Part shown: positions 1-64,000 of the stretch, piece after piece
Position numbering within the stretch: position 1 is the first letter of the stretch
How the letters are laid out: every line of letters begins with the position of its first letter
Assembly: GCA_002731275.1 (NCBI GenBank)
Contig: PCBK01000019.1
Location: 1-64,000, forward strand
Reading direction: 5' to 3'
Length of the DNA: 64,000 bases
From: Deltaproteobacteria bacterium
Lineage (GTDB): Bacteria; Myxococcota_C; UBA6777
The notes under the pieces: generated by a model
What the model saw: only the letters and a program-made list of their open reading frames with translations
Database searches by the model: none
What the model was told of the DNA's origin: nothing
Position numbers and translations under genes: made by a program

Positions 1-191
1 AAGGATGTCGCTTGCGACATACGTATTGCCATGAGGGATTGTGTCGTGTATTCGGGTGCACTTTGCGAAGACACAAGTGCAACTGCCCCTGGATCAGCAT
101 TCGAGTTTCCCCCGCGTATACGGTATAAATGCTCTCTCTTCCAGAGGATGGAGAGGTTTGTAGAAAGAGGTGATTGCAAAGTGCCCCAGGA
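1..191. other. Window edge, no gene recognised
   Basis: This stretch lies downstream of the reverse-strand rhodanese gene. Forward frame 1 is open from base 1 to a TAG near base 201, but its translation (Cys/Arg-rich) resembles no family I know and it would overlap the end of the rhodanese gene. I see no convincing RNA gene, hairpin terminator or promoter. It could hold the tail of a gene starting outside the window, which cannot be judged from here. Confidence 0.4.
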
Positions 192-749
192 TCAGCGATA
201 GCTTTTGGATAACATCTCACCCCACCGTGGATTATAGGGATGGACTTTGTGTACGTCTTTGTCCCCTTTTTTCAGTACACGCCCCTCATTGGCCCAGCGA
301 AAGATCGAACCTTCCAAGTTATAAACCTGCTGAATACCTGCTTCATGAAGCCGCTCAACGTATTTGGCCGAACGATAGCCAATCGAACAATACAACACGA
401 TCTTCGTTGGTTTGTGTTGTTTGATATGTTGGATAGCCTCTGACACGTCGGACTTTGGTAAGACGTGAATGGCATTGGGCAGGTGACTGACTTGGTACTC
501 TTCAGGTTTGCGAATGTCGAGCAAGAGGATCTTCTCAGAAGGGTCTCGTAACCACTTTGCGAGGGTCTTTGTCTCAACCTGTTTCGCGTGAGGGAATTGC
601 GCCCGTATGAGCCATAAGACAAGGGGCCAGCGAGTCTGTGGCGCAAAGTAGAAAGTCGCACCCAGCGCGACCCCACCGACACCCAATACACCCACTGACC
701 ACTTGAGCCACCTGGACGCAAGAGTTCGAAACTTCGAAGACTTTGTCAT
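192..749 (-). CDS. Membrane-anchored rhodanese-domain protein
   Basis: A 185-residue protein with a basic N-terminus and one hydrophobic segment at about residues 17-36, followed by a single rhodanese domain (about 55-160). The active-site loop CSIGYRS begins at Cys121, and the domain has the usual LLDIRKPEEY segment near residues 76-85. Single-domain rhodaneses carry sulfur as a cysteine persulfide; the substrate cannot be read from sequence. The start codon overlaps the stop of the upstream transporter gene by four bases (ATGA), so the two are probably translationally coupled. The domain probably faces the periplasm, but I infer topology only from the anchor. Confidence 0.88.
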   Translation of the reverse strand: MTKSSKFRTLASRWLKWSVGVLGVGGVALGATFYFAPQTRWPLVLWLIRAQFPHAKQVETKTLAKWLRDPSEKILLLDIRKPEEYQVSHLPNAIHVLPKSDVSEAIQHIKQHKPTKIVLYCSIGYRSAKYVERLHEAGIQQVYNLEGSIFRWANEGRVLKKGDKDVHKVHPYNPRWGEMLSKSYR

Positions 750-2620
750 TTCGTCGCCGCTTGCAGCAGACTTAATGTGATGTCAAGTAAGGCTCCACCT
801 GCGATCACACCGGCACATATCGTCTCTTGGTTCTGGACGATGATGCGGTTCATGATGTGAGAGTCCTCCTTCCAGTTGCGTCCTGCGAGCCAAAAGAGGA
901 GGGAGCCGAGGAACATTGAGAGGCTCATATAGAAGGGCAAGACAAAGGCCAAACCGACGCCAACAGCGGAGACAGGGAACTTCCCTTTTGTCGCGATCTT
1001 GAGGATCTCAAAGACGATCCCCACGCCCAAGCCGATCACCATCGCCCACAAAGCAGTCGAATGAAGAGAGCTGATTCCTTTTGTGAGGATCTGTGCAACA
1101 CCTACCCAGATTTTGGCCGAAATCATCGGCATCTCAGCACCACCAAGCCGTTTGACATCGCCACCGATCAACATAAAAAAGACAGGTGTCGCGACGAGTC
1201 CACCCGCGATAATCCCGAAGATATGTCCGATCGCTTGCTGACGAGGTTTGGCACCGAGCATGTAACCGGGTTTGATATCCATCAACAAGTTGGACGCGTT
1301 ACCAGCGACTTCACCGTTGATCCCCGCGGTCATGACGTTGGTCGTGATGTTGTTAGGGGAGATGACCGCGTAGGTCAATTGTGTCAACTTGCCGAGCGCT
1401 CCTGTTGGGGTGATACCTGTCAACCCTGTGGAGTGGACGGCGATCACTGTAAATACGAAGATAAGGGGGAGCGCGATCATGCCCATCAAGATGCTGACGC
1501 CAAAGAAATAGTGCGTCAAGAGCACGACAACTGTCCCCATCAGCGGAATCCCAATCAAGAAGACACGCATAGGCAGTTCGATGTGTTCGAGGACGTCGGA
1601 CTTCTCACCTTTGCGAAACAGTTGGGTGAAGGAGTCGACGATCATCTTGGGTTTGCTGAAGAATGAAAACAGCGAAGCCGCTGTCATGATGGCGACCCCG
1701 CCCCACAAACTCCAGTAAGAGATCTGGCGGAATCCATAGTGCCCACCCTTAGGGAGAATAATGCCATTCTTGATCAGGATCGGGGCGAGGATAAAGTAGT
1801 TGACGACCGCACCGACAAACAGTGATAAACCAGTGCGAATCCCCATCAATCCGCCGAGTGCGAGCATGACGACGTCGGACTCCAGGCGGATCGTCAATTC
1901 TTTGAAGGACACACCCATGATCTTTGGGTGAAAGAGTTTGTAGACGAAGTTGTCGAGGTGATGGGGGATCATCAGAAAGGCGAGCCCAATTTTCTTCATC
2001 ACAAACGAAGAGGAGAGGATCTTGTACAGTGCGCTGAAGCCGGCGAAAGAGAGGAGCACCTTGATCTTGAAGGCGCCTTCTTTGGGATCATCACTGTGCA
2101 GGTCGTACATCACAACGCCACAGGCTTTTCCTTCTGGAAAGGGCATCTGCTCGTCGTTGATGTAGCGCTTTTTGAGTGGGAAGGCGAACAACACACCGAG
2201 CATAGACACACACATCGTCCAGAGCATGACTTGCCAGACAGGGATGAGCTTGCCCGTAATCATCATATATGCCGCAATACTCGATACAAGTGGACCTGTC
2301 ATGTAGCCTGCGGCGGTCGCGATCGATTGCATCGCGTTGTTCTCAAGGAGCGTAATTTCCGAACCCATATTCAGCTTGGCGATAAACTTGAAGATCGCAA
2401 AGGACATGATGACTGAGGTGATCCCAACACCGAGTGTCCAACCCGTTTTGATACCAATGTACAGGTTGGTCAGGCTCAACAGGCCACCAAGGAGCATCCC
2501 TGTGAGTGCCGAGCGCACGGTGAGCTGTGGCATGTCCCCTTTGTAGACATTTTCGAGCCACCAACGGTCCTTCTCCTCTAAGGTCATCGTGCGGACCTGT
2601 TCTTCTGTAAGCTGCTGCAT
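746..2620 (-). CDS. OPT-family oligopeptide transporter
   Basis: About 624 residues of mostly hydrophobic sequence with some 14-16 predicted membrane segments, the size expected of prokaryotic OPT transporters. Recognisable family stretches are the N-terminal block following TVRSALTGMLLGGLLS and the later EVAGNASNLLMDIKPGYMLG segment. The family takes up short peptides or peptide-like metal chelates by proton symport; the substrate here is not predictable. ATG at 2620 is preferred over a TTG one codon earlier because AAGGAG lies six bases upstream. It is the first gene of a two-gene unit with the rhodanese protein, with which it overlaps by four bases. Confidence 0.9.
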   Translation of the reverse strand: MQQLTEEQVRTMTLEEKDRWWLENVYKGDMPQLTVRSALTGMLLGGLLSLTNLYIGIKTGWTLGVGITSVIMSFAIFKFIAKLNMGSEITLLENNAMQSIATAAGYMTGPLVSSIAAYMMITGKLIPVWQVMLWTMCVSMLGVLFAFPLKKRYINDEQMPFPEGKACGVVMYDLHSDDPKEGAFKIKVLLSFAGFSALYKILSSSFVMKKIGLAFLMIPHHLDNFVYKLFHPKIMGVSFKELTIRLESDVVMLALGGLMGIRTGLSLFVGAVVNYFILAPILIKNGIILPKGGHYGFRQISYWSLWGGVAIMTAASLFSFFSKPKMIVDSFTQLFRKGEKSDVLEHIELPMRVFLIGIPLMGTVVVLLTHYFFGVSILMGMIALPLIFVFTVIAVHSTGLTGITPTGALGKLTQLTYAVISPNNITTNVMTAGINGEVAGNASNLLMDIKPGYMLGAKPRQQAIGHIFGIIAGGLVATPVFFMLIGGDVKRLGGAEMPMISAKIWVGVAQILTKGISSLHSTALWAMVIGLGVGIVFEILKIATKGKFPVSAVGVGLAFVLPFYMSLSMFLGSLLFWLAGRNWKEDSHIMNRIIVQNQETICAGVIAGGALLDITLSLLQAATK

Positions 2621-2740
2621 CAAGTTCTCCTTTGTAGTGGGTTGATCAATCGGTCACCATCACCATTGGTGATACGGCTCGCTATGTTCCCCAGTTTTCA
2701 GGAGGATTGCAAGTGTCTTGAGGAGCAGAAAGTCACTTGC

Positions 2741-3775
2741 TCACAAGTCGAGTTTGGAGAGCCGAATATGAGAGGGGGTATAGAGGATGTTTGTATTGGG
2801 GAAGGCGCGTTGCACTTCTTGATGGTGTTCTTCCAACGTTGGCGGAAGATGTAGTCGCGTTAGGTGTTGTAAGGAGTGCTTGCTCGGAAGCTGCGTTGCA
2901 AACTCGGGAGCGAAATAGTTGCCGGTGACGTCGAGAACCTTAAGCTTACGGAGGCCGGGGCCATCGCAGAGTTGTAGAAAGGTCCCTCTGTTGAGTCCGG
3001 TGTTTTGTACGAGTAAATAGGTGAGGTTGTCGAAGAGCTCTGCGTGGAAGCGTTCGACAAATTGTGGATGGAGAGCATTGTCGGATAGATCGAGATAGGC
3101 GAGGGGGAGTGGACCGAGCGCATGAACAAGATTCGTCGCGAGGGGTCTTTTTAGCTCACAATGTTTGAGCGTCAACGCGCGGATATGTTCCATGTGTGGG
3201 GAGACGAAGAGCGCACGCATGCCTTTGCTCTCGATGGGGCAACTGTGTAGATGAAGACCTTTGAGGCTGGACCACCAAGGATGATCGAGGCACAGCTCCA
3301 GATGTTTTTGATGTTTGATCAATTCTTCAAGGACTAGATGATTAGGGCCTTTGAGTGTCAAGAGCCTGTCATCTTCATACCAAGATGACAGGTGATGTTT
3401 CTCATTATATGGACTCTCTATGTGGAGCAGGCTCAACTGTTCACATGGGGCGTTTGCTGCATGTAGTAAGTCGATGAAGTACTCTGGGGAGATTCTGAGT
3501 TCTCCTATCTGGCCGAGCTTTGCCAGCTCTGGCATCTTTTGTAGCCATCTGCGATAGCGATCTTGCTGGAGGATCAGCGGACGTCTGTTTGGATCGGCGG
3601 AGAAGTGCCTGATGGTGTATTCTACAGCGTTTTGGCGTGTGACCGGATCCTTACACGATTCGAGCAGGTCCTGGATGTAGAGGCGCTTTATGCTTTTGGA
3701 GAGCTTGCCATATTCGTAGACCGCGATACGCAGCTGCTGAAAAAGTGAAGTGTCATCCATACAAGACCTCATCAT
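2741..3775 (-). CDS. Leucine-rich-repeat (RNI-like) protein
   Basis: About 344 residues, no signal peptide. The N-terminal third is helical and polar; from about residue 150 onward there are irregular leucine-rich repeats of the ribonuclease-inhibitor type, such as LKGLHLHSCPIESKGM, LAYLDLSDNALHPQF and LKVLDVTGNYF. Such proteins in myxobacteria often carry a short N-terminal companion domain, and the N-terminus here may be a divergent one. It probably binds a protein partner in the cytoplasm; no enzymatic motif is visible. The start is ambiguous: ATGATG at 3775/3772 follows AGGA, and another ATG at 3760 follows AGG; an upstream TTG at 3832 would run into the divergent neighbour's leader. Confidence 0.7.
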   Translation of the reverse strand: MMRSCMDDTSLFQQLRIAVYEYGKLSKSIKRLYIQDLLESCKDPVTRQNAVEYTIRHFSADPNRRPLILQQDRYRRWLQKMPELAKLGQIGELRISPEYFIDLLHAANAPCEQLSLLHIESPYNEKHHLSSWYEDDRLLTLKGPNHLVLEELIKHQKHLELCLDHPWWSSLKGLHLHSCPIESKGMRALFVSPHMEHIRALTLKHCELKRPLATNLVHALGPLPLAYLDLSDNALHPQFVERFHAELFDNLTYLLVQNTGLNRGTFLQLCDGPGLRKLKVLDVTGNYFAPEFATQLPSKHSLQHLTRLHLPPTLEEHHQEVQRAFPNTNILYTPSHIRLSKLDL

Positions 3776-3868
3776 TTTATCCTGGAAATAGATTACATAA
3801 AGAGTATTGTTGGAGATATGAGTACAAGTCAACAGTCCAATCTTTCCTTTTGCTGGAGGCGTTATGTG

Positions 3869-5005
3869 ATGAAGAGAGCGTTACATCTGTGTGTGTTTGT
3901 ATGTGTAGGGTGGGTACTTTGGCCACTCGGGAGTGTCGAGGGAAGCAAGTCAAGGGTTTACTCTGAGGGGCTTCATCAATTATCTTTGCTCGCGAGCTCC
4001 AAGAAAGAGGTCCGTGAGCGAGCAAAGGCGTACTTTCGGAAACATCAGGCGAGAGGGGTCTCTGTGTTGATGCTGGGATTTCGCCATCACAAGAGTTTTC
4101 TCGTGCGTAAGGCGGCTGCGAAGCTGCTCGTCACGTTGAAGCCCAAGACAGACACCTTCCTTGTGCAGATGGAGCGTGTTGTCCGTCATGGGACGTCCTT
4201 TGAGATGCGTTGGGGGACGAAGATCTTGGCGGCATCTGGACCAACAGGGAGAGCAACTGTAAAGAGGCTGCTCAAAGCCAAACGGCGAGAGGTTTGTAAG
4301 TATGCGGCGCTTGCGCTTGCACCTCCGAAGGCATCCAATGCGAGCAAGTCTGCCGCGAAGAAAAAAATGAATGCTTCTTTGAAGGCGAGGAGAGCACGGC
4401 GTAAACGGGTTTTTCGTAAGTTGAGCAGGAGAATGATTCTTTCACTGATAGCTGCAAAGGGCCCATCCTCAGGGAACCCAATCATGAATGTCATCAAAGG
4501 TAACAGTGTATATAGTAAAAACCTGGACGCGGCGTTACGTCGGTCATCGGGGGTTGCTGTGTCAAAACACACCAACAAGGCTCGAAAAAAGACGCAGCGT
4601 ACTCGTCGAGGTTCAGGGCGAGTCGCATCTGGTGGTTTGGGAAAGACCCAACAGCAGAATGTTCAGGTCGTCTTGGGGCGCGCGAAGATTTTCGGTGGGC
4701 TTCCTCGCAATTTGGTGAAGCGTGTCTTTCATCGTGCCATTCGTAAGTTCGAGGGGTGTTACAGCAGCAAGCTGGGACGCTCCAAAAAGACATTCACGTT
4801 AAAAGTCGCGATCAAGTCGAGTGGGCGTGTCATGTTTGTGAAGAGCAGCAAACACGCCTCAAAATACGCTGCTGTCGTCTCTTGTTTGCAAAGACAGACC
4901 ACGTCCCTCCGCTTCCCTGCTGCAAAAAGCGCCTCGCTCGTGATTGTCCATCAACCCATTACATTCACTCGCAAGAACGCAAAGAATCCGACAGTCAGAC
5001 CGTAG
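3869..5005 (+). CDS. Exported HEAT-repeat protein with AgmX/PglI-type C-terminal domain
   Basis: A 378-residue protein with a signal peptide (about residues 1-26), two or three HEAT-like helical pairs (about 30-155), a Lys/Arg-rich linker, and a C-terminal domain (about 271-370) with the AgmX/PglI signature: an amphipathic helix, a CY pair at about 297, a beta strand, then a second Cys followed by RFPA. In Myxococcus, domains of this type occur in gliding-motility proteins and resemble TonB C-termini. The start at 3869 is set by GGAGG nine bases upstream. It is the first of four HEAT genes on this strand and shares its domain plan with the next one. Function is unknown; an envelope scaffold is inferred. 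Confidence 0.75.
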   Translation: MKRALHLCVFVCVGWVLWPLGSVEGSKSRVYSEGLHQLSLLASSKKEVRERAKAYFRKHQARGVSVLMLGFRHHKSFLVRKAAAKLLVTLKPKTDTFLVQMERVVRHGTSFEMRWGTKILAASGPTGRATVKRLLKAKRREVCKYAALALAPPKASNASKSAAKKKMNASLKARRARRKRVFRKLSRRMILSLIAAKGPSSGNPIMNVIKGNSVYSKNLDAALRRSSGVAVSKHTNKARKKTQRTRRGSGRVASGGLGKTQQQNVQVVLGRAKIFGGLPRNLVKRVFHRAIRKFEGCYSSKLGRSKKTFTLKVAIKSSGRVMFVKSSKHASKYAAVVSCLQRQTTSLRFPAAKSASLVIVHQPITFTRKNAKNPTVRP

Positions 5006-5116
5006 GAGGGAGAAGAGGACGCTAGATGGGGGGACTTTCTTGTTTGCGTCTTTTTCGTTAAGATACCCGCACATGTTCGCAAAAAAATAGAACACATGGA
5101 TAGGAGAGCTAACAGT

Positions 5117-7195
5117 ATGACACCACGGACGCGATCGTCTCGGCCCATCAACTTCATCAATGCCCACCATCATCGGACCTTCTCTACGTGTACAGGCCGT
5201 CGACGCCTGTTTGTAGGGTTATGGGGGCTCGTGATGTGTGCTGTTCTTTTGTTTGTTGAGAGGCCTGTTTCTGCCGCATCGAATGACGCTTCCGATCTCT
5301 CCATTACCTACACGATTGGACTGGAACAGCTCAGTAAGCTCGGTGCTCTAAACGCAAAGGTCAGGAAGGCCGCGACCTCTTTCTTCCTTCGCAATGGCAA
5401 AGTGACGATCCCTGTGCTCTTGCTCGGATTTGAAAAACACGAATCGCCTGGTGTGCAACGCAGAGCCGCAAAACTCCTGCTCAAGTTGAAGCCGACCAAA
5501 GTCGCTTCGTTGAAAGCGCTAGAGCGTGTGATGAGCAACAGCTCTGTGCGCAAGACGTGGTGGGCGTCTGAAATGCTTGCGCAGGCAGGGCCGGCTGCGC
5601 GACCCTTTCTCGCGAGCCTGCTGACTTCAAAAACTACGTATGCCAGAGGATATGCTACGTTTGCGTTAGGACACTTGCAGGGCAAAAAGGCACCGCTCTT
5701 GAAAGACTTGGAGGTTGCTCTCTCCGACTCCTCTGCCGCCGTCCGTTGGTATGCGGTGATGGGTATCAATCGACTCTCGTGGCCCCACGCTAATGTCGTC
5801 TCCACATTGCAAAATGCGCTCAAGGATAAGAACAAGTATGTTCGCTACGGGGCCATCCTTGGTCTCTCACGGCTTGGCGAGGTCTCCAAACCTGCCTGGG
5901 GGCAGATGTGGTCGACGTTTGTTTCATTGGCGAAGACGTTGCATGTGAAGCATCGACTCCGTCTCGCTCGGGCTGTCTCCGTGATCAAAGGGAAGACAAC
6001 CAAAGAGATCCAGGCGGTTGTACTTACCTATAAAGAGACAAAAAAGAAGTCCACCAAAAAGAGTCCAAGCAAAACATCTTTCCGCTCTGATGAGCAGTTT
6101 CCTGGCCGTTCTTTGAGTTGGAGGTTAGGTGGACCTGCGTCGATTTTTAACCTCGAAGAGAGTCGGAAAAAAGGCGTCTATGGGCTCTTGGGAGGCTCCG
6201 GTAAACCAGTCATTCGCGCACGAGGATTTGGTGGTTCATTCGGAGCTTCGAAAGGCTCTCTTCTCGGAAGTTTGCGAGGTATTCGAGGCATTGGCACAAA
6301 GAGAACTTCATTTGGTGTCCGCATGAGGGGGCTTGGGAAGCTCGGTACCGTTGGACGAGGTAGGGGGGGTGGAGGGTTTGGCTATGCTAGAAGGAGAAGA
6401 CGCAGTCGCGTAAAGGTGGTGATGGCAGCTCCAGTGATCTTTGGGGCGCTCTCCAAAAATATCGTGAAGCGTGTGATGCGTCGATACAAGTTGCGCTTCA
6501 AGTACTGTTATGAACGACGCCTTCTGAAGAAACCAACACTCTCCGGGAGTGTGCGCTTTTTTCTTCGAGTAAACGCAAAGGGGCGTGTCTCCAAGGCCAA
6601 ACTCAAAAGAACAACAATCAATGACGCGTCAGTCGAAAAGTGTTTGACGAGGCGTTTCAAATATATGCGTTTTCCGGCTCCAAAAGGTGGTGGGATCGTG
6701 CTCATTGGTCAAAAGCTGACCTTCTCTACACAAACCAAAAAGGTCTCGGCGCGCAACAAGAGACGTCGCAATGTTTTGAATAAACTTCGTGCTGCTCGAC
6801 GTAAGCTCACGAAAAAGAGACGTGTCGTCCTGCCAGGTGGGGTCGTAAATGGTGTCGTTGGTGGGCCGTTGACTCGAGCTCTGACGCCTCCGAAGATCGG
6901 GCGACTGAAAAAGTCTGACATTGTGAAGGTGATTCGTCGTAACATTCGCCAAATCCGCTATTGTTATGAGCGCAGCCTGAGGCTTGCTCCCTCCCTCAAA
7001 GGCAAGGTCGTGGTTCGCTGGATGATTATGGCCAATGGGCGCGTGAAAGGCGCGAAGGTCGCGTCATCGACTCTAAAGAACAAACGTGTAGAGTCTTGTT
7101 TACTCCGTCGTGTGCTAAGATTTCGTTTCCCAAAACCAAAGCCTGCAGGCCTCGTCACGGTTCGTTATCCGTTTATCTTCCGACCCTCCAAGTAG
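5117..7195 (+). CDS. Exported HEAT-repeat protein with two AgmX/PglI-type domains
   Basis: About 692 residues. A long basic N-terminus precedes a signal-anchor-like segment (VGLWGLVMCAVLLFV), then HEAT repeats to about residue 310, a Gly/Arg/Ser-rich low-complexity stretch (about 360-435), and two AgmX/PglI-type domains at about 437-540 and 592-692. Each has the CYER motif and a second conserved Cys followed by RFP. Start 5117 follows GGAGAG with good spacing; an in-frame ATG at 5096 is possible. The order of HEAT, basic linker and AgmX matches the preceding gene, so this is a paralogue with a duplicated tail. The paired Cys could form disulfides in the periplasm. Role unknown. Confidence 0.75.
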   Translation: MTPRTRSSRPINFINAHHHRTFSTCTGRRRLFVGLWGLVMCAVLLFVERPVSAASNDASDLSITYTIGLEQLSKLGALNAKVRKAATSFFLRNGKVTIPVLLLGFEKHESPGVQRRAAKLLLKLKPTKVASLKALERVMSNSSVRKTWWASEMLAQAGPAARPFLASLLTSKTTYARGYATFALGHLQGKKAPLLKDLEVALSDSSAAVRWYAVMGINRLSWPHANVVSTLQNALKDKNKYVRYGAILGLSRLGEVSKPAWGQMWSTFVSLAKTLHVKHRLRLARAVSVIKGKTTKEIQAVVLTYKETKKKSTKKSPSKTSFRSDEQFPGRSLSWRLGGPASIFNLEESRKKGVYGLLGGSGKPVIRARGFGGSFGASKGSLLGSLRGIRGIGTKRTSFGVRMRGLGKLGTVGRGRGGGGFGYARRRRRSRVKVVMAAPVIFGALSKNIVKRVMRRYKLRFKYCYERRLLKKPTLSGSVRFFLRVNAKGRVSKAKLKRTTINDASVEKCLTRRFKYMRFPAPKGGGIVLIGQKLTFSTQTKKVSARNKRRRNVLNKLRAARRKLTKKRRVVLPGGVVNGVVGGPLTRALTPPKIGRLKKSDIVKVIRRNIRQIRYCYERSLRLAPSLKGKVVVRWMIMANGRVKGAKVASSTLKNKRVESCLLRRVLRFRFPKPKPAGLVTVRYPFIFRPSK

Positions 7196-7244
7196 TCGCG
7201 TCTGACGTCCTTATCCCCTCAACTCAAATGAAAGGTTTTGCTCG

Positions 7245-9698
7245 ATGAAGCCGGAGCGATGTATCTTCCTGTTGTTGTTGGTCAGTGCATTGTTATGTGC
7301 TGGTTGTCCTGCCCATAAAAGCGACGTAGAGCGCTATATCACTGATCTGAAGAGCCGCAGCTCGATCACCCGGGAGATGGCAGCCCAAAAACTCTCGAAG
7401 ATGGGTGACAAGGCGCTGCCTGCGCTACCCGCGTTACGTATTGCCGTTGTCTCCGATAAAAATAAGAAGGTTCGTCGTTTCGCAGCGCGTGCGTTGGGGA
7501 ACTTCAAGGAGAAAGGTGCGCCTGCGATCGATGCGCTGTGTAAAGCCCTCTATGAACCCGAGAGTTCTTTGCGAAAAGATGCGATCAAGGCGCTCGCCTC
7601 GATCGGTCTCGCGACGCTCCCTGCGATGAAGAAGATGCTCTTGCAGCCCCATGTGATCGGACGTATCTCAGCGACTTCTGTTCTTGGGCGCTTGGGGAAA
7701 CCGGCGCTGCCACTTTTGAAGCAGGCGCTCAATGATCAGGTTGGACGTGTCCGTTACGGTGCAATCGAAGCCCTCAAGCGAATAGGACCCCCTGCGCTTC
7801 CTGTCGTGTTGGACGCGATGGATGATCCGCACGACAACATTCGCTCTTATGTGGGTTGGGTCTTGAGCAAACTCGTCGTTGAAGGATTGAAGCAGCAGCC
7901 TGCGCTCGAAAAGAAAACGATCGCGACGCTGAAGAAAGCGCTGCGCAACAAAGAGAAGAAGGTGCGGATGTACGCTGTCCACACAGCGGCTGCGCTCGGA
8001 AAGCGTGCAAAGCCACTGCTTGACGCGCTGATCAAGGCTTTACAAGATCCCCGGTGGTTTGTTCGCAAAGGTGCAGCAGGTGCGCTTGGAGAGTTGGGTA
8101 AAGATGCGCGAAAAGCCGTCCCCATGTTGGCAAAAGCCCTCCATGATGGCACGTGGGATGTGAAGAAACAGGCTGCACGTGCGCTGTTTAAAGTGGGTGG
8201 TCCACATGTTGTACGTGAACTCTTGCGATGGCGACGTCACCCTAATAAACGCGTCGTTGCGTATGTGCTCCAGGTGATCGGTTGGATGAAGGGGCGCGCA
8301 AAGCGCGCAAAGCGCGCGCTGGTCTCCGCGTTGAATTCACCCCATCAAGAGGTCCGACGTGCAGCAGCGCAATCACTTGTATGGATCGGCACTTCGGCTT
8401 TACCTTCGCTGCTGCGTGCGCTCAAGCATCGCAAGCTCCACGTTCGACAGGCCGCAGCTTGGGGATTGGGCAAGTGGCCGAAGCCCAACAAGTCTATCGC
8501 TGCCGCGCTGACAAAAGCACTCGAAGACAAGGCACCACGTGTCCAATATGAGAGCGCTCATGCGCTTCGTCGCCTCGCGCCTGCATCGACTGCACAGGTC
8601 AAGGCATGGAAGGCGATGCTCTCGCAGAGTGATGCCAAAGCGCGCTACAAGGCGATCCGGGCGCTGGGGAGCGCAGGGAGAATCGCACTTGATGCGCTCC
8701 CTTCGTTGTTGTCGCTGCTGAAGAGCGAGGACAAAAAGACACGCTATCTCACGATGGACGCGCTCGCATGGCTAGCTGATGTCCTCCCTGTCTCTGCGCG
8801 GAGGGTCGTTGTGGAGACGCTCCAGGATTCTGATCCTGTCTTGCGTAAGAAGGCCACATTGGTCTTGCGGTGGCTTGGTCATGGTGCCTGGAAGGTGATG
8901 CCCGCGATCAAAGCCTCCATCAAACATGGTTCACGTCGTCTTAAACGTAATTTGATCGATGTCCTCGCGGAGATGGGGTCGTACAAAGACAACACTCTCT
9001 CGTTGATGGAGCTCTCTACGGAGAACGACAAGGACCTTCAGCTCGCCTCGATCAAGGCGCTCGCGAAGGTTGGACCGAGAGCCGTCTCGAAGCGTTCAGC
9101 CTCCAAGGCCTTTTTAAAAGACGTGATGGATGTCTTTGTCAGGGCGCTTGGTGACAGCGACAAACAGGTTCGAGTTGCTGGCGCAAAAGCCATCGGTGAG
9201 TTTGGCTCTAACGGCGCACCTGCGGCGAACGCTCTATGTAAGGCGACGAAAGATCCTGTCGCGTTAGTCCGTAGAGAGGCTGCAGCGTCCTTTGGTTGGG
9301 TGGGAGAGAAAGCCAAAGGGGGGCTTCCTTGTGTGCGCGTGCTGTTAAAGGACAAAGATCGGTTGGTTCGGCGAAACGCCGTCTTCGCGTTGAGCCAGCT
9401 TGGTAAGGGTGGGATCACACCTCTCCTCTCAGCGCTACGGGGACAGGACCGTTTAAACAAACACAACGCTGCGATCGCGCTCGGTCGGATGGTCGTCACA
9501 CCACAGAGGGACCACGAGGTGATGGTGGCGCTTCGCACGACGCTTACAGAGAAGAGACTCCCGAAGCGCATCAAGGACGCGATCGAGCAAGCGATTTCGC
9601 TTCGGGATACAGATGATAAACCTGGTGTCTTTTGGGTGCCTCACCCCCGTTCACCCACGCGCGAAACTTTTTCTCCTCAATCACTCCATTCTCGTTGA
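7245..9698 (+). CDS. HEAT-repeat lipoprotein
   Basis: An 817-residue protein built almost entirely of PBS-lyase-type HEAT repeats of about 38 residues (recurrent VRxxAAxALGxLG and ALPxLxxAL patterns). An N-terminal lipoprotein signal ends at LLCAGC (Cys21). AAAGG nine bases upstream supports the start. Such repeats make a curved solenoid that binds other proteins; no catalytic motif is seen. The lipid anchor puts it in the inner or outer membrane facing the periplasm. It lies 49 bases after the preceding HEAT gene on the same strand, so co-transcription is likely. Confidence 0.8.
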   Translation: MKPERCIFLLLLVSALLCAGCPAHKSDVERYITDLKSRSSITREMAAQKLSKMGDKALPALPALRIAVVSDKNKKVRRFAARALGNFKEKGAPAIDALCKALYEPESSLRKDAIKALASIGLATLPAMKKMLLQPHVIGRISATSVLGRLGKPALPLLKQALNDQVGRVRYGAIEALKRIGPPALPVVLDAMDDPHDNIRSYVGWVLSKLVVEGLKQQPALEKKTIATLKKALRNKEKKVRMYAVHTAAALGKRAKPLLDALIKALQDPRWFVRKGAAGALGELGKDARKAVPMLAKALHDGTWDVKKQAARALFKVGGPHVVRELLRWRRHPNKRVVAYVLQVIGWMKGRAKRAKRALVSALNSPHQEVRRAAAQSLVWIGTSALPSLLRALKHRKLHVRQAAAWGLGKWPKPNKSIAAALTKALEDKAPRVQYESAHALRRLAPASTAQVKAWKAMLSQSDAKARYKAIRALGSAGRIALDALPSLLSLLKSEDKKTRYLTMDALAWLADVLPVSARRVVVETLQDSDPVLRKKATLVLRWLGHGAWKVMPAIKASIKHGSRRLKRNLIDVLAEMGSYKDNTLSLMELSTENDKDLQLASIKALAKVGPRAVSKRSASKAFLKDVMDVFVRALGDSDKQVRVAGAKAIGEFGSNGAPAANALCKATKDPVALVRREAAASFGWVGEKAKGGLPCVRVLLKDKDRLVRRNAVFALSQLGKGGITPLLSALRGQDRLNKHNAAIALGRMVVTPQRDHEVMVALRTTLTEKRLPKRIKDAIEQAISLRDTDDKPGVFWVPHPRSPTRETFSPQSLHSR

Positions 9699-9794
9699 CA
9701 ACCTACACCTCCTCGTCTACCCTCCCTGCTTCGCTCGCCCAAAGTGGTTGGGTGTGTGGATAGATCTGTGATTTGCATCGACGAGGTTTTTTAC

Positions 9795-11342
9795 ATGAGT
9801 ATTCGCCAGTGGATCGACCTGCTCGACTCCGACAAGCAGGGAAAAGTACGCTATGCAGGCAATGAGCTTCTAAAGGCAGGCAAAAAAGCACTCCCTGCGC
9901 TGCTGAAAGCCGCCCGTCACCCATCTTCAAGGAAGAGGCGCGCTGTCGCCTATCTCCTCGGACGTGTGACCCCCTCCCAAGACGTTTTTGAAGCCCTCAA
10001 GTATTGTCTCAGCGACGAAGAGCCTAAGGTCCGGAAGAACGCCGCCATCTCCCTCGGCACTGTCGGGACAGAAGATGTCTTAGACGTCCTGGTGGACGCG
10101 CTCTCCAAGGAGATGATCGTCTGGGTTCGTCCCTCTCTCGTCCTGGCCATCGGACAAATTGGTGGTGAGAAGGCCCACGCCGCGCTCGCAGATGTCGAGA
10201 GCCAAACCGAGAAGGAAGCAGAGGCGCTTCGCAAAGCCCTCGCACGTACCGAACAAATCGAGCGAGTGTGTGCATGGGCAGCGACTCCCCCTATGAACGC
10301 GTCTTGCTATGTCTCCTGTCCTGACGGATTTGAAGACGTCGTCGCGCAAGAGGCTCTTTCGCTCGGTCTTCCCGAACCCAAAATTGCAGGTTCTGGGTTG
10401 TTGACGTTCCCCAAAGAGGTCCACCCAAAGCAATGTTTTCCTGCGATGCGTTGTATTCACCAAGTCCGCTTCTTGATCGGTCGAAGGAAGCTCAAAAAGG
10501 GCGACGATAAAGCCTTTCTGGAAGCGATCTCTTCAATCCTCTCCGCGCCTGAATGGATACCTTCGTGGCGAGAGTGGGTTGCGCTCGAAGGCAAGCTGCC
10601 TTTTCGCCTCGCGATACACGGAAAACGACTCAAAAAGCCCCTGTTCGTCAGTCTTTTAGAGGAAGTTCGTGAGGTCTGCGGCGGCTACGAGTGGGAGGAC
10701 CGCCCGTCGAATTACATGGCGGAGCTGCGAATCGAGAGCACATCCAAGGGGGTGTCGATATGGTGTGTGCCGACCTTTATGGAAGATGATCGTTTTGTGT
10801 ACCGCGTCGAAGACGTTGGGGCGTCGATCCATCCTGTTGTAGGGGCTTGTCTCGCTCGATTTGTTCGAAAAGAAGACAGTCAACGTATTTTTGATCCAAC
10901 TTGTGGTAGCGCGACATTGTTGATCGAGCGCGCCTTATTGGATGAAGGCACTCATCTGTTGGGCGTCGATGTCAGTCCGACCGCGATGGCGTCTGCCAAG
11001 ACGAACATTCAGGCCGCGCAGCTCAGCAAACGTATCTCCTTGAAGAAGGCGGATATGAGGGAGCCTATCGAGATGGAGAAGTGCGATGAGATGCTGATGA
11101 ACCTGCCCTTTGGGATACGTTCTCGCAAGCAAGATAAAGATCTCAAGCAATTGTATCTCTCGATCTTTCGGACATGTAAGCGTTCCCTCAAACCGAAAGG
11201 ACGTGCGGCGATCTTCTCGGCCAATGGCAAACTCGTGAAGGAAGCGCTTGGACCTGTGCGCAAAGCATTTCATATACGTGAGCAGCGGATCACCCACACT
11301 GGTGGACTTCAATTGGGGATCTGGTTGTTGGAGAGGAAGTAG
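9795..11342 (+). CDS. HEAT repeats fused to THUMP-like, RlmL/Trm14-type RNA methyltransferase
   Basis: A 515-residue cytoplasmic protein. Residues 1-150 are HEAT repeats, 165-345 resemble a THUMP-type RNA-binding region, and 360-515 form a Rossmann methyltransferase. SAM motif I is FDPTCGSATLLIE (366-378), an acidic residue follows in VDVS (391-394), and the catalytic motif is NLPFG (436-440). This is the N-(L/P)-P-(F/Y)-G form found in N2-methylguanosine enzymes of tRNA or rRNA (RlmL, Trm14, THUMPD families). The family methylates the exocyclic amine of a guanine in structured RNA; the target here is unknown. The HEAT module is not a usual part of the family and may recruit the enzyme. The start at 9795 follows ACGAGG; upstream codons lack support. 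Confidence 0.75.
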   Translation: MSIRQWIDLLDSDKQGKVRYAGNELLKAGKKALPALLKAARHPSSRKRRAVAYLLGRVTPSQDVFEALKYCLSDEEPKVRKNAAISLGTVGTEDVLDVLVDALSKEMIVWVRPSLVLAIGQIGGEKAHAALADVESQTEKEAEALRKALARTEQIERVCAWAATPPMNASCYVSCPDGFEDVVAQEALSLGLPEPKIAGSGLLTFPKEVHPKQCFPAMRCIHQVRFLIGRRKLKKGDDKAFLEAISSILSAPEWIPSWREWVALEGKLPFRLAIHGKRLKKPLFVSLLEEVREVCGGYEWEDRPSNYMAELRIESTSKGVSIWCVPTFMEDDRFVYRVEDVGASIHPVVGACLARFVRKEDSQRIFDPTCGSATLLIERALLDEGTHLLGVDVSPTAMASAKTNIQAAQLSKRISLKKADMREPIEMEKCDEMLMNLPFGIRSRKQDKDLKQLYLSIFRTCKRSLKPKGRAAIFSANGKLVKEALGPVRKAFHIREQRITHTGGLQLGIWLLERK

Positions 11343-11379
11343 GACATTTAGGGTCGTGAGGGAGGAAGATAGAGCGTGC

Positions 11380-11883
11380 TCAGTGAGCGCTGAGGATGAA
11401 GCTTTTGCCACCACTACGCGATTGTCCTGAGGGGAGGACACAGTGCTCCCATTGCCAGCGCGAGGCACCTCTCATCAGGTAGGCATCACCGGCGTTAAGC
11501 TCTACACTGTAATAACCTCTCCCTGTGGGGGGACGAAATCCAATCCGGCGTTGGTCTGTGAGGGAGATGACGAGGATCTCTTTGCCGTGGCGTTTGTTAT
11601 CGATGTGCCATTTAAATTGAGCGGAGAGGTCGCCAATCCAGTCACATAACCTGTATTGATTAGGCGTCGTCGAGAAGAAGCCTTGTTCTTGTAAACGTGT
11701 ACCCCATTCGAGCATCCAGGGACTCGGTGTCGAAGCTTCTTTGCCTCCAAAGTCTCCAAAGAGACGAAAGAGTTGTGGACACTCCGGACGACTTTGTGGA
11801 AGCTCTGGACGTTGAAGAATGTTGTGAATGTCTTGCGAAGAGAGGAGGGCGGGATAGAGCTTCAATCCTGGTGGACGCTTCAT
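11380..11883 (-). CDS. AlkB-like 2-oxoglutarate/Fe(II) dioxygenase
   Basis: A 167-residue protein with the facial-triad pattern of 2OG-Fe(II) oxygenases: HID (His93, Asp95) and WEH (His147), then a short Arg-rich segment before the C-terminal strand. The order YRLCDWIGD, HxD, VELNAGDAYLM, WEH resembles AlkB homologues, which oxidatively demethylate alkylated bases or proteins. It is shorter than E. coli AlkB and lacks an obvious base-recognition lid, so the substrate could be a nucleic acid or a protein. ATG at 11883 (AAAGGT upstream) is better than the far upstream start. It diverges from the Cys-rich lipoprotein gene. Confidence 0.65.
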   Translation of the reverse strand: MKRPPGLKLYPALLSSQDIHNILQRPELPQSRPECPQLFRLFGDFGGKEASTPSPWMLEWGTRLQEQGFFSTTPNQYRLCDWIGDLSAQFKWHIDNKRHGKEILVISLTDQRRIGFRPPTGRGYYSVELNAGDAYLMRGASRWQWEHCVLPSGQSRSGGKSFILSAH

Positions 11884-12006
11884 CGTAGAGACCTTTCGTG
11901 TGCTGTGTATGTCTTCTTTTGTGGGATGTGTCTTCTTGTGCTCACAACGAAGACGAGGCATCATAAGTTCGATTTTGTCCGAAAAACGTCGACGTGTGAG
12001 GTTTCA

Positions 12007-13005
12007 ATGTTTCGGTATGGTGTGTGGTTTTGTGTGTGTCTTTGGCTCCTGTCTTCCGGGTGTTTTTTACTCGATCCCAATGAACCTTGTACGCGGATCA
12101 CGAAGGGTACAACTGCGACAGGTGATCCCATCATTGGTTTGAGCTTCTGTCAGGCAGAGGGGCGCTGTGAGATGGTGGAAGGGGAGTGTAAGCCGACGAG
12201 TGATAAGCATTGCCGCGCGTCGGAGCTTTGTAAGGAAGGATTGTGCTCATTACAAAACGGTGTGTGTGCGTTGATCGACAAACAAGATTGCCTGCGCTCG
12301 GGAAATTGCAAGACATTGGGCCACTGCACTTTGGATGGAGGGAAGTGCGTCGTGACGACGCAAAAAGAGTGCGAAGGGGCGGAGATATGCACGGCGAGTG
12401 GGCAGTGTCACTTTCAGGATGGGACGTGTATTGCGAACAGTGAGGCGTCTTGTGAGGCTTCGACGATGTGCAAAGAGCAGGGGAAATGTACACTGCAAGA
12501 CGAAAAGTGTGTCATCGGTAGTGATGATGATTGCGTGAAGACCGAGGGATGCAAGCTGTACGGTTTGTGCAGCCATGAAGCGGGCGCGTGTATTGCTGCA
12601 AAAGAGGCCGACTGTTTGGGGGCGGAGGCGTGTACACAGGGAGGCTATTGTACAGTGCGAGACAAAGCCTGCTTTGTCGGCGGTGAAGCTGATTGCTTGC
12701 GTACGACGGCCTGTAAAACACACGGCGCCTGTTCGTATCTGTCCTCGACGAGTCAGTGTGCGTTTGACAGCAATTGTCGCCAAGCACCTGCGTGTACGGT
12801 CTTTGGGAAGTGTATCTTTCAGGTGGACAAGTGCGTGGCGACCAACGCGCTCGATTGTCGCGCTGCACAGATCTGCAAGACGAAGGGGTTATGTGGCTTT
12901 GGAGGGGGCGCCTGTGTCGCGATCAGTGAGAGCGATTGTAGACTGTCTAGTGAGTGTCAAAGTCTCGGTCGCTGCAATCTTTCGAGTGGAGAGTGTGTCG
13001 AGTAG
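12007..13005 (+). CDS. Lipoprotein with about 11 tandem four-Cys repeats
   Basis: A 332-residue exported protein. The signal peptide ends in LLSSGC (Cys19), a likely lipoprotein site. The rest consists of about 11 units of some 27 residues, each with four Cys in the pattern CxxxGxC, x6, C, x6-7, DC, then a short spacer such as LRSGN. I know no named family with exactly this spacing. Regular Cys pairs suggest a disulfide-bonded extracytoplasmic rod. GAGG five bases before ATG 12007 sets the start. It ends four bases before the stop of the convergent HEAT gene. The same repeat recurs in the truncated gene at the right edge of the window. Confidence 0.75.
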   Translation: MFRYGVWFCVCLWLLSSGCFLLDPNEPCTRITKGTTATGDPIIGLSFCQAEGRCEMVEGECKPTSDKHCRASELCKEGLCSLQNGVCALIDKQDCLRSGNCKTLGHCTLDGGKCVVTTQKECEGAEICTASGQCHFQDGTCIANSEASCEASTMCKEQGKCTLQDEKCVIGSDDDCVKTEGCKLYGLCSHEAGACIAAKEADCLGAEACTQGGYCTVRDKACFVGGEADCLRTTACKTHGACSYLSSTSQCAFDSNCRQAPACTVFGKCIFQVDKCVATNALDCRAAQICKTKGLCGFGGGACVAISESDCRLSSECQSLGRCNLSSGECVE

Positions 13006-13009
13006 GTGT

Positions 13010-16000
13010 TTATGGTTTGGGGGGTTGTTTTGTGAGGGCTTGTTTGCAGATCGTTCGGGTCTCTGGGGAGAATTTGTCAGAGTGACTACACTGCATAAAG
13101 ATCTGTTTGGCTTGTGGGACTTTGTCGCCAAATGTCGCGAGCATGGACAGGGATGTGCGTAGAATGTCTCCTTCTTCGCGGTTGAGCAGCTTGCGGAGAT
13201 GTGGATGTGTCGCGGCTTCGAGGGTGACGAGTGTTTTGAGGGCTTCTCGTCTTGTGTAGTGGTTGGTTGAACGCAAGAGCGACCTGACGAGGGGGAGCGC
13301 AGAAGAGGCGCTTGCGCCCATCTTCGCGAGCGCGCGCAGCGCGCTGTGTTTGATGTAGCTGTTGGGATCGAGCAAGTCGAGCAAGAAGATCGGCATCGCA
13401 GGCGCGATGTGTTTGTCCATCTTTTGGAAGATCTTAAGGATTGTGTTGCGAATACTCGCTGTCCCGCGTTGGTGAAGTTGCAAGAAGAAGTCAATCTCTT
13501 TTTCCGGTGCGGGCATGATCATCGCGAGAGTCTCGATCGCGTAGCGTTTGAGCAGTTGAGAAGGGAGTAAGGCCAGTCGATCTTTGATGTGGGGGACGAG
13601 AAACGCGAGCTTCGTCTTCCATCGTTTTGCGACCGCATGAAGCGCCCAGTAATAGGTGAGGGTCTCTTGTGTCTTTGTGAGTTGGACAAGAGCTTTTTGC
13701 AGGGAGTCCGGCAAGTCTTTCGCAAAGGTCGTGTGGCGGAGGGTGTACAGCGCGTGGAGTTGGGGTTTCTTTTGTTGGAGCAGTTGAATCATCACTTTGA
13801 TTCCCGCCTTTGTGTACACGCCAATCGCGCTGAGAGCCTTGAGCGCGAGAGTCCGTTCTCTCTTCTCTTTCTTTTTCAGGAAGGGCAGCAAGTCAGGTTC
13901 AAAAGAGCGACCATCTGTTTTAATGTGAGGCGCTGTAGAGAGGACAGCTCGACGAAGCTTTGCGTCGGGAGATTCCAGGTAGCCTCCGATTATTGGGCGA
14001 AACAGTATATGTTTGCGCGCGAGTTGCCATAGACGTTTGAGCCCATAAGTGCGCTTGTATCCTTTGTGTTCGATGTGGACAAGCTGAAAGAAGTGAAGGA
14101 GTTGCTGTGTGTCATCACTGAGCTGTGTGGCGAGGTCGATGAGCCTCATCTTCTCGGCAGAAGAGGCTGTTTGGTAGGTCTTTGTGAGTTGCTGGATCAC
14201 GTTGGGGGTCTGTTTGAGGTGTTTGATCGCGTATTCCTTGGCTGCAGACCAGAGCTGACCTTGTTGGAGCAAGTTGATGATCTTTGCGCGCCAACTCGAC
14301 GTAAACGCCCGCCACTTGATCAGTTGGCGTGCTGCGTTTGATCGCAGACCATAGCGTTTGGTGCGCAGGGCTGCGTTGATGTCTGTGACGACTTTCGCGT
14401 TCTTTTGGGTCTTTTTGAGCTGTCCAAAGTAGGTGATAATCAAATCCTTTAAGACGTGGGATGAACCGGCGAGTACGGAGTGCAAAAGGGGATAGGTCGA
14501 GGCCAGCGGGAACGCTGGATGGGTCAGGACGCGAATGACGGACTCTCTACATGCGTTGTCTCCACCTTTGTAGCGTTTCAAAAGTGTGGGGAGCACTGCT
14601 TTGTTGTAGTGGGATTGCAAGAGCGTCGTGACACTTTTGGAGATAGAGCACGCCGTGGTGTTTGTGATGTGTGTGTTGAAGGTCGCGATCAAGTTCCTGT
14701 CATTAGGGGAGAAGCGGTGCCATGTGAGGAAGGCTTTGCTGCGAACGAGTGGGTCTTTGTGAGAGAGGAGTTTGGTCAGCAAGGTGATGTGGGGTGTACC
14801 GGGGAGACCGAGAGTGTGCAGCGCTTTGAGGATGTGAAGTTGTCGATAAGGCTGTGTCTTAGGTGCGTGCAGTGCTTTGAGGAGCTTGTCTTTGAGTTGG
14901 GTGCGCAAGGAGGTCTTTAGATCGGACGCGAAAGTGCGCAGGGCATCAAGCGCGATCTCTTGCAGTGGGTAGGGGCCTTTGGTCAAGGCTGAGGAGACGA
15001 GATCCTGTAGAAGTGACCGGATTTTTCGCTTCTCGGGCTTGGCTGAGGTTTGGGTGTACAGGCGACCGAGATGTTTGAAGACGTGTTGACGAATATCCAG
15101 ATCCGTATGAAGGCCGAGAATGTCGAGCGTATCGAGTGGGAGCGTGTAAGAAGAGAAGCGCTTGGCGAGCAACGTTAACGCCTCTTTGCGCGTCGAGGTG
15201 TCTGGACGTTTGAGTGCCTGTAGACACGCTGCGAAGAGGACCTTTGGCTGTGTGTGTTGGTTAAAGAGGACAGACAACGCGCTCTTGCTCAGCTGTGTGT
15301 CTTGACTCTGTGCGGCTTGTTGGAGTGCTTTGATCGCGTGGGGGACAGGCCAGCGGAACGCTTGCAACAGGAGGGCTGCGTCCTGCTTTTCTGCGAGCGT
15401 GCCGTGTTTGAGGCGCGCTGCGAGGTAGGTCTGGGCTGCGGGACCGAGGGTCTCCATCGTTTCACCGACATCTTCGAGATCTTCATCGGAGTTGAGACGA
15501 TGGGCGTAGGCAAACAACCCTTGGACGGCCGAAGCAGCGTCTGTCCCGATCCACCCGATCAGGTCGAGAAGTTTTTTATGTGTCGCGCTGTAAGCAGGAC
15601 GCAGCCCCTTGAGCAATGTCTCTAGGTAAGGACGCAGTCGCGAAGGGGTGAGCTTGTTGGAGAGGTGAGAGAGCGCTTTGTGCCGGACGGATGTGGATGT
15701 GTTGAGTGTTGCGTTGACGATGAGGTACAGCAAGATTGGGGATTGGATATAGCGCAAGGTGTCGAGTTTGATCGCGGCGCGGCGGACGCTCTGATCGCTA
15801 TCACGTAGAGCACGATTGAAGAGCAACAGGTTGTCCGGGTTGTTTGGCGCGATTCGCATCAGCGCTTGGATCGCATAGAGGCGGTTGTGTTTGCTGGTGA
15901 AGGCCTTACGCAAGGCCGGAAGGGCGAGACGACTGTAAGGATATCGATAGAGCAAATATGTCGCAGTTCGTTGGAGTTGTTTATCCGAACTCTCAAGCCC

Positions 16001-17464
16001 TTCGAGCATCGCTTGCAGGACGTCTGGATGACGTGGGAACATACGGGTGATTGCGTGCAACGCCGATGAGTTTGTTTTGTGGGTCGTTTTTTCCAGCACT
16101 GCCATCATCAACGCGAAGTCTTTGGGAGAGTGGATATCCTCTTTTTGTAAAACGCGGAGCGCCGTAAGGCGGACTCGTTCATCTTTATCCTGGAGGCTTT
16201 GAAGGCGCAACAGACGAGCGAGGTCGCTTTTTTTGCGTCGTAAACTCCTGATCACAATCCGTCGAACCCGCGCCGAGGGGTCTCGCAGTCCGTTCTCTGC
16301 GTACGATGTGTACTGCTTAGGAGGCAAAGACATGTACGTCAGGATCGCGCGGTATGCTTGCTCTCTCACCTCAGGTGAAGGATCTTGGTGTCGCTGGATC
16401 ACGGCTGTTCTCAGCGCAGGATGTTTCAGTCTGTATGTTGGGGTGCTCTGAATGGCGGCGAGTCGGACGCTTGCCGCTGAATCTTGTAAACCTTGTACAA
16501 GTGTGGACGCGAAGGTTTCTAGTTTCTTTCCATACATCCGATATTTTAGTGCCTTCAGGAAGGCCGCTCTCACGGCTGCATTTGGGTGCTGTGCGAGGGA
16601 GATGTGCTTGGAGAGTTTGCTAAAGGGGATACTTTTGATGATGGCTTTTGAGAGGTCTACATGATACGTCTTGGGTAGCTTGTGTTGGGCCTGCTGTAAG
16701 ACGTCTGTTGGATATTGTGAGAGGACGTTAAGAGCTCGCTCGCGCAGCCTATAGTTGGAGCGTTTGCGCACCTTGAGCAGCGGGATAATGGCTTGGGAGT
16801 GCAGAGGCTTCAGGGCCACAAGCGCGAGCAGGGCATTTTGACAAACGGTGTCCTTTTTGTGGAGGAGGCTTGTGTAAATGAGCTTGCGTGTTTCTTTTGT
16901 GTCGACGCCGAGTTTGCTGAGGGCGAACAGGATAGAACGCAACTCTTTCCACTCTGAAGTCGGCGTGAGCGCGATGATTTGTTTGTGTATGCCTTGCGCT
17001 TTTCGTCCAAGATAGGCAAGCGTGAGCACTGCGTTGGAGCGTGTCTTCCAGTTTTTGGAGCGTAGCGCCTTCGTGAGGTGTGGGAGCGCTTTGGCGCCTA
17101 GCTTTCTGAGCCCCCAGTACGCGGCAGTGCGTACTTTTTTTCCATTGGCACCGAGCTGTTGGACGACAATGGGTAGAAAAGCGGGGTGTGTTTTGGCGAG
17201 GTGTGAGAGGAGTCGGACGAGACGTTCGCGTGCTGGTATACCTAGTGTATTGAGCGCACGAGTGAGTAAAGGGGTCGGAGCCTTGAGCGTCTTTTTGAGA
17301 CGCAGATACGCGAGGCCCCAACTTTTTCCGTCGAGCTGTTGATACGTTTTGAAAGTCAGTGTGGTATGGGGAGCGGAGGATGGACGTGAGGTGGGAGGCG
17401 CGCTCCACACAGGCGCGCTGAGCGCAAAGAAGGATACAGTGGCGACAAGAATTCGTATTCGCAC
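13010..17464 (-). CDS. Giant exported HEAT-repeat protein
   Basis: A 1484-residue protein with a signal peptide ending near residue 21 (PVWSA), then HEAT repeats to the end. The helical pairs recur every 35-40 residues with patterns such as VRxAAxxxLxKLG and ALPxLxKAL, giving an estimated 35 or more repeats. No catalytic motif or membrane segment is visible after the signal. GTG at 17464 is preceded by GAGGAG at nine bases. It would form a very long periplasmic solenoid, perhaps a scaffold for an envelope machine. It diverges from the GH31 gene and converges with the Cys-repeat lipoprotein gene. A frameshift is unlikely because the repeat register stays intact throughout. Confidence 0.8.
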   Translation of the reverse strand: MRIRILVATVSFFALSAPVWSAPPTSRPSSAPHTTLTFKTYQQLDGKSWGLAYLRLKKTLKAPTPLLTRALNTLGIPARERLVRLLSHLAKTHPAFLPIVVQQLGANGKKVRTAAYWGLRKLGAKALPHLTKALRSKNWKTRSNAVLTLAYLGRKAQGIHKQIIALTPTSEWKELRSILFALSKLGVDTKETRKLIYTSLLHKKDTVCQNALLALVALKPLHSQAIIPLLKVRKRSNYRLRERALNVLSQYPTDVLQQAQHKLPKTYHVDLSKAIIKSIPFSKLSKHISLAQHPNAAVRAAFLKALKYRMYGKKLETFASTLVQGLQDSAASVRLAAIQSTPTYRLKHPALRTAVIQRHQDPSPEVREQAYRAILTYMSLPPKQYTSYAENGLRDPSARVRRIVIRSLRRKKSDLARLLRLQSLQDKDERVRLTALRVLQKEDIHSPKDFALMMAVLEKTTHKTNSSALHAITRMFPRHPDVLQAMLEGLESSDKQLQRTATYLLYRYPYSRLALPALRKAFTSKHNRLYAIQALMRIAPNNPDNLLLFNRALRDSDQSVRRAAIKLDTLRYIQSPILLYLIVNATLNTSTSVRHKALSHLSNKLTPSRLRPYLETLLKGLRPAYSATHKKLLDLIGWIGTDAASAVQGLFAYAHRLNSDEDLEDVGETMETLGPAAQTYLAARLKHGTLAEKQDAALLLQAFRWPVPHAIKALQQAAQSQDTQLSKSALSVLFNQHTQPKVLFAACLQALKRPDTSTRKEALTLLAKRFSSYTLPLDTLDILGLHTDLDIRQHVFKHLGRLYTQTSAKPEKRKIRSLLQDLVSSALTKGPYPLQEIALDALRTFASDLKTSLRTQLKDKLLKALHAPKTQPYRQLHILKALHTLGLPGTPHITLLTKLLSHKDPLVRSKAFLTWHRFSPNDRNLIATFNTHITNTTACSISKSVTTLLQSHYNKAVLPTLLKRYKGGDNACRESVIRVLTHPAFPLASTYPLLHSVLAGSSHVLKDLIITYFGQLKKTQKNAKVVTDINAALRTKRYGLRSNAARQLIKWRAFTSSWRAKIINLLQQGQLWSAAKEYAIKHLKQTPNVIQQLTKTYQTASSAEKMRLIDLATQLSDDTQQLLHFFQLVHIEHKGYKRTYGLKRLWQLARKHILFRPIIGGYLESPDAKLRRAVLSTAPHIKTDGRSFEPDLLPFLKKKEKRERTLALKALSAIGVYTKAGIKVMIQLLQQKKPQLHALYTLRHTTFAKDLPDSLQKALVQLTKTQETLTYYWALHAVAKRWKTKLAFLVPHIKDRLALLPSQLLKRYAIETLAMIMPAPEKEIDFFLQLHQRGTASIRNTILKIFQKMDKHIAPAMPIFLLDLLDPNSYIKHSALRALAKMGASASSALPLVRSLLRSTNHYTRREALKTLVTLEAATHPHLRKLLNREEGDILRTSLSMLATFGDKVPQAKQIFMQCSHSDKFSPETRTICKQALTKQPPKP

Positions 17465-17718
17465 GGCTTGTTTCTCCTCTTGGACAAAAATGACGCATGG
17501 ATAAAATGTCTACGTGAGTGTAATCGCGCGGTGTCCGAATTGCAATGCCCTCTCGTGCTTTGGAAACACGTGTTCTTTTGGAGAGCTTGTGTGACGCTCA
17601 ATGTTGGGGGAAAGTAGGTTTGCAATGCGACTGGAACGATGCATAATACCCACATATTTTGTCTATCATCGCACAAATACACTACTTGCAGTAGCCTTAC
17701 ACCATTGGAGAGAATTGG

Positions 17719-19989
17719 ATGGCGGAGAAGAAACGCACACACTGGCGCGACTTGTTCCTCTTACTCGTCGGGATCGTGCTGGGCATGACCTGTATTTTTT
17801 GGGAGTTTTACTCTCAACCACAATTGGCACCTTTGCGTTGGAAAACGAGGATGGCGCGAGCGACCCGTCTCGCTGTGGGACCTTTTCGGATTCATTGGGA
17901 CAATCAAGGGCGCGGTCGTGAGCGCCTGTCCATCACCCACCGCGACGAACCCAAGCGGGTGCTTTGGCAGAGCGTCGCTGGGCGTGGTTTTGTCGCCGCT
18001 GCAAAGGGAAGAGAGCATGTCGAAGAGGCGCGGGGGTCCTTTTTTATTCGCGATCGACGTGCGGCTTTTTGCGAAGGACAGACCATCGACTCACTACGGC
18101 GAACGAGAGGTGGAGCCGTTTTGAGAGGGCGTTTGCGTTGTCAGAAACGCAAGCAAGATCTGCGCTACACCGTACACTTCTCTGCGCCACATGCTGCACA
18201 TCTGCGTTTTCAACTGTCCGTCTCTGATCCTTCGTACAATCGCGTCTTTTTGCGTTTTGCGTCCCACGCAAGAGAGGGCTTCTTTGGGTTCGGTGAGCAA
18301 TTTTCCACTTACAACCTCAAAGGACGACGCCTGCCGATCTTCATCATGGAGCAGGGGATCGGACGCGGTGCGCAACCGATCACGACAGGTGCCAATGTGA
18401 TGGCACGTGCAGGGGGGGATTGGCATACTTCTTATGCAGGGGTCCCTCATTTTATCACAAGCTCGATGCGTTCGATGTTTTTAGAAAACTCCGCGTACAG
18501 TGTGTTTGATCTGCGTCCCGAGCATTTTGCGCAAGTGATGGTCTTTTCGTCAAAAATGACAGGGCGGCTCGTGTATGGCAAAGATCCACTCTCTCTTATC
18601 GAACGCTATACAGCGTACAGTGGGCGAATGCGAGTCTTGCCTGACTGGATTCATAAAGGGGCCATCATCGGGATGCAAGGTGGCACAAAGAAGGTCCGCA
18701 CGATCTTGCACAAGCTCAAAAAGATGAAGGCACCTGTCGCGGCTTTTTGGTTACAGGATTGGGTTGGACAGCGCAAAACTTCGTTTGGTAAGCAGCTGTG
18801 GTGGAATTGGGAGCTTGATAGGAAACATTATCCAGAGTGGGAAGCGCTTGTTGGTTCCTTCCGAAAGATCGGCGCGCGCGTCTTGCTGTACATCAACCCC
18901 TTCCTCGCAGATGTAAAGGAGAAGCCACACCACAGGCGCAATCTCTTCGAGGAAGCCAAGCAAAAGGGACTCTTGATCAAGAAGCATGATGGTAAGCCGT
19001 ACATGATTTTGAACACGAGTTTTTCGGCAGGTTTGCTCGACTTAAGCGATGAGAAGGCGCGTTCATGGATAAAAGGTGTGATCCGCAAGGAGATGTTGTC
19101 GATCGGAGCGGATGGTTGGATGGCTGACTTTGGTGAGGCGCTTCCATACGACGTGCAATTACACGCGAAGTTACCTGCGTCAAAGGCGCATAACTTGTAT
19201 CCTGTGTGGTGGGCGAAGGTTAACCGAGAGGTGATCAAGACGGACAAAAAATCCAACGATATCGTCTTCTTTATGCGCGCTGGCTATACACAAAGTCCCA
19301 AGTACAGCACGTTGTTTTGGTTGGGGGATCAACTCGTCAGTTGGGATCGACATGACGGGCTCAAGACGGCTGTGACAGGGCTGCTCAGCAGTGGTCTCTC
19401 TGGTTTTAGCCTCAACCACAGCGATATCGGCGGGTATACGACGATCACCAACCCTATCGCCAATTACCATCGCTCAAAAGAGTTGCACATGCGCTGGGCA
19501 GAGCTGAGCGCATTCAATACGGTCTTTCGGACACATGAGGGGAACCAGCCTTCTAAGAACCATCAATTTCACTCGTCAGACGAGACGTTTGCGCATTTTG
19601 TGCGGTGCGCCAAGATCTATGCGGCGTGGGCTCCGTATCGTAAGCAACTCGTGAAGGAGGCCGCGACACGAGGGATCCCTGTGATCCGCCATCCTTTCTT
19701 GCACTACCCTCATGTGCGAAGATTCCATCATATGAGTTATCAACAATTTATGATCGGCGGTGAGTGGATGGTCGCGCCTGTGTTGTCGCCTGGACAGACA
19801 CGGGCTCATGTGTGGTTGCCGAGAGGTACATGGGTTCATCTTTGGACTGGCAAAACATATACAGTCCGAAAAGGTCCGTGGAGTGTGTCTGTGGATGCAC
19901 CGTTGGGTCAACCTGCGATGTTTTACTTGGAGTCGTCTAAGGCTGGGAAGGCCTTTCGCAAACGTTTGAAGCAGCTTGGACTGTTGTAA
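17719..19989 (+). CDS. Membrane-anchored GH31 glycosidase, YihQ-like
   Basis: A 756-residue protein with an N-terminal membrane anchor (about residues 11-30), an N-terminal beta domain and a GH31 barrel. The nucleophile lies in WMADFGE (Asp470) and the acid/base in WLGDQ (Asp537). Blocks QDWVGQRKTSFGK, NHSDIGGYTT and FRTHEGN closely match the sulfoquinovosidase YihQ as I remember it. The residues matching its Gln288, Trp304 and Tyr508 are kept (Gln346, Trp362, Tyr573), but the sulfonate-binding Arg301 is Gln359. So it is an alpha-glycosidase, perhaps with a changed specificity. The ATG at 17719 follows GGAG with short spacing. No sulfoquinovose pathway genes are nearby. Confidence 0.85.
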   Translation: MAEKKRTHWRDLFLLLVGIVLGMTCIFWEFYSQPQLAPLRWKTRMARATRLAVGPFRIHWDNQGRGRERLSITHRDEPKRVLWQSVAGRGFVAAAKGREHVEEARGSFFIRDRRAAFCEGQTIDSLRRTRGGAVLRGRLRCQKRKQDLRYTVHFSAPHAAHLRFQLSVSDPSYNRVFLRFASHAREGFFGFGEQFSTYNLKGRRLPIFIMEQGIGRGAQPITTGANVMARAGGDWHTSYAGVPHFITSSMRSMFLENSAYSVFDLRPEHFAQVMVFSSKMTGRLVYGKDPLSLIERYTAYSGRMRVLPDWIHKGAIIGMQGGTKKVRTILHKLKKMKAPVAAFWLQDWVGQRKTSFGKQLWWNWELDRKHYPEWEALVGSFRKIGARVLLYINPFLADVKEKPHHRRNLFEEAKQKGLLIKKHDGKPYMILNTSFSAGLLDLSDEKARSWIKGVIRKEMLSIGADGWMADFGEALPYDVQLHAKLPASKAHNLYPVWWAKVNREVIKTDKKSNDIVFFMRAGYTQSPKYSTLFWLGDQLVSWDRHDGLKTAVTGLLSSGLSGFSLNHSDIGGYTTITNPIANYHRSKELHMRWAELSAFNTVFRTHEGNQPSKNHQFHSSDETFAHFVRCAKIYAAWAPYRKQLVKEAATRGIPVIRHPFLHYPHVRRFHHMSYQQFMIGGEWMVAPVLSPGQTRAHVWLPRGTWVHLWTGKTYTVRKGPWSVSVDAPLGQPAMFYLESSKAGKAFRKRLKQLGLL

Positions 19990-20006
19990 GCGCATCATGA
20001 CGCTTA
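19987..20006 (+). terminator. Weak terminator candidate after the GH31 gene
   Basis: TAAGCG and CGCTTA (six-base arms, eight-base loop) overlap the GH31 stop codon, followed by GAGTTTTGG. The stem is short and the T run has only four bases, so termination is uncertain. Confidence 0.3.
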
Positions 20007-20215
20007 GAGTTTTGGATATGTGGGGGCTTTTGTAGGGCAGGTCTGACAAAGAAGAGGGCATTTTTCAGAAAAAGAGAGAGGGTGGTGTGCAGATCGTCAA
20101 TGTGTTTCGACTTTCATAAACAGGTAGCACAAATACATCCTACTTGATGTCCTTTGGACAGAGAGTGGTGTGTGGATGTGTGCATACAACACATTGGAGA
20201 TAAGGTTTACACGAC

Positions 20216-20839
20216 ATGGAATATTCAGAGACGATTGGACACATCGGTAGCCTCTCGGACGCAAGAGACGAGAGTCTCGGACAGGAGGAAGAAGGGGCTT
20301 CACCGCAAGCGCCGACTGCACCTGTCTGCGAGCGAGAGTTTGATCTGTTCTATCGAACATACCGAAAATATGTATATGACCTCTGCCGACGTCGGTTGTC
20401 CTTTGAGGAGGACATTCGCGATCTGGAGTCCGTGGTGTGGACGGAGGTGTATCGTTTCTTTGAGCGCTTTCGGTGCGAAGATCCCCGACGTTTGCTGTAT
20501 CAATTGATCAAGTGGCGTGCGCGGGATTGTTATCGGAGGATGCAGCGAAAGAAACAAGAGGACTACGGCACTGAGCTTGAAGATGTCCAACTGATGAAGC
20601 TCATGCAAGACGCGCGTCCTCACGCACCTCGTCCCGAAGATACAATGGCATTGCAACAAGTTCTTATGGAAGAAGAGCCCATGGATCGGGAGATTCTCTT
20701 TGGGCGCTTTGTCGAAGGGTTGACGTGGGAAGAGCTGTCGGCGCGGCACGATGTACACCGAAACACCTTATTGCGACGTGCGAAAGCTTCACTCAAACGA
20801 TTGCGCACGCGACTCGAAGAAGTGTACCCACAGGAGTAA
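20216..20839 (+). CDS. ECF-type sigma-70 factor
   Basis: A 207-residue protein. After an acidic, poorly conserved N-terminal 40 residues comes a sigma region 2 (about 45-105, including YRTYRKYVYDLCRR and a LLYQLIKWRARD segment). Region 4 follows at about 155-200, with the helix-turn-helix FVEGLTWEELSARHDV and a basic recognition helix RNTLLRRAKASLKR. It lacks regions 1.1 and 3, as ECF factors do. It should direct RNA polymerase to a small regulon. The membrane-protein gene starts four bases after its stop, the classical arrangement of an ECF factor and its anti-sigma, and the caspase gene follows. Confidence 0.85.
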   Translation: MEYSETIGHIGSLSDARDESLGQEEEGASPQAPTAPVCEREFDLFYRTYRKYVYDLCRRRLSFEEDIRDLESVVWTEVYRFFERFRCEDPRRLLYQLIKWRARDCYRRMQRKKQEDYGTELEDVQLMKLMQDARPHAPRPEDTMALQQVLMEEEPMDREILFGRFVEGLTWEELSARHDVHRNTLLRRAKASLKRLRTRLEEVYPQE

Positions 20840-20843
20840 ATCA

Positions 20844-22064
20844 ATGAAGCAACGTGAGCACACAGGCCATGTCCAGGCCACAAACGGGGAAGATGCTTTG
20901 ACATCATGGCGGGTGCAGGTCCACACATTCGCCTCATATCAAAAGTCACCTGTCAATCCTTTCTTGTCCGAAAGGGAGCTTGACGTATTGGCGACGAGGG
21001 AGTTGGAGCAAGAGATGGACACACAACACAGCACAACGCTGCAACAGCGCTCGTTTTGGGACGTCTTGTTGCACGAACCATCCTCTATGGAGCCCGGACT
21101 CTACGAGCCCGGTGAGGACTCTTTTGGGGACGACGATATCGAAGCCGAGAAACGCGCGCTACTTCAACGCGGCAGCGCATTGCTCGAAGAGCTCGACCCA
21201 CTGCCAGGTGACTTTTGGACACAAGAGACATCGTGGGACGTACACGAAGAGGATGGACAACTCCCTTTTCAGGACCCCCCTTCGTCGGACGTTTTGATGT
21301 GTGAATCTTCGACGATCTCGACAGTCATTCCCGGTTGCTCTGCAAGCACAGAGCACGAGGTTCAGTCTTTGTACATGGATGAGCGGACGATCGATGAGCC
21401 TGGGTGTGAAGCGCCTGTGGCGTTTGGTGAAGGGGGCACGGACGGAATCAATTCTTGGTTGTCCACTCGATCACTGGGTCTGTTGGGGACGCTCTGTGTG
21501 GGAGCGTTGTTGTTGGGGGTGATGTTTCCAAACACACGCTCTTGGTTGATGGAGCCGCAGGAGCATACAAAGGCAGGTGTAAGCTTTACGCAGTTTGGAG
21601 CGCCGACGGCAGAGCACAAAGGTCGGCGAGGCAAGATCTCGATGCGCATCGAGTACCGTCGCAAAGGTGTGATACGCAGGATGCCTCGTGTTTTGCGTCC
21701 CAAGCGGGGCGATGAGCTGCGGTTCCTTGTGCGCAACACTTTCCCCTCTCGGTTGTATTTGGTATTGTTTCTCGTCGAAGGCAAAGGCGTCGTGAGTCTT
21801 TTGTTTCCCAACACAAAGAATCGCTTTGTGTGGCCAAAAACCAAAAAAGAGATCGCGCTTCGCAAGGGTGCCGTTCTTTCGCCTTCTTCTGGAGATGAGA
21901 GGATTTACGTTTGTGCTTCAAAACGACCGATTGGGGCGCGTTCGCTGCGGCGTTGGTTTCGCGCGCGTCTGAAGCGGACAAGTGTCCGAAAAATTCGTTC
22001 TTTTCGTCTCCGTCGTAATCCATGTGTCTACCAAAAGACGTGGTTGTTGAAGGTCAAGCCGTGA
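20844..22064 (+). CDS. Single-pass membrane protein with DUF4384-like periplasmic domain; possible anti-sigma factor
   Basis: A 406-residue protein. Residues 1-208 are acidic and polar with no signal peptide, 209-228 form one membrane helix, and 250-406 are a basic, presumably periplasmic domain. Within it, GDELRFLVRN, LYLVLFLVEGKGVVSLLFPN and VLSPSSGDERIYVC fit the DUF4384 pattern (beta-rich domain often found beside or within bacterial caspase-like proteins). I do not see a standard zinc-binding anti-sigma motif, but the topology and the four-base gap after the sigma gene fit an anti-sigma factor. CAGGAG upstream fixes ATG 20844. Confidence 0.65.
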   Translation: MKQREHTGHVQATNGEDALTSWRVQVHTFASYQKSPVNPFLSERELDVLATRELEQEMDTQHSTTLQQRSFWDVLLHEPSSMEPGLYEPGEDSFGDDDIEAEKRALLQRGSALLEELDPLPGDFWTQETSWDVHEEDGQLPFQDPPSSDVLMCESSTISTVIPGCSASTEHEVQSLYMDERTIDEPGCEAPVAFGEGGTDGINSWLSTRSLGLLGTLCVGALLLGVMFPNTRSWLMEPQEHTKAGVSFTQFGAPTAEHKGRRGKISMRIEYRRKGVIRRMPRVLRPKRGDELRFLVRNTFPSRLYLVLFLVEGKGVVSLLFPNTKNRFVWPKTKKEIALRKGAVLSPSSGDERIYVCASKRPIGARSLRRWFRARLKRTSVRKIRSFRLRRNPCVYQKTWLLKVKP

Positions 22065-22197
22065 TGTTTCACGTGGATCGTTTCAGGGACAAGAGTTTGC
22101 TTGTGGCGATCTTCTGTGCCTTTGGGTAGGCAAAGTTCTCTCTATTGTACCATTCAAAACATCCGACTTTCTCAGGTGAGTGAGTGTAGGAGAGTGT

Positions 22198-23766
22198 ATG
22201 TATATTCGAGTTGGCTGGCGTCTCTGGGGGGTTTTGTGTGTGGTGCTGCTTATGTGGAGCGTCCCCGTTGCGTCTGCGTGGGCATCTGCAAAGTACAAGT
22301 TTGCGCTGATCATCGGACACAATAAGGGGAAGGGGCTGCCGACATTGCGGTTTGCAGAGAAGGATGCCCGACGTGTCGCAGGGTTGTTGAAAGAACTTGG
22401 GGAGTTTCGCAAAGGCCACATCAAGGTCTTGTTGCGACCAACCCGTAAAACACTCAAGAAGACCCTGCTGGATTTTCAGCGCAAATTTGCCAAGCTACCC
22501 AAGGAAAAGGTGACCTTTCTCTTCTACTACTCTGGCCACTCCAAACCCACACACTTTCAACTCGGAGATGATAAGTATATGTTCTCCGATCTGATGGGCA
22601 CGATCAAAAAACTTCCTGCTGGGCTTCGTTTGATGATCGTCGACAGTTGTTACAGTGGACAATTGACATTGGCAAAAGGTAAGGAGCGTCGCGCATCTGG
22701 AAAAGGTGCGGCGGTCGTCGATATCAGTGATTGGCAACAGAGCCAAGGGCCACGTGTCGAAGGACTCGCGTTACTCGCTTCTTCTGGAGAGAATGAGCAG
22801 TCTTATGAGTCAAATCAGTTGCGCAGCTCGTTTTTTACGTCGAGCTTGTTGGCTGGTTTGCGCGGCGCCGCAGATAGTAACAACAACCAAGAGGTGACGC
22901 TCAACGAGGTCTATCAGTACACGAAGCGCCAAACCGTTGTACACTCCACAAAACACAATGTCCCTGTCCAGAGACCTGTCTTTCTTTGGGAGCTACGTGG
23001 GAAGGACTCTGTCATCTTGACGAAAGTTGCACAGGCTTCCGCACGTGTTGCGTTTGAGCGGGGTATCAAGGGGCACTGTTTTTTGTTGCAGCGCCATGAG
23101 ATTATCCACGAGTTTGCGAAGGAAGCGAATAGACGGGTTGTCGTTGGTGTGCGCAGTGGCAAGTACGAGATCCAGTTGAGACGCAAGGGGTGGGTGGCTG
23201 TCCATTACGCGACGATCAAAGCCCGACAGCGTTACCTGATCAAATCCTCCTCCGTCAAGTGGAAATTTGTTGGGACAAAGCAAGGGATTCGTGGACGTGG
23301 TTCGCGTCCATCGATGTTTGGTGTGGGGATGCTGCTCGATTACACCCCGCTAGGTTCTCTTGGTATCCATGGGATTGGTCTGACACTCGCGATGGATCTC
23401 CGCAATATCGTACGAGTGGGCTTGCGCTATCAATTTACCTTCCTGAACACGGATGAGATCCCCCACGTCATCCATGAGATGGGGTTACGTGTGGGCGTTG
23501 GTAATAAATTTCACTTTGCGAACACGGATATATGGCTTGGCGCGTTGCTCGAACCGCGCCTGACGATCCGCCAACTCAGTGGGACCAAAACGTATGCGAA
23601 TGTCGGGGTTCTTTTTGGTGGATCGGTGCAACTCAATTACTATCTTTCTCCCGATCTCTCTGTGCGTATGAGCTTTTCAGGTGGGGGGATCGCGACATTT
23701 TACTACCCCACCGCACAACTGAAACCTGCCTTTGACTTCTCTGCCGGTGTGATCCTCCATTTGTAG
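22198..23766 (+). CDS. Exported caspase-like peptidase fused to a probable outer-membrane beta-barrel
   Basis: A 522-residue protein. The signal peptide (about 1-28) is followed by a C14 caspase-like domain (about 32-265) with the catalytic His in FYYSGHS (His114) and Cys in VDSCYSG (Cys151). A linker of about 100 residues is followed by residues 372-522, which show alternating hydrophobic and polar strands, Gly/aromatic turns and a final strand ending in VILHL, as in outer-membrane barrels. AGGAG five bases upstream supports ATG 22198. It is the last gene of the sigma operon and is followed by a strong terminator. Bacterial caspase-like enzymes usually cut after Arg/Lys or Asp; the target is unknown. 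Confidence 0.8.
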   Translation: MYIRVGWRLWGVLCVVLLMWSVPVASAWASAKYKFALIIGHNKGKGLPTLRFAEKDARRVAGLLKELGEFRKGHIKVLLRPTRKTLKKTLLDFQRKFAKLPKEKVTFLFYYSGHSKPTHFQLGDDKYMFSDLMGTIKKLPAGLRLMIVDSCYSGQLTLAKGKERRASGKGAAVVDISDWQQSQGPRVEGLALLASSGENEQSYESNQLRSSFFTSSLLAGLRGAADSNNNQEVTLNEVYQYTKRQTVVHSTKHNVPVQRPVFLWELRGKDSVILTKVAQASARVAFERGIKGHCFLLQRHEIIHEFAKEANRRVVVGVRSGKYEIQLRRKGWVAVHYATIKARQRYLIKSSSVKWKFVGTKQGIRGRGSRPSMFGVGMLLDYTPLGSLGIHGIGLTLAMDLRNIVRVGLRYQFTFLNTDEIPHVIHEMGLRVGVGNKFHFANTDIWLGALLEPRLTIRQLSGTKTYANVGVLFGGSVQLNYYLSPDLSVRMSFSGGGIATFYYPTAQLKPAFDFSAGVILHL

Positions 23767-23776
23767 TGTTTGGAAT

Positions 23777-23802
23777 CGCCCTACTGTGGGCGCTGTTTTT
23801 TT
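23777..23802 (+). terminator. Rho-independent terminator of the sigma/caspase operon
   Basis: CGCCC and GGGCG pair around a six-base loop (TACTGT), followed two bases later by seven T residues. It begins ten bases after the caspase stop codon and cleanly separates this operon from the next gene. Confidence 0.85.
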
Positions 23803-23912
23803 CACGTTCTTTGGTGCAGATCGTCGACTTGTATCGATTCTTCTTACAGATTGATGTGACAGCCATCATGTGTTTGGAAAAGGTGTGACGAGCGAGACAT
23901 AGGAATGTGGAG

Positions 23913-24749
23913 ATGAGTCGAAGTTTGCCGCGTGGTCTTTTGGTTGGTTTATTGTGTGTGGGGGTGAGTGTCTTTTGGCGATGTGAGTATGGGCAGGTGG
24001 TCTCTGCGCAGGTGTCCTCCGTTGGCACTGTCAAAGCCTCTCCTCCCACATTTGTGGATCTTTTGGCGAACAGGCGATGTCGTCAGACGCTGTCGTTGTT
24101 TGCAAAGATACCACCGAGGAAGGGCTCTCGCCTGCTTCGTCAACGTATGAATATGGAGGTGGCCTCACAGCTCGCGATGTGTGGTCATTGGCATATGTTA
24201 TTCGCTTCTTTTTTACCGCTGACCCGCCAACAAGGGCGTGATATTCTCAATACATTGGAGTCCAGTGGTTTACCTGTTGAAGATGCCTTTTTTCGCTGGT
24301 TGCGACGTCGAAGGTACTGGCAGATCGCCGAACAACGACCTTCTCTCTCTTACTGGCAAGAGCACCAGCTCGATGCGATCAGTGCCAGGGAAATCCTCAG
24401 TTGGCTCGCGCAAAAAAAACAGCCTCGGCGTTTTTGTCCCCAAATGATGAAACTTTCACTTACATCGACGAGCCGCGTGAGGAGGCAGGTGCTCCGGTTT
24501 GTGGTCGAGGTGAAATGTCCTCACCTTCTGCAATTGGTACGACGTCAACTCTCACACAACAACATCGATAATCGGATACAAGCCTGTTCGCTCCTCGGGA
24601 AGCTGGGGAATGAGCACGATGTGGTCTATCTCCAGAAGATGGTTGTGCACGATCGTGCTTATGTACAAAGGGGGACCAAGCTCTCTTTTCCTGTCAAACG
24701 TGTCTGTCGCGATGCTTTTCTCGCGCTCAAAAAGCGTCTTAGGGACTGA
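23913..24749 (+). CDS. Exported protein with degenerate HEAT-like repeats
   Basis: A 278-residue protein with a signal peptide (about 1-32), then alpha-helical sequence rich in Arg and Leu. The last 100 residues contain two recognisable HEAT-like units (VRRQVLRFVVEV, IQACSLLGKLGNEHDVVYLQ). Several Cys residues are scattered and may pair in the periplasm. AGGA eight bases before ATG 23913 is the likely ribosome site; the GTG two codons earlier is less likely. It follows the terminator of the caspase operon, so it is probably transcribed separately. Function unknown. Confidence 0.6.
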   Translation: MSRSLPRGLLVGLLCVGVSVFWRCEYGQVVSAQVSSVGTVKASPPTFVDLLANRRCRQTLSLFAKIPPRKGSRLLRQRMNMEVASQLAMCGHWHMLFASFLPLTRQQGRDILNTLESSGLPVEDAFFRWLRRRRYWQIAEQRPSLSYWQEHQLDAISAREILSWLAQKKQPRRFCPQMMKLSLTSTSRVRRQVLRFVVEVKCPHLLQLVRRQLSHNNIDNRIQACSLLGKLGNEHDVVYLQKMVVHDRAYVQRGTKLSFPVKRVCRDAFLALKKRLRD

Positions 24750-25221
24750 GAATGATGGGGACGAGGGGCTGTGTTCAATATTCCTTGGTGCAGATCTGTC
24801 GTTTGCTTCGATATCTTCTACAAATGCTCACTCCACTGTTTTCAGCGTTGTACAAAACACAAGAGTACAAGTGTATCAGAGCCAGAATTGAAAACAATCA
24901 AAGACAAGCACTCATTCGATGATGCAAAGTAACCATTGAGAAGGGCCTTTGGATGGTGTGTCTTGGTGTTTGGGTGGAGTGAGTGTTCTCTTCTTTTTCG
25001 TTTTTTTCTCGTCTTTTTTTCTGATCATTGTTCACTTCATACGATGCGTATCGGTGGGGCTCTATCTTTCAAACAGGGGTTTGAGAGGGGAACATTCTTT
25101 TGTACTCCATCATTTTGTGCTACTCTCGGTAAGTACGTCGAATATGTGATGGAGATGCGCGGAGAAGCTTTGTGCATTGTGATCCATCTGCGACTTAATC
25201 TGATATAAGGTGTGTGGATTG
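24750..25221. other. Gene-free spacer upstream of the histidine kinase
   Basis: About 470 bases. Short forward open frames are present (for example 24936-25208), but their translations are Phe/Cys-rich with no family resemblance and no good ribosome site. T-rich tracts near 24990-25025 are notable. I see no convincing hairpin, RNA gene or inverted repeat. It probably carries the kinase promoter. Confidence 0.4.
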
Positions 25222-26592
25222 ATGCCTGGAAAAAGTGTTTCTCTGCTTACACAGACAATGGAGCAATTTCAGAAAAGAGCGTTGCTTTTGTTGACAGTTG
25301 GGGCTACGTGCAGTACTGCCGCGATCTCGCTTTCACATGTGTGGTTTTTGTGGGGGACGACATACTCATTTGGGGTGTTTGCGCCGACATTTGTCTGGTT
25401 GTTTATTTGTTCGTGGTTTGGGTTTTCTGCTCTGCTCGCGCTTGTTGGTGCCCAGAAGGCTGGGCAGGTTGTTTTGCTGATGGGGATCTCTTTCACTGTG
25501 ATCCTCGCCGGTTGGTTTGAGAGTCCTGTCGTCGCTTTGGGCGCTGTTTGTATTGCCAGCGCGATTTTGACCATCTCTGCGCTCGTTCTTGATTTGCAAA
25601 ATCGCGTTGGGTTTTGGAGTGTTTGGGTTCCCCTTCAGTTTGTGTTGGTTCTTCTCGCGAGGTACCTGTTACACCCAGAACCCATTTTTCTCAATGTGAA
25701 AGAGGCTTCGACGTTGATCGTTGGGGGCGGCATTGCGAACGCGATGTTGTCCTTCACGGCTTCTATGATGGTGCATGAGTTGTATTCATTGTATAAAGGC
25801 AGTGAGTCCGCAAAAGACGAACTCATCGCGATGAATGACGAACTCTCCTTCGTGAAAGATCAAGCCCTGAAAGCCAGTCAAGCCAAAAGTGTATTTCTCG
25901 CCAACATGAGTCATGAGCTACGCACACCTCTGAACGCGATCGTTGGCTACAGTGAATTGATTTTGGAAGATTATGAGGAAGATGGGGTCGAAGAGTACGA
26001 GTACAAAGACGAAATTGGGAGAATCTTTTCTGCCGGACAACAACTTCTTCATCTCATCTCGGATATCTTGGACCTGACCAAGATTGAAGCCGGACACATC
26101 GAGTTACATATCGAGAAGGTTGAGTTGAACGCTGTTATCCAGCCGATCATGAACACTGTACAGCCTATGATGTCGAAAAATCACAACGACTTCTCTGTCC
26201 AACTTGATAAAGCTCCTACGGCCCTCTACACCGATGTGTTGCGGTTGAGCCAGATCCTGCTTAACTTGCTGAGCAACGCCGCGAAGTTCACATCCAATGG
26301 GGAGGTTCGGTTCCATATCCAGGGGTGTTCTATACCCGATAAGGGGGCGGGTGTGTTGTTTTCGGTCGAGGACACGGGGATTGGTATGAGCGAAGAGGAA
26401 CAGGAGCGCATTTTTGAAGCCTTTCTTCAGGCTGGTAGTTCGACAAGTCGGGCGTTTGGAGGGACTGGGTTGGGACTCGCGATTACAAGACACTTCACGA
26501 CTTTGATGGAGGGGATGATCGAGGTGGAAAGTCAACCTGGCGAGGGGAGCATATTCCGTATCTGGATCCCTCAGCACCTCAAGCTCTCCTAA
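25222..26592 (+). CDS. Membrane sensor histidine kinase
   Basis: About 456 residues. Five or six membrane segments fill the first 200 residues (a compact integral-membrane sensor), then a short coiled linker leads to the phosphoacceptor helix with [16 protein letters not shown]. The ATPase domain has an N box ([11 protein letters not shown]), G1 (VEDTGIGMS) and G2 (GGTGLGLAI). It should autophosphorylate on the H-box His and pass the phosphate to a response regulator, but none is encoded in this window and no receiver domain is fused, so it is an orphan kinase. The start is ATG 25222 or GTG 25210; AAGG lies just upstream of both. Confidence 0.88.
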
Positions 26593-26629
26593 TCATACTT
26601 CTATATTCTTCATGTTTTCTCTTTTGTAC

Positions 26630-26658
26630 TTGACAAGATACCCCTGTATCCGTACAAC
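26630..26658 (+). promoter_or_regulatory. Sigma-70-type promoter of the TetR/ABC1 operon
   Basis: TTGACA (26630-26635) is followed after 17 bases by TACAAC (26653-26658), close to the consensus -35 and -10. It lies just upstream of the palindromic operator and about 60 bases before the tetR-type gene. Confidence 0.55.
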
Positions 26659-26689
26659 TTTTGATGTGGAAGTGATCCATCGGTCAGTT

Positions 26690-26705
26690 GATTGACCTGT
26701 CAATC
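26690..26705. promoter_or_regulatory. Palindromic operator for the adjacent TetR-type repressor
   Basis: GATTGAC-CT-GTCAATC is a perfect inverted repeat with seven-base arms. A second, overlapping pair GGTCA/TGACC occupies 26682-26697. The site sits between the predicted promoter and the repressor start, as expected for autoregulation. Confidence 0.6.
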
Positions 26706-26720
26706 TTTTTAGGAGAGGAT

Positions 26721-27359
26721 ATGTTTGAGCATCAAGAAGATGTACAGGAGACGTTGAAGCGTCTGCGCCGGGAGCAGATCTTGGAGGCCGCGGGGCGTGT
26801 GTTTGCAGAGAAAGGATACCACAGCGCGAAGATGAGGGATGTTGCGAGCGCCGCAGGTGTCTCAAATGGCACAGTGTACAACTATTTTGCGAGCAAGGAG
26901 GAGCTTTTGCAGGCGCTGTTGCACCGTCTCAACGAGACAGAGCAGCGAAGTGCTCAATTTTCTGGAGAGGGCGGGCGTTCACTGCCTGAGCTGATGGAGA
27001 AGTTGCTGGCACATCGTTTTGGTTTTTTGGGGGAGCACGCAGAGATCTTCCGGGCGGTGTTGCCTGTCTTGTTGAGTATGCCTTCGTTACGGGAAGATTA
27101 TCAAAGGGAGGTGCTCGCACCGAGCTTTGAGATGGCAGATGGTTGGTTGGAGGGGATGATGGAGGCAGGGGTCTTGAAGCGGGCTGATCCTTCGATGGTT
27201 GGGCGTCTTTTGGCGGCACAGGCGTTGGGTTTGTTGATGATTCGCTTGTTGGGAGATGAGTCGACCTGTGAGCGCTGGGAGGATTTTCCAGCGTTGGTCA
27301 CGCAGGTCTTTTGTGATGGTTTGCGAGACGTCGAGCAAGAGGAGTCACGTGATGAGTAA
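26721..27359 (+). CDS. TetR/AcrR-family transcriptional regulator
   Basis: A 212-residue regulator. The N-terminal helix-turn-helix domain (about 10-58) has the family pattern REQILEAAGRVFAEKGYHS, MRDVASAAGVSNGTVYNYF and SKEELLQALL. The rest is the helical ligand-binding and dimerisation domain. A strong AGGAGAGG lies just before ATG 26721. It overlaps the ABC1-kinase gene by eight bases, so the two are co-expressed, and a palindrome upstream suggests it represses its own operon. The ligand is unknown. Confidence 0.9.
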   Translation: MFEHQEDVQETLKRLRREQILEAAGRVFAEKGYHSAKMRDVASAAGVSNGTVYNYFASKEELLQALLHRLNETEQRSAQFSGEGGRSLPELMEKLLAHRFGFLGEHAEIFRAVLPVLLSMPSLREDYQREVLAPSFEMADGWLEGMMEAGVLKRADPSMVGRLLAAQALGLLMIRLLGDESTCERWEDFPALVTQVFCDGLRDVEQEESRDE

Positions 27360-28644
27360 GCGAGAGAAAGAGAGCCTTGATGGGATCAAGCGTGGTTGGG
27401 GCAAGCGACTTTGGTCGACTGGGAAGCTTGCAGCGTCGGCTGCACAGCTTGCGACGAGGCAAGTGTTGGGGGCCAGGGGCGAGCAGGATCGAGTGTTGGG
27501 AGAGACGTTGGCCAAAGAGATGGACAAGATGAAGGGGATGGCGATGAAGGTCGGCCAGATACTCTCTTACTTCGATGGGATCTTGCCGGAGGAGACGCAC
27601 GCTGCTTTGCGCTCATTGCAACAAGGTGTACAGCCTGTCGCGTTTGAGAAGATGAAGGCGTCGATTGAAGAGGCGTTTGGTCAGCCTCTCGAAGAGCTCT
27701 TCGAGAGGTTTGAAGAGGAGCCGATCGCGTCGGCGTCGATTGGTCAGGTGTATCGGGGGCGTTTGGACGGTCATGATGTCGCAGTGAAGGCGCAGTACCC
27801 TGGCATTGCTGAGACGATTATGTCGGATTTTTCTATGTTACAGCATATCTCTCGGATCGCGACGCTGGCGACTTCGGTGGATGGTCCTGCGATCGTACGT
27901 GAGCTGCGTGAGCGCTTTGCTGAGGAGTGTGATTATATTCAGGAGGCTCGTCATCAACGTGCGTTTCGTGAGGCGTTTATAGACACGCCTGAGATCCTCA
28001 TCCCCCGTGTCTTTGCGGAACGGACATGCCAAACTGTGATCACGAGTGAGTGGTGTGATGGGGATGATTTTTATACGTTCGCTGCGAGAGCTTCGAGAGA
28101 GGAGAAGGATGTTGTCGCGAGGTTGCTGATGCGCTTTGCGTATGAGTGTATGTTCTCGCTCGGGATGCTCAACGCCGATCCTCACCCTGGCAATTATCTC
28201 TTTCCACAAGACGGTCGGGTTGTCTTCTTGGATTTTGGTTGCGTCAAGCACTTTCCCAAGGCATTTCTTGCTCATGAGCGGAGGCTTCAGTTGATCTTGA
28301 TGGACAATCGTAAGGAGGATTTCCGCGACGCGTTGATGGAAACAGGGATGGTTGCAAAGCCCAAAAAGTTCGACTTTGACGCACACTGGGAGATGCTACG
28401 TCACATGTCCAAGCCTTACACGGTCAAACACTTTCGTTTTACAAGCGACTATATCAAGAGAGGGATGGAGTACAATCAGCCTTCCAATACAAACATGTTG
28501 TATCTCGCGATCCCTCCTGAGTGGATCTGGTGGCAGCGCCTTCAGTGGGGCTTGCACGCGGTCTTGATGAGGTTGGACGCAGAGGGCGATTTTCAGACTC
28601 TTTTTCGCGATATCTTGTCGACTTCTCGTGTTGGGGATATCTGA
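27352..28644 (+). CDS. ABC1/UbiB-family (ADCK-like) atypical kinase
   Basis: A 430-residue protein with ABC1 hallmarks: the KxGQ motif in MKVGQILSYFDG, the Ala-rich loop ASASIGQVYRG in place of the Gly-rich loop, the catalytic segment ADPHPGNYLF and the metal-binding LDFGCVKHF. The family is linked to quinone or isoprenoid lipid metabolism (UbiB, COQ8) and to membrane lipid homeostasis. No clear membrane segment is seen, so it probably acts at the membrane surface. AGGAG upstream and the overlap with the tetR-type gene set the start. Regulation by the adjacent TetR protein is inferred. Confidence 0.87.
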   Translation: MSKREKESLDGIKRGWGKRLWSTGKLAASAAQLATRQVLGARGEQDRVLGETLAKEMDKMKGMAMKVGQILSYFDGILPEETHAALRSLQQGVQPVAFEKMKASIEEAFGQPLEELFERFEEEPIASASIGQVYRGRLDGHDVAVKAQYPGIAETIMSDFSMLQHISRIATLATSVDGPAIVRELRERFAEECDYIQEARHQRAFREAFIDTPEILIPRVFAERTCQTVITSEWCDGDDFYTFAARASREEKDVVARLLMRFAYECMFSLGMLNADPHPGNYLFPQDGRVVFLDFGCVKHFPKAFLAHERRLQLILMDNRKEDFRDALMETGMVAKPKKFDFDAHWEMLRHMSKPYTVKHFRFTSDYIKRGMEYNQPSNTNMLYLAIPPEWIWWQRLQWGLHAVLMRLDAEGDFQTLFRDILSTSRVGDI

Positions 28645-28772
28645 TAGAGGAGAGCGCTCTTTATCCTTTGTGATATTGCCATTTGCATCGTATCGTGCTT
28701 ACAATCATCAAAGTAGAGAAGGGTTACTGGGTAGTCCTTCTTTGTGAGCTACGACGATGTGAGAGGTATACT

Positions 28773-31700
28773 TTGAAACATATCGCTTTCTCCACCAATG
28801 TATGGGTGTGTAAAGGTCTTTTGGGTTTGTGTGCTTTGTTTGTCCTTTGGGGAGGGCTGGCGGGCTGTGGCGAGCTGGCTGTCAGGGCGTGTTTTGTCGA
28901 CGCAGACTGTGAAGGGAATGGAGAAGCGATCTACTGTTACCAACAAAAGTGCAGCACACAGCAGTGTACAGGTGGTGAACGCCGCGACTGTTACGATGGA
29001 AAAGAGGGCACCGCTGACATTGGAAAATGCCGAAAAGGCCTGCAACTCTGTGGCAGTGATGGACTGTGGTCTGCCTGTTTTGGGCAGGTGATTCCGCGCG
29101 TTGAGGTTTGTGACCGTGAGGACAACAACTGCGATGGTCAAGTCGATGAGGGCGTTGATTGTTCATGTCAAAAGGGTGAGCGTCAGCGTTGTTTTAACGG
29201 ACCAGAAGGAGCTTCTGGACAAGGTGAGTGTAAGGCAGGGGTGCAGTTTTGTGAGAATGATTTCAAGTGGGGGCGTTGTCTGGAGCAGTCATTACCAGCC
29301 CAGGAGATCTGTGATGAGCGCGACAATGATTGTGATGGACAGATCGACAATGGGTTGACATGTGATTGTGCGCCTGGAAGTTCAAGAGCCTGCTACACCG
29401 GACCAGAAGGGACACTTCGTCTCAACGACAGCGATCCCAGGCGTTGTGTCGCAGGGCTGCAATATTGTGGTGCAGACAACAAGTGGGGAGAGTGTGTTGG
29501 GCAGATCCTTCCGGCGAGGCGAGAGGCGTGTAACGGTGTTGATGATGATTGTAACGGACTTGTCGACGATAATATCCCCGAAGTCGAGCGTCTATGTGTC
29601 GCTGAAGAAGCCATCGGCGCCTGTCGCAATGGGGTCTTTGTGTGTAATGCCGGTCGACTCTTCTGTGAGCCAGGACAGCCCACTGGCAAAGAAGTCTGTG
29701 GGAATGGAATCGATGATAATTGCGATGGTGAGATTGATGAGTCTTCTGCATGCACGTGCAAACCTGGTGAGACGCGAGATTGTTTTTCTGGCGATGGCTG
29801 TGTGGAAAAAGATGGCAAGTGGAGCTGCACTGGGACATGTCAGTCTGGTACACAATTTTGTCAGTCCAACCAAACGTGGGGAGCGTGTTTAGGGTCTGTC
29901 TCACCCACTGCTGAGACCTGTGATAACAAAGACAACGACTGCGACGGTCAGGTCGACGAAAACCTCACAAGAACTTGTTACGAAGGTGGCAATCCGACAC
30001 TTGGAAAAGGTGAGTGCAAAGGCGGCACACAGGTCTGTCAGGCTGGAAAGTGGGGAGCGTGTAATGGTCAGGTGTTGCCTGTCGCCGAAGCGTGTGATGG
30101 AAAAGACAACGATTGTGACGGACTGATCGACAATGGCTGCAAATGTCTCAAAGGGGAGACGCGTGATTGTTACGGTGGGCCTGCTGGGACAGAGTTTTAC
30201 GCTCCATGCAAAAAAGGGACACAAACATGCCTCAGTGATGGGAGTTGGGGCGCGTGTGCAGGGGCTGTGACGCCTTCCCCTGAAGTTTGTGATGGGAAAG
30301 ATGATGATTGTGATGGGTTTATCGACAACCAGTCCGGTAAGCCCGAGATGTTAGTGCAGTCTTGTTACACCGGTGCTGCAGGGACGAAGGAGGTGGGAGA
30401 CTGTCAGGGCGGTTTGCGAACCTGTCGGGCGGGGGTTTGGGGCGCTTGTCTTGGACAAAAGACACCCACCAGCGAGACATGTAACGGTATTGATGACGAC
30501 TGTGACGGACAAATCGACAACCAAAAAGGGCTCTCTGCGAAGATCGTGCAAAGCTGTTACAGCGGGAGCTCTATAACGGCCGGGACTGGGAGCTGCAAAG
30601 CTGGTACGCAAACTTGTAGCAATGGTGCATGGTCTGTCTGTACAGGAGCCGTTACACCCATTGCAGAACAGTGCAACAACAAAGACGACGACTGCAACGG
30701 CTTGATCGATGATGGTCTTAGCCAGGCCTGTTACTCTGGGCCTGCTGGGACACTTGGGAATGGGCGCTGTCAAGCTGGTGTACAAAGCTGTCAGGCCGGT
30801 CAGTGGGGGGCGTGTATCGGAGAGGTGACGCCTTCATTGAGTGAGGCCTGTGATGGGCAAGATGATAACTGTGACGGATTCACTGATGAAGGTTGTGTGT
30901 GCAAAAAAGGCAATGTGCAAAAGTGCTATAGTGGACCTGCCGGAACGCAGCAACATTCCCCCTGCCAACAAGGCACCCAGACCTGTCTCGGAAATGGGAG
31001 TTGGGGGGCGTGTACTGGGGAGGTTCAGCCTACAACGGAGGTGTGTGATGGTGTTGACAATGACTGTGATGGTCTTGTTGATGATGGCATCGAACGCAGC
31101 TGCTATACAGGTCCCAATGGCACTGTCGGTAGGGGAGAGTGCAAAAGAGGCAGACAAGTTTGTGTTAACGGAAGTTGGGGAGCGTGTACTGGAGAGAGTA
31201 AACCTCTTGCGGAGGTCTGCGATGGGAAAGACAATGATTGCGATGGGTGGATTGATAACCAGTTCAATCAAAAAGTAAGACTTCTGAGAGATTGTTACTC
31301 TGCTGCAGCTGTCACCCGTAAAATTGGTGAGTGTAAAGACGGTGTCCAATATTGCCAGGGAGGGGCGTGGTCTGCGTGTTTTGGCGATGTGACCCCTGTC
31401 ACCGAATTATGCAACGGTAAAGATGATGACTGTGATGGTCAGGTCGATGAGGGGTTGACGCAAGCTTGTTCCTCTACATGTGGCACGGGAAGTCGGGCGT
31501 GTGTGGGAGGGAGCTGGTCTAACAACTGTGTCATACCAACACAACAAGAACGCTGCAACCAGAGAGATGATGACTGTGATGGTCTTGTCGACGAAGGGTG
31601 TCAGTGTGGTCAGTGTCAGTTTGACGTGGACTGTACGTCAGGCGCAAAGGTTGGAAAGTGTGTACAAGGACACTGTCTACATACCTGCAACACGCTGTCT

Positions 31701-31982
31701 TGCTTGCCTGCGTTCACTTGCGCGTCTTCTGGAAACTTGAAGGATCTCTGTACACCACCTCAACTCGGAACCACTGGAAATTTTGTATGGTCTTGTGCGA
31801 ATTATCTCGCGTACGGCCAGTCATGTACCAACTCTTCGGCTGGAGCGTTGGGGTGTGGTGGGCAGGATGCAACCAACGAAACCGGTGGTTATTGTCTGTC
31901 ACGCACATGTCAAGTGCACTGTCGCAAAGATGGCGATTGTCTAGGCTCAATCACAAAGTGTGTGAATAACATGTGTCGGTAA
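28773..31982 (+). CDS. Lipoprotein with 14 MopE-type Cys/Asp-rich repeats
   Basis: A protein of about 1069 residues. A signal sequence ending in the ideal lipobox LAGC is followed by 14 repeats of some 55-75 residues. Each ends in a motif like CDGKDNDCDGLIDNG and is preceded by a CYxGPxGT...GxCxxGxQxC...WGxC block. The acidic motif is the putative metal-binding element first noted in the copper-binding surface protein MopE; here Ca2+ or Cu binding is possible. A final Cys-rich tail (about 180 residues) lacks the motif. TTG 28773, six bases after GAGAGG, gives a proper signal peptide; no in-frame ATG fits. Likely displayed on the cell surface. Confidence 0.82.
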   Translation: MKHIAFSTNVWVCKGLLGLCALFVLWGGLAGCGELAVRACFVDADCEGNGEAIYCYQQKCSTQQCTGGERRDCYDGKEGTADIGKCRKGLQLCGSDGLWSACFGQVIPRVEVCDREDNNCDGQVDEGVDCSCQKGERQRCFNGPEGASGQGECKAGVQFCENDFKWGRCLEQSLPAQEICDERDNDCDGQIDNGLTCDCAPGSSRACYTGPEGTLRLNDSDPRRCVAGLQYCGADNKWGECVGQILPARREACNGVDDDCNGLVDDNIPEVERLCVAEEAIGACRNGVFVCNAGRLFCEPGQPTGKEVCGNGIDDNCDGEIDESSACTCKPGETRDCFSGDGCVEKDGKWSCTGTCQSGTQFCQSNQTWGACLGSVSPTAETCDNKDNDCDGQVDENLTRTCYEGGNPTLGKGECKGGTQVCQAGKWGACNGQVLPVAEACDGKDNDCDGLIDNGCKCLKGETRDCYGGPAGTEFYAPCKKGTQTCLSDGSWGACAGAVTPSPEVCDGKDDDCDGFIDNQSGKPEMLVQSCYTGAAGTKEVGDCQGGLRTCRAGVWGACLGQKTPTSETCNGIDDDCDGQIDNQKGLSAKIVQSCYSGSSITAGTGSCKAGTQTCSNGAWSVCTGAVTPIAEQCNNKDDDCNGLIDDGLSQACYSGPAGTLGNGRCQAGVQSCQAGQWGACIGEVTPSLSEACDGQDDNCDGFTDEGCVCKKGNVQKCYSGPAGTQQHSPCQQGTQTCLGNGSWGACTGEVQPTTEVCDGVDNDCDGLVDDGIERSCYTGPNGTVGRGECKRGRQVCVNGSWGACTGESKPLAEVCDGKDNDCDGWIDNQFNQKVRLLRDCYSAAAVTRKIGECKDGVQYCQGGAWSACFGDVTPVTELCNGKDDDCDGQVDEGLTQACSSTCGTGSRACVGGSWSNNCVIPTQQERCNQRDDDCDGLVDEGCQCGQCQFDVDCTSGAKVGKCVQGHCLHTCNTLSCLPAFTCASSGNLKDLCTPPQLGTTGNFVWSCANYLAYGQSCTNSSAGALGCGGQDATNETGGYCLSRTCQVHCRKDGDCLGSITKCVNNMCR

Positions 31983-32005
31983 GGAGGAGGGCGTTTTCTA
32001 CGGTT

Positions 32006-33376
32006 TTATCTTTTGAAAGGTGTCGAGAGGAAGAGACCCGCGTAGAGGAACCCAAGGGCAAATTGGTCGAGATCGAAGGATTCATTGGGCGCGTGGATGC
32101 GGTCTTCCTCAAGTCCAAATCCGACGAGCAGGGGTTCTGCGCCCGAGAGCGTTGCGAGATCTGCGACGATCGGGATGGAGATGCCTTCCCACGCGAGGAC
32201 TGTCTCGTGTTCGCCGAGCTGGTTGAGGATTGTACGTGTATGTTGAATCAGAGGGGACTGGGAGCTGAGGAGGATCGCAGGGCCACCCGCTGTGGCATGT
32301 CGGATCGTCATCTTGAGCCCTTTGGGAGCGTGTTTTCTGGTATGTGTGAGTAGCTGCTCTAAACTCTTTTCGGGATCCTGATGACCGACGAGGCGGGCTG
32401 AGAATTTGGCAGTGGCCTGGGCGGGGATGATCGTCTTCACACCTTGCCCTCCATATCCGGAGTGGAACCCGTTTACCTCCAGGGTTGGACGAAATCCACG
32501 ACTCTCTATCGCGTTAAAGGCTTTCTCTCCACCGATAGGTTCAACCCCAAATTGTTCGATATAGGTCTGTGTGTCAAACGGGAATTGATTGGCGAGCGCC
32601 CGGTCTTCTTCGGAGATGTGGGCGACATCATCGTAAAAGCCTTCGACAGTGATGTGGCCGTCTTCATCGTGGAAGGTCGCGATCAATCGGGCCAACTCTA
32701 CGGCTGGGTTTTTGACCATACCACCGTGAGCGCCGGAGTGCAGGTCACTGGTGATACCCGAGAGCTCGACTTCGAAGTAGGCGATCCCACGAAGTCCCAT
32801 GCTGATCGCTGGAATGCCCGGCGCAGGTGCGCACGTGTCACACACCATCAGGATATCTGCTTGTAATGTGTCCTTCCACGCCTGTGCAGCCTCTGCGAGT
32901 CCCGGACTACCGATCTCCTCTTCGCCTTCGAGCATAAATTTGATGTTATACGCGAGCGCGTCTTGTGAGATGAGCGTTTCGAGCGCCTTCAGGACGTAAA
33001 AAGTCTGGCCTTTGTTGTCTTGTGCGCCACGTACATAGAGGCGGTTGCCTTTGCGCGTGGGGGTAAATGGTTCGGACTCCCAAAGCTCTAGAGGGTCGAC
33101 TGGTTGAACGTCATAGTGTCCGTAGTAGAGGACCGTTGGCGCGTCGTCGCTGACGTGATAGGTCGCGAAGACAACTGGCTTGGCGTCTTTTTCGAGGAGC
33201 GTGGCGTCCATCCCCATCCCTTGAAGATGGGAGACGAGCCATGAGGCGCAGGCTTCGCAGTCAGCCTGATGGGCTTCCATTGCGCTGATGCTTGGGAACG
33301 CGAGGAAGGTCTCCCACTCTTGCATATAGCGTGATTGGTGTTGTTTGTAGATCGTTTGTAAGGTTTCTTTGTTCAC
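32006..33376 (-). CDS. M20-family metallopeptidase (dipeptidase/carboxypeptidase)
   Basis: About 456 residues with the M20 metal-ligand series: YYGHYDVQPVD (His, Asp), RGAQDNKGQ (bridging Asp), EGEEEIGSPG (catalytic and ligand Glu), DTCAPAPG (Asp) and the C-terminal IHAPNESFD (His). DLHSGAHGG marks the dimerisation-lid domain. The family uses two zinc ions to remove amino acids from dipeptides or peptide C-termini. No signal peptide, so cytoplasmic. The GTG start overlaps the stop of the transglutaminase gene (GTGA) and is preceded by GAGGAG, so it is the last, translationally coupled gene of the MoxR operon. Confidence 0.88.
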   Translation of the reverse strand: MNKETLQTIYKQHQSRYMQEWETFLAFPSISAMEAHQADCEACASWLVSHLQGMGMDATLLEKDAKPVVFATYHVSDDAPTVLYYGHYDVQPVDPLELWESEPFTPTRKGNRLYVRGAQDNKGQTFYVLKALETLISQDALAYNIKFMLEGEEEIGSPGLAEAAQAWKDTLQADILMVCDTCAPAPGIPAISMGLRGIAYFEVELSGITSDLHSGAHGGMVKNPAVELARLIATFHDEDGHITVEGFYDDVAHISEEDRALANQFPFDTQTYIEQFGVEPIGGEKAFNAIESRGFRPTLEVNGFHSGYGGQGVKTIIPAQATAKFSARLVGHQDPEKSLEQLLTHTRKHAPKGLKMTIRHATAGGPAILLSSQSPLIQHTRTILNQLGEHETVLAWEGISIPIVADLATLSGAEPLLVGFGLEEDRIHAPNESFDLDQFALGFLYAGLFLSTPFKR

Positions 33377-35613
33377 GTCGACTCCTCTGTGTCGCTGGAG
33401 TGGAGGGGAGGTCTTTTCGTTTGTTGCAGGGCATCGTGGCACGTTTGCAAGAGATGTTCAAGCTGCATGAGCATCTCTTGGGAGGGTGTCTCCGGACAAA
33501 AGCGGATGGTGTTGTACTGCGCGACGAAGGCTTGTAGAGGTGCAAGTGGCAAGGTCGATGTTTCTTTATGAAGCCTTTGGAGGTATGCGTCGGGGGATTC
33601 GTGTGGAGCGATTGGGGAGAGTTGTGTCTCAAGTGTGGAGAGGAGAGAGAGGAGGTGTGTTTGTGCTTGTTGTTTATGCGATGCGATCGGTGAGAGCGTT
33701 TTTTTGCCTGTTTGAGGGTGCCAGCGTCGGCGCAGAAACGCCAGCCACGTGTGCCGTAGGATGATGAGCAAAGCAGTGAGGGACACACTGATAAAGATCA
33801 ACCACGTAAGGGGGGTGGTCAGCCACAAGAGGAGCTGTGATAGCCAGACTTTCCAATCTTTTTTCAAGTCGATGTTTCGGAGCCAAAAGACAAATCGTTT
33901 GAGTTGGATCATCGTCCAGGAGAGGAAGTGTGACAGTGAGCTCGCGGAGCCTGGAGGGTTATGTTGTGTGAGTGATTGGGGAGATGTGGGATCGAAAGCC
34001 TGCCATCTTCGGGTTTTGGGATCGTAGACTTCGGTCCAGGCATGTGCGTCGCGCTGGCGGACCAGCCAATGGCCTGCGTAGGTGTTGTATTCACGGACCA
34101 TAAACCCACCGGCGACGCGAGCATGATAACCCAATGAGCGCATCATGAGGGTCATCCCTGAGGCAAAATATTCGCAGTATGCAGGGCGCTTGTTGAGGAT
34201 AAAATCGACGATGGGGTCGCCTTTGTCTGCGAGTCGTACCTTGAGGCTATATGTGTAGTGTTTGTGGAAATAGTCCTGGAGCGCCTGTGCCGCGCGGAGA
34301 GGGTCGTGAGGGAGGCCTTGTGTGATCCGTTGTGCGAGAGGGCGCAGCTGTGCATAGAGCGCGACCATATCGTTATGGCGTTTTGCACTGATACGCCGCA
34401 GCGTCGGAATATTGAGATCATAGACGATGTGTCCCGGGAGCCCGTGTGTCGTACGCTGTGTGAGTGTCGTCGTCGTAAACGATTGCAGGTAGTTAGGGGG
34501 ATGGCATTCGATGATGTTCCCTTGTCTACGGTGACATTTGACTTGTTTGGGGATTTCGAGTGTGATGGCCCCGTAGGGGAGGGGGATACTGCCCTTGAGG
34601 TTGACGTACAGTTTGACGTCGTATGAGGCACGAGGGAGGTACGTCGGCGTGTTCGATGATTGGGTGGAGGGCGCGTACTTATGGGGGTGAGCGATGAATA
34701 AGAAGTGTTGTTTTTGTTGGGAGGTGGCTTGTTTTTTGAGTGGGATTTTGCTGCTCGAACGGCTCCAGAGTCCTTTCCTGTAGTATGTGAGCAGTTGTGT
34801 ACGGAGGTAGCCAGGGGGACGGGGGCCGCTGATCGTCGCAACCCATTGGTTGGAGAGCGTGACTTGTTGTCGTCTGCGCATCCTCATGGTTGAGGAGCCA
34901 CCAATATTGCCCGAGTAAACCTTGAGATGGAAGAAGTTCCCGATCAGCTCTGGAATACGTTGCTCGGCCTGCAAAAGAAGCGTGATACTCCCCCACATCC
35001 CCAGCCCAACGATCGCACCCCAAAATGAGAACAACGCCAATTGTTTAAGATTGGGGAGCCACAGTTGTCCCTGACTTTCTCTGCGGTGGGCGGTTAACAA
35101 CGCACATAGGAACATGCTCAGGCAGTAAAAGTACAACAGGGCTGTATAGAGAGGCTGATGGCCCTGAAAAAAGCCGGTGCAAAAGACGATCCAGCCGGTC
35201 AATAAGTAGATCGCCCATCCTCGTCCTTTTGGCGCAAAGGGGACATGCCACAAGACGATCAATGCAGCAGAAGCCCAGAGACTCGACTGTACGAGAAACC
35301 ATAGCGGAAAGGTCGGATTGGAGACATGTTGAAGGCCCTTTCCACCACGTAGGGCAAAGGATATGTAGAGCCAAACGACCAGCCATAGTCCGAGCCCCTG
35401 GAGGATTGTGGCTGGGAGACGTTGGCGTGTTGGCCAGGGGAAGAACGTCGTGCGAAAATATGTCGTGAGCAGGAGGATGGTACACAGTATGCCCCACAGC
35501 AGATCGTTGGAGGCAATCATGATGAGCGCGATGGATGAAAGTGTCGGTGCGAGATACCAGGCACTCGGTCGTTTGGAAGTGTATTGTTGGAAGAATGGAT
35601 CGCGCTCAATCAT
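33373..35613 (-). CDS. TgpA-like membrane transglutaminase
   Basis: A 746-residue protein. Six or so membrane segments occupy residues 20-215 (the TgpA N-terminal domain), then a periplasmic region contains the transglutaminase core with Cys480 (PAYCEYFASG), His524 (DAHAWTEVY) and Asp541 (FDPTSP). One membrane segment near 600 and a cytoplasmic DUF4129-like tail follow. The residue order and topology match TgpA of Pseudomonas. Such proteins probably act on peptides or proteins at the outer face of the membrane. It overlaps the DUF58 gene by four bases (ATGA) and the M20 gene by four, forming a tight operon with a MoxR ATPase. Confidence 0.88.
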   Translation of the reverse strand: MIERDPFFQQYTSKRPSAWYLAPTLSSIALIMIASNDLLWGILCTILLLTTYFRTTFFPWPTRQRLPATILQGLGLWLVVWLYISFALRGGKGLQHVSNPTFPLWFLVQSSLWASAALIVLWHVPFAPKGRGWAIYLLTGWIVFCTGFFQGHQPLYTALLYFYCLSMFLCALLTAHRRESQGQLWLPNLKQLALFSFWGAIVGLGMWGSITLLLQAEQRIPELIGNFFHLKVYSGNIGGSSTMRMRRRQQVTLSNQWVATISGPRPPGYLRTQLLTYYRKGLWSRSSSKIPLKKQATSQQKQHFLFIAHPHKYAPSTQSSNTPTYLPRASYDVKLYVNLKGSIPLPYGAITLEIPKQVKCHRRQGNIIECHPPNYLQSFTTTTLTQRTTHGLPGHIVYDLNIPTLRRISAKRHNDMVALYAQLRPLAQRITQGLPHDPLRAAQALQDYFHKHYTYSLKVRLADKGDPIVDFILNKRPAYCEYFASGMTLMMRSLGYHARVAGGFMVREYNTYAGHWLVRQRDAHAWTEVYDPKTRRWQAFDPTSPQSLTQHNPPGSASSLSHFLSWTMIQLKRFVFWLRNIDLKKDWKVWLSQLLLWLTTPLTWLIFISVSLTALLIILRHTWLAFLRRRWHPQTGKKTLSPIASHKQQAQTHLLSLLSTLETQLSPIAPHESPDAYLQRLHKETSTLPLAPLQAFVAQYNTIRFCPETPSQEMLMQLEHLLQTCHDALQQTKRPPLHSSDTEEST

Positions 35614-36875
35614 CTTGTTTCACCTGTGGAGCGACTCTTTACAAAGGAGAGTCCACATCCTTCTTGTGGTGTGTGGACTGGGAGTTTCATGTATTGCAAT
35701 GGTGGGTGTGTTGGAAGAGGGAGCGTGGTCTCTTCGTCTCTGAGCACGAGCACTCTTGTCGCAACGTCATGTTTGTGGAGCTGTTGGATCAACTGTCTTC
35801 GGGGTGTATCCCAGTCCAAGAAGAGCGCGATGACAGCTGTCAGTTGGGTCGATTTGGGGAGCAACTCTGCGCTCAATGTCGCCCAATTGATCGTCGCAGA
35901 AGGGTTCAGGCAGGCGAGAATCTCCAGGATGTGTTCGAGATGTGCGAGAGAGCGTCCAGCCTGAAAGTGATGTATGTCTTCTCCTGCGGCGAACACGTCG
36001 ATGATGTAATCTTGGTGGGAGAGGACATCTGCGATACTCGCTGCGAGAGATAATGCGCTCTCAAAAGCCTGCGGCTCAGTGGGCTGATCCCATTCGCTGT
36101 CGAGCAGGAGGGCGAGTCGGACAAAATACTCCTCCTGGTACACTTTGATGACAGGTTTGTTTTGCCGGGCCCATGAAGCCCAATGGATGTGTCGTGGGTT
36201 ATCACCTTCTTTGTAATCTCGTGTGTGCATAAACTCAGAAGAGTCCCCAACATCGGAGGAGAGCAGAATCCCACCGGGCTGGTGTTGACGCCCTGTTGGG
36301 ACCTCAAAGGAGGTTAGCTTTCGGAAGGCCGGGTAGACGAGGAAAGGGGTCTGTTGTTTATACCGTGCGAGTCCATTCCACAGGCCGAGAGGGAACGCCG
36401 AGAGAACACCGATCTCTGAGAGGTGGTATGCACCTCGTTTCGGGCAGTAAAGTGTTTGGCGGAGTGTTTGACTTTCGCCGGCGTTGAGTTGTGAGAGTTG
36501 GCTAGGCGTCCATTCTCTTCGGTTGGGGAGCGTGAATGGCAATCGCCACTCCATGATGTCGAGTTGATATTGTGTTCTATTTGTCTGGTTGGTGATTTTG
36601 ATGTCATAGGAGAGTGTTTTGCCTGCGGTGCCGTTGGGGACATGGAGGCGCTGGACGTGGAGTTGTTTTCTGCGCTTGATAGACGACAGGGTCGACACGA
36701 CCATCATCAGCGCAAAAAACATCCACGGAATATAGAGGGGGATGGAGAAGTTACTCGCGCCACCCAAGCCAAAACCCAAGAGCAAAACAAAGTACGCACG
36801 ACCTACAGGGGTGAGTCGTTTTGTGAAGAGGTTGTAAAGCCATCGAAGCGGAGAGACAGGCGTTGTAGTGTTCAT
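35610..36875 (-). CDS. DUF58-domain membrane protein
   Basis: About 421 residues. Two membrane helices lie near residues 20-65, followed by a beta-rich region and a DUF58/von Willebrand A-like domain with the family signature in DNPRHIHWASWARQ and a VYQEE segment, then a MIDAS-like LLLDSEW. DUF58 proteins nearly always pair with MoxR ATPases and transglutaminases, as here. ATG 36875 after AGAGG is preferred to a TTG ten codons upstream. Role: probably an assembly partner of the MoxR chaperone at the membrane. Confidence 0.85.
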   Translation of the reverse strand: MNTTTPVSPLRWLYNLFTKRLTPVGRAYFVLLLGFGLGGASNFSIPLYIPWMFFALMMVVSTLSSIKRRKQLHVQRLHVPNGTAGKTLSYDIKITNQTNRTQYQLDIMEWRLPFTLPNRREWTPSQLSQLNAGESQTLRQTLYCPKRGAYHLSEIGVLSAFPLGLWNGLARYKQQTPFLVYPAFRKLTSFEVPTGRQHQPGGILLSSDVGDSSEFMHTRDYKEGDNPRHIHWASWARQNKPVIKVYQEEYFVRLALLLDSEWDQPTEPQAFESALSLAASIADVLSHQDYIIDVFAAGEDIHHFQAGRSLAHLEHILEILACLNPSATINWATLSAELLPKSTQLTAVIALFLDWDTPRRQLIQQLHKHDVATRVLVLRDEETTLPLPTHPPLQYMKLPVHTPQEGCGLSFVKSRSTGETR

Positions 36876-36910
36876 CGAGACCTCTTTTGTCGGCTTTTCT
36901 TGCAACGGTC

Positions 36911-37849
36911 TTACCGGGGAACGGGCGTCTTTTTGATGATTTCTTCGACGACGTGGTGTTGTTGTGTCCCTTCGTAGCGTGCTTCGGTGTTGAGTACGAG
37001 TCTGTGGGCGAGGCTCGCGACAGCGACGGATTGGATATCTTGTGGGAGCACAAACGCGCGTTTGTTGAGAAAGGCATGTGCGCGGGCCGACGCGAGCAAG
37101 GCAAGCGCGCCACGAGGCGAAGCGCCGAGTCGGATCGCCGCGTGTTGTCTGGTGGCCTTGACGAGCTGCATGAGATAGTCGACGACGGACTCTTCGATGG
37201 AGATATTTTGTACGTGCGCTTGTAGTTGTGCGACCTCTTGTGGTGTCAGCACCTGTTCGAGCGTTTCGAGACGTGTCGTGCCACCGCGACCGAGGAGGAT
37301 GTTTTTTTCTTCTTCTGTTGGAGGGTATCCAATACTCAAGCGAAGGGTGAAGCGGTCGAGTTGGGCTTCTGGTAGTGGGTACGTCCCATGGGAGTCGATC
37401 GGGTTTTGCGTCGCGATCACGAAGAAGGGCGCCTCAAGTGGTCTGGATTTTCCATCAATCGAAACCTGTCTTTCTCCCATGGCTTCGAGTAGTGCGGATT
37501 GTGTCCTGGGTGATGCACGGTTGATCTCGTCTGCGAGCAAGATGTGGCAAAAGATCGGCCCTGGGTTAAAGCGAAACGTTCCTTCTTTTGGGTTGTAAAT
37601 GGAGACACCAACGATGTCCGTTGGCAGGAGGTCAGGGGTAAATTGGAGGCGGCTGAGGGTGCCTCCTATGCAGCGTGCGAGTGCTTTGGCGAGGGTTGTC
37701 TTTCCAACACCTGGGATATCTTCGAGTAAGATGTGGCCGCCTGTGAGCAGGCCTATGAGGCAAAGATCAATGACCTCATCTTTTCCAACAACAACGCGAC
37801 GAATCGCCTGTCGAATTGGATCGAGTGAGAGCTTCGTTTCAGTGGACAA
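36911..37849 (-). CDS. MoxR-family AAA+ ATPase
   Basis: About 312 residues with Walker A in EDIPGVGKTT, Walker B in LLADEINRA, a sensor 1 stretch VIATQNP and the C-terminal lid with LGASPRGALALL. These define the MoxR branch, chaperone-like ATPases that activate or assemble partner complexes. The following DUF58 gene fits. The family N-terminus and GGAAGG five bases upstream favour TTG 37849; the ATG at 38068 would overlap the preceding gene and add a low-complexity leader. It is the first ATPase gene of the operon. Confidence 0.88.
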   Translation of the reverse strand: MSTETKLSLDPIRQAIRRVVVGKDEVIDLCLIGLLTGGHILLEDIPGVGKTTLAKALARCIGGTLSRLQFTPDLLPTDIVGVSIYNPKEGTFRFNPGPIFCHILLADEINRASPRTQSALLEAMGERQVSIDGKSRPLEAPFFVIATQNPIDSHGTYPLPEAQLDRFTLRLSIGYPPTEEEKNILLGRGGTTRLETLEQVLTPQEVAQLQAHVQNISIEESVVDYLMQLVKATRQHAAIRLGASPRGALALLASARAHAFLNKRAFVLPQDIQSVAVASLAHRLVLNTEARYEGTQQHHVVEEIIKKTPVPR

Positions 37850-38003
37850 AGTCGCCTTCCTTTGCGTTGTAGGTTGCTTTTCGCAAAATGTGTCTATGGC
37901 AGTATAGTCCACTTGGAGGGGCGTGTCATTCTGGATAGAGAAGGCGTTTGAAATGTTTGGTGATTTCGGGGGGGATGTAAATGTATTGGAGAGGGGGGAG
38001 GGA

Positions 38004-38393
38004 TCAGGTGCGGTTGTGCTTTTGGGCAGCAGCTTTGATCTCGTTGAGGGAGTATGTGTCCGGCCCATATCTTCCGATAATCACGATGTCTTCGTCATCT
38101 TGTGCGAGCAAGAAGGGCACCTCAATATCTGCGCGGAGTGTATAATCTCCAGGTGGCTTGAGGACTTCGATCTCGTCGCCTTTTGCGGCGATGTTGCCAA
38201 AGAGTACATCTTTGACGTGCAGGATGATCCGTTGCCAGGGCAGGACCCTGGGCGTATCGACGATACCGTCTTCTTCACCAACCTCTGGGACAACATCTTG
38301 CTCGCCTTGTGAGAGGACACGTGTAATCTCAGCGACCACAGCGCATTCTGCTTCGGGGAGCACTTCGTCGATTGGTTCGGGTGGGATGGCCAT
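38004..38393 (-). CDS. Small hypothetical protein upstream of the MoxR operon
   Basis: About 129 residues with no signal peptide. I see a Trp/Arg start to the core (LPWQRIILHVKDVLFG), then KGDEIEVLKPPGDY and a C-terminal FLLAQDDEDIVIIGRYGPDTYSLNEIK. This resembles small proteins with a compact beta fold annotated only as hypothetical. AAGGAG before the double ATG (38396/38393) makes translation likely. It lies about 155 bases before the MoxR start on the same strand and may belong to the same transcript. Function unknown. Confidence 0.6.
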   Translation of the reverse strand: MAIPPEPIDEVLPEAECAVVAEITRVLSQGEQDVVPEVGEEDGIVDTPRVLPWQRIILHVKDVLFGNIAAKGDEIEVLKPPGDYTLRADIEVPFLLAQDDEDIVIIGRYGPDTYSLNEIKAAAQKHNRT

Positions 38394-38443
38394 CATCTCT
38401 CCTTTTTGGGTGATGTCATGGGGAAAGGTATGTGTTGGATGGG

Positions 38444-40189
38444 TTATCCGTCGTGTTTTCCGATGTAGACGCCACGGAAGAAGTGATCGAATTGCTCGAT
38501 GTCGAGGCGGAAGATGCCGTCATTTTTACCGTCATTTCCGGGCTCTGTATTTCCCCATGGGTTGCGTAACTGGACGTATTTTTTGCCACCTTCTTCTTCG
38601 ACGCCGAGGACGGAGTAGGCGTGCCACGCGTAGAGTTTTTCACCTGCGTAGCGTTCGGCTTCGGGGCTATCTTTTCCGTAGGTGCTTGCGGCGACGGGCC
38701 ATCCTTTCTCGGAGGCTTCGGCGATCTGTTTGTAGATGCGCTCGGGGCCACTGGAGATGAGCTTGTAGCTTGCGTTGCCACCGAGGACGGATTCAAAGAC
38801 GTCGCTAGAGCGTCCACCATCTCCGACTTCGTGGTAGCTGTTTCCGTGGAGCGCAGCGTAGGCTTTCTCGACGATGGGATACCACATCTCCATCTTCTCT
38901 TTGTCGTTGTAATCGGTGTTGGCTGCGCCGTAAAGTGGGCGTCCACCGGGAGAACGGACAACGAGGTCACCGTCGACGGTGACTGTTTTGTCTTTGTATT
39001 TTGCGTAATAGCCGTAACCGGACTTGACTTTGAAGGTCACGTCGTAACTGCCATCACCGTTGTCCTTGATCATGTCCTGGAGTTTTTCGGGGTTGCTTTG
39101 CGCGATGGATCCCATTGCAGCGGCGAAGTAGCAGTTTCCGATGGAGCCTTGTTTGACGTCGGAGGGAGATGCGCCATCGACAAAGAGGGGCCCTGTGAAG
39201 CGTTCGACTTTGTAGTTACCGTTGAGGTGTTTTTCGCGCAGGGCAGGATCTTTGAGATCGACTGTTGTGGGCTGCTCTGGTGTGACGACAGGGTCGGTAC
39301 CCCCCATGGTGATGCTGCCTGCGGCTTCTGAGAAGTCGACATTGTTGGTGCCGTCGCTGACTGCGATTTTGAAGACATCGCTGGGGTTCCCTTTCAGGAT
39401 GCTTCCTGCAGGGAGTTGTCCGTTCTCGTCGACTGTGAAGGTGGCGGATTTACCTGTGCGTTCGTTGATGAATCGCAGCTGAGCACCGGGTTCGGAGACC
39501 ATCCCATCGCCGATATAGACGGGGCTCAATTCTCCTGGGGCGTTGGACTCGAGGCCGATTGCGTCCGTGTAGACTTGTGCGTTACGTGTGTCTTCTCCGA
39601 GGCCATTGGCTTGCAGGGAGATCCAGTTGCTGACATTGCCACCTGCGCTGCGAGAGCGGACGCGCAGGACGTCGCCTTCTTGTGCGTTGGGGATGTCACC
39701 TTTGAATTGTCCCCATTGATCGGCTTTCAGCTTGATGACTTCGCTGGTCTCTACTCCTTCAGGGTTTGCGGAGATGTTGACGACTTCGATCTCGTCACCG
39801 GGGTTGGTCACACCTTTGAGACCATCACTCAGGTTGTTGTCGACTTGCAGTTGGAGAGGGCCAAAAGAGTCTTTGAGATCTGCCTGTCCGACAAGCGCCT
39901 GGAGGAAGTTTTTGGCGCCTGGACTCAGTGTGAGTTCGTTGTTGTCGAGGATCGTGTTGATATCGCGACGTTCTTTGTTGGACAGTCCGTTCTTGGCGAG
40001 GTCAAATTGTTCTTGGCGGGAGATACCGGGTTGTTGCATTTTTTCGAGCAACTGCCCTGATGTGGTTTGGTTGATATCGCCGACAGCGGCGAGGATCTTC
40101 AGTACATTTTGATCGTTGATGCTCTTTGTGTTTTGGAACTCTGCTTCGTTGAAGAAGCGATTAATCTGCTTGTCTCGAATGCTTGGCAT
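38444..40189 (-). CDS. Bacterial calpain-like (C2) cysteine peptidase
   Basis: A 581-residue protein. The C-terminal half (about 310-581) is a calpain core with Cys353 in QGSIGNCYFAAAMGSIA, His523 in WHAYSVLGV and Asn543 in LRNPWGN, the full catalytic triad in calpain order and context. The N-terminal 300 residues are acidic, Asn/Gly-rich and beta-like with no known domain; residues 1-110 are helical and might be a propeptide or targeting region. No Sec signal peptide is visible, so it acts in the cytoplasm or leaves by another route. Calpains make limited cuts, often Ca2+-dependent. It diverges from the kinase gene. Confidence 0.85.
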   Translation of the reverse strand: MPSIRDKQINRFFNEAEFQNTKSINDQNVLKILAAVGDINQTTSGQLLEKMQQPGISRQEQFDLAKNGLSNKERRDINTILDNNELTLSPGAKNFLQALVGQADLKDSFGPLQLQVDNNLSDGLKGVTNPGDEIEVVNISANPEGVETSEVIKLKADQWGQFKGDIPNAQEGDVLRVRSRSAGGNVSNWISLQANGLGEDTRNAQVYTDAIGLESNAPGELSPVYIGDGMVSEPGAQLRFINERTGKSATFTVDENGQLPAGSILKGNPSDVFKIAVSDGTNNVDFSEAAGSITMGGTDPVVTPEQPTTVDLKDPALREKHLNGNYKVERFTGPLFVDGASPSDVKQGSIGNCYFAAAMGSIAQSNPEKLQDMIKDNGDGSYDVTFKVKSGYGYYAKYKDKTVTVDGDLVVRSPGGRPLYGAANTDYNDKEKMEMWYPIVEKAYAALHGNSYHEVGDGGRSSDVFESVLGGNASYKLISSGPERIYKQIAEASEKGWPVAASTYGKDSPEAERYAGEKLYAWHAYSVLGVEEEGGKKYVQLRNPWGNTEPGNDGKNDGIFRLDIEQFDHFFRGVYIGKHDG

Positions 40190-40686
40190 GTCATGACCTC
40201 ATGGGCACAAAGTTGTATATAGGTATAAGCGAAACATGCGACACCACAGTGACGTTGATTGCATCATAGGGGCGCATGGAATGTATGAAGATCGGTAAGG
40301 TGTTTGCTGTCATCTTTTGATGGGTGCAAAAACGCGTTGCGTATTATGATGGATAAATGGTCGAATTGTCAATCCAAACAGGCGACATTTTTTGAAGGGC
40401 GCTTGGACGGTGTGGTCTGTCCGTGGAGAAAGGATGTGCGTTTTCAACTCCTGTCTTGTTGAGCCTTCACTCGCCTGGGGTGAAAACGACGCATCTCCTT
40501 GTCCTCCTTTGGATGATCTTTGCTGTCGAAGATCGCAGTGCTGTTTGAAAGGGGGGACTTCCTACTTTTGCATACGTACATTTCGAGCCTTTCTGCTTCT
40601 CTTGAGATTTTGTACTTGTTTGCAGGGGGGTCTTGCGATACCATGGGGATGAATTTAGGGTCGAGGATGAAGGAGGCTCGGACATT
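40190..40686. promoter_or_regulatory. Divergent intergenic region, calpain / MshEN-kinase
   Basis: About 500 bases between divergent genes, with no coding sequence I believe. A promoter-like pair TTGATG (40318-40323) and TATTAT (40342-40347), 18 bases apart, points toward the kinase. AAGGAGG at 40670-40676 is the kinase ribosome site. No operator-like palindrome stands out. Confidence 0.4.
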
Positions 40687-43032
40687 TTGGCCTACACATC
40701 GCTGGAACAACTACTCATTAAAGAGGACATGATCCAGCCACTCCAATTAAAAGCGGCACAAGCCCTCCAAAAAGAGCAAGGTGGTCGGATCGAGGAAATT
40801 CTCGTGGGCATGGGGTTGTTATCTGAAGAGCAACTGCTGCGTCTCCGCGCGCGCTCCTTTCAGCAGCATTTTGCCGAGCTTGATGAGCTTTTAACCCTCC
40901 AAATAAGCGAGGATGTCCTGCTCACGATCCCCTACCGTATTGCGTTTCAGCAGTTGATTTTGCCTGTCGCCAGAGTGTCAGGGGGTCGTTTTCGTCTCGT
41001 CGCGCTCGCAGAGCTCTCAAAAGAGGCTGAGGAGTCTATCCTCTCGATGGTCCAGTGCGAAGAGTTTGACTACATCCTCACGACACGTGAAAACCTCGTG
41101 CGCGCCATCCGCTTTCACTATGGAAAAAAACTGCGCGAATCCAATACAGAGAGCCGACAGTCCGAAGCTCGTGCGTCTCGCGAGTTCCTCGCGCTACGAC
41201 AAGAGCGGCTCTGTGAGTTCTGTGGCTATCCTTACGAGCCCGGCAAGTGGGTCTGTTCACAATGTGAAAAGGAACTCTATGACGAGAAGGTCGATCCGCT
41301 CGTTGGGGAACAGCTCGATGGCAAGTGGCAAATGGTCCGTCAACTTGGACAGGGCGGGATGGGCCTCGTCTACGAAGGGATCTCGCTCGAAGATGGCCGC
41401 ACGGTCGCGATCAAATTTCTTCGCACACAATTCCACATCGATGACGTCGCGCTCGATCGTTTTTACCACGAAATGCAGGTCCTTCGGCGCCTGAAGCACC
41501 CCAACATCGTCTCTGTCTACGAGTTTGGTTATGAGGAAAAGTTTGGTTTCTTCATGGTTATGGAGCTGCTCAGGGGAGCGAGCTTTGACACGTTTGTCGA
41601 GCTTCACAAAAAACAACCCCCACTCGCACAAATTTGCCAGTTGATGCTCCCTGTCTGCGAAGCCATGGAGCACGCACACAAACAACGTATCATCCACCGC
41701 GATCTCAAACCCGAAAACATCTTTTTGCTAGGTAGCCCCGAGTCCATCGAGGGAGTGACGGTCCTCGACTTTGGGATCGCCCAGATCCGTCATGAGACCA
41801 AGCGGATCACCGACAATGGTATCACCATGGGGACACCACAATACTTCTCTCCTGAACAAGCGGTCGGTGATGAACTTGACGGTCGCTCCGATATATATTC
41901 TCTCGCGGTGATCTTGTTTGAGGCTGTCACGGGTGGTGACATGTACGAGGCCAACAGTCCCTACCAGCACGCGATGCGGCATGTCTATACGCCGACCCCG
42001 ACGCCAAGTGAGAAGAGGACTGACATCCACTATCCCGAAAAACTCGAAGCGTTACTGGCCGATGCCCTCGAAAAGAAACCCGAAGAACGCATCCCCACAA
42101 TGGCGGAGTTTAAACGCCGTCTTCTCGATGTCCTGAGCGGTTTTGGTGTCTCACGCGTCGACGAAGATGACACCGTCAAGAAAAAACGCAAACAAGAGGT
42201 AGGGACATACTCGATGATCGGTGTGTCGACGGAGGCCTCTATCCCACGGGTTAAAACGGGGACTGGTATCGCGGCGATGCGTAGCGAAGCACCCAAAACC
42301 CCTGTCCCATCTTCAAACATGCTTGTCGACCACAATGAGTTGGGAGCCCAAGGAAAACTTGGCTCTCTGCCTGTCTACTCCTCCAGTGGACAACAGGAGA
42401 GCTTGCCATTCAAAAAACCCAACCTGGGAAAAACGACACGCCGCAATGGTGATTTTCACGATATTACGACACCTACAGGCCTGCGCACCCCTTCGCCACC
42501 AAAAGGACAGCTCCACCACACACCCTCCAATGGCTTGCGCACAACTGCGAGCTTTGGCCGGCAGACGAGCGCTGCAAATGTTCGGTCATCTGGAACAGTC
42601 CGACAAGAGACGATCTCAAGCGCGTTGCGTCGCTCACCTCACAAAACGTATGACGGTATCCATATCCCCAAACAGCCCATCTGGCCCTGGTTTCTTTTGG
42701 CTTTCTTTTTTGTCGTGGGGATGGTTGGTATCCTGCTTTACTTCGAAGTGATACCACCTTCTGCGTATCGTTCCCTTTTGCAAAGTCGACAGACTCCCAC
42801 ACACCAAACTGTGTTTATCATCACTGAACCCCCAGGTGCGTTTGTGTGGATTGATGGCAAACGGATGGAAAAGACTACGCCACTAGAGGCCCAAGTTGAG
42901 CCTGGAAAGAGACGCTTTCGTTTCGAACTGAAGGGATACCAGCCGCTCACGAAGTGGGGGAAGGTCAAACTTCAAAAAAAACCCAAGCACCTGTTGTTTC
43001 GCCTCAAATCTGATCTACGTAGCTTTCCTTAA
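40687..43032 (+). CDS. MshEN domain - zinc ribbon - Ser/Thr kinase - TM - PEGA fusion
   Basis: About 781 residues. Residues 5-150 resemble the GspE/PilB N-terminal (MshEN) domain, a fold that binds cyclic di-GMP in some proteins. A zinc ribbon follows (Cys176, 179, 190, 193), then a Hanks-type kinase (about 213-485) with GQGGMGLVYEG, Lys243, HRDLKPEN (Asp339) and LDFG (Asp361), all intact. A Ser/Thr/Pro-rich linker, a membrane helix (664-685) and a periplasmic PEGA domain (707-773) end the protein. TTG 40687 is downstream of AAGGAGG; ATT 40684 or TTG 40633 are alternatives. Probably an active membrane kinase sensing a nucleotide or a partner through MshEN. Confidence 0.82.
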   Translation: MAYTSLEQLLIKEDMIQPLQLKAAQALQKEQGGRIEEILVGMGLLSEEQLLRLRARSFQQHFAELDELLTLQISEDVLLTIPYRIAFQQLILPVARVSGGRFRLVALAELSKEAEESILSMVQCEEFDYILTTRENLVRAIRFHYGKKLRESNTESRQSEARASREFLALRQERLCEFCGYPYEPGKWVCSQCEKELYDEKVDPLVGEQLDGKWQMVRQLGQGGMGLVYEGISLEDGRTVAIKFLRTQFHIDDVALDRFYHEMQVLRRLKHPNIVSVYEFGYEEKFGFFMVMELLRGASFDTFVELHKKQPPLAQICQLMLPVCEAMEHAHKQRIIHRDLKPENIFLLGSPESIEGVTVLDFGIAQIRHETKRITDNGITMGTPQYFSPEQAVGDELDGRSDIYSLAVILFEAVTGGDMYEANSPYQHAMRHVYTPTPTPSEKRTDIHYPEKLEALLADALEKKPEERIPTMAEFKRRLLDVLSGFGVSRVDEDDTVKKKRKQEVGTYSMIGVSTEASIPRVKTGTGIAAMRSEAPKTPVPSSNMLVDHNELGAQGKLGSLPVYSSSGQQESLPFKKPNLGKTTRRNGDFHDITTPTGLRTPSPPKGQLHHTPSNGLRTTASFGRQTSAANVRSSGTVRQETISSALRRSPHKTYDGIHIPKQPIWPWFLLAFFFVVGMVGILLYFEVIPPSAYRSLLQSRQTPTHQTVFIITEPPGAFVWIDGKRMEKTTPLEAQVEPGKRRFRFELKGYQPLTKWGKVKLQKKPKHLLFRLKSDLRSFP

Positions 43033-43090
43033 TTCCCGATCCCCTCCTCGTTTTTTCTTCGTTCCCACCCCCTCGTTTTCCCCTGTAACC

Positions 43091-44695
43091 CTACTCGTCT
43101 TCGTCTTGTGTGTAGGGAGGTGGGAACATCTCCACATACGTCTGAAGTGCTTTCACACCAGCATATGCACGCTCCTCAATGGTTTTGATCCCCTGGATGA
43201 TAATCAAGATCGCGGCCAGGTCGCCTGTTTTGACCCATGCTTGTAGCAACTCATGCATCAATCTATCTCGCTGTCCCCCAATACGGAGCTTCTTTGAAGC
43301 CCTGAATGCGCCGACAAGGTAGCCTGCTTGCAGGTTGTAGCGCAGGATCTCTTCCACTGCGCGACGACGTGTTTGGCCTTGATCGGACGCGGGGCGTTTG
43401 ATGTCTGCGCCGAGCTTGAGAGCTTCCTTGAACAAGGGGATCGCCTCTTTTTTGCGACCATGGATCATCATTTTGTTGGCGATCATGGCGATAATGACGG
43501 ATTTGACACTGTCATCACGGATGGAGTGGGCCCAACTCTTTACGTGTTCAAACAGCTCGACGAGTTTGTCAAAACGATCGGATGCGTACAGACCTTCGAT
43601 CAAGGCGAGCAGCGCTTCTGCACGACTGCGTTCGCTGAGCAGCGTCTCGATGCATTGAAAGGCAGTCTCTATACGTCCTATAAACCCGAGTGTTTGGCAG
43701 ATGTCGCAGACAGGCCATGCGTGTTTTTCCGCGATCGTGTGAGGAGGGTGTTGGAGGACTTCGGGGACGATCCTTTCGAGGATGTCTGCGGCCTTGTCTC
43801 CTTGATCGAGAGAGAGGTACATACGTGCTAGCGTCGCTGGTGTCGCACCAGATGTCTGCCAGTGTGCGAGAGCCTCTTCGATCTTTTGGTGGGCTTCACG
43901 TTTGCGCCAGGTCTCGATCATCATCTTGAGACATTCGTCCTGGTAGAGAGGGGGAATCAGCTCCAGGCAGGTCATCACCATCTTGTCATCGCGTTCATCG
44001 AGACAGTACGCGATGAGCGGACGGAGAATATGGTGGGATTCGTGCTCTTGTTTGATGATGTCGTTGATCAGGGCTGGGATTTTCTCTCCGTAGCCAGCGC
44101 GGTAAAGACCGATCGCGATCTCCGAGAAAAGTGTTTGCAGAGAGAACGAGTAGAAGGCGTTGGGAGCTTGGAAAACCTCAAAAGCACCGAGGTAATCTTT
44201 ACAGTAGACGTAGGCCTTAACGAGGTGTGGGTAGGGCTGAGATGGGTTGTATTTTTCGGCGTCGGCCTGTGTTTTGGCCTCAGCGAGGGTCTCTCTGGCT
44301 TTCTGCCGTTGTCCCATCGCGTGGTAGGCCATGGCAAGAGCGGAGAGCGCGACTGTTGCCGGCTCTCCGTCCAGGTTGTAGGACTCCATCCAGGTCAGCC
44401 CACGTTTCACTGTGACGTTCGCGCCCTCGATGTTGCCGTTGTGTGCTTGGTGCATGGCGACGCGAAAGGTGGCTCTCAATTGGTTGGCTTCGTAGGTCAC
44501 CTCTGGCAACATGACCTCTGCGTGCATATCCTTTCCGAGGATTGCATAGACCTCTGCGAGATCTCCACGCACTGTACCGCTGTGGAAGGGACTCCCTGAG
44601 GGCCAGTTGTTGAGTGCGTCTCTGACCTCCGTGAGGATCTCGTCGAGACTCCCTTCTCCATTTTTTCCCGGTGCTTTGACTGAACGACGTGCCAT
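43091..44695 (-). CDS. TPR-like helical repeat protein
   Basis: A 534-residue cytoplasmic protein made of helical hairpins of about 34 residues, several close to TPR units (for example ATVALSALAMAYHAMGQRQKARETL). No signal peptide, membrane helix or catalytic motif. Such proteins are scaffolds for protein complexes. ATG 44695 with GGAG six bases upstream is preferred over the adjacent GTG. It diverges from the hydrolase gene, with about 210 bases between starts. Function unknown. Confidence 0.7.
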   Translation of the reverse strand: MARRSVKAPGKNGEGSLDEILTEVRDALNNWPSGSPFHSGTVRGDLAEVYAILGKDMHAEVMLPEVTYEANQLRATFRVAMHQAHNGNIEGANVTVKRGLTWMESYNLDGEPATVALSALAMAYHAMGQRQKARETLAEAKTQADAEKYNPSQPYPHLVKAYVYCKDYLGAFEVFQAPNAFYSFSLQTLFSEIAIGLYRAGYGEKIPALINDIIKQEHESHHILRPLIAYCLDERDDKMVMTCLELIPPLYQDECLKMMIETWRKREAHQKIEEALAHWQTSGATPATLARMYLSLDQGDKAADILERIVPEVLQHPPHTIAEKHAWPVCDICQTLGFIGRIETAFQCIETLLSERSRAEALLALIEGLYASDRFDKLVELFEHVKSWAHSIRDDSVKSVIIAMIANKMMIHGRKKEAIPLFKEALKLGADIKRPASDQGQTRRRAVEEILRYNLQAGYLVGAFRASKKLRIGGQRDRLMHELLQAWVKTGDLAAILIIIQGIKTIEERAYAGVKALQTYVEMFPPPYTQDEDE

Positions 44696-44904
44696 CACAT
44701 TCTCCAGCTGTATCGTCTCTTTTGCGTTGTGTTTCTAGCGCGCCTACCCTGATTGAGAAACACACTCGCGCAAAATGCTTGTGTTTGGTTTGGCATCCCA
44801 TATATCTTGTATTTCGTATGCCGGGTACTTTGATGCCCGAACTGCCGCCCATCATATCGATGGGGCGTGTCTTTTTCCAGAAAAAAACACAGGAGCGGGA
44901 CTTT

Positions 44905-45786
44905 ATGACCGATTCATCTCCCTCTGCACAGACGAGACCTGTCCGTGACATCGAACTTACACTGCCTCACATCCAGCTACAGGCGAAGGCTTGGGGGGCG
45001 CCTGATGGTCAGCCCGTGCTCGCACTTCATGGTTGGTTGGACAACGCCGAGACATTTTCGAGGCTGATCCCTCTGCTGCCAGAGGAGTTGTACATCGTCG
45101 CGCTCGATCTGCCTGGTCATGGCCTCTCACAACATCGGGAGAAAGGGGCGATGTATCACTTTATCGAGTGGGTTCCTGATATCTTCGATGCGGCAGATGC
45201 GCTTGGGTGGGATATGTTTTCTTTGATGGGGCATTCTATGGGCGCAGGTGCTGCGACTTTGGCGGCTGGAGCCATGCCTCAGCGTGTCGAGAGACTGGTG
45301 CTCCTTGAGGGGATCGGTCCTCTTACAACACCACCCTCCGAAGCCCCCGCACAAATGCGGCGCGCGCTTGAACAACGTCATCGTTACTTTTCGCGAGAGC
45401 ATCGTGTGTATCCCGATGTCGAGAGCGCTATTGAGCAGCGCATGAATGGTTTCCCCGTCGAAGAAGAGGGGGCCCGACTGCTCGTCGAGAGAGGGACAAA
45501 GATGGACCAAGAAGGCGTGCGTTTTCGCTTCGCCCAGATGCTTCGTGCGACCTCTCTGATGCGCTTGACAGAACCCGTCGTACACGCGTTTCTCAGCGCG
45601 ATTGAGTGTCCTACGTTGTTCGTCCGTGCGAGCGAGGGGTTTCTTCATCGCCCCGGTGTCGATGAGCGTGTCAAGCAGTGCAAGCCGATGACCGTCCTCG
45701 ACGTCGAAGGTGGTCACCATGTCCATCTCGATGCACCCGAGCGCATTGCGACACAAGTCGCAGAGCATCTGCATCTCTCTTCTTAG
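44905..45786 (+). CDS. Alpha/beta hydrolase
   Basis: A 293-residue alpha/beta hydrolase with the oxyanion segment LALHGWLDNAETF, the nucleophile elbow GHSMGAG (Ser) and the C-terminal GGHHVHLDAP (His); the acid is probably the Asp or Glu after TLFVRASEG. It resembles the serine hydrolase-like / MEST group rather than a known lipase or dehalogenase. AGGAGCGGG before ATG 44905 sets the start, since the longer frame has no ribosome site. Cytoplasmic, with unknown ester or lipid substrate. Confidence 0.82.
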   Translation: MTDSSPSAQTRPVRDIELTLPHIQLQAKAWGAPDGQPVLALHGWLDNAETFSRLIPLLPEELYIVALDLPGHGLSQHREKGAMYHFIEWVPDIFDAADALGWDMFSLMGHSMGAGAATLAAGAMPQRVERLVLLEGIGPLTTPPSEAPAQMRRALEQRHRYFSREHRVYPDVESAIEQRMNGFPVEEEGARLLVERGTKMDQEGVRFRFAQMLRATSLMRLTEPVVHAFLSAIECPTLFVRASEGFLHRPGVDERVKQCKPMTVLDVEGGHHVHLDAPERIATQVAEHLHLSS

Positions 45787-46116
45787 GCTTTTTCCCCACC
45801 TCCTTGTTTCTCGTAGTCGCCTCAAAGGCTTGCCTCCCTCTGCCATATGCCTACCTGACAATCCTCATTTGCCTCTCTGTATGTCGATTTCATCTATTTG
45901 ATATATAAGATCAATTTTCTTGTGTGACAGGTGCGTGACAAAAACGGAGGGGTTGTCACTCAATTGTCACAGATTCAGTCGGAGGTGGTTTGGTATAAGT
46001 GGCGCGAGTCTCTTTGGTCCCTCGGCTGACTCTGTGGTTGTTCGAATGTTCTACCTGCGCGTTCTGTCTTCGAAACCAAGTCGTGTAAACATCCTCTCTA
46101 CAAGGGAGTCTGGGTG
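45787..46116. promoter_or_regulatory. Regulatory spacer before the exported DUF2252 gene
   Basis: About 330 bases with no gene. It contains an AT-rich tract (TATTTGATATATAAG near 45895-45909), the four-copy GTGACA array described separately, and GGTATAAGT (45993-46001) as a possible -10. This is the likely promoter region of the DUF2252/barrel operon. Confidence 0.4.
45923..45971. promoter_or_regulatory. Symmetric array of four GTGACA half-sites
   Basis: GTGACA occurs at 45924 and 45935, and its complement TGTCAC at 45954 and 45965. Each pair is spaced 11 bases start to start, and the whole is symmetric about 45947. One helical turn between copies and exact dyad symmetry suggest a cooperative regulator-binding site upstream of the DUF2252 operon. 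Confidence 0.5.
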
Positions 46117-47601
46117 ATGTGTATGGATAACATTCGCGAAAGAGCGCATGTGTTTTTGATGTGTGTATGTTTTGTCGCAGGTGTGCTTCTTCTTTGCGGT
46201 GTTGGTTGCTCACAGCCGCCGGCGAGAGCTAGCTGGGTGCAACAGCAGCTCATCGAAGACAACTTGACGATGTACCGACGCGATCCCCACGCTCTTGCAG
46301 GCAAGTTTCGCAAGATGAAGACAAACATCTACAATTACTTTCGAGGGACTGTGCGGTTGTACTTGAGGGATCTGATGCGGACACATACACTCGCCGTTCC
46401 CACTAAGTTTGGCACCGCGAAGAGCGCATATGTCGCTTGTGTGATCGATCCTCACCCCGAAAACATCGGAACATATCGCAATCAAAAAGGTGAGCTGTTG
46501 ATCGACTTCAACGACTTTGATGGCGCGACATATGCACCGTACTACTTCGATGTCAGACGCTTGACTGTTGGGTTTGCGACACAAGCGATTCGAGCGAATA
46601 TCCATTCAACTGCTCCTCAAGAGTACGACCGACTGCTCAAGCGTGTCAGTGAAGGCTACACTGATGCGATTCGACAGCAGCTCGACAAGAAACCTCTTCG
46701 TATTCGTCCCAAAAAGGGCTTTGGTATCATCCTTGATGATCTGTTCAAGCGTGCTAGAGAGCAGGGGGCTGAGGGCCGCAAGCTCAACGAGTACACCAAC
46801 GTACAATCGGGTCAGCGTGTGATGTTCTACGGCGTGTTAGAGCCTTCGGAGATCGAAGGCGTCATTCGCGATGAGCTTAAGCCACCAACGGACGAAGAGA
46901 GCGCGATGATCAAGAGGTTGGTGCGGAGTTATGCGCCAACGCGTTTGCAGAAAGTCCCGCTCACGCAGCTTCAGGTCAAAGGGATCTCCCGTCGTTATGG
47001 CGCGGGGGTGAGCAGCTATCCACGTCTACGCTATTACGTTCTCGTCGAAGGTCCTACGTCATCCGTAGATGATGACTGGCTCTTGGAGTTTAAGGAGATC
47101 ACTGACATCCCTGAACTCCCTGGGTTTCAGCGTTTTCCTAAGCATCGTTTTGAACACAACGCGCAGCGCGTCGTGATGTTGCAAAGGCAGCTCCAAGAGA
47201 GCGACACAAATGACGTCCATCTCGGCTGGGCGAGTGATGCGCCGATGGTGTTTCGCGTGCGTCATCGGGTCGGGTATCAAAAGAATTACAGCACCGATCG
47301 ATTTTTGGAAAAGTATGCAGATGGAAAGTGGTCTGTGCGTGACTTGGGTGATTTTGCCTACCACGCAGGGCGGTTATTGGCCCGTTCACATGCCCGGGCT
47401 GAGCTGCTTGTGGGAGGAAAGGGGTTGTCTGTGATCGCAGAGGCGATCGGACAAAGACATGCGGAGTTTGTTGAGGAGACTTTTCGATTTGCCAAACAGT
47501 ACGCAGCCCAGCAGTCAAAGGACTTTGCGTCCTTTGGAGAGACACTTGAGACTGAAGGGCAGTGGTTAGGTTTTCGTTTTCCATCTTTGCGTTGGTATTG
47601 A
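46117..47601 (+). CDS. Exported DUF2252-family protein
   Basis: A 494-residue protein with a signal peptide ending in LLLCGVGC (a possible, non-canonical lipoprotein site). The body matches DUF2252: a FRGTVRLYLRDL segment, then DPHPENIGTY, then LLIDFNDFDGATYAPYYFDVRRL, the order seen in this kinase-like family. Most DUF2252 proteins I know are cytoplasmic, so an export signal is notable. AGGGAG eight bases before ATG 46117 fixes the start. It is followed after 16 bases by a barrel-protein gene, so both probably work at the outer membrane. Catalytic activity is unproven. Confidence 0.72.
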   Translation: MCMDNIRERAHVFLMCVCFVAGVLLLCGVGCSQPPARASWVQQQLIEDNLTMYRRDPHALAGKFRKMKTNIYNYFRGTVRLYLRDLMRTHTLAVPTKFGTAKSAYVACVIDPHPENIGTYRNQKGELLIDFNDFDGATYAPYYFDVRRLTVGFATQAIRANIHSTAPQEYDRLLKRVSEGYTDAIRQQLDKKPLRIRPKKGFGIILDDLFKRAREQGAEGRKLNEYTNVQSGQRVMFYGVLEPSEIEGVIRDELKPPTDEESAMIKRLVRSYAPTRLQKVPLTQLQVKGISRRYGAGVSSYPRLRYYVLVEGPTSSVDDDWLLEFKEITDIPELPGFQRFPKHRFEHNAQRVVMLQRQLQESDTNDVHLGWASDAPMVFRVRHRVGYQKNYSTDRFLEKYADGKWSVRDLGDFAYHAGRLLARSHARAELLVGGKGLSVIAEAIGQRHAEFVEETFRFAKQYAAQQSKDFASFGETLETEGQWLGFRFPSLRWY

Positions 47602-47617
47602 GTACGGAGTGTTTGTC

Positions 47618-48799
47618 GTGTTGAGCGCTTATTTCTCACAGTGTGTCCGTGTATGTTTGCTATGCCTTTGTCTCTTTGTATGTCCATCTTCGTCTGCTTG
47701 GGCAGGACAGACCGTAGGGAAACCAACTCACAGAGCACAAGCGCCAAAAGAGACGGCTGCGGCTCCTTTGATGCGTGGACTTAGAGCGACCTTTTGGGGG
47801 CGTTTATTCGCTGGTTACCACATCTCGATGCTCGGAGAGCAGGACTTCCAAGAGTTTGTGATGAGAGAGCTGCAGCTCGCTGTGATGGTCGACTGGAAAG
47901 ACCAAGTTGGTGTCGTCGCGCGGATGGAAGTTTTACGCTCTGCACAACCACAGAGTCTGTTTGGGATCGACGGGGACGCATACGTTGTCCGTCTCTTGCA
48001 GGCGTGGGCCTTTGGGCGTCTTACGTTTGGTGTCTTTGAAGGGGAGCTTCGACTTGGTTTGATCAAAGATCCCTGGATCGATTTGCTCGAAGTGGGGTAT
48101 GTCTTGCGTGATCTTGAGCCGATGCAGAGCCAACAAGGAGAGTTCTTCTTTCCAAGTGACCTTGGTGCTTCTGCGTTGTTGCGGTTGTGGGGGGGGATGG
48201 TTGAATTTCGTTACACCCTGACAAACGGTGAAGGGACCAACCGGGCGGAGCAAAACAGTGGAAAGAACACGACCTTGACGCTCTCTCTGCGCGCACCATC
48301 CTTTCGATTACTCGGTCGTAAAGCCGTGATTGGATTACACGGACTGTATCGCGATGGTTCACAAGGCGCAGCGCGCATCGCGAATCATCGCGTCGCAGCG
48401 GCGTTGACCTTCGGGATGCGTGGGTACTCTGCAGGTGTCGAGTTTGTCAACGCGACGGGATATCGCGGGGATGGAGATATCTCTGCAGACGGTCTGAGCG
48501 CGTGGTTGAGTGCAGATGTCTGGCTCGATAAGATCGGTGTGCTCGCTCGCTTTGATCGACTCAATAGCAACCAAAGTGTGGACAATGCAGTGCAACAGAC
48601 CATCACCGCAGGTCTCTACGTCAACGCACTTGAGCCTTTGCTTGGCGCTATGTTTCGGCGGTTTCGACTCTACCTTTACTACCAAAATATCACACAAGAG
48701 GAGAACAGCGCGCCGTTGCCAGGTGTACCCGCGGCTGTCTCTGGACATCGTGTGATGTTGCAGCTCGCTATACGCACGCATCTTTCGCTCAGTCGATGA
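47618..48799 (+). CDS. Probable outer-membrane beta-barrel protein
   Basis: About 393 residues with a signal peptide ending near SSAWA, then alternating strands with frequent Gly and aromatic residues, for example RATFWGRLFAGYHI and RLYLYYQNITQE, and a final strand ending in Leu-Ser-Leu-Ser-Arg. This resembles the phosphate-selective porin-like barrels of Myxococcota but I cannot name the family. The GTG at 47618 follows CGGAG at eight bases; GTG 47609 is another choice. It is coupled to the preceding DUF2252 gene. Confidence 0.65.
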   Translation: MLSAYFSQCVRVCLLCLCLFVCPSSSAWAGQTVGKPTHRAQAPKETAAAPLMRGLRATFWGRLFAGYHISMLGEQDFQEFVMRELQLAVMVDWKDQVGVVARMEVLRSAQPQSLFGIDGDAYVVRLLQAWAFGRLTFGVFEGELRLGLIKDPWIDLLEVGYVLRDLEPMQSQQGEFFFPSDLGASALLRLWGGMVEFRYTLTNGEGTNRAEQNSGKNTTLTLSLRAPSFRLLGRKAVIGLHGLYRDGSQGAARIANHRVAAALTFGMRGYSAGVEFVNATGYRGDGDISADGLSAWLSADVWLDKIGVLARFDRLNSNQSVDNAVQQTITAGLYVNALEPLLGAMFRRFRLYLYYQNITQEENSAPLPGVPAAVSGHRVMLQLAIRTHLSLSR

Positions 48800-48844
48800 G
48801 CTTTTTGATTTGATTCTTTGACTTTTTCCACGGAGAACCACGAC

Positions 48845-50314
48845 ATGAAACGTATCTTGTTTTTGGCGTTGTTTGTATGCTCTTTTGCAACCGTCCACTG
48901 TTCTGATGTCAAAAAGACCGAGAAGGCAGACGAAAAAACAACTGAAAAAGCTGGCGAACAGTCCAAGTCAGACGCCGGAGTCGGCGAAAAAGACGTCAAC
49001 AAAGACACACCTACTAAGACCTCCTCTCTACAAGGCAAACTCATCATCAACGAAGTCGCTGCAAAAGGTGACCCCGATGATTGGGTCGAGCTTTACAATG
49101 CAGGTAACGAAGAGATCGACCTGACAAAAGTGTATATCACCGACGATCTCGCGGCACAGGCGAACAAGACAGCGCTGCAAGGTTCGATCAAGCCCGGTGA
49201 ATACAAAGTTGTGACGCTCAATGACACCTTCCCTGGTTTTAAGTTGGGCAGTGACGAAGAGGTTGGGATCTTTGACGAAGATGGAGCCCTCATCGACTCC
49301 GTTGACTGGGCAGATGGTGACTCTCCTGCTGGCGAAAGTTATGGTCGTATCCCCGACAAAACAGGCGGATTCAAAACGCTAAAGACACCTACACCTGGAA
49401 AACCCAACGTCGATGGAAGCGCTCCTTCGGAAACCATTCAAGAGGAAAGCACCACACCTGACGCTGGCGATGAGCCGACACCTGATACTGCTCCCACCGA
49501 GAATGAGCCCACGGAAAAAGTGCGTCCCGATCAGTCCCCTGCACCCTCTGGACTCGTGATCAATGAAGTCGCAGCCGCAGGAGATCCTGACGACTGGTTC
49601 GAACTCTACAACGGCACGAACAAAGAGATCGACCTCTCAACTTACTCTGTGGCAGACAGTTTGACCGACGCGACCGCACGAGTGAAGTTTCCTGCTGGGA
49701 CAAAGATCAAGCCCGGCGAATACAAACAATTTACCCTGACGACGACATGGCCGGATTTCAAGCTCGGTAAAGATGAGGAGTTGGGGCTGTTCGATGCTAG
49801 CGGCAACACTGTTGACTCCGTCGATTGGAATGATGGCGACTCTCCCGCTGACAAGACATTCGGACGTTTCCCCAGTGGGACAGGGGCGTTTACGACATTG
49901 TCTGTCCCTACACCTGGAAAAGCCAACATCGGACTCGTGATCAATGAAGTCGCAGCCGCAGGAGATCCTGATGACTGGTTTGAGCTTTACAACGCAACTG
50001 GGAAAGAGATCGACCTCTCGACTTACTCTGTGGCAGATAGTTTGACCGACGCGACCGCACGAGTGAAGTTCTCTGCTGGGACAAAGATCAAGCCCGGTGA
50101 GTATATGCAGTTCTCTTTGACGACGACGTGGCCAAACTTTAAGCTCGGTAAGGATGAGGAATTAGGGCTCTTTGATGTGAATGGGAACACTGTCGATTCC
50201 GTCGACTGGGCAGATGGTGATTCTCCCGCGACAAAGAGTTATGGTCGCAGCCCCGATATTACAGGTGCCTTCAAAACCATCGACACACCCTCTCCTGGGA
50301 AAGCCAATCCCTGA
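48845..50314 (+). CDS. Exported protein with three lamin-tail domains
   Basis: A 489-residue protein. A signal peptide (Cys19 may be lipidated, though the site is atypical) is followed by a Lys/Glu/Thr-rich stretch and three lamin-tail domains. Each has INEVAAxGDPDDWxELYN, IDLSTYSVAD and DSVDWxDGDSPA segments. The second and third are nearly identical and occupy exactly consecutive 381-base units. A low-complexity Asp/Glu/Thr/Pro linker separates the first from the second. Bacterial lamin-tail domains are found in surface and secreted proteins, with binding roles assumed. GGAG lies about ten bases before ATG 48845. Confidence 0.82.
   Translation: MKRILFLALFVCSFATVHCSDVKKTEKADEKTTEKAGEQSKSDAGVGEKDVNKDTPTKTSSLQGKLIINEVAAKGDPDDWVELYNAGNEEIDLTKVYITDDLAAQANKTALQGSIKPGEYKVVTLNDTFPGFKLGSDEEVGIFDEDGALIDSVDWADGDSPAGESYGRIPDKTGGFKTLKTPTPGKPNVDGSAPSETIQEESTTPDAGDEPTPDTAPTENEPTEKVRPDQSPAPSGLVINEVAAAGDPDDWFELYNGTNKEIDLSTYSVADSLTDATARVKFPAGTKIKPGEYKQFTLTTTWPDFKLGKDEELGLFDASGNTVDSVDWNDGDSPADKTFGRFPSGTGAFTTLSVPTPGKANIGLVINEVAAAGDPDDWFELYNATGKEIDLSTYSVADSLTDATARVKFSAGTKIKPGEYMQFSLTTTWPNFKLGKDEELGLFDVNGNTVDSVDWADGDSPATKSYGRSPDITGAFKTIDTPSPGKANP
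49550..50311 (+). repeat. Tandem 381-base duplication (two lamin-tail domains)
   Basis: Units 49550-49930 and 49931-50311 each encode 127 residues and share long identical stretches, including GGACTCGTGATCAATGAAGT at both starts. The second ends directly before the stop codon, a recent in-frame duplication. Confidence 0.85.
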
Positions 50315-50558
50315 TTGGATAGAAACGCCCCAAAAATCCCTCACCGCTTCTTTCTCCTCTCTATCACTTCGTTTTGTTCGGCGATTCTTCAATCATTTTG
50401 TAGAGAAGTTTGGGAGATGATGGAAGAGGGAGCCACTGGAGCGTTTTGAGAATGTGCGAAAGGTTGTTACGTGTTCCAATGGATAGACCAGCCTTGGGGG
50501 TAGGGAGAGCGGCTTCGTTGATGGCGTTGATGAGGGGATAAGAGTTCTCTCAAGAGTC

Positions 50559-51002
50559 CTATTTGGCGAGCCATGCGTTGAACATCCACGCATCTTTTTC
50601 GATTTCATCGTTGAGGTCGTCGAGGACGTTCGCTGTTTTTCTGTCCGCCTGATTTTCAGCGTCGTCGATGATGCCGAGGATTTGTTTTTGGAGCAGGCCA
50701 AAATCACTGACGAGAGAAGCGACCATATCCCGTGAGGCTTTGACTTCAACATCTTCTTTGATCGAAGCGTGCTCAAGCAGCTCCGCGAGTGTGGAATAGG
50801 GGCGCTCTCCGAGCATCAAGATGCGCTCTGCGATAATGTCTACATGTTCAGCCCAGCGTGTATAGAGATCTTCAAAGATGGCGTGGAGTTCGAAGAAGTC
50901 ATCACCCTTTACGTTCCAGTGGTAGTTTCTCAGCTTTTGGTAGAACACAGCGCTGCTCGCGAGAAGTCCATTTAGTTTTTCAGTCACTTTTGCATTGGAC
51001 AT
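50559..51002 (-). CDS. dps: Dps-type ferritin-like protein
   Basis: A 147-residue protein. The ferroxidase residues of Dps are present with canonical spacing: His28, His40, Asp55 and Glu59 (in NYHWNVKGDDFFELH and AEHVDIIAERI). Dps forms a dodecamer that oxidises and stores iron and binds and protects DNA under oxidative stress and starvation. The short polar N-terminus gives little extra DNA-binding tail. GGAG eight bases before ATG 51002 sets the start; the longer reading frame has no support. It sits downstream of the photolyase gene on the same strand. Confidence 0.9.
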   Translation of the reverse strand: MSNAKVTEKLNGLLASSAVFYQKLRNYHWNVKGDDFFELHAIFEDLYTRWAEHVDIIAERILMLGERPYSTLAELLEHASIKEDVEVKASRDMVASLVSDFGLLQKQILGIIDDAENQADRKTANVLDDLNDEIEKDAWMFNAWLAK

Positions 51003-51165
51003 GGGTTGTCTCCTTTTCTTTCGTAGATACGTTGAGCGGGTGGCACCATGAGTATCATGGAGCATCGTCTCTTCGATACGCAATGTAAGGCTGCTTGTGG
51101 ACTTTGGCAAATCGGGGTTTGATGTATGAAGTTCTTGAAGGTGGATGGGGAAGGTGGGAAAAACC

Positions 51166-52665
51166 TTAGCCGTACGTTTTGAAGTATTCCTTGGCTTTGA
51201 GCTTGCGTGCTGTGTTTTCGGAGCTCATGAAGCGGATCTTGCCAAATACTTTGCGTTCTGGTCCCCACGCGCGGTCATAGCGTCCCAATACCCAGAAGAT
51301 CCCACTGTAGGAGTTGGGATTGCGGCCGTCCAGTGCGTATTTGTTGTTAAGCTCGATCATCACGCTGAGGGCATCTTGTGGTGTGGCAGTCCATTCGTAG
51401 ATCTTTTTGCCCCAGAGCATACGCAAGTAGTTGTGAATGCGTCCTTCTTGGATGAGTTGTCTTTGCGCGGCGTTCCAGACTTTGTCATGTGTGTTGGCTT
51501 GTTCGAACTCTTCGAGGCTGTAGATGTACTCTCTGGAGTCGTCGAGGTGCTCCTCCATCGTCTTGCGCGCCCAATCTGGGAGGGACTCATATTGGTCATA
51601 GTTGTCTGTGTGGGCGCACATATTGTAGCCAATCTCTCGCCAAGTGATCAGTTCATCGAGAAAGGCCTCGACGGCCTCGGAGGCACCCCACCATCCGTTT
51701 CGACTGCCGTTGGGTTTCTCGGCGATGTTGTCGAGCTCCCATTTGTCTTGTTGCATACACTGTGTGAAGATCGTGTGTGCGGAGATGTGGCCGAAGTGCA
51801 GGTAAGGGGAGAGGCCACTAGAGGGGTCTTTATCTGGATGGTTGCGATCTTCGTGGTAGCGCGGGAGCATCGTGAGAAAGTCATCGAGTTGTTGTTGAGC
51901 TTGTTGACTGCCGCCTTTGATCGGGGCAGGGAGAACCTTCTGGTCGATAGGTAGATCGGCGATCCAGTCGAGCTTCGTGAGTTCTTGTAGGCTTCGCAGT
52001 GGCCAACGCTGCGTGATCTCTTCTGGAAGTTTGGCGGTGCCAGCGTCATAAGCATCGAGAGGATCTACGAGCGGAAAGTCTTGGAGGTGTGGGACGATCG
52101 TTTTTTGCAAGTGCCTTCGAAAGCTGTGTGCCTTCGTGAAGACCCGATCGGTGTCATACATGGGGTAGATCCCATTGGAGTCGATGGCCTCCATGCGTAC
52201 TTTGGATTGTTTGGCGGCAGCAGCAGACATTCTTGGGAGCATAAAGCAGGGGAAGTTGTCTGTGATGATGACACAGGCGCGAGAGGAGAGGGCTTTGAGG
52301 AGGCCTTTTCCTTCGTCGTGATCAGGTTCGACGTATGGGTAGTAGAGGACGTCGTGTGTTTCGAGTGCTTTTGCGTTATCTGCCATGCCTTCGATGATGA
52401 AGCGATGGATACGTTGACTCGCCCACCGATAACCACTGCGAAGGGCTTCGAGGATGATGAGTGGCTTTTGCAGCTCGTTGGACCAGTCGATGGCTCTTTG
52501 CAGGGAAAAGTTGGACTGTAGTCGACGATTGGCGATCATCCAGTAGAGCACATACTCACCGGAGGTCGAGAGCGGTGCGTCGTTGAGTGCGCGAATACGA
52601 ATGGCAGGGACTTCACTTTGACACTGCAAGGTCATTCCTTTCTGGAGGCGAGAGAGCTGCCTCAT
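51166..52665 (-). CDS. Class II CPD photolyase
   Basis: About 499 residues. N-terminal antenna-domain sequence (GEYVLYWMIANRRLQ) and the C-terminal FAD-binding block DGRNPNSYSGIFWVLGRYD with VFGKIRFM match class II deoxyribodipyrimidine photolyases, which use light to reverse UV-induced cyclobutane dimers. The start is uncertain: ATG 52665 suits the family N-terminus but has a poor ribosome site, and ATG 52635 is possible. Upstream are operator-like motifs shared with the TetR-type gene, which is on the same strand, so the enzyme may be part of that regulon. Confidence 0.88.
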   Translation of the reverse strand: MRQLSRLQKGMTLQCQSEVPAIRIRALNDAPLSTSGEYVLYWMIANRRLQSNFSLQRAIDWSNELQKPLIILEALRSGYRWASQRIHRFIIEGMADNAKALETHDVLYYPYVEPDHDEGKGLLKALSSRACVIITDNFPCFMLPRMSAAAAKQSKVRMEAIDSNGIYPMYDTDRVFTKAHSFRRHLQKTIVPHLQDFPLVDPLDAYDAGTAKLPEEITQRWPLRSLQELTKLDWIADLPIDQKVLPAPIKGGSQQAQQQLDDFLTMLPRYHEDRNHPDKDPSSGLSPYLHFGHISAHTIFTQCMQQDKWELDNIAEKPNGSRNGWWGASEAVEAFLDELITWREIGYNMCAHTDNYDQYESLPDWARKTMEEHLDDSREYIYSLEEFEQANTHDKVWNAAQRQLIQEGRIHNYLRMLWGKKIYEWTATPQDALSVMIELNNKYALDGRNPNSYSGIFWVLGRYDRAWGPERKVFGKIRFMSSENTARKLKAKEYFKTYG

Positions 52666-52764
52666 GGTTGCTTTTTTGATGGGGGGAAGATGTTTTGGAC
52701 CTTCGGAGGGAATATAGTGCGTCTTTTTGTGGAGTCTACCCCTACAGACCAGTTTTAGAAAAAA

Positions 52765-52777
52765 GCCGAACGGTCGG
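52765..52777. promoter_or_regulatory. Operator-like site B upstream of the photolyase gene
   Basis: GCCGAACGGTCGG with TAGTTT after it closely matches site A in front of the tetR-type gene. With site C it forms a 12-base inverted repeat with a 27-base spacer. Confidence 0.5.
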
Positions 52778-52802
52778 TAGTTTTGTTTCCGGCAAAAAAG
52801 TA

Positions 52803-52815
52803 ACGACCGTTCGGC
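52803..52815. promoter_or_regulatory. Operator-like site C upstream of the photolyase gene
   Basis: ACGACCGTTCGGC is the reverse complement of site B. The pair lies between the tetR-type stop and the photolyase start. Confidence 0.5.
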
Positions 52816-52842
52816 TGTTGAATCAACTGGTATCACAGGGGA

Positions 52843-53445
52843 TTATGTTGATGGTGAGGATTGACTGACACCGTACAGAATGATGTTGATGGCTTCTTTT
52901 GTCATGACATCGAGCCCAAAGGGCGTTTTGTTGCCACTGCCGATGTAAGTGAGTCCGTCCATGAGGGAGACAAAGACCCCTGTGAGGATCGCTGCATGTG
53001 TTTGTTTGATCTCGTCATTGCGTTGTGCATCGACGAACACTTGCATGATAGGAAACCACAGATTTTGAAAGACCACTGCGTCAATTTTCTGTTGGCTCTC
53101 TCTCGATACAGCAGGCATATCATTTTGCATCAAAGGCAACAAGGAGAGAGGCGCATTTTGACTGAGCCAGCCTGCGACGGCAAGAAGCTTTTGTTCGATG
53201 TGTGTGCCTGCGTGATGGATGGCGTTGTTGAGTCCATCACCATGACGTTTGAACTTTCTCGACACAATCTCGACAAACAGTTGCTCTTTGCCTTGTGGGA
53301 TATGGTGGTAAAGCGAGGCTTTCTGCATGTCAAGTGTTTTTGCAATGTCATTCATCGAAACTGCTGAATAACCCTTTTCATGAAAGAGCTCTTCGGCGGC
53401 TTGCAATACACGCTCACGGGCATCACTGTTTTGTTTTTTGGGCAT
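52843..53445 (-). CDS. TetR/AcrR-family transcriptional regulator
   Basis: A 200-residue regulator with a TetR helix-turn-helix (about 9-55): RVLQAAEELFHEKGYSAVSM, DIAKTLDMQKASLYHHIP, then KEQLFVEIV. The C-terminal domain is a divergent helical ligand-binding region. GGGAAG six bases before the ATG marks the start. The palindromic core AACGATCGTT lies 13 bases upstream, consistent with self-repression, and similar motifs lie in front of the downstream photolyase gene. The inducer is unknown. Confidence 0.88.
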   Translation of the reverse strand: MPKKQNSDARERVLQAAEELFHEKGYSAVSMNDIAKTLDMQKASLYHHIPQGKEQLFVEIVSRKFKRHGDGLNNAIHHAGTHIEQKLLAVAGWLSQNAPLSLLPLMQNDMPAVSRESQQKIDAVVFQNLWFPIMQVFVDAQRNDEIKQTHAAILTGVFVSLMDGLTYIGSGNKTPFGLDVMTKEAINIILYGVSQSSPST

Positions 53446-53455
53446 ACTGCACTTC

Positions 53456-53470
53456 CCGAACGATCGTTAG
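53456..53470. promoter_or_regulatory. Operator-like site A upstream of the TetR-type gene
   Basis: CCGAACGATCGTTAG contains the perfect ten-base palindrome AACGATCGTT. It lies 11 bases before the regulator start codon and recurs in sites B and C. Confidence 0.55.
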
Positions 53471-53500
53471 TTTAAAGGGGATAGAAGAACATGTCAACAG

Positions 53501-55072
53501 TCATTTTCTAAGAATTTGTCTGATAGAGAAGGACGCAAATTTTCTTACATCTTGATCTCGATCGCGCAGCAATCGTTTGAGAGCGGGGACAGATGAAGAA
53601 GCCATTTTTCCCATCTTCCCAAGGGCATAGGCTGCCCACATCCTTGCTTTCCACGAAGGATGCGAGAGTGTCCGTTGAAGTGGTGCGAGGGCGAATGTGC
53701 CAAATCGCGCGATCGTTGTCGCGGCGTGTTTTCGCATCCACCAGGATTTGTGTTGGAATTGTTTGATCAGCGGTTGAATCGCTTTGGGGCCGATCGCGAG
53801 GATGGTGTTGCTCGTTTGTTGCTGGATGTCTTTGTGTTTGGAGCGCAGCAAAGGGATAATCTCGGGGAGCGCGTCTGCTGCGTTATGTTTGAGCTTGGCG
53901 AGGGCCTGAAGGACGTACAATCTTGTCTCGCGATTGCTTTTGAGCGATTGGATGAGGGGTTTGAGCGCCTGGGATTTTTGTGAAGAGAGGAGCGCGAGCG
54001 CAAAAAATGCTTTTTTGCGTAGCAGTGGTTGTTTGGACTTGATGATCTGTTGGAGTGCGCGTTTGACCTGTGGAGAAGAGGTTTGCATCCGCGCGTAGGT
54101 GTCGATGATCTCCGCTTTGAGCATGGTGGGGGCTTGTGCGTAAAGTGCGAGCAGGTGAGGGATGCTTTTGGCGCTTTTAATGAACCCAAGTGCGTAAACT
54201 ACATCTCTTTGGACGCGCCAGTGTTTATCCTGAAGTGTTTTGTAGAGCTGTGGGAGGACCATCGCGGCTTTCTGCCCGAGCGTGGCAATGGTGCGTGCGG
54301 CTTGGCTGCGGATGGTCCAGTATTTGTTGTTGAGTGCAGTGATCAGTGGTGGAAGAGAAGAGGTCTGACGGAGGCCAATTTTTTCGAGCGCGATGAGGAT
54401 ATTTTTCTTGAGGGGATCGTTGCCTTTGACAAACAACGCGATCAACTGAGGGATGATTGGGTAAGCTTCGGGGCCCATTTCGCCAAAGGCTTGGACGATA
54501 GAGTAGAGTCGAAAGATGTTACTTTTGTTGGCTGCTAAGAGACGCTTCATCGTGGGGAATGCAGCCATGCCGAGGTTCCCTAGCCCCTGAAAGGCGTTGG
54601 TCCGGACCTGCCAATTGGCGTCTTGTGTGGCGCGCGCCAAAAGGGGGACGATTTGTTTGGCTTTTGACTTGATCTTCCCGAGAGCTTCCGATGCGTAGAC
54701 CCGGCACATCCAATGTCTGTCCTGCATCACCAGCACAAACGTTTTGTAGGCGCGTGCGCGATGGAGCGGATCGAGACGTGCGAGTGCGCGTGTTGCGTAG
54801 GCTCTGACAAACCAATGCTGATCACGTGTGGCGCGTTCGAGGAGTGCAAATGCGGGGGCGGCTGCTGCTCCATGAAAGCCCAGGTGCATCGCTGCTGTTC
54901 CGCGCTTTCGTGGGTTTTTGCTTTGCAGCATCTTGATCAACGCGGGGACACTCGCTCTTGCTTTGGGAGCCAGACGGTGTCCAGGCTGGGCTTTTGTGTC
55001 CCCTACCCACAACATGCTTACCACGCACAACACGGCGCAGCCTACGTATCGCAACATCACTCTCTTTCTCAT
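53501..55072 (-). CDS. Exported HEAT-repeat protein
   Basis: A 523-residue protein with a signal peptide (about 1-28, ending near DTKAQ) followed by HEAT repeats of about 38 residues to the end, for example WQVRTNAFQGLGNLG and WKARMWAAYALGKMG. It has no extra domain, so it is a bare solenoid. AGGAG seven bases before ATG 55072 sets the start. It is the seventh HEAT-type gene in the window and diverges from the next gene. Role unknown; periplasmic protein binding is inferred. Confidence 0.8.
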   Translation of the reverse strand: MRKRVMLRYVGCAVLCVVSMLWVGDTKAQPGHRLAPKARASVPALIKMLQSKNPRKRGTAAMHLGFHGAAAAPAFALLERATRDQHWFVRAYATRALARLDPLHRARAYKTFVLVMQDRHWMCRVYASEALGKIKSKAKQIVPLLARATQDANWQVRTNAFQGLGNLGMAAFPTMKRLLAANKSNIFRLYSIVQAFGEMGPEAYPIIPQLIALFVKGNDPLKKNILIALEKIGLRQTSSLPPLITALNNKYWTIRSQAARTIATLGQKAAMVLPQLYKTLQDKHWRVQRDVVYALGFIKSAKSIPHLLALYAQAPTMLKAEIIDTYARMQTSSPQVKRALQQIIKSKQPLLRKKAFFALALLSSQKSQALKPLIQSLKSNRETRLYVLQALAKLKHNAADALPEIIPLLRSKHKDIQQQTSNTILAIGPKAIQPLIKQFQHKSWWMRKHAATTIARFGTFALAPLQRTLSHPSWKARMWAAYALGKMGKMASSSVPALKRLLRDRDQDVRKFASFSIRQILRK

Positions 55073-55370
55073 CAAGTCACTCCTTCCAAACGATCTCAAT
55101 CGCTGGACGAAAAAGAATACAGATGACTTTATGACCACCACAAGAAGACCTCGCACTTACATCATCACTGTTTGTGTTGGCAGTCCTGTTTGTTGTGGTC
55201 TTGTCTGTGACTATAACACGCTCTTGGCTCATTGTCTTTCATGCACGCGTCTTTTTGGTGTTGTTTTTTCTTGTATCGACCTTGTAGTGGTCTTTGGCGC
55301 ATGCTTGAAAGTCCATGACACTTGTGTATACTCTGCCCATTACACTTTTTTTCCATGGATGGGAGGTTGT

Positions 55371-56618
55371 GTGAATTATATGCCCTACCGGAGCTATGTG
55401 TGGCTTGACGATGATACACCGCAGCTTGATGCAATTGTGTTGTTTTTACAGGATAAAATCTCCATGTCTTCCTCTGTGCAACGTCAAAGAGCGGAGATCA
55501 TGATTGAGGGAGGAGGGAACTTTGCGACAGTTCGACTCACCAAGCCTTCATCTTCCTTACTACAATCTATAGAGAATAAATCTGTACGTACTCGTCTGAA
55601 ACATGCGACTCTTTTAGAGATCTGTAGCGGACCTCATTACGATATGGATTACCTGCCTGTTTTTGTCGATGTTCAGTTTGCGCTCTTTCAGTTTCCGGGC
55701 GCGTTTCTACTCTCTGATGAACAGGAGATCGACAGATGGTCAGAGGATGCTGCCGAAAATGAACCTGTACTTGAGCGTGTTTTCTCATACGATTGTCATC
55801 GATTGCTTGCCCTCGCGGCGGATAATGAAAACTCCACCATGTCCCAATACGCGTCCCTTGTGGTGCTTGAGATGATTCAGCACTTTTCTCCAGCAGACTC
55901 TATCCCTGAGCGGTCTCTCACCGCGCCTCTTCAGCAACTCTTGCTCAACACTGAGGATGAGGAACTTATCTTACGGTTTGTAAAACAATATCCTCGTCGA
56001 GCGTGTGATATTCTCCTCAACTTTGGTCTCCTGACACAAAAGGCAACGACTGCGCTCCCTCTGCTCCTCGAATGTATGCATGCTGACATCGAGTGGTTTT
56101 GCCAATCTAAGACCTTGAAGGAGGCCGTTGTACAGCTTCAACATGTCGCGCCTTCTGAGCCCCTCTGGCTACGCCTCGCAGCTGCTTACATCTTGACTTT
56201 CTCCAATGTACATCAACCTCTTTTGCGACTGCTCACAGCACGTGAAGATGTCGAACTGTTGACGCACGTGCTCGCGGAGGAGATCTTTTGGGAAAAGTGC
56301 CAAGATGACAAGTATGTCGAGAAAATAGACTCTTTTCTCATCCTGCAGGACACCTACGAAGAGACGTTTTCCGTCTTGCTTTTACACATTCATCAGTGGT
56401 TTGTGCAGGCGTTTCCTGAAGGTGAGGGATATGAGGGCGTTGTGCCTGAGCTGTGGGAAGAGACTTTGGCGCAATGGCAGGTCTTCGCGAAGCGCGTCGA
56501 GAGGCAGGACCTTGCTTTGGCTGCGGGTGATATCTACTCCGTGTTGTCGAGGCTTTTTTCGACGGAGGCACACACAACGCTCGCGTCTCACTACGAACGT
56601 GTGCTATTTGAAGATTGA
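55371..56618 (+). CDS. Unrecognised cytoplasmic helical protein
   Basis: A 415-residue protein with no signal peptide or membrane helix. The N-terminal 130 residues look mixed alpha/beta (SYVWLDDDTPQLDAIV, YLPVFVDVQFALFQFPG); the rest is helical, and might be a diverged helical-repeat fold. No motif I recognise. The start is GTG 55371, four bases after GGGAGG, or ATG 55380; the longer open frame upstream overlaps the antisense HEAT gene and its promoter region. It precedes the ThrRS editing-domain gene by about 110 bases. Confidence 0.55.
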   Translation: MNYMPYRSYVWLDDDTPQLDAIVLFLQDKISMSSSVQRQRAEIMIEGGGNFATVRLTKPSSSLLQSIENKSVRTRLKHATLLEICSGPHYDMDYLPVFVDVQFALFQFPGAFLLSDEQEIDRWSEDAAENEPVLERVFSYDCHRLLALAADNENSTMSQYASLVVLEMIQHFSPADSIPERSLTAPLQQLLLNTEDEELILRFVKQYPRRACDILLNFGLLTQKATTALPLLLECMHADIEWFCQSKTLKEAVVQLQHVAPSEPLWLRLAAAYILTFSNVHQPLLRLLTAREDVELLTHVLAEEIFWEKCQDDKYVEKIDSFLILQDTYEETFSVLLLHIHQWFVQAFPEGEGYEGVVPELWEETLAQWQVFAKRVERQDLALAAGDIYSVLSRLFSTEAHTTLASHYERVLFED

Positions 56619-56727
56619 TGTTCTTCCCATTGTCTTCAAGATGAAGGGGATAGTTGATCATCTTTTTGTTTATCGGCCTCATGTCGGTTTTGTGTGTTGT
56701 TTATCTCTTTGAAAGGAGCTGTATCCA

Positions 56728-57144
56728 TTGAAACTTTTGACCTTCCTTGCAGAGCGTTTTTTCTGGGAACCTTTTTCACAAACACTGGAAGATGCCATTG
56801 AGATGCCCGCCGCTGACGGTGCCGAAGATGCGGTCGTTGTGTTCTTTCAGATCGAAGCCAAAGATCAACAAGAAGATGTGCGCCCCAAAGTGTTTAAAAA
56901 GACCCTCAAACACATCAAGTGGCTCGCAAACAAAAAGGAGTTCAACAACATTGTCTTGCACTCCTTTGCCCACCTTGGCGGTGAGAACGCTGACTCTGCG
57001 TTTGCTGAGGCGTTCTTTTTGGAGCTAAAGGAGCGCCTTGAGCGGACGGGCTATGTCGTGAAACATACACCCTTTGGTTGGTTCTCTAGTTGGGAGTTGA
57101 AGGTCTATGGAGAGAGTCTCGCGAAGGTGTGGAAGGACTTTTAA
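56728..57144 (+). CDS. Free-standing threonyl-tRNA editing-domain protein
   Basis: A 138-residue protein that aligns by eye with the N-terminal editing domain of archaeal threonyl-tRNA synthetases: an MKLL start, then HSFAHLGGENADSAFAEAF, then HTPFGWFSSWELKVYG. That domain removes serine from mischarged tRNA-Thr and is related in fold to D-aminoacyl-tRNA deacylase. Here there is no synthetase part. AAAGGAG nine bases before TTG 56728 makes the TTG start likely. It lies about 95 bases before the sirtuin gene on the same strand. It may edit in trans or act on D-amino acids. Confidence 0.75.
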   Translation: MKLLTFLAERFFWEPFSQTLEDAIEMPAADGAEDAVVVFFQIEAKDQQEDVRPKVFKKTLKHIKWLANKKEFNNIVLHSFAHLGGENADSAFAEAFFLELKERLERTGYVVKHTPFGWFSSWELKVYGESLAKVWKDF

Positions 57145-57238
57145 GAGGTAGAGGACAGGAGGGGGGGTTGGGGAACAAAAAAGACATCGACTTTTCGCTA
57201 TGATAGGATGCTGTTGTTTTGTCTGAAAGGAGTGATCA

Positions 57239-58072
57239 GTGAAGAGGTTGTGGCGTCTTGTGCGCGGAGAAAAACAAGAAGATCTCAGTGAACGAACGTG
57301 GTTTCCGCAGATAGAGAAAGTTGTGGAGTTGACCGCTGCACAGCTTCCTGTGGTGGTTCTGACGGGCGCAGGGATCTCTGTCGCGTCAGGGATCCCCGAC
57401 TTTCGCTCAAAAGGCGGCTTATGGGAGAAGTTTGATCCCTTTGATTATGCCTCTATGAGCAGCTTTCGAGAAGATCCGGCGCGTGTGTGGGAGATGTTAC
57501 GTGAGCTTTACGCAACAATGTGTGGAAAGAAGCCAAATGTCGGTCACCAGGCGCTTGCTGCACTTGAACAGGCAGAGCTGCTCTCCTCTATCATCACGCA
57601 AAATATCGATCATTTGCACCAACAAGCCGGAAGTCTTGATGTGATCGAGTTTCACGGCAATGGAGCGTACCTGGAATGTCTCTCCTGTGGTGCACGCTCA
57701 TCCGCTCGCAAGATCCCAAAACAAGCCTCTCGCAAACATTTTTCACCACCCACATGCAAACAATGTAATGAGCTGCTTAAACCCACTGTCATCTTCTTTG
57801 GTGAGCCTATCCCTTTTCACGCTGTCGAGCGCGCGCTGCGTGCGGTGCAAAAATGTGGAACATTTTGGGTGGTCGGAACAAGCGCTGATGTTATGCCTGC
57901 TGGAACGTTACCTGCCGCCGCTTCTGAAAATGGTGCGAAAGTGATCGAGATCAATCTCGTCGAGACGAGTCTGACACACTCCGGTCATTGCGATCTCTCG
58001 ATACATGGGCGGCAAGAAGAGATTCTACCTTTGTTGGCTGAACGCCTGATTGAGCGTTGTTCTAAGGGGTAA
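57239..58072 (+). CDS. Sir2-family NAD-dependent protein deacylase (sirtuin)
   Basis: A 277-residue sirtuin with GAGIS (43-47), GIPDFRS (51-57), QNID (121-124), catalytic His139 (FHGN), a zinc site of four Cys (147, 150, 173, 176) and GTSADVMPA (213-221). It removes acyl groups from lysine using NAD+. The Tyr-x-x-Arg pair typical of desuccinylases is not evident near residue 88, so acetyl-lysine is the likely substrate. GTG 57239 is six bases after AAAGGAG. It may share a transcript with the editing-domain gene. Confidence 0.92.
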   Translation: MKRLWRLVRGEKQEDLSERTWFPQIEKVVELTAAQLPVVVLTGAGISVASGIPDFRSKGGLWEKFDPFDYASMSSFREDPARVWEMLRELYATMCGKKPNVGHQALAALEQAELLSSIITQNIDHLHQQAGSLDVIEFHGNGAYLECLSCGARSSARKIPKQASRKHFSPPTCKQCNELLKPTVIFFGEPIPFHAVERALRAVQKCGTFWVVGTSADVMPAGTLPAAASENGAKVIEINLVETSLTHSGHCDLSIHGRQEEILPLLAERLIERCSKG

Positions 58073-58142
58073 GTGTTTTTCGAGGGGAGTGAGTGGAGCT
58101 TTGTTTGAGGGGAACGCTCAAAGGATATGTTTTTATGGAGCC

Positions 58143-59696
58143 TTAGTTATTTTTCGCGCCTTGAAGGATCCAGTCTCGGACGGTGTTGAGCTTGGCGTTT
58201 CCTAACTTTCCGGCTGGAGGCATACTCCCTCCGGATGTACCAAGCATACGTGTGTACATATAGCTGTTGTTTGCTTGGTATGGTTTGACGTACGTACCAC
58301 CGCTGCCTGTTTGGTTGACGATGCTGCTGTACGTCGAAGCCGATGTTGAGCCGAACTTGAGACCGCCACGACCGTTGGTGTGACAGCTGCAGCTTTGCTT
58401 CAGGATGGGGTAGACATTTGTTTTGAAACTGACTGTCGTTTTGCAGGAACCTGCCTGACAGCTCTGTGTACTTGAGCATTTGACGTTACAGCCACCACAG
58501 TGGTTGTTGTTTCTCTTGATATTGACACAGGCCGATCCGCAAGCCGTCACGTTTTGCGAAACACACTTGCCACCACACACTTTTTGGTTTGTGGGACAGG
58601 TACATTGACTCGTAGTACAGGTCGCGCCTGTCGCACACACAGTCCCACAACCGCCACAGTTTGCAGCGTCGCTTGTAGTATCGACACATTTACCGCCACA
58701 GAGCTTTTGACCTGTTGGACATTTGCATGTACCGGACTGACAAGTCTCTCCGTTGCTGCAAGCATTGCCACATTTGCCACAGTGATTTGCGCTGGTGTTT
58801 GGATTAAAGCAGCGATTGTTGCACTTGATTTGATTGCTCTTACAACCACACTTACTCGCAGTACAGATTTGATTGTTTTTACAAGCTGTCCCACAAGCAC
58901 CACAGTTTGCTGCGTCGCTTGTCGTGTCGATACATTTGCCACCACAGAGTTTTTGACCTGTTGGGCACTCACAAGAACCGGCCTTACAAGTTTGTCCCGT
59001 TTTGCACACCACTCCACATGTCCCGCAGTTTTTGGCGTCTGTCATCAAGTTTACACACGTGCCACTGCAATTATCAGGTGTTGTACCTGCACAAGTTGAG
59101 GTACATTTTCCTGACTGACAGGCTTCATTGGACTGACAGGATGTTCCACATTTTCCGCAGTTGTCAGGATCCTTTGAAAGGTCAGTACAACTGCCACCAC
59201 AGAGCTTTTGAGTTGTTGGGCACGCACATGTTCCAGCACTGCAAATCTGCCCGTCTGTACAAGAATTCCCACAACTTCCACAGTGCTCTGCGGTTGTTTT
59301 TGTATTGACACACTTGCCACCACAAACTTCTTCATCAGTACCACAGGTCTTTGTATCTATTGGGGGATCGTCCCCGACAGGATTGTCAGCGACAGGATTA
59401 TCAGCGACAGGATTATCAGCGACAGGATTATCAGCGACTGGATTATCAGCGACTGGATTGTCAGCGACTGGATTGTCAGCGACTGGATTGTCAGCGACAG
59501 TGTCGTCTTTAGTGGTGGAATCGTCCTTGGTGATGGATTCGTCTTTTGTTGTTGAATCATCTTTGGTCGATGCGTCTGGTTGGGTGCTTTTTTCTTGGTT
59601 TTGTTCGTTGGTTGTGGGTGGGGGGCTACAATATGTCGTCAAAATGGAGAGCGTGAACAGGCATGACATACATGCAAAAAGGCGCAAGCGAGACAT
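58143..59696 (-). CDS. Stig1-like Cys-rich lipoprotein with a cytochrome-like tail
   Basis: A 517-residue exported protein. After a signal peptide, a Lys/Asp/Thr linker leads into eight VADNP pentapeptides, then about six Cys-rich units of the form CGGKCVDTTSDAANCGxCG (Stig1-like repeats common in myxobacterial surface proteins), and a C-terminal domain (about 420-517) resembling planctomycete-type cytochrome c, with VYPILKQSCSCH and SGGSMPPAGKL. The CxxCH haem motif is not intact: it reads CSCH. GGAGG seven bases before the ATG fixes the start. Probably a surface-exposed, disulfide-rich protein. Confidence 0.78.
   Translation of the reverse strand: MSRLRLFACMSCLFTLSILTTYCSPPPTTNEQNQEKSTQPDASTKDDSTTKDESITKDDSTTKDDTVADNPVADNPVADNPVADNPVADNPVADNPVADNPVADNPVGDDPPIDTKTCGTDEEVCGGKCVNTKTTAEHCGSCGNSCTDGQICSAGTCACPTTQKLCGGSCTDLSKDPDNCGKCGTSCQSNEACQSGKCTSTCAGTTPDNCSGTCVNLMTDAKNCGTCGVVCKTGQTCKAGSCECPTGQKLCGGKCIDTTSDAANCGACGTACKNNQICTASKCGCKSNQIKCNNRCFNPNTSANHCGKCGNACSNGETCQSGTCKCPTGQKLCGGKCVDTTSDAANCGGCGTVCATGATCTTSQCTCPTNQKVCGGKCVSQNVTACGSACVNIKRNNNHCGGCNVKCSSTQSCQAGSCKTTVSFKTNVYPILKQSCSCHTNGRGGLKFGSTSASTYSSIVNQTGSGGTYVKPYQANNSYMYTRMLGTSGGSMPPAGKLGNAKLNTVRDWILQGAKNN
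59379..59498 (-). repeat. Eight tandem 15-base VADNP coding repeats
   Basis: Eight in-frame copies of a 15-base unit (AGGATTATCAGCGAC on the forward strand) with few substitutions encode VADNP repeats in the lipoprotein linker. Copy number could vary by slippage. Confidence 0.85.
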
Positions 59697-59910
59697 CGAA
59701 AAACCTCCGCGTTGGGAAATGGGACAGCGTGTGGGCTGTTTGTATTGGGTGATTGTAAACCTATTTGAAACAGTGACCTGCTGTTGACGCTCCAGGTCTC
59801 ATGATTTCGTGATGTTTGTCTGTTTACGATCCACTTCAGCACTGTTTGTCTTTTTTTGTCAACTGAATAATGTCGTTTATTGGGGAGTTGAGAGAGGAGA
59901 GGGGGTGGAA

Positions 59911-60522
59911 TCAGACGAGCAGGTAGGAGATGATGGCAGTGAGCACGAGGACACCCGCTGCGATCAACACACCGCGTGAGAGCGAAGGTGTTGTTTTTTG
60001 CTGTTGTAGTTTTGGGTTACGGTCGATGTCTCTCTTCGTTTCGGACAATTCGTGGTGCAGATCTTCCACAAGAGACGATATATGAACACACATATCGCAC
60101 AGTACACGCTCTGTTGGGATTGGTGTCTTGCACTGAAGGCATGGGTGCGTTTGCACTGATTCTTGTTGGAAACTTGGGATGGACGGGTTGGTTTGTTTGT
60201 GGGGAGTGTGTTTGTGAAGTGCGTGAAAACCAGCACTTTTGGCCCTCGCGAATTGATTGGTTTGGACTGCCTGTTTGATGTCGTGGGCTGACTGATGTCT
60301 TGGAGCGTTAGAGTCATGTCTACGTGGAGGATGTTGTCGGACTTCTTGTGATGCTGTGGTCATCTCATCAAGTGGAAGCTCCAACGAACCAGTAGAGGGA
60401 TGAAGTGCTGGTAATCCCCGACTCCTTCGATGGGCGTTTACGAGTTTGCGTGTTGTTTCTTCGCTCAGCTCGCTGTGTGACCATTCTTGTTTGATCATCA
60501 AGGCTTGTTTGTGATGTTTCAT
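59911..60522 (-). CDS. Tail-anchored zinc-ribbon protein
   Basis: A 203-residue protein, His/Gln/Ser-rich and disordered-looking in the first 115 residues, then a zinc-ribbon-like CLQC...CDMC pair (about 128-146), a short coiled stretch and a C-terminal membrane helix (VLIAAGVLVLTAIISYLLV). Absence of a signal peptide and the terminal helix suggest a tail-anchored topology with the body in the cytoplasm. AGGAAGAG lies just upstream of ATG 60522. Function unknown. Confidence 0.6.
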   Translation of the reverse strand: MKHHKQALMIKQEWSHSELSEETTRKLVNAHRRSRGLPALHPSTGSLELPLDEMTTASQEVRQHPPRRHDSNAPRHQSAHDIKQAVQTNQFARAKSAGFHALHKHTPHKQTNPSIPSFQQESVQTHPCLQCKTPIPTERVLCDMCVHISSLVEDLHHELSETKRDIDRNPKLQQQKTTPSLSRGVLIAAGVLVLTAIISYLLV

Positions 60523-60860
60523 GTCTCTTCCTCATCGATATCCATCGTTGATGCACAACCTGGTGTGCTGTGCGTTTCACATCCTTGTGAAACCAATCCA
60601 GGAAAGCGTATCGCTTCTACCCACAAGAAATCCATTTTTTTGCTAGAAGCATATATCGTACCAACATTTGCAGAGAGACTTATTTTTAAGGGACTGGAGC
60701 TACAAGGTTATTTTGCTCTCAGTTGGCTCCTAAAAGTGTAACGTTTCATTTACACTCTGTATCGTAAAGGAAACAGTCTCACAAGCTCTGCGATTACGAC
60801 ATCTATAAAGGTCGGCATTTTTCTATTTTTCTTGAATGGAATTGAACGTTGAAGTGGGAA
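60523..60860. other. Gene-free spacer with an inverted repeat
   Basis: About 340 bases upstream of the tail-anchored gene and downstream of the TIGR03790-type gene. No credible coding frame. It contains the AGTGTAA/TTACACT inverted repeat and AT-rich sequence that may serve as a promoter; I see no terminator for the upstream gene. Confidence 0.4.
60735..60756. promoter_or_regulatory. AGTGTAA-N8-TTACACT inverted repeat
   Basis: A perfect inverted repeat with seven-base arms (60735-60741 and 60750-60756) and an eight-base spacer in a gene-free region. It is a candidate regulator-binding site; no T run follows, so a terminator is unlikely. Confidence 0.4.
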
Positions 60861-62708
60861 TCAGGGGCGGGTTTTGCGTCGGAGGCTGAAGAGTAGCAAG
60901 AATGCCATGAGCATTCCCGCCGGGAGTGAGGGAGCAGTCTGTGAGCAACCACAGCCTTGTGTGGGGGGTTGTGCAGTGTCCGAGCTCGTCTCTGTCATAG
61001 GGGCTGCGTCAGTGGTTTGTTCGTGCTGGGTGGTGGATTCGTTGGGAGGCTCTGTGGAGAGTGCTTCTGTGGAAGGTGTCTCAGTGAGCAATTCTTGTGG
61101 ACTTGCGTCTGGTGTGGTTTCCGTTGCTGCCTCAGGTGCGGTGATTCTCTCTGTGGTGGTTTCAGATGTTGGTTCAGTGATGGGTTCAGTATTTGGTTCG
61201 TTTGTGGTTTCAGATGCCGGTTCGGTGAATGCTTCGGTGATTGGTTCGGAGGTGCAGGTCTTGGGTCCACCAGCTTTGCCTTCGAGGGTGAGCTGTGTCC
61301 AGCCTTTGGGTTGGAATTTTCTACGATTGGAGCCTGTGGCTTGTGCGGCTTGTGCGACAACGAGGAGCTTGATATTTTTTTGTGTGGGGAGGAGGAGACA
61401 GTGTTGGAGGGTGTTTGTCTTGGAGTGGGCGACTTGTTTGTTGTTGACGTACAGGGTGAGAGAAGCGATTCCACGTTTCTCGGGGTCTTTAGCGGTGATC
61501 TGGATGTGTTTGGCGCCGGTGAGCGAGTCGTTGTCTTTGAGGCCAGTGATGGTTAGTGTGGGTTTGCGTGCGTAGGGTGCGGCCATAGGGTCTCCGAGGA
61601 CGAGGTTACGCCAGTAAACGTAAGGCATACGCCGGTGGTAAGCCTCTGCGAGAGTGCTCCCGTCGACATAATCGACGAGTAAGTAGCGGCTAGGGAAGAC
61701 GTTGTTGAGTGGTTCATCAGTGGTGCCATGGGCACCTGCGACGCCTTTTGCGACCCAGCGGGCGATGGAGACTTGGCTCTGTCCCGAGGCGGCGAAGTTT
61801 TTGGGGACAGCGCCGAAGCTCGTGAGGTTATCCGTGAGGCTACCGGGCAGATAGGTGTTGCCTTCGATGGTTTTGCCGAGTGTCGCAGTGCCTGTGATAA
61901 AGGCTGCGAGTGAGAGACCGGTGAGATCTGTGTTGAAGGGTTGTCTGACGACATCTGTGAGGCCACGTTGTTTGAGCTGTTGGATGACACCATCGTACTC
62001 ACGATCCAGGACGCCCCGTGCTTTGTCCCTTCCGTCCATCAGCAGGAAGCGACCCTTTGCGCCCCCATTTTTTTCGGCATCGAGAGCGCTCTGGAGGAGC
62101 TTCTCGGCGTCTTTGTAAGAGCGGCCGTTGAGCATCGTGACGAGTAGGGGGGCGAGTGTATATTGCCCACTCTTTGTGCTCCCATTGTCGATGTAGTAGT
62201 AAAACCCTTTGCCTGTCCATTCTGGTCGGAAAGGGCCGCTGCGAAAGGCGTTGCGATAGGACGCGGCGAAGTATTTGTTTTTGTAGCCGGGAGTCTCACC
62301 GAGGATCGGTTTGTTGTTGGCGGTGGACTTCCAGATCCCAAGTGTGGCAGCGAGAGAAGCTCGTCCTCCTGGAAGGCTAACGCGCAGTGGCACACCACGG
62401 ATCAGCAGGACTGCTTCGACGCGCTTGAGGATGCCGGCTTTTTTGAGACAGGCTTCGAAGGGGGTAAGGAGCTTTGCTCGGTATGCGGCGAGGGTCATGT
62501 CATTTTGTGTGGGCAGATCGAGTAAGCAGACGTGTCCAGGTGGGAGTTGTCGCTTTTGGGCATACGTCTGTGCGAGGGTGACACTCTCAGGTATGTTTTT
62601 GTTGGCGATCACTGCGACACTGTCTGGTCCTGGGACTGCTTTGGCGGTCGAGGGCGAGAGCAGCAGGGTTGTGCAGACCAGCGCCAAAAAGAAGCTCATT
62701 TTGGACAT
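60861..62708 (-). CDS. TIGR03790-type exported protein with MYXO-CTERM-like tail
   Basis: A 615-residue protein. The signal peptide ends near STAKA, then the core (about 25-385) has the features of the TIGR03790 family: VAVIANKNIPESVTLAQTYA near the start, a LLIRGVPLRVSLPG segment and a RGVLDREYDG region. A beta-rich region follows, then a Thr/Glu/Pro-rich spacer (about 490-580) and a C-terminal sorting tail (GCGCS, hydrophobic stretch, RRKTR). That tail places the mature protein at the cell surface in myxobacteria. AGGA lies eight bases before ATG 62708. Confidence 0.8.
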   Translation of the reverse strand: MSKMSFFLALVCTTLLLSPSTAKAVPGPDSVAVIANKNIPESVTLAQTYAQKRQLPPGHVCLLDLPTQNDMTLAAYRAKLLTPFEACLKKAGILKRVEAVLLIRGVPLRVSLPGGRASLAATLGIWKSTANNKPILGETPGYKNKYFAASYRNAFRSGPFRPEWTGKGFYYYIDNGSTKSGQYTLAPLLVTMLNGRSYKDAEKLLQSALDAEKNGGAKGRFLLMDGRDKARGVLDREYDGVIQQLKQRGLTDVVRQPFNTDLTGLSLAAFITGTATLGKTIEGNTYLPGSLTDNLTSFGAVPKNFAASGQSQVSIARWVAKGVAGAHGTTDEPLNNVFPSRYLLVDYVDGSTLAEAYHRRMPYVYWRNLVLGDPMAAPYARKPTLTITGLKDNDSLTGAKHIQITAKDPEKRGIASLTLYVNNKQVAHSKTNTLQHCLLLPTQKNIKLLVVAQAAQATGSNRRKFQPKGWTQLTLEGKAGGPKTCTSEPITEAFTEPASETTNEPNTEPITEPTSETTTERITAPEAATETTPDASPQELLTETPSTEALSTEPPNESTTQHEQTTDAAPMTETSSDTAQPPTQGCGCSQTAPSLPAGMLMAFLLLFSLRRKTRP

Positions 62709-62769
62709 CGTTTGCGTCCTCTTTGTTGTTGAATGGGTGTGGGAAATGGTGTCAAAAAATGCAACGGCT

Positions 62770-64000
62770 TTATTCTGTGCAGGTGCGTGTTTTTCCGTCG
62801 CTTTCGAGTTTTAGTTTGCAGGCATTGTCTTGTGTGCAAGCGCGACTTTCTTTGCAGTCTTCTTCGGACAGTGGGAGGCATTGTGAGGTGACCTTATTGT
62901 CCTTTTTGAATCGGTAGATCACACAATTTCCACTCTCCAGGCAGTTATCACTTTGCTTACAGTCTTTGGGGTAGATCGGCTCACAAGTGTCGCCAACTTT
63001 GTTGCACTGACCATCGAGTTTGCACGCATCGCTCTTTTTACAGTGATTGTCTTCGAGTGGAGCGCAATAGGGGAGCGCGGTGGGATCTGTTGGTTTGGTG
63101 TAGCCGCACGCACCAAGCTCTCTGCAACCGGAGCTATTTTGACAGTGCTCTGTACGAGCTGGGGCACAGTCGAGACCATCTCGTGCACAATCACCATATT
63201 CTCGGCATGCTGGTGTCGCTGCGCATACAGCGTCTGATACAGCCACACATACATAGCGGAGATTTTGTTGTTTTCCAACAGGGCTCCATTTGCACAATCC
63301 ATTGGTTTTGCACACATTGCTTTGTTTGCACTCATCGTCTGCGCCGGCCTGACAGAGGTTGTTGATCGCGGAACACTCACCGTACTCTTTGCATCGTTGT
63401 GTTTTTTCGCAGTCGTCATCACGTGTGGCGATGCAGGTCCCTGTCGCTTTGGAGAATGTGCACATTCCCTCCTCTTTGCAGCGTGTGGAGGTGGTGCAGT
63501 CTTGTGTGGAGGTGGCGACACAGCGTTGTCCACTCCGTGTGCAGCGACCTTCGCTTTTGCATGTGTCACCGTCTTTACAATCGACACATTCATCTGAGGA
63601 TTCCTTGAAGGCACATTTTCCTTGTGTGTTGCACTGTGTGCTCTTTTCACAGTCTTCGGTGCTGCTGGTGATACAGGTGTTGGCGCCACCGATGTCGAGG
63701 ATAAGCGCGAGGCATTTTCCTTGTTTTTTGCATAGCTCACCACGTTGGCAGTCTGCGTCAGTCAGCACGATACATGTGGATTGGCCATCTGCGTCGCGTC
63801 CAAAGCTACATTTGCCTTGTTTGCGACAACCTTCGCTCTTTTGGCAATCTTTGTTGCTCCCCCAAGTACAACGTTCACCTTGTCGGGTGCATTTTCCTTC
63901 CTGTTGGCACAACGCGCTCTGTTCACAATCTTGATGTGAACCTGCGATACACATCGCGATGGTTCCGGCTTCTTGTGTCGCTGTGCAGCGTCCTTCTTGT
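62770..64000 (-). CDS. Four-Cys-repeat protein, 5' end beyond the window
   Basis: At least 410 residues of repeats of about 27-45 residues with four Cys each, for example CRKQGKCSFG and CKEEGMCTFS followed by a DCxxSxxC segment. The reading frame continues upstream of the first Met (63954) to the window edge with the same repeat pattern, so the true start lies outside. It ends in CKLKLESDGKTRTCTE. The repeat matches the lipoprotein at 12007-13005, so the two are paralogues. The spacer between repeats is more variable here. Probably a disulfide-rich extracytoplasmic protein. Confidence 0.72.
   Translation of the reverse strand, partial: QEGRCTATQEAGTIAMCIAGSHQDCEQSALCQQEGKCTRQGERCTWGSNKDCQKSEGCRKQGKCSFGRDADGQSTCIVLTDADCQRGELCKKQGKCLALILDIGGANTCITSSTEDCEKSTQCNTQGKCAFKESSDECVDCKDGDTCKSEGRCTRSGQRCVATSTQDCTTSTRCKEEGMCTFSKATGTCIATRDDDCEKTQRCKEYGECSAINNLCQAGADDECKQSNVCKTNGLCKWSPVGKQQNLRYVCVAVSDAVCAATPACREYGDCARDGLDCAPARTEHCQNSSGCRELGACGYTKPTDPTALPYCAPLEDNHCKKSDACKLDGQCNKVGDTCEPIYPKDCKQSDNCLESGNCVIYRFKKDNKVTSQCLPLSEEDCKESRACTQDNACKLKLESDGKTRTCTE

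Follow-up and report, generated by a model that had tools for sequence, protein, structure and literature searches.

Gene content of the cluster

Three genes lie side by side on the forward strand of the window (the whole stretch of DNA analysed, 64,000 nucleotides), and their features are as follows.

20216-20839, + strand: ECF-type sigma-70 factor, 207 aa (TIGR02937 and paralogue identity)
20844-22064, + strand: putative single-pass membrane anti-sigma factor with a periplasmic DUF4384 domain, 406 aa (homology)
20844-21449, + strand: cytoplasmic N-terminal half, residues 1-202, diverged and without zinc ligands in the window copy
21474-21524, + strand: transmembrane helix, residues 211-227 (hydropathy; helix 203-227 in the model)
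21618-21623, + strand: candidate cleavage position Lys259-Gly260, within the linker leading to DUF4384 (alignment A6; model)
21621-22061, + strand: predicted periplasmic domain of beta-sandwich fold, residues 260-406, containing DUF4384 (matched by Pfam at 21702-21929; model)
22198-23766, + strand: predicted exported caspase with a C-terminal outer-membrane barrel, 522 aa (Pfam and model)
22294-22953, + strand: caspase (metacaspase-like) domain, residues 33-252 (invariant residues; fold match)
22537-22539, + strand: His114 codon, predicted catalytic
22648-22650, + strand: Cys151 codon, predicted catalytic
22675-22680, + strand: candidate position of self-cleavage, Lys160-Gly161 of the p20/p10 linker (alignment A5; model)
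22978-23241, + strand: middle beta domain, residues 261-348 (model pLDDT about 90-97)
23323-23760, + strand: predicted eight-stranded outer-membrane barrel, residues 376-521 (model; Foldseek)
23777-23801, + strand: intrinsic terminator-like hairpin and T run at the cluster end

The cluster of sigma, membrane DUF4384 and exported caspase-barrel genes given in the preliminary description is real: all three open reading frames, with their domains, were found in the same place and order. The accompanying picture of three packed genes closed by a strong terminator stood only in part. Four bases separate the sigma and DUF4384 genes, but the gap between the DUF4384 and caspase genes is 115-133 bp at this locus (start at ATG 22198 or an alternative GTG at 22180, stop ending at 23766); the median gap across the trio family is 9 bp. 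Likewise, a hairpin of five G-C pairs (23777-23792) followed by a T run is present, but terminator-like sites are only slightly in excess in the region (7 versus 4.7 in shuffles). A search of the upstream regions of window-clade sigma genes for a common promoter returned nothing beyond chance.

The sigma factor scored 49.6 bits against TIGR02937, above the cut-off of 42.9. Region 2 and region 4 were both detected by Pfam with scores under the cut-off, and paralogues at C49 and C127 share 40-46% identity with the protein. It falls within the ECF group: it belongs to the sigma-70 superfamily and has these two regions but no region 3 domain.

The second protein has a single hydrophobic segment (residues 211-227), which bears out the single-pass layout first described for it. 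DUF4384 was matched at residues 287-362 (E 1.8e-5; 25.2 bits, slightly below the cut-off of 27), and residues 260-406 were modelled as a folded domain with pLDDT of about 76-95. Fold comparison matched this domain to nothing more specific than generic beta-sandwiches (highest Z 9.1) and gave no functional lead. The N-terminal half, modelled with low confidence, contains helices at 43-60 and 96-117; it is diverged, and neither zf-HC2 nor an HxxxCxxC motif was matched in the window protein, nor was FecR in a Pfam scan. The protein has homology to a further 108 membrane proteins with DUF4384, mostly sigma-linked. Among these 109 related proteins, 34 carry the HxxxCxxC zinc-finger motif before the membrane helix (0.1 in shuffles), and zf-HC2 was found in 6 of 21 own-genome and 9 of 43 other members, the best match among paralogues having an E value of 1.7e-7. 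The family, though not the window copy, thus has the make-up of zinc-finger (ZAS) membrane anti-sigma factors, and homology to these relatives suggests that the window protein is an anti-sigma factor, which may hold the neighbouring sigma.

The third protein matched Peptidase_C14 (Pfam, E 2.3e-16) and has the caspase fold and His-Cys dyad of that family. Its top fold match was Arabidopsis metacaspase 4 (VIA-align Z 23.0 over 208 residues, 2.6 A), and H114, D149 and C151 are invariant in 52 caspase sequences. Several of the caspases have loops resembling EF-hands. An N-terminal hydrophobic segment is present in the window caspase and in 94 of 97 caspases overall; the AlphaFold2 model ends in an eight-strand barrel for which Foldseek returned NspA (E 1e-3) and OmpA, and a Pfam scan found no plug domain. 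Export, as claimed earlier and itself a point on which the initial idea could have failed, and anchoring in the outer membrane are therefore predicted from the hydrophobic N-terminus and the barrel model. The protease and the anti-sigma periplasmic domain may share one side of the membrane; the export signals, the barrel and the charge bias around the anti-sigma helix (3.84 Lys and Arg per 20 aa on the N side versus 2.39) are consistent with this.

Conservation and covariation of the trio

The window caspase alone, used as a query against the genome contigs, found no relatives, and the family alignment as a query found them. The trio occurs in 18 copies in the source genome and in 19 among the G002/G003 loci examined. 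Other lineages, among them Myxococcota, Spirochaetes and Fibrobacteres, contributed 71 loci, of which 53 have the trio; these 71 were fetched by caspase similarity, which biases this sample toward the caspase. The trio also recurs in relatives of the source genome. Because of the 18 copies in the source genome and the 53 of 71 distant loci, the association is beyond chance, and the three-gene neighbourhood, one of the tests by which the initial idea could have failed, is conserved well outside Myxococcota. No fourth gene conserved across lineages was identified; TonB-system genes were seen at Treponema-type loci: in Treponema ruminis, genes for a TonB plug-domain receptor, ExbB, two ExbD and TonB come after the trio.

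Among own-genome paralogues, the periplasmic half of the anti-sigma covaried with the caspase (r 0.77, partial 0.75) and the sigma with the cytoplasmic half (r 0.42, partial 0.41), while the two halves hardly covaried with each other (r 0.06). The corresponding values in a second genome were 0.92, 0.34 and 0.22. Since the sigma, anti-sigma and caspase genes adjoin, block inheritance or recombination of adjacent genes could be a partial source of this signal; the signal persists (0.76 and 0.77) at two orthologous loci where the caspase gene is placed divergently, on little data.

That the periplasmic half covaries strongly with the caspase denotes partnership and gives no direction. It would also fit a docking or inhibitory role of DUF4384 without cleavage, in which signal-dependent unbinding exposes the anti-sigma to Prc- or DegS-type proteases and caspase catalysis serves another substrate. 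TonB-dependent transducers bind FecR-type anti-sigmas, and the TonB-system genes downstream of the T. ruminis trio are in keeping with such a role. The FoxA signalling domain, moreover, shields FoxR against proteolysis (PMC11637429). However, the catalytic residues of the caspase are invariant, and docking alone does not predict that the caspase linker motif described below should recur in the anti-sigma linker; we regard this explanation as unlikely.

A Lys-Gly motif common to both proteins

In the anti-sigma linker between helix and DUF4384, KG was present in 65 of 80 representatives (shuffled 23.2, maximum 33) and RxKG in 34 of 80 (2.0 shuffled). The caspase p20/p10 linker carries the same motif past the catalytic Cys: KG in 66 of 68 sequences (19.4 shuffled) and RxKG in 32 of 68 (2.0 shuffled). 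In the control sets, RxKG was absent from all 26 unlinked caspases that could be read, and [RK]x[KR]G did not precede DUF4384 in any of 30 unlinked proteins. Lys-Ser or Lys-Ala replaces Lys-Gly in some proteins. An apparent matching of Arg at P3 between caspase and anti-sigma linker (p 5e-4 overall) held across clades only and not inside them (p 0.22 and 0.63 within groups), and was not used.

In the window anti-sigma, K259 and G260 are at least 90% conserved in alignment A6 and adjoin a modelled disordered stretch (238-256); in the close-clade alignment A7 the family RxKG column instead corresponds to residues 249-252. In the caspase, K160-G161 is nearly invariant in alignment A5, and a modelled disordered loop (161-184) starts directly after K160. 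The window copy is atypical, lacking the zinc ligands and the Arg at P3 of both Lys-Gly sites, and A7 places the family column away from its K259-G260. A cut in its anti-sigma would probably fall at K259-G260. The original proposal that the caspase cuts the Arg/Lys-rich periplasmic domain is thereby narrowed: the conserved Lys-Gly in the linker before DUF4384 is a likelier site than the domain as a whole.

Metacaspase 4 cleaves itself at linker Lys225, which is bound in a pocket including Asp137 (PMC7206013); D149 of the window caspase aligns with that Asp. Peptidases of the metacaspase/orthocaspase type cut after Arg or Lys; the S1 Asp is conserved here, and the motif suggests Lys.

The motifs might instead be structural, marking the edge of the DUF4384 fold and the loop past the active-site helix, with the trio kept together for another reason. 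The anti-sigma motif does stand immediately N-terminal to the strand with which the DUF4384 fold begins; against this, RxKG is missing from unlinked DUF4384 proteins and unlinked caspases, and both Lys-Gly motifs adjoin disordered loops, which makes a purely structural origin most improbable.

ECF factors often autoregulate, and the caspase could be an output of a sigma that drives its own operon, under whose control it would serve as effector during development, predation or cell death without acting on the sigma. The frequency of autoregulation among ECF factors speaks for this, as does the programmed-death link suggested for such operons in Myxococcus (PMC3501461). It leaves unexplained both the covariation specific to the anti-sigma periplasmic half and the motif common to the two proteins; we consider it very unlikely, and do not favour a death effector as the sole explanation.

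A proposed signalling pathway and known systems

We propose as the likely explanation that the trio is an envelope-signalling cassette in which sigma release begins with site-1 cleavage of the anti-sigma by a lysine-specific metacaspase anchored in the outer membrane. The cytoplasmic N-terminal half of the single-pass anti-sigma would keep the ECF sigma inactive, while the barrel would fix the exported caspase in the outer membrane. An envelope signal would activate the caspase, probably through a self-cut after the lysine in the p20/p10 linker (K160-G161 in the window copy). The active enzyme would then cut the anti-sigma after the Lys of the Lys-Gly between membrane helix and DUF4384 domain, stripping off the periplasmic domain; an M50 site-2 protease could then act on the remaining stub, and the sigma factor would be released. 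The source genome does encode M50 proteases. The proteolytic-signalling interpretation put forward at the outset is thus partly supported.

In Sigma-E/RseA and related RIP, DegS or Prc acts first, then RseP, then ClpXP. The trio resembles this system in its ECF sigma, single-pass anti-sigma and expected periplasmic site-1 followed by intramembrane site-2 cut, but the site-1 protease there is a PDZ serine protease, whereas the trio encodes a barrel-bearing cysteine protease of caspase fold, and its anti-sigma periplasmic domain is DUF4384, unlike that of RseA. In Craspase/CASP, comprising the caspase-like protease Csx29, the anti-sigma Csx30 and CASP-sigma (PMC10028731), a caspase-fold protease lifts the inhibition of an ECF-like sigma through cleavage of the inhibitor, a step only proposed for the trio. 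That system is cytoplasmic, RNA-activated and of CHAT type, whereas the trio has a predicted exported caspase that matches Peptidase_C14 and not CHAT, a membrane anti-sigma and no CRISPR genes; none of the three window proteins matched a CRISPR family. As in cell-surface signalling, an outer-membrane partner, a membrane anti-sigma and a sigma are encoded together, but here the predicted outer-membrane part carries a caspase, the anti-sigma is of zinc-finger and DUF4384 type, and the window trio has neither a FecR-type anti-sigma nor a TonB-dependent transducer. ECF54, with CHAT, subtilase and carboxypeptidase neighbours, is also an ECF factor with proposed proteolytic control and a caspase-related domain nearby (PMC8999054), but it is without an anti-sigma and the proposed target is the sigma itself. 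The trio caspase shares fold, His-Cys dyad, linker lysine (Lys225 in metacaspase 4) and S1-pocket Asp with Arabidopsis metacaspase 4 and cyanobacterial orthocaspases, differing in being predicted to be exported and barrel-anchored and in its coupling to a sigma/anti-sigma pair.

The preliminary description knew of no described system of this kind, which needs qualification. Asplund-Samuelsson et al. reported sigma-70/metacaspase operons in Myxococcus, Anaeromyxobacter, Haliangium, Sorangium, Ralstonia and Fibrobacter in 2012 (PMC3501461), probably the same kind of operon as the trio, and list Myxococcus xanthus DK1622; the anti-sigma, DUF4384, the cut-site motif and the mechanism are all absent from that text. 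Our literature search, which covered few subscription papers, found nothing linking DUF4384, anti-sigma and caspase.

For a large exported group of bacterial caspases, this work names a partner and predicts both where it is cut and in which pathway, one that can be tested. If the pathway is true, a caspase-fold enzyme would join the extracytoplasmic proteases that set anti-sigma pathways in motion, and caspase control of sigma factors would extend beyond CRISPR. The naturally duplicated cassettes would also offer material for how parallel signalling channels stay separate. On balance, we lean slightly towards a class of envelope signalling that is widespread and has gone unrecognised: ECF anti-sigmas would have their dedicated site-1 proteases in lysine-specific metacaspases anchored in the outer membrane, each genome would hold many parallel and possibly insulated channels, and many exported prokaryotic caspases would have a role in signalling, not death.

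The three-gene cassette and its spread

All three genes of the preliminary description were found at the positions it gave, as follows:

20216–20839, + strand: gene 1, ECF-type sigma factor (TIGR02937, 49.6 bits; cut-off 42.9 bits)
start 20844, + strand: gene 2, DUF4384 membrane protein of 406 residues (DUF4384, E = 1.8e-5)
start 22198 (ATG) or 22180 (GTG), + strand: gene 3, predicted exported caspase (Peptidase_C14, E = 2.3e-16)
23777–23792: terminator-like hairpin, 3' of gene 3

The end of gene 1 (20839) and the start of gene 2 (20844) leave the four bases that had been described, but the tight packing does not extend to gene 3, which follows after 115–133 bp; because of this gap, co-transcription of genes 2 and 3 is presumed. 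The terminator, described as strong, is present as a hairpin, although such hairpins are just slightly enriched in this stretch. A HEAT-repeat-like protein is encoded immediately 3' of it (window positions 23907–24749).

The genome holding the window has 10.75 Mb. Searched with a profile, the regions near its caspase and DUF4384 matches yielded 21 DUF4384 membrane proteins of the gene 2 type; 18 of the 21 have a sigma gene as well as a caspase gene as neighbours, and 17 of these 18 trios are arranged on a single strand. Two complete cassettes lie in tandem at L007:6713–12896 (G000:C111). At L006:8167–9776 (G000:C127), a sigma/DUF4384 anti-sigma pair lacks an adjoining caspase; its anti-sigma has Lys-Gly in the linker and a periplasmic half similar to the window clade, and a caspase encoded elsewhere may be its partner.

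The DUF4384 family and caspases are present in all five genomes of the phylum in the collection, and the trio stands at nearly every place in 20 regions from two same-phylum genomes. When 84,980 species genomes were scanned with a caspase alignment, 80 loci were obtained, in Myxococcota, Spirochaetes (including Treponema ruminis), Fibrobacteres, Acidobacteria and others. The three-gene neighbourhood described in the window was kept in the same order at 53 of 71 loci outside its phylum, a proportion that is not a frequency among all caspases because the loci were picked by caspase similarity; a broader caspase search found the trio at 2 of 29 loci. Six loci (L204, L213, L216, L231, L244 and L248) are reordered, with the caspase first, then sigma and anti-sigma, the last matching the family profile partially and carrying an xKGG motif after the membrane helix. 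The trio also occurs on a contig labelled as a Klebsiella pneumoniae MAG (L238, CAMAWH010000006.1), which is probably mislabelled or misbinned.

The membrane protein and the caspase

Gene 2 encodes a charged N-terminal half, a single hydrophobic segment (residues 211–227) and DUF4384 in the C-terminal half, and is, judged by homology, an anti-sigma factor. Matches to zf-HC2 were found in 6 of the 21 family members in the same genome (best E = 1.7e-7) and in 9/43 members of a mixed family set, and 34 of 109 family proteins carry the HxxxCxxC ligand pattern N-terminal to the membrane helix (0.1 expected from shuffles). The membrane anti-sigma layout proposed earlier is supported by a zinc finger in the family but not by a zinc motif in the window copy; because HxxxCxxC is absent from this copy and its N-terminal half gives a low-confidence model, homology and position are the grounds for assigning it an anti-sigma role. 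Across the family, there are 3.84 basic residues per 20 N-terminal to the helix versus 2.39 C-terminal to it, matching the expectation for a cytoplasmic N-terminus. C357 and C394 of the periplasmic domain are invariant within the window clade and compatible with an oxidizing compartment.

The gene 3 product has a hydrophobic segment at the N-terminus, a Peptidase_C14 domain and a barrel at the C-terminus, and the prediction is a metacaspase that is exported and anchored in the outer membrane. Its AlphaFold2 model (mean pLDDT 82.8) contains:

residues 33–252: caspase domain
residues 161–184: disordered loop
residues 261–348: beta domain
residues 376–521: eight-stranded barrel

The caspase domain matched Arabidopsis metacaspase 4 (Z = 23.0, 208 residues aligned), animal caspases and legumains ranking just below, and the barrel matched NspA and OmpA. 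H114, D149 and C151 do not vary across 52 aligned sequences, and a hydrophobic segment precedes the caspase domain in 94 of 97 cassette caspases. In a few paralogues in the same genome, read by eye, hydrophobic helices apparently replace the barrel.

A shared motif and covariation between the partners

The linker from membrane helix to DUF4384 domain is little conserved apart from one motif. Among 80 anti-sigma representatives clustered at 45% identity, Lys-Gly occurs in 65 linkers (23.2 in shuffles, maximum 33) and Arg-x-Lys-Gly in 34 (2.0 in shuffles). Of 68 caspases, 66 carry Lys-Gly and 32 carry Arg-x-Lys-Gly in the 45 residues that follow the catalytic cysteine, against 19.4 and 2.0 in shuffles. 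By eye, Lys-Gly at the same spacing was seen in 1 and Arg-x-Lys-Gly in none of 26 readable unlinked control caspases. [RK]x[KR]G was absent from the 60 residues before DUF4384 in all 30 unlinked DUF4384 proteins. The first residue cut in metacaspase 4 is Lys225 of the linker, which sits in the active site, where a pocket formed in part by Asp137 holds it (PMC7206013); Asp137 aligns with D149 of gene 3. Given the shared motif and this parallel, we read the linked caspases as cutting themselves and the anti-sigma after a like lysine. The candidate sites in the window, L-A-K160-G161 in the caspase and E-H-K259-G260 in the anti-sigma, lack Arg at P3, the third residue before the cut, and the exact anti-sigma site is uncertain because the close-clade alignment puts the family motif on residues 249–252. 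Agreement at P3 between partners was dropped as evidence, being a between-clade effect. In a second caspase subgroup (L063, L067, L072, L075, L077 and L079), ATC or AVC replaces DSC at the active cysteine, and therefore the S1 aspartate is missing; Lys-Gly is retained in both proteins.

Distances between paralogues were taken inside one genome, which removes the species tree. Across the 18 trios of the window's genome, the anti-sigma periplasmic half covaried with the caspase (r = 0.77, partial 0.75) and the cytoplasmic half with sigma (0.42, partial 0.41), whereas the two halves of the same anti-sigma showed no joint variation (0.06); the corresponding values for 13 trios of a second genome were 0.92, 0.34 and 0.22. 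The cytoplasmic correlation is the weaker one because distances for that half are near saturation. Block-wise inheritance could account for such covariation, given that the covarying pairs adjoin each other on the DNA; two orthologous loci in which the caspase gene is divergently placed and does not adjoin the periplasmic half show the same relation (0.76 and 0.77).

Precedents, proposed pathway and signal

Asplund-Samuelsson et al. 2012 (PMC3501461) reported that four of the five metacaspases in Myxococcus xanthus share operons with sigma-70 factors and that further genera have this operon; their text gives neither an anti-sigma nor a mechanism. In CASP/Craspase (2022), a caspase-like protease cuts a sigma inhibitor (PMC10028731) that is cytoplasmic, whereas the anti-sigma of the cassette is a membrane protein. 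DUF4384 is listed among the accessory domains of cyanobacterial orthocaspases (PMC7475262), and is therefore tied to caspases independently. In an incomplete coverage of the literature, we found no paper describing an exported caspase that acts on a membrane anti-sigma.

The simplest pathway to accommodate all observations would be regulated proteolysis, with its step order taken over from RseA and other systems: the caspase would cut the anti-sigma first, as site-1 protease, and an M50 site-2 protease, for which the window's genome has several candidates, would act next. In Treponema ruminis (L218:6622–15033), the trio is followed by genes for a TonB plug-domain protein, ExbB, two ExbD and TonB, a run resembling a cell-surface signalling operon, and related Treponema-type loci have recurring genes after the trio. 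These TonB-system and recurring 3' genes suggest that the signal arises at the outer membrane, and calcium is a candidate activator because several caspases match EF-hands.
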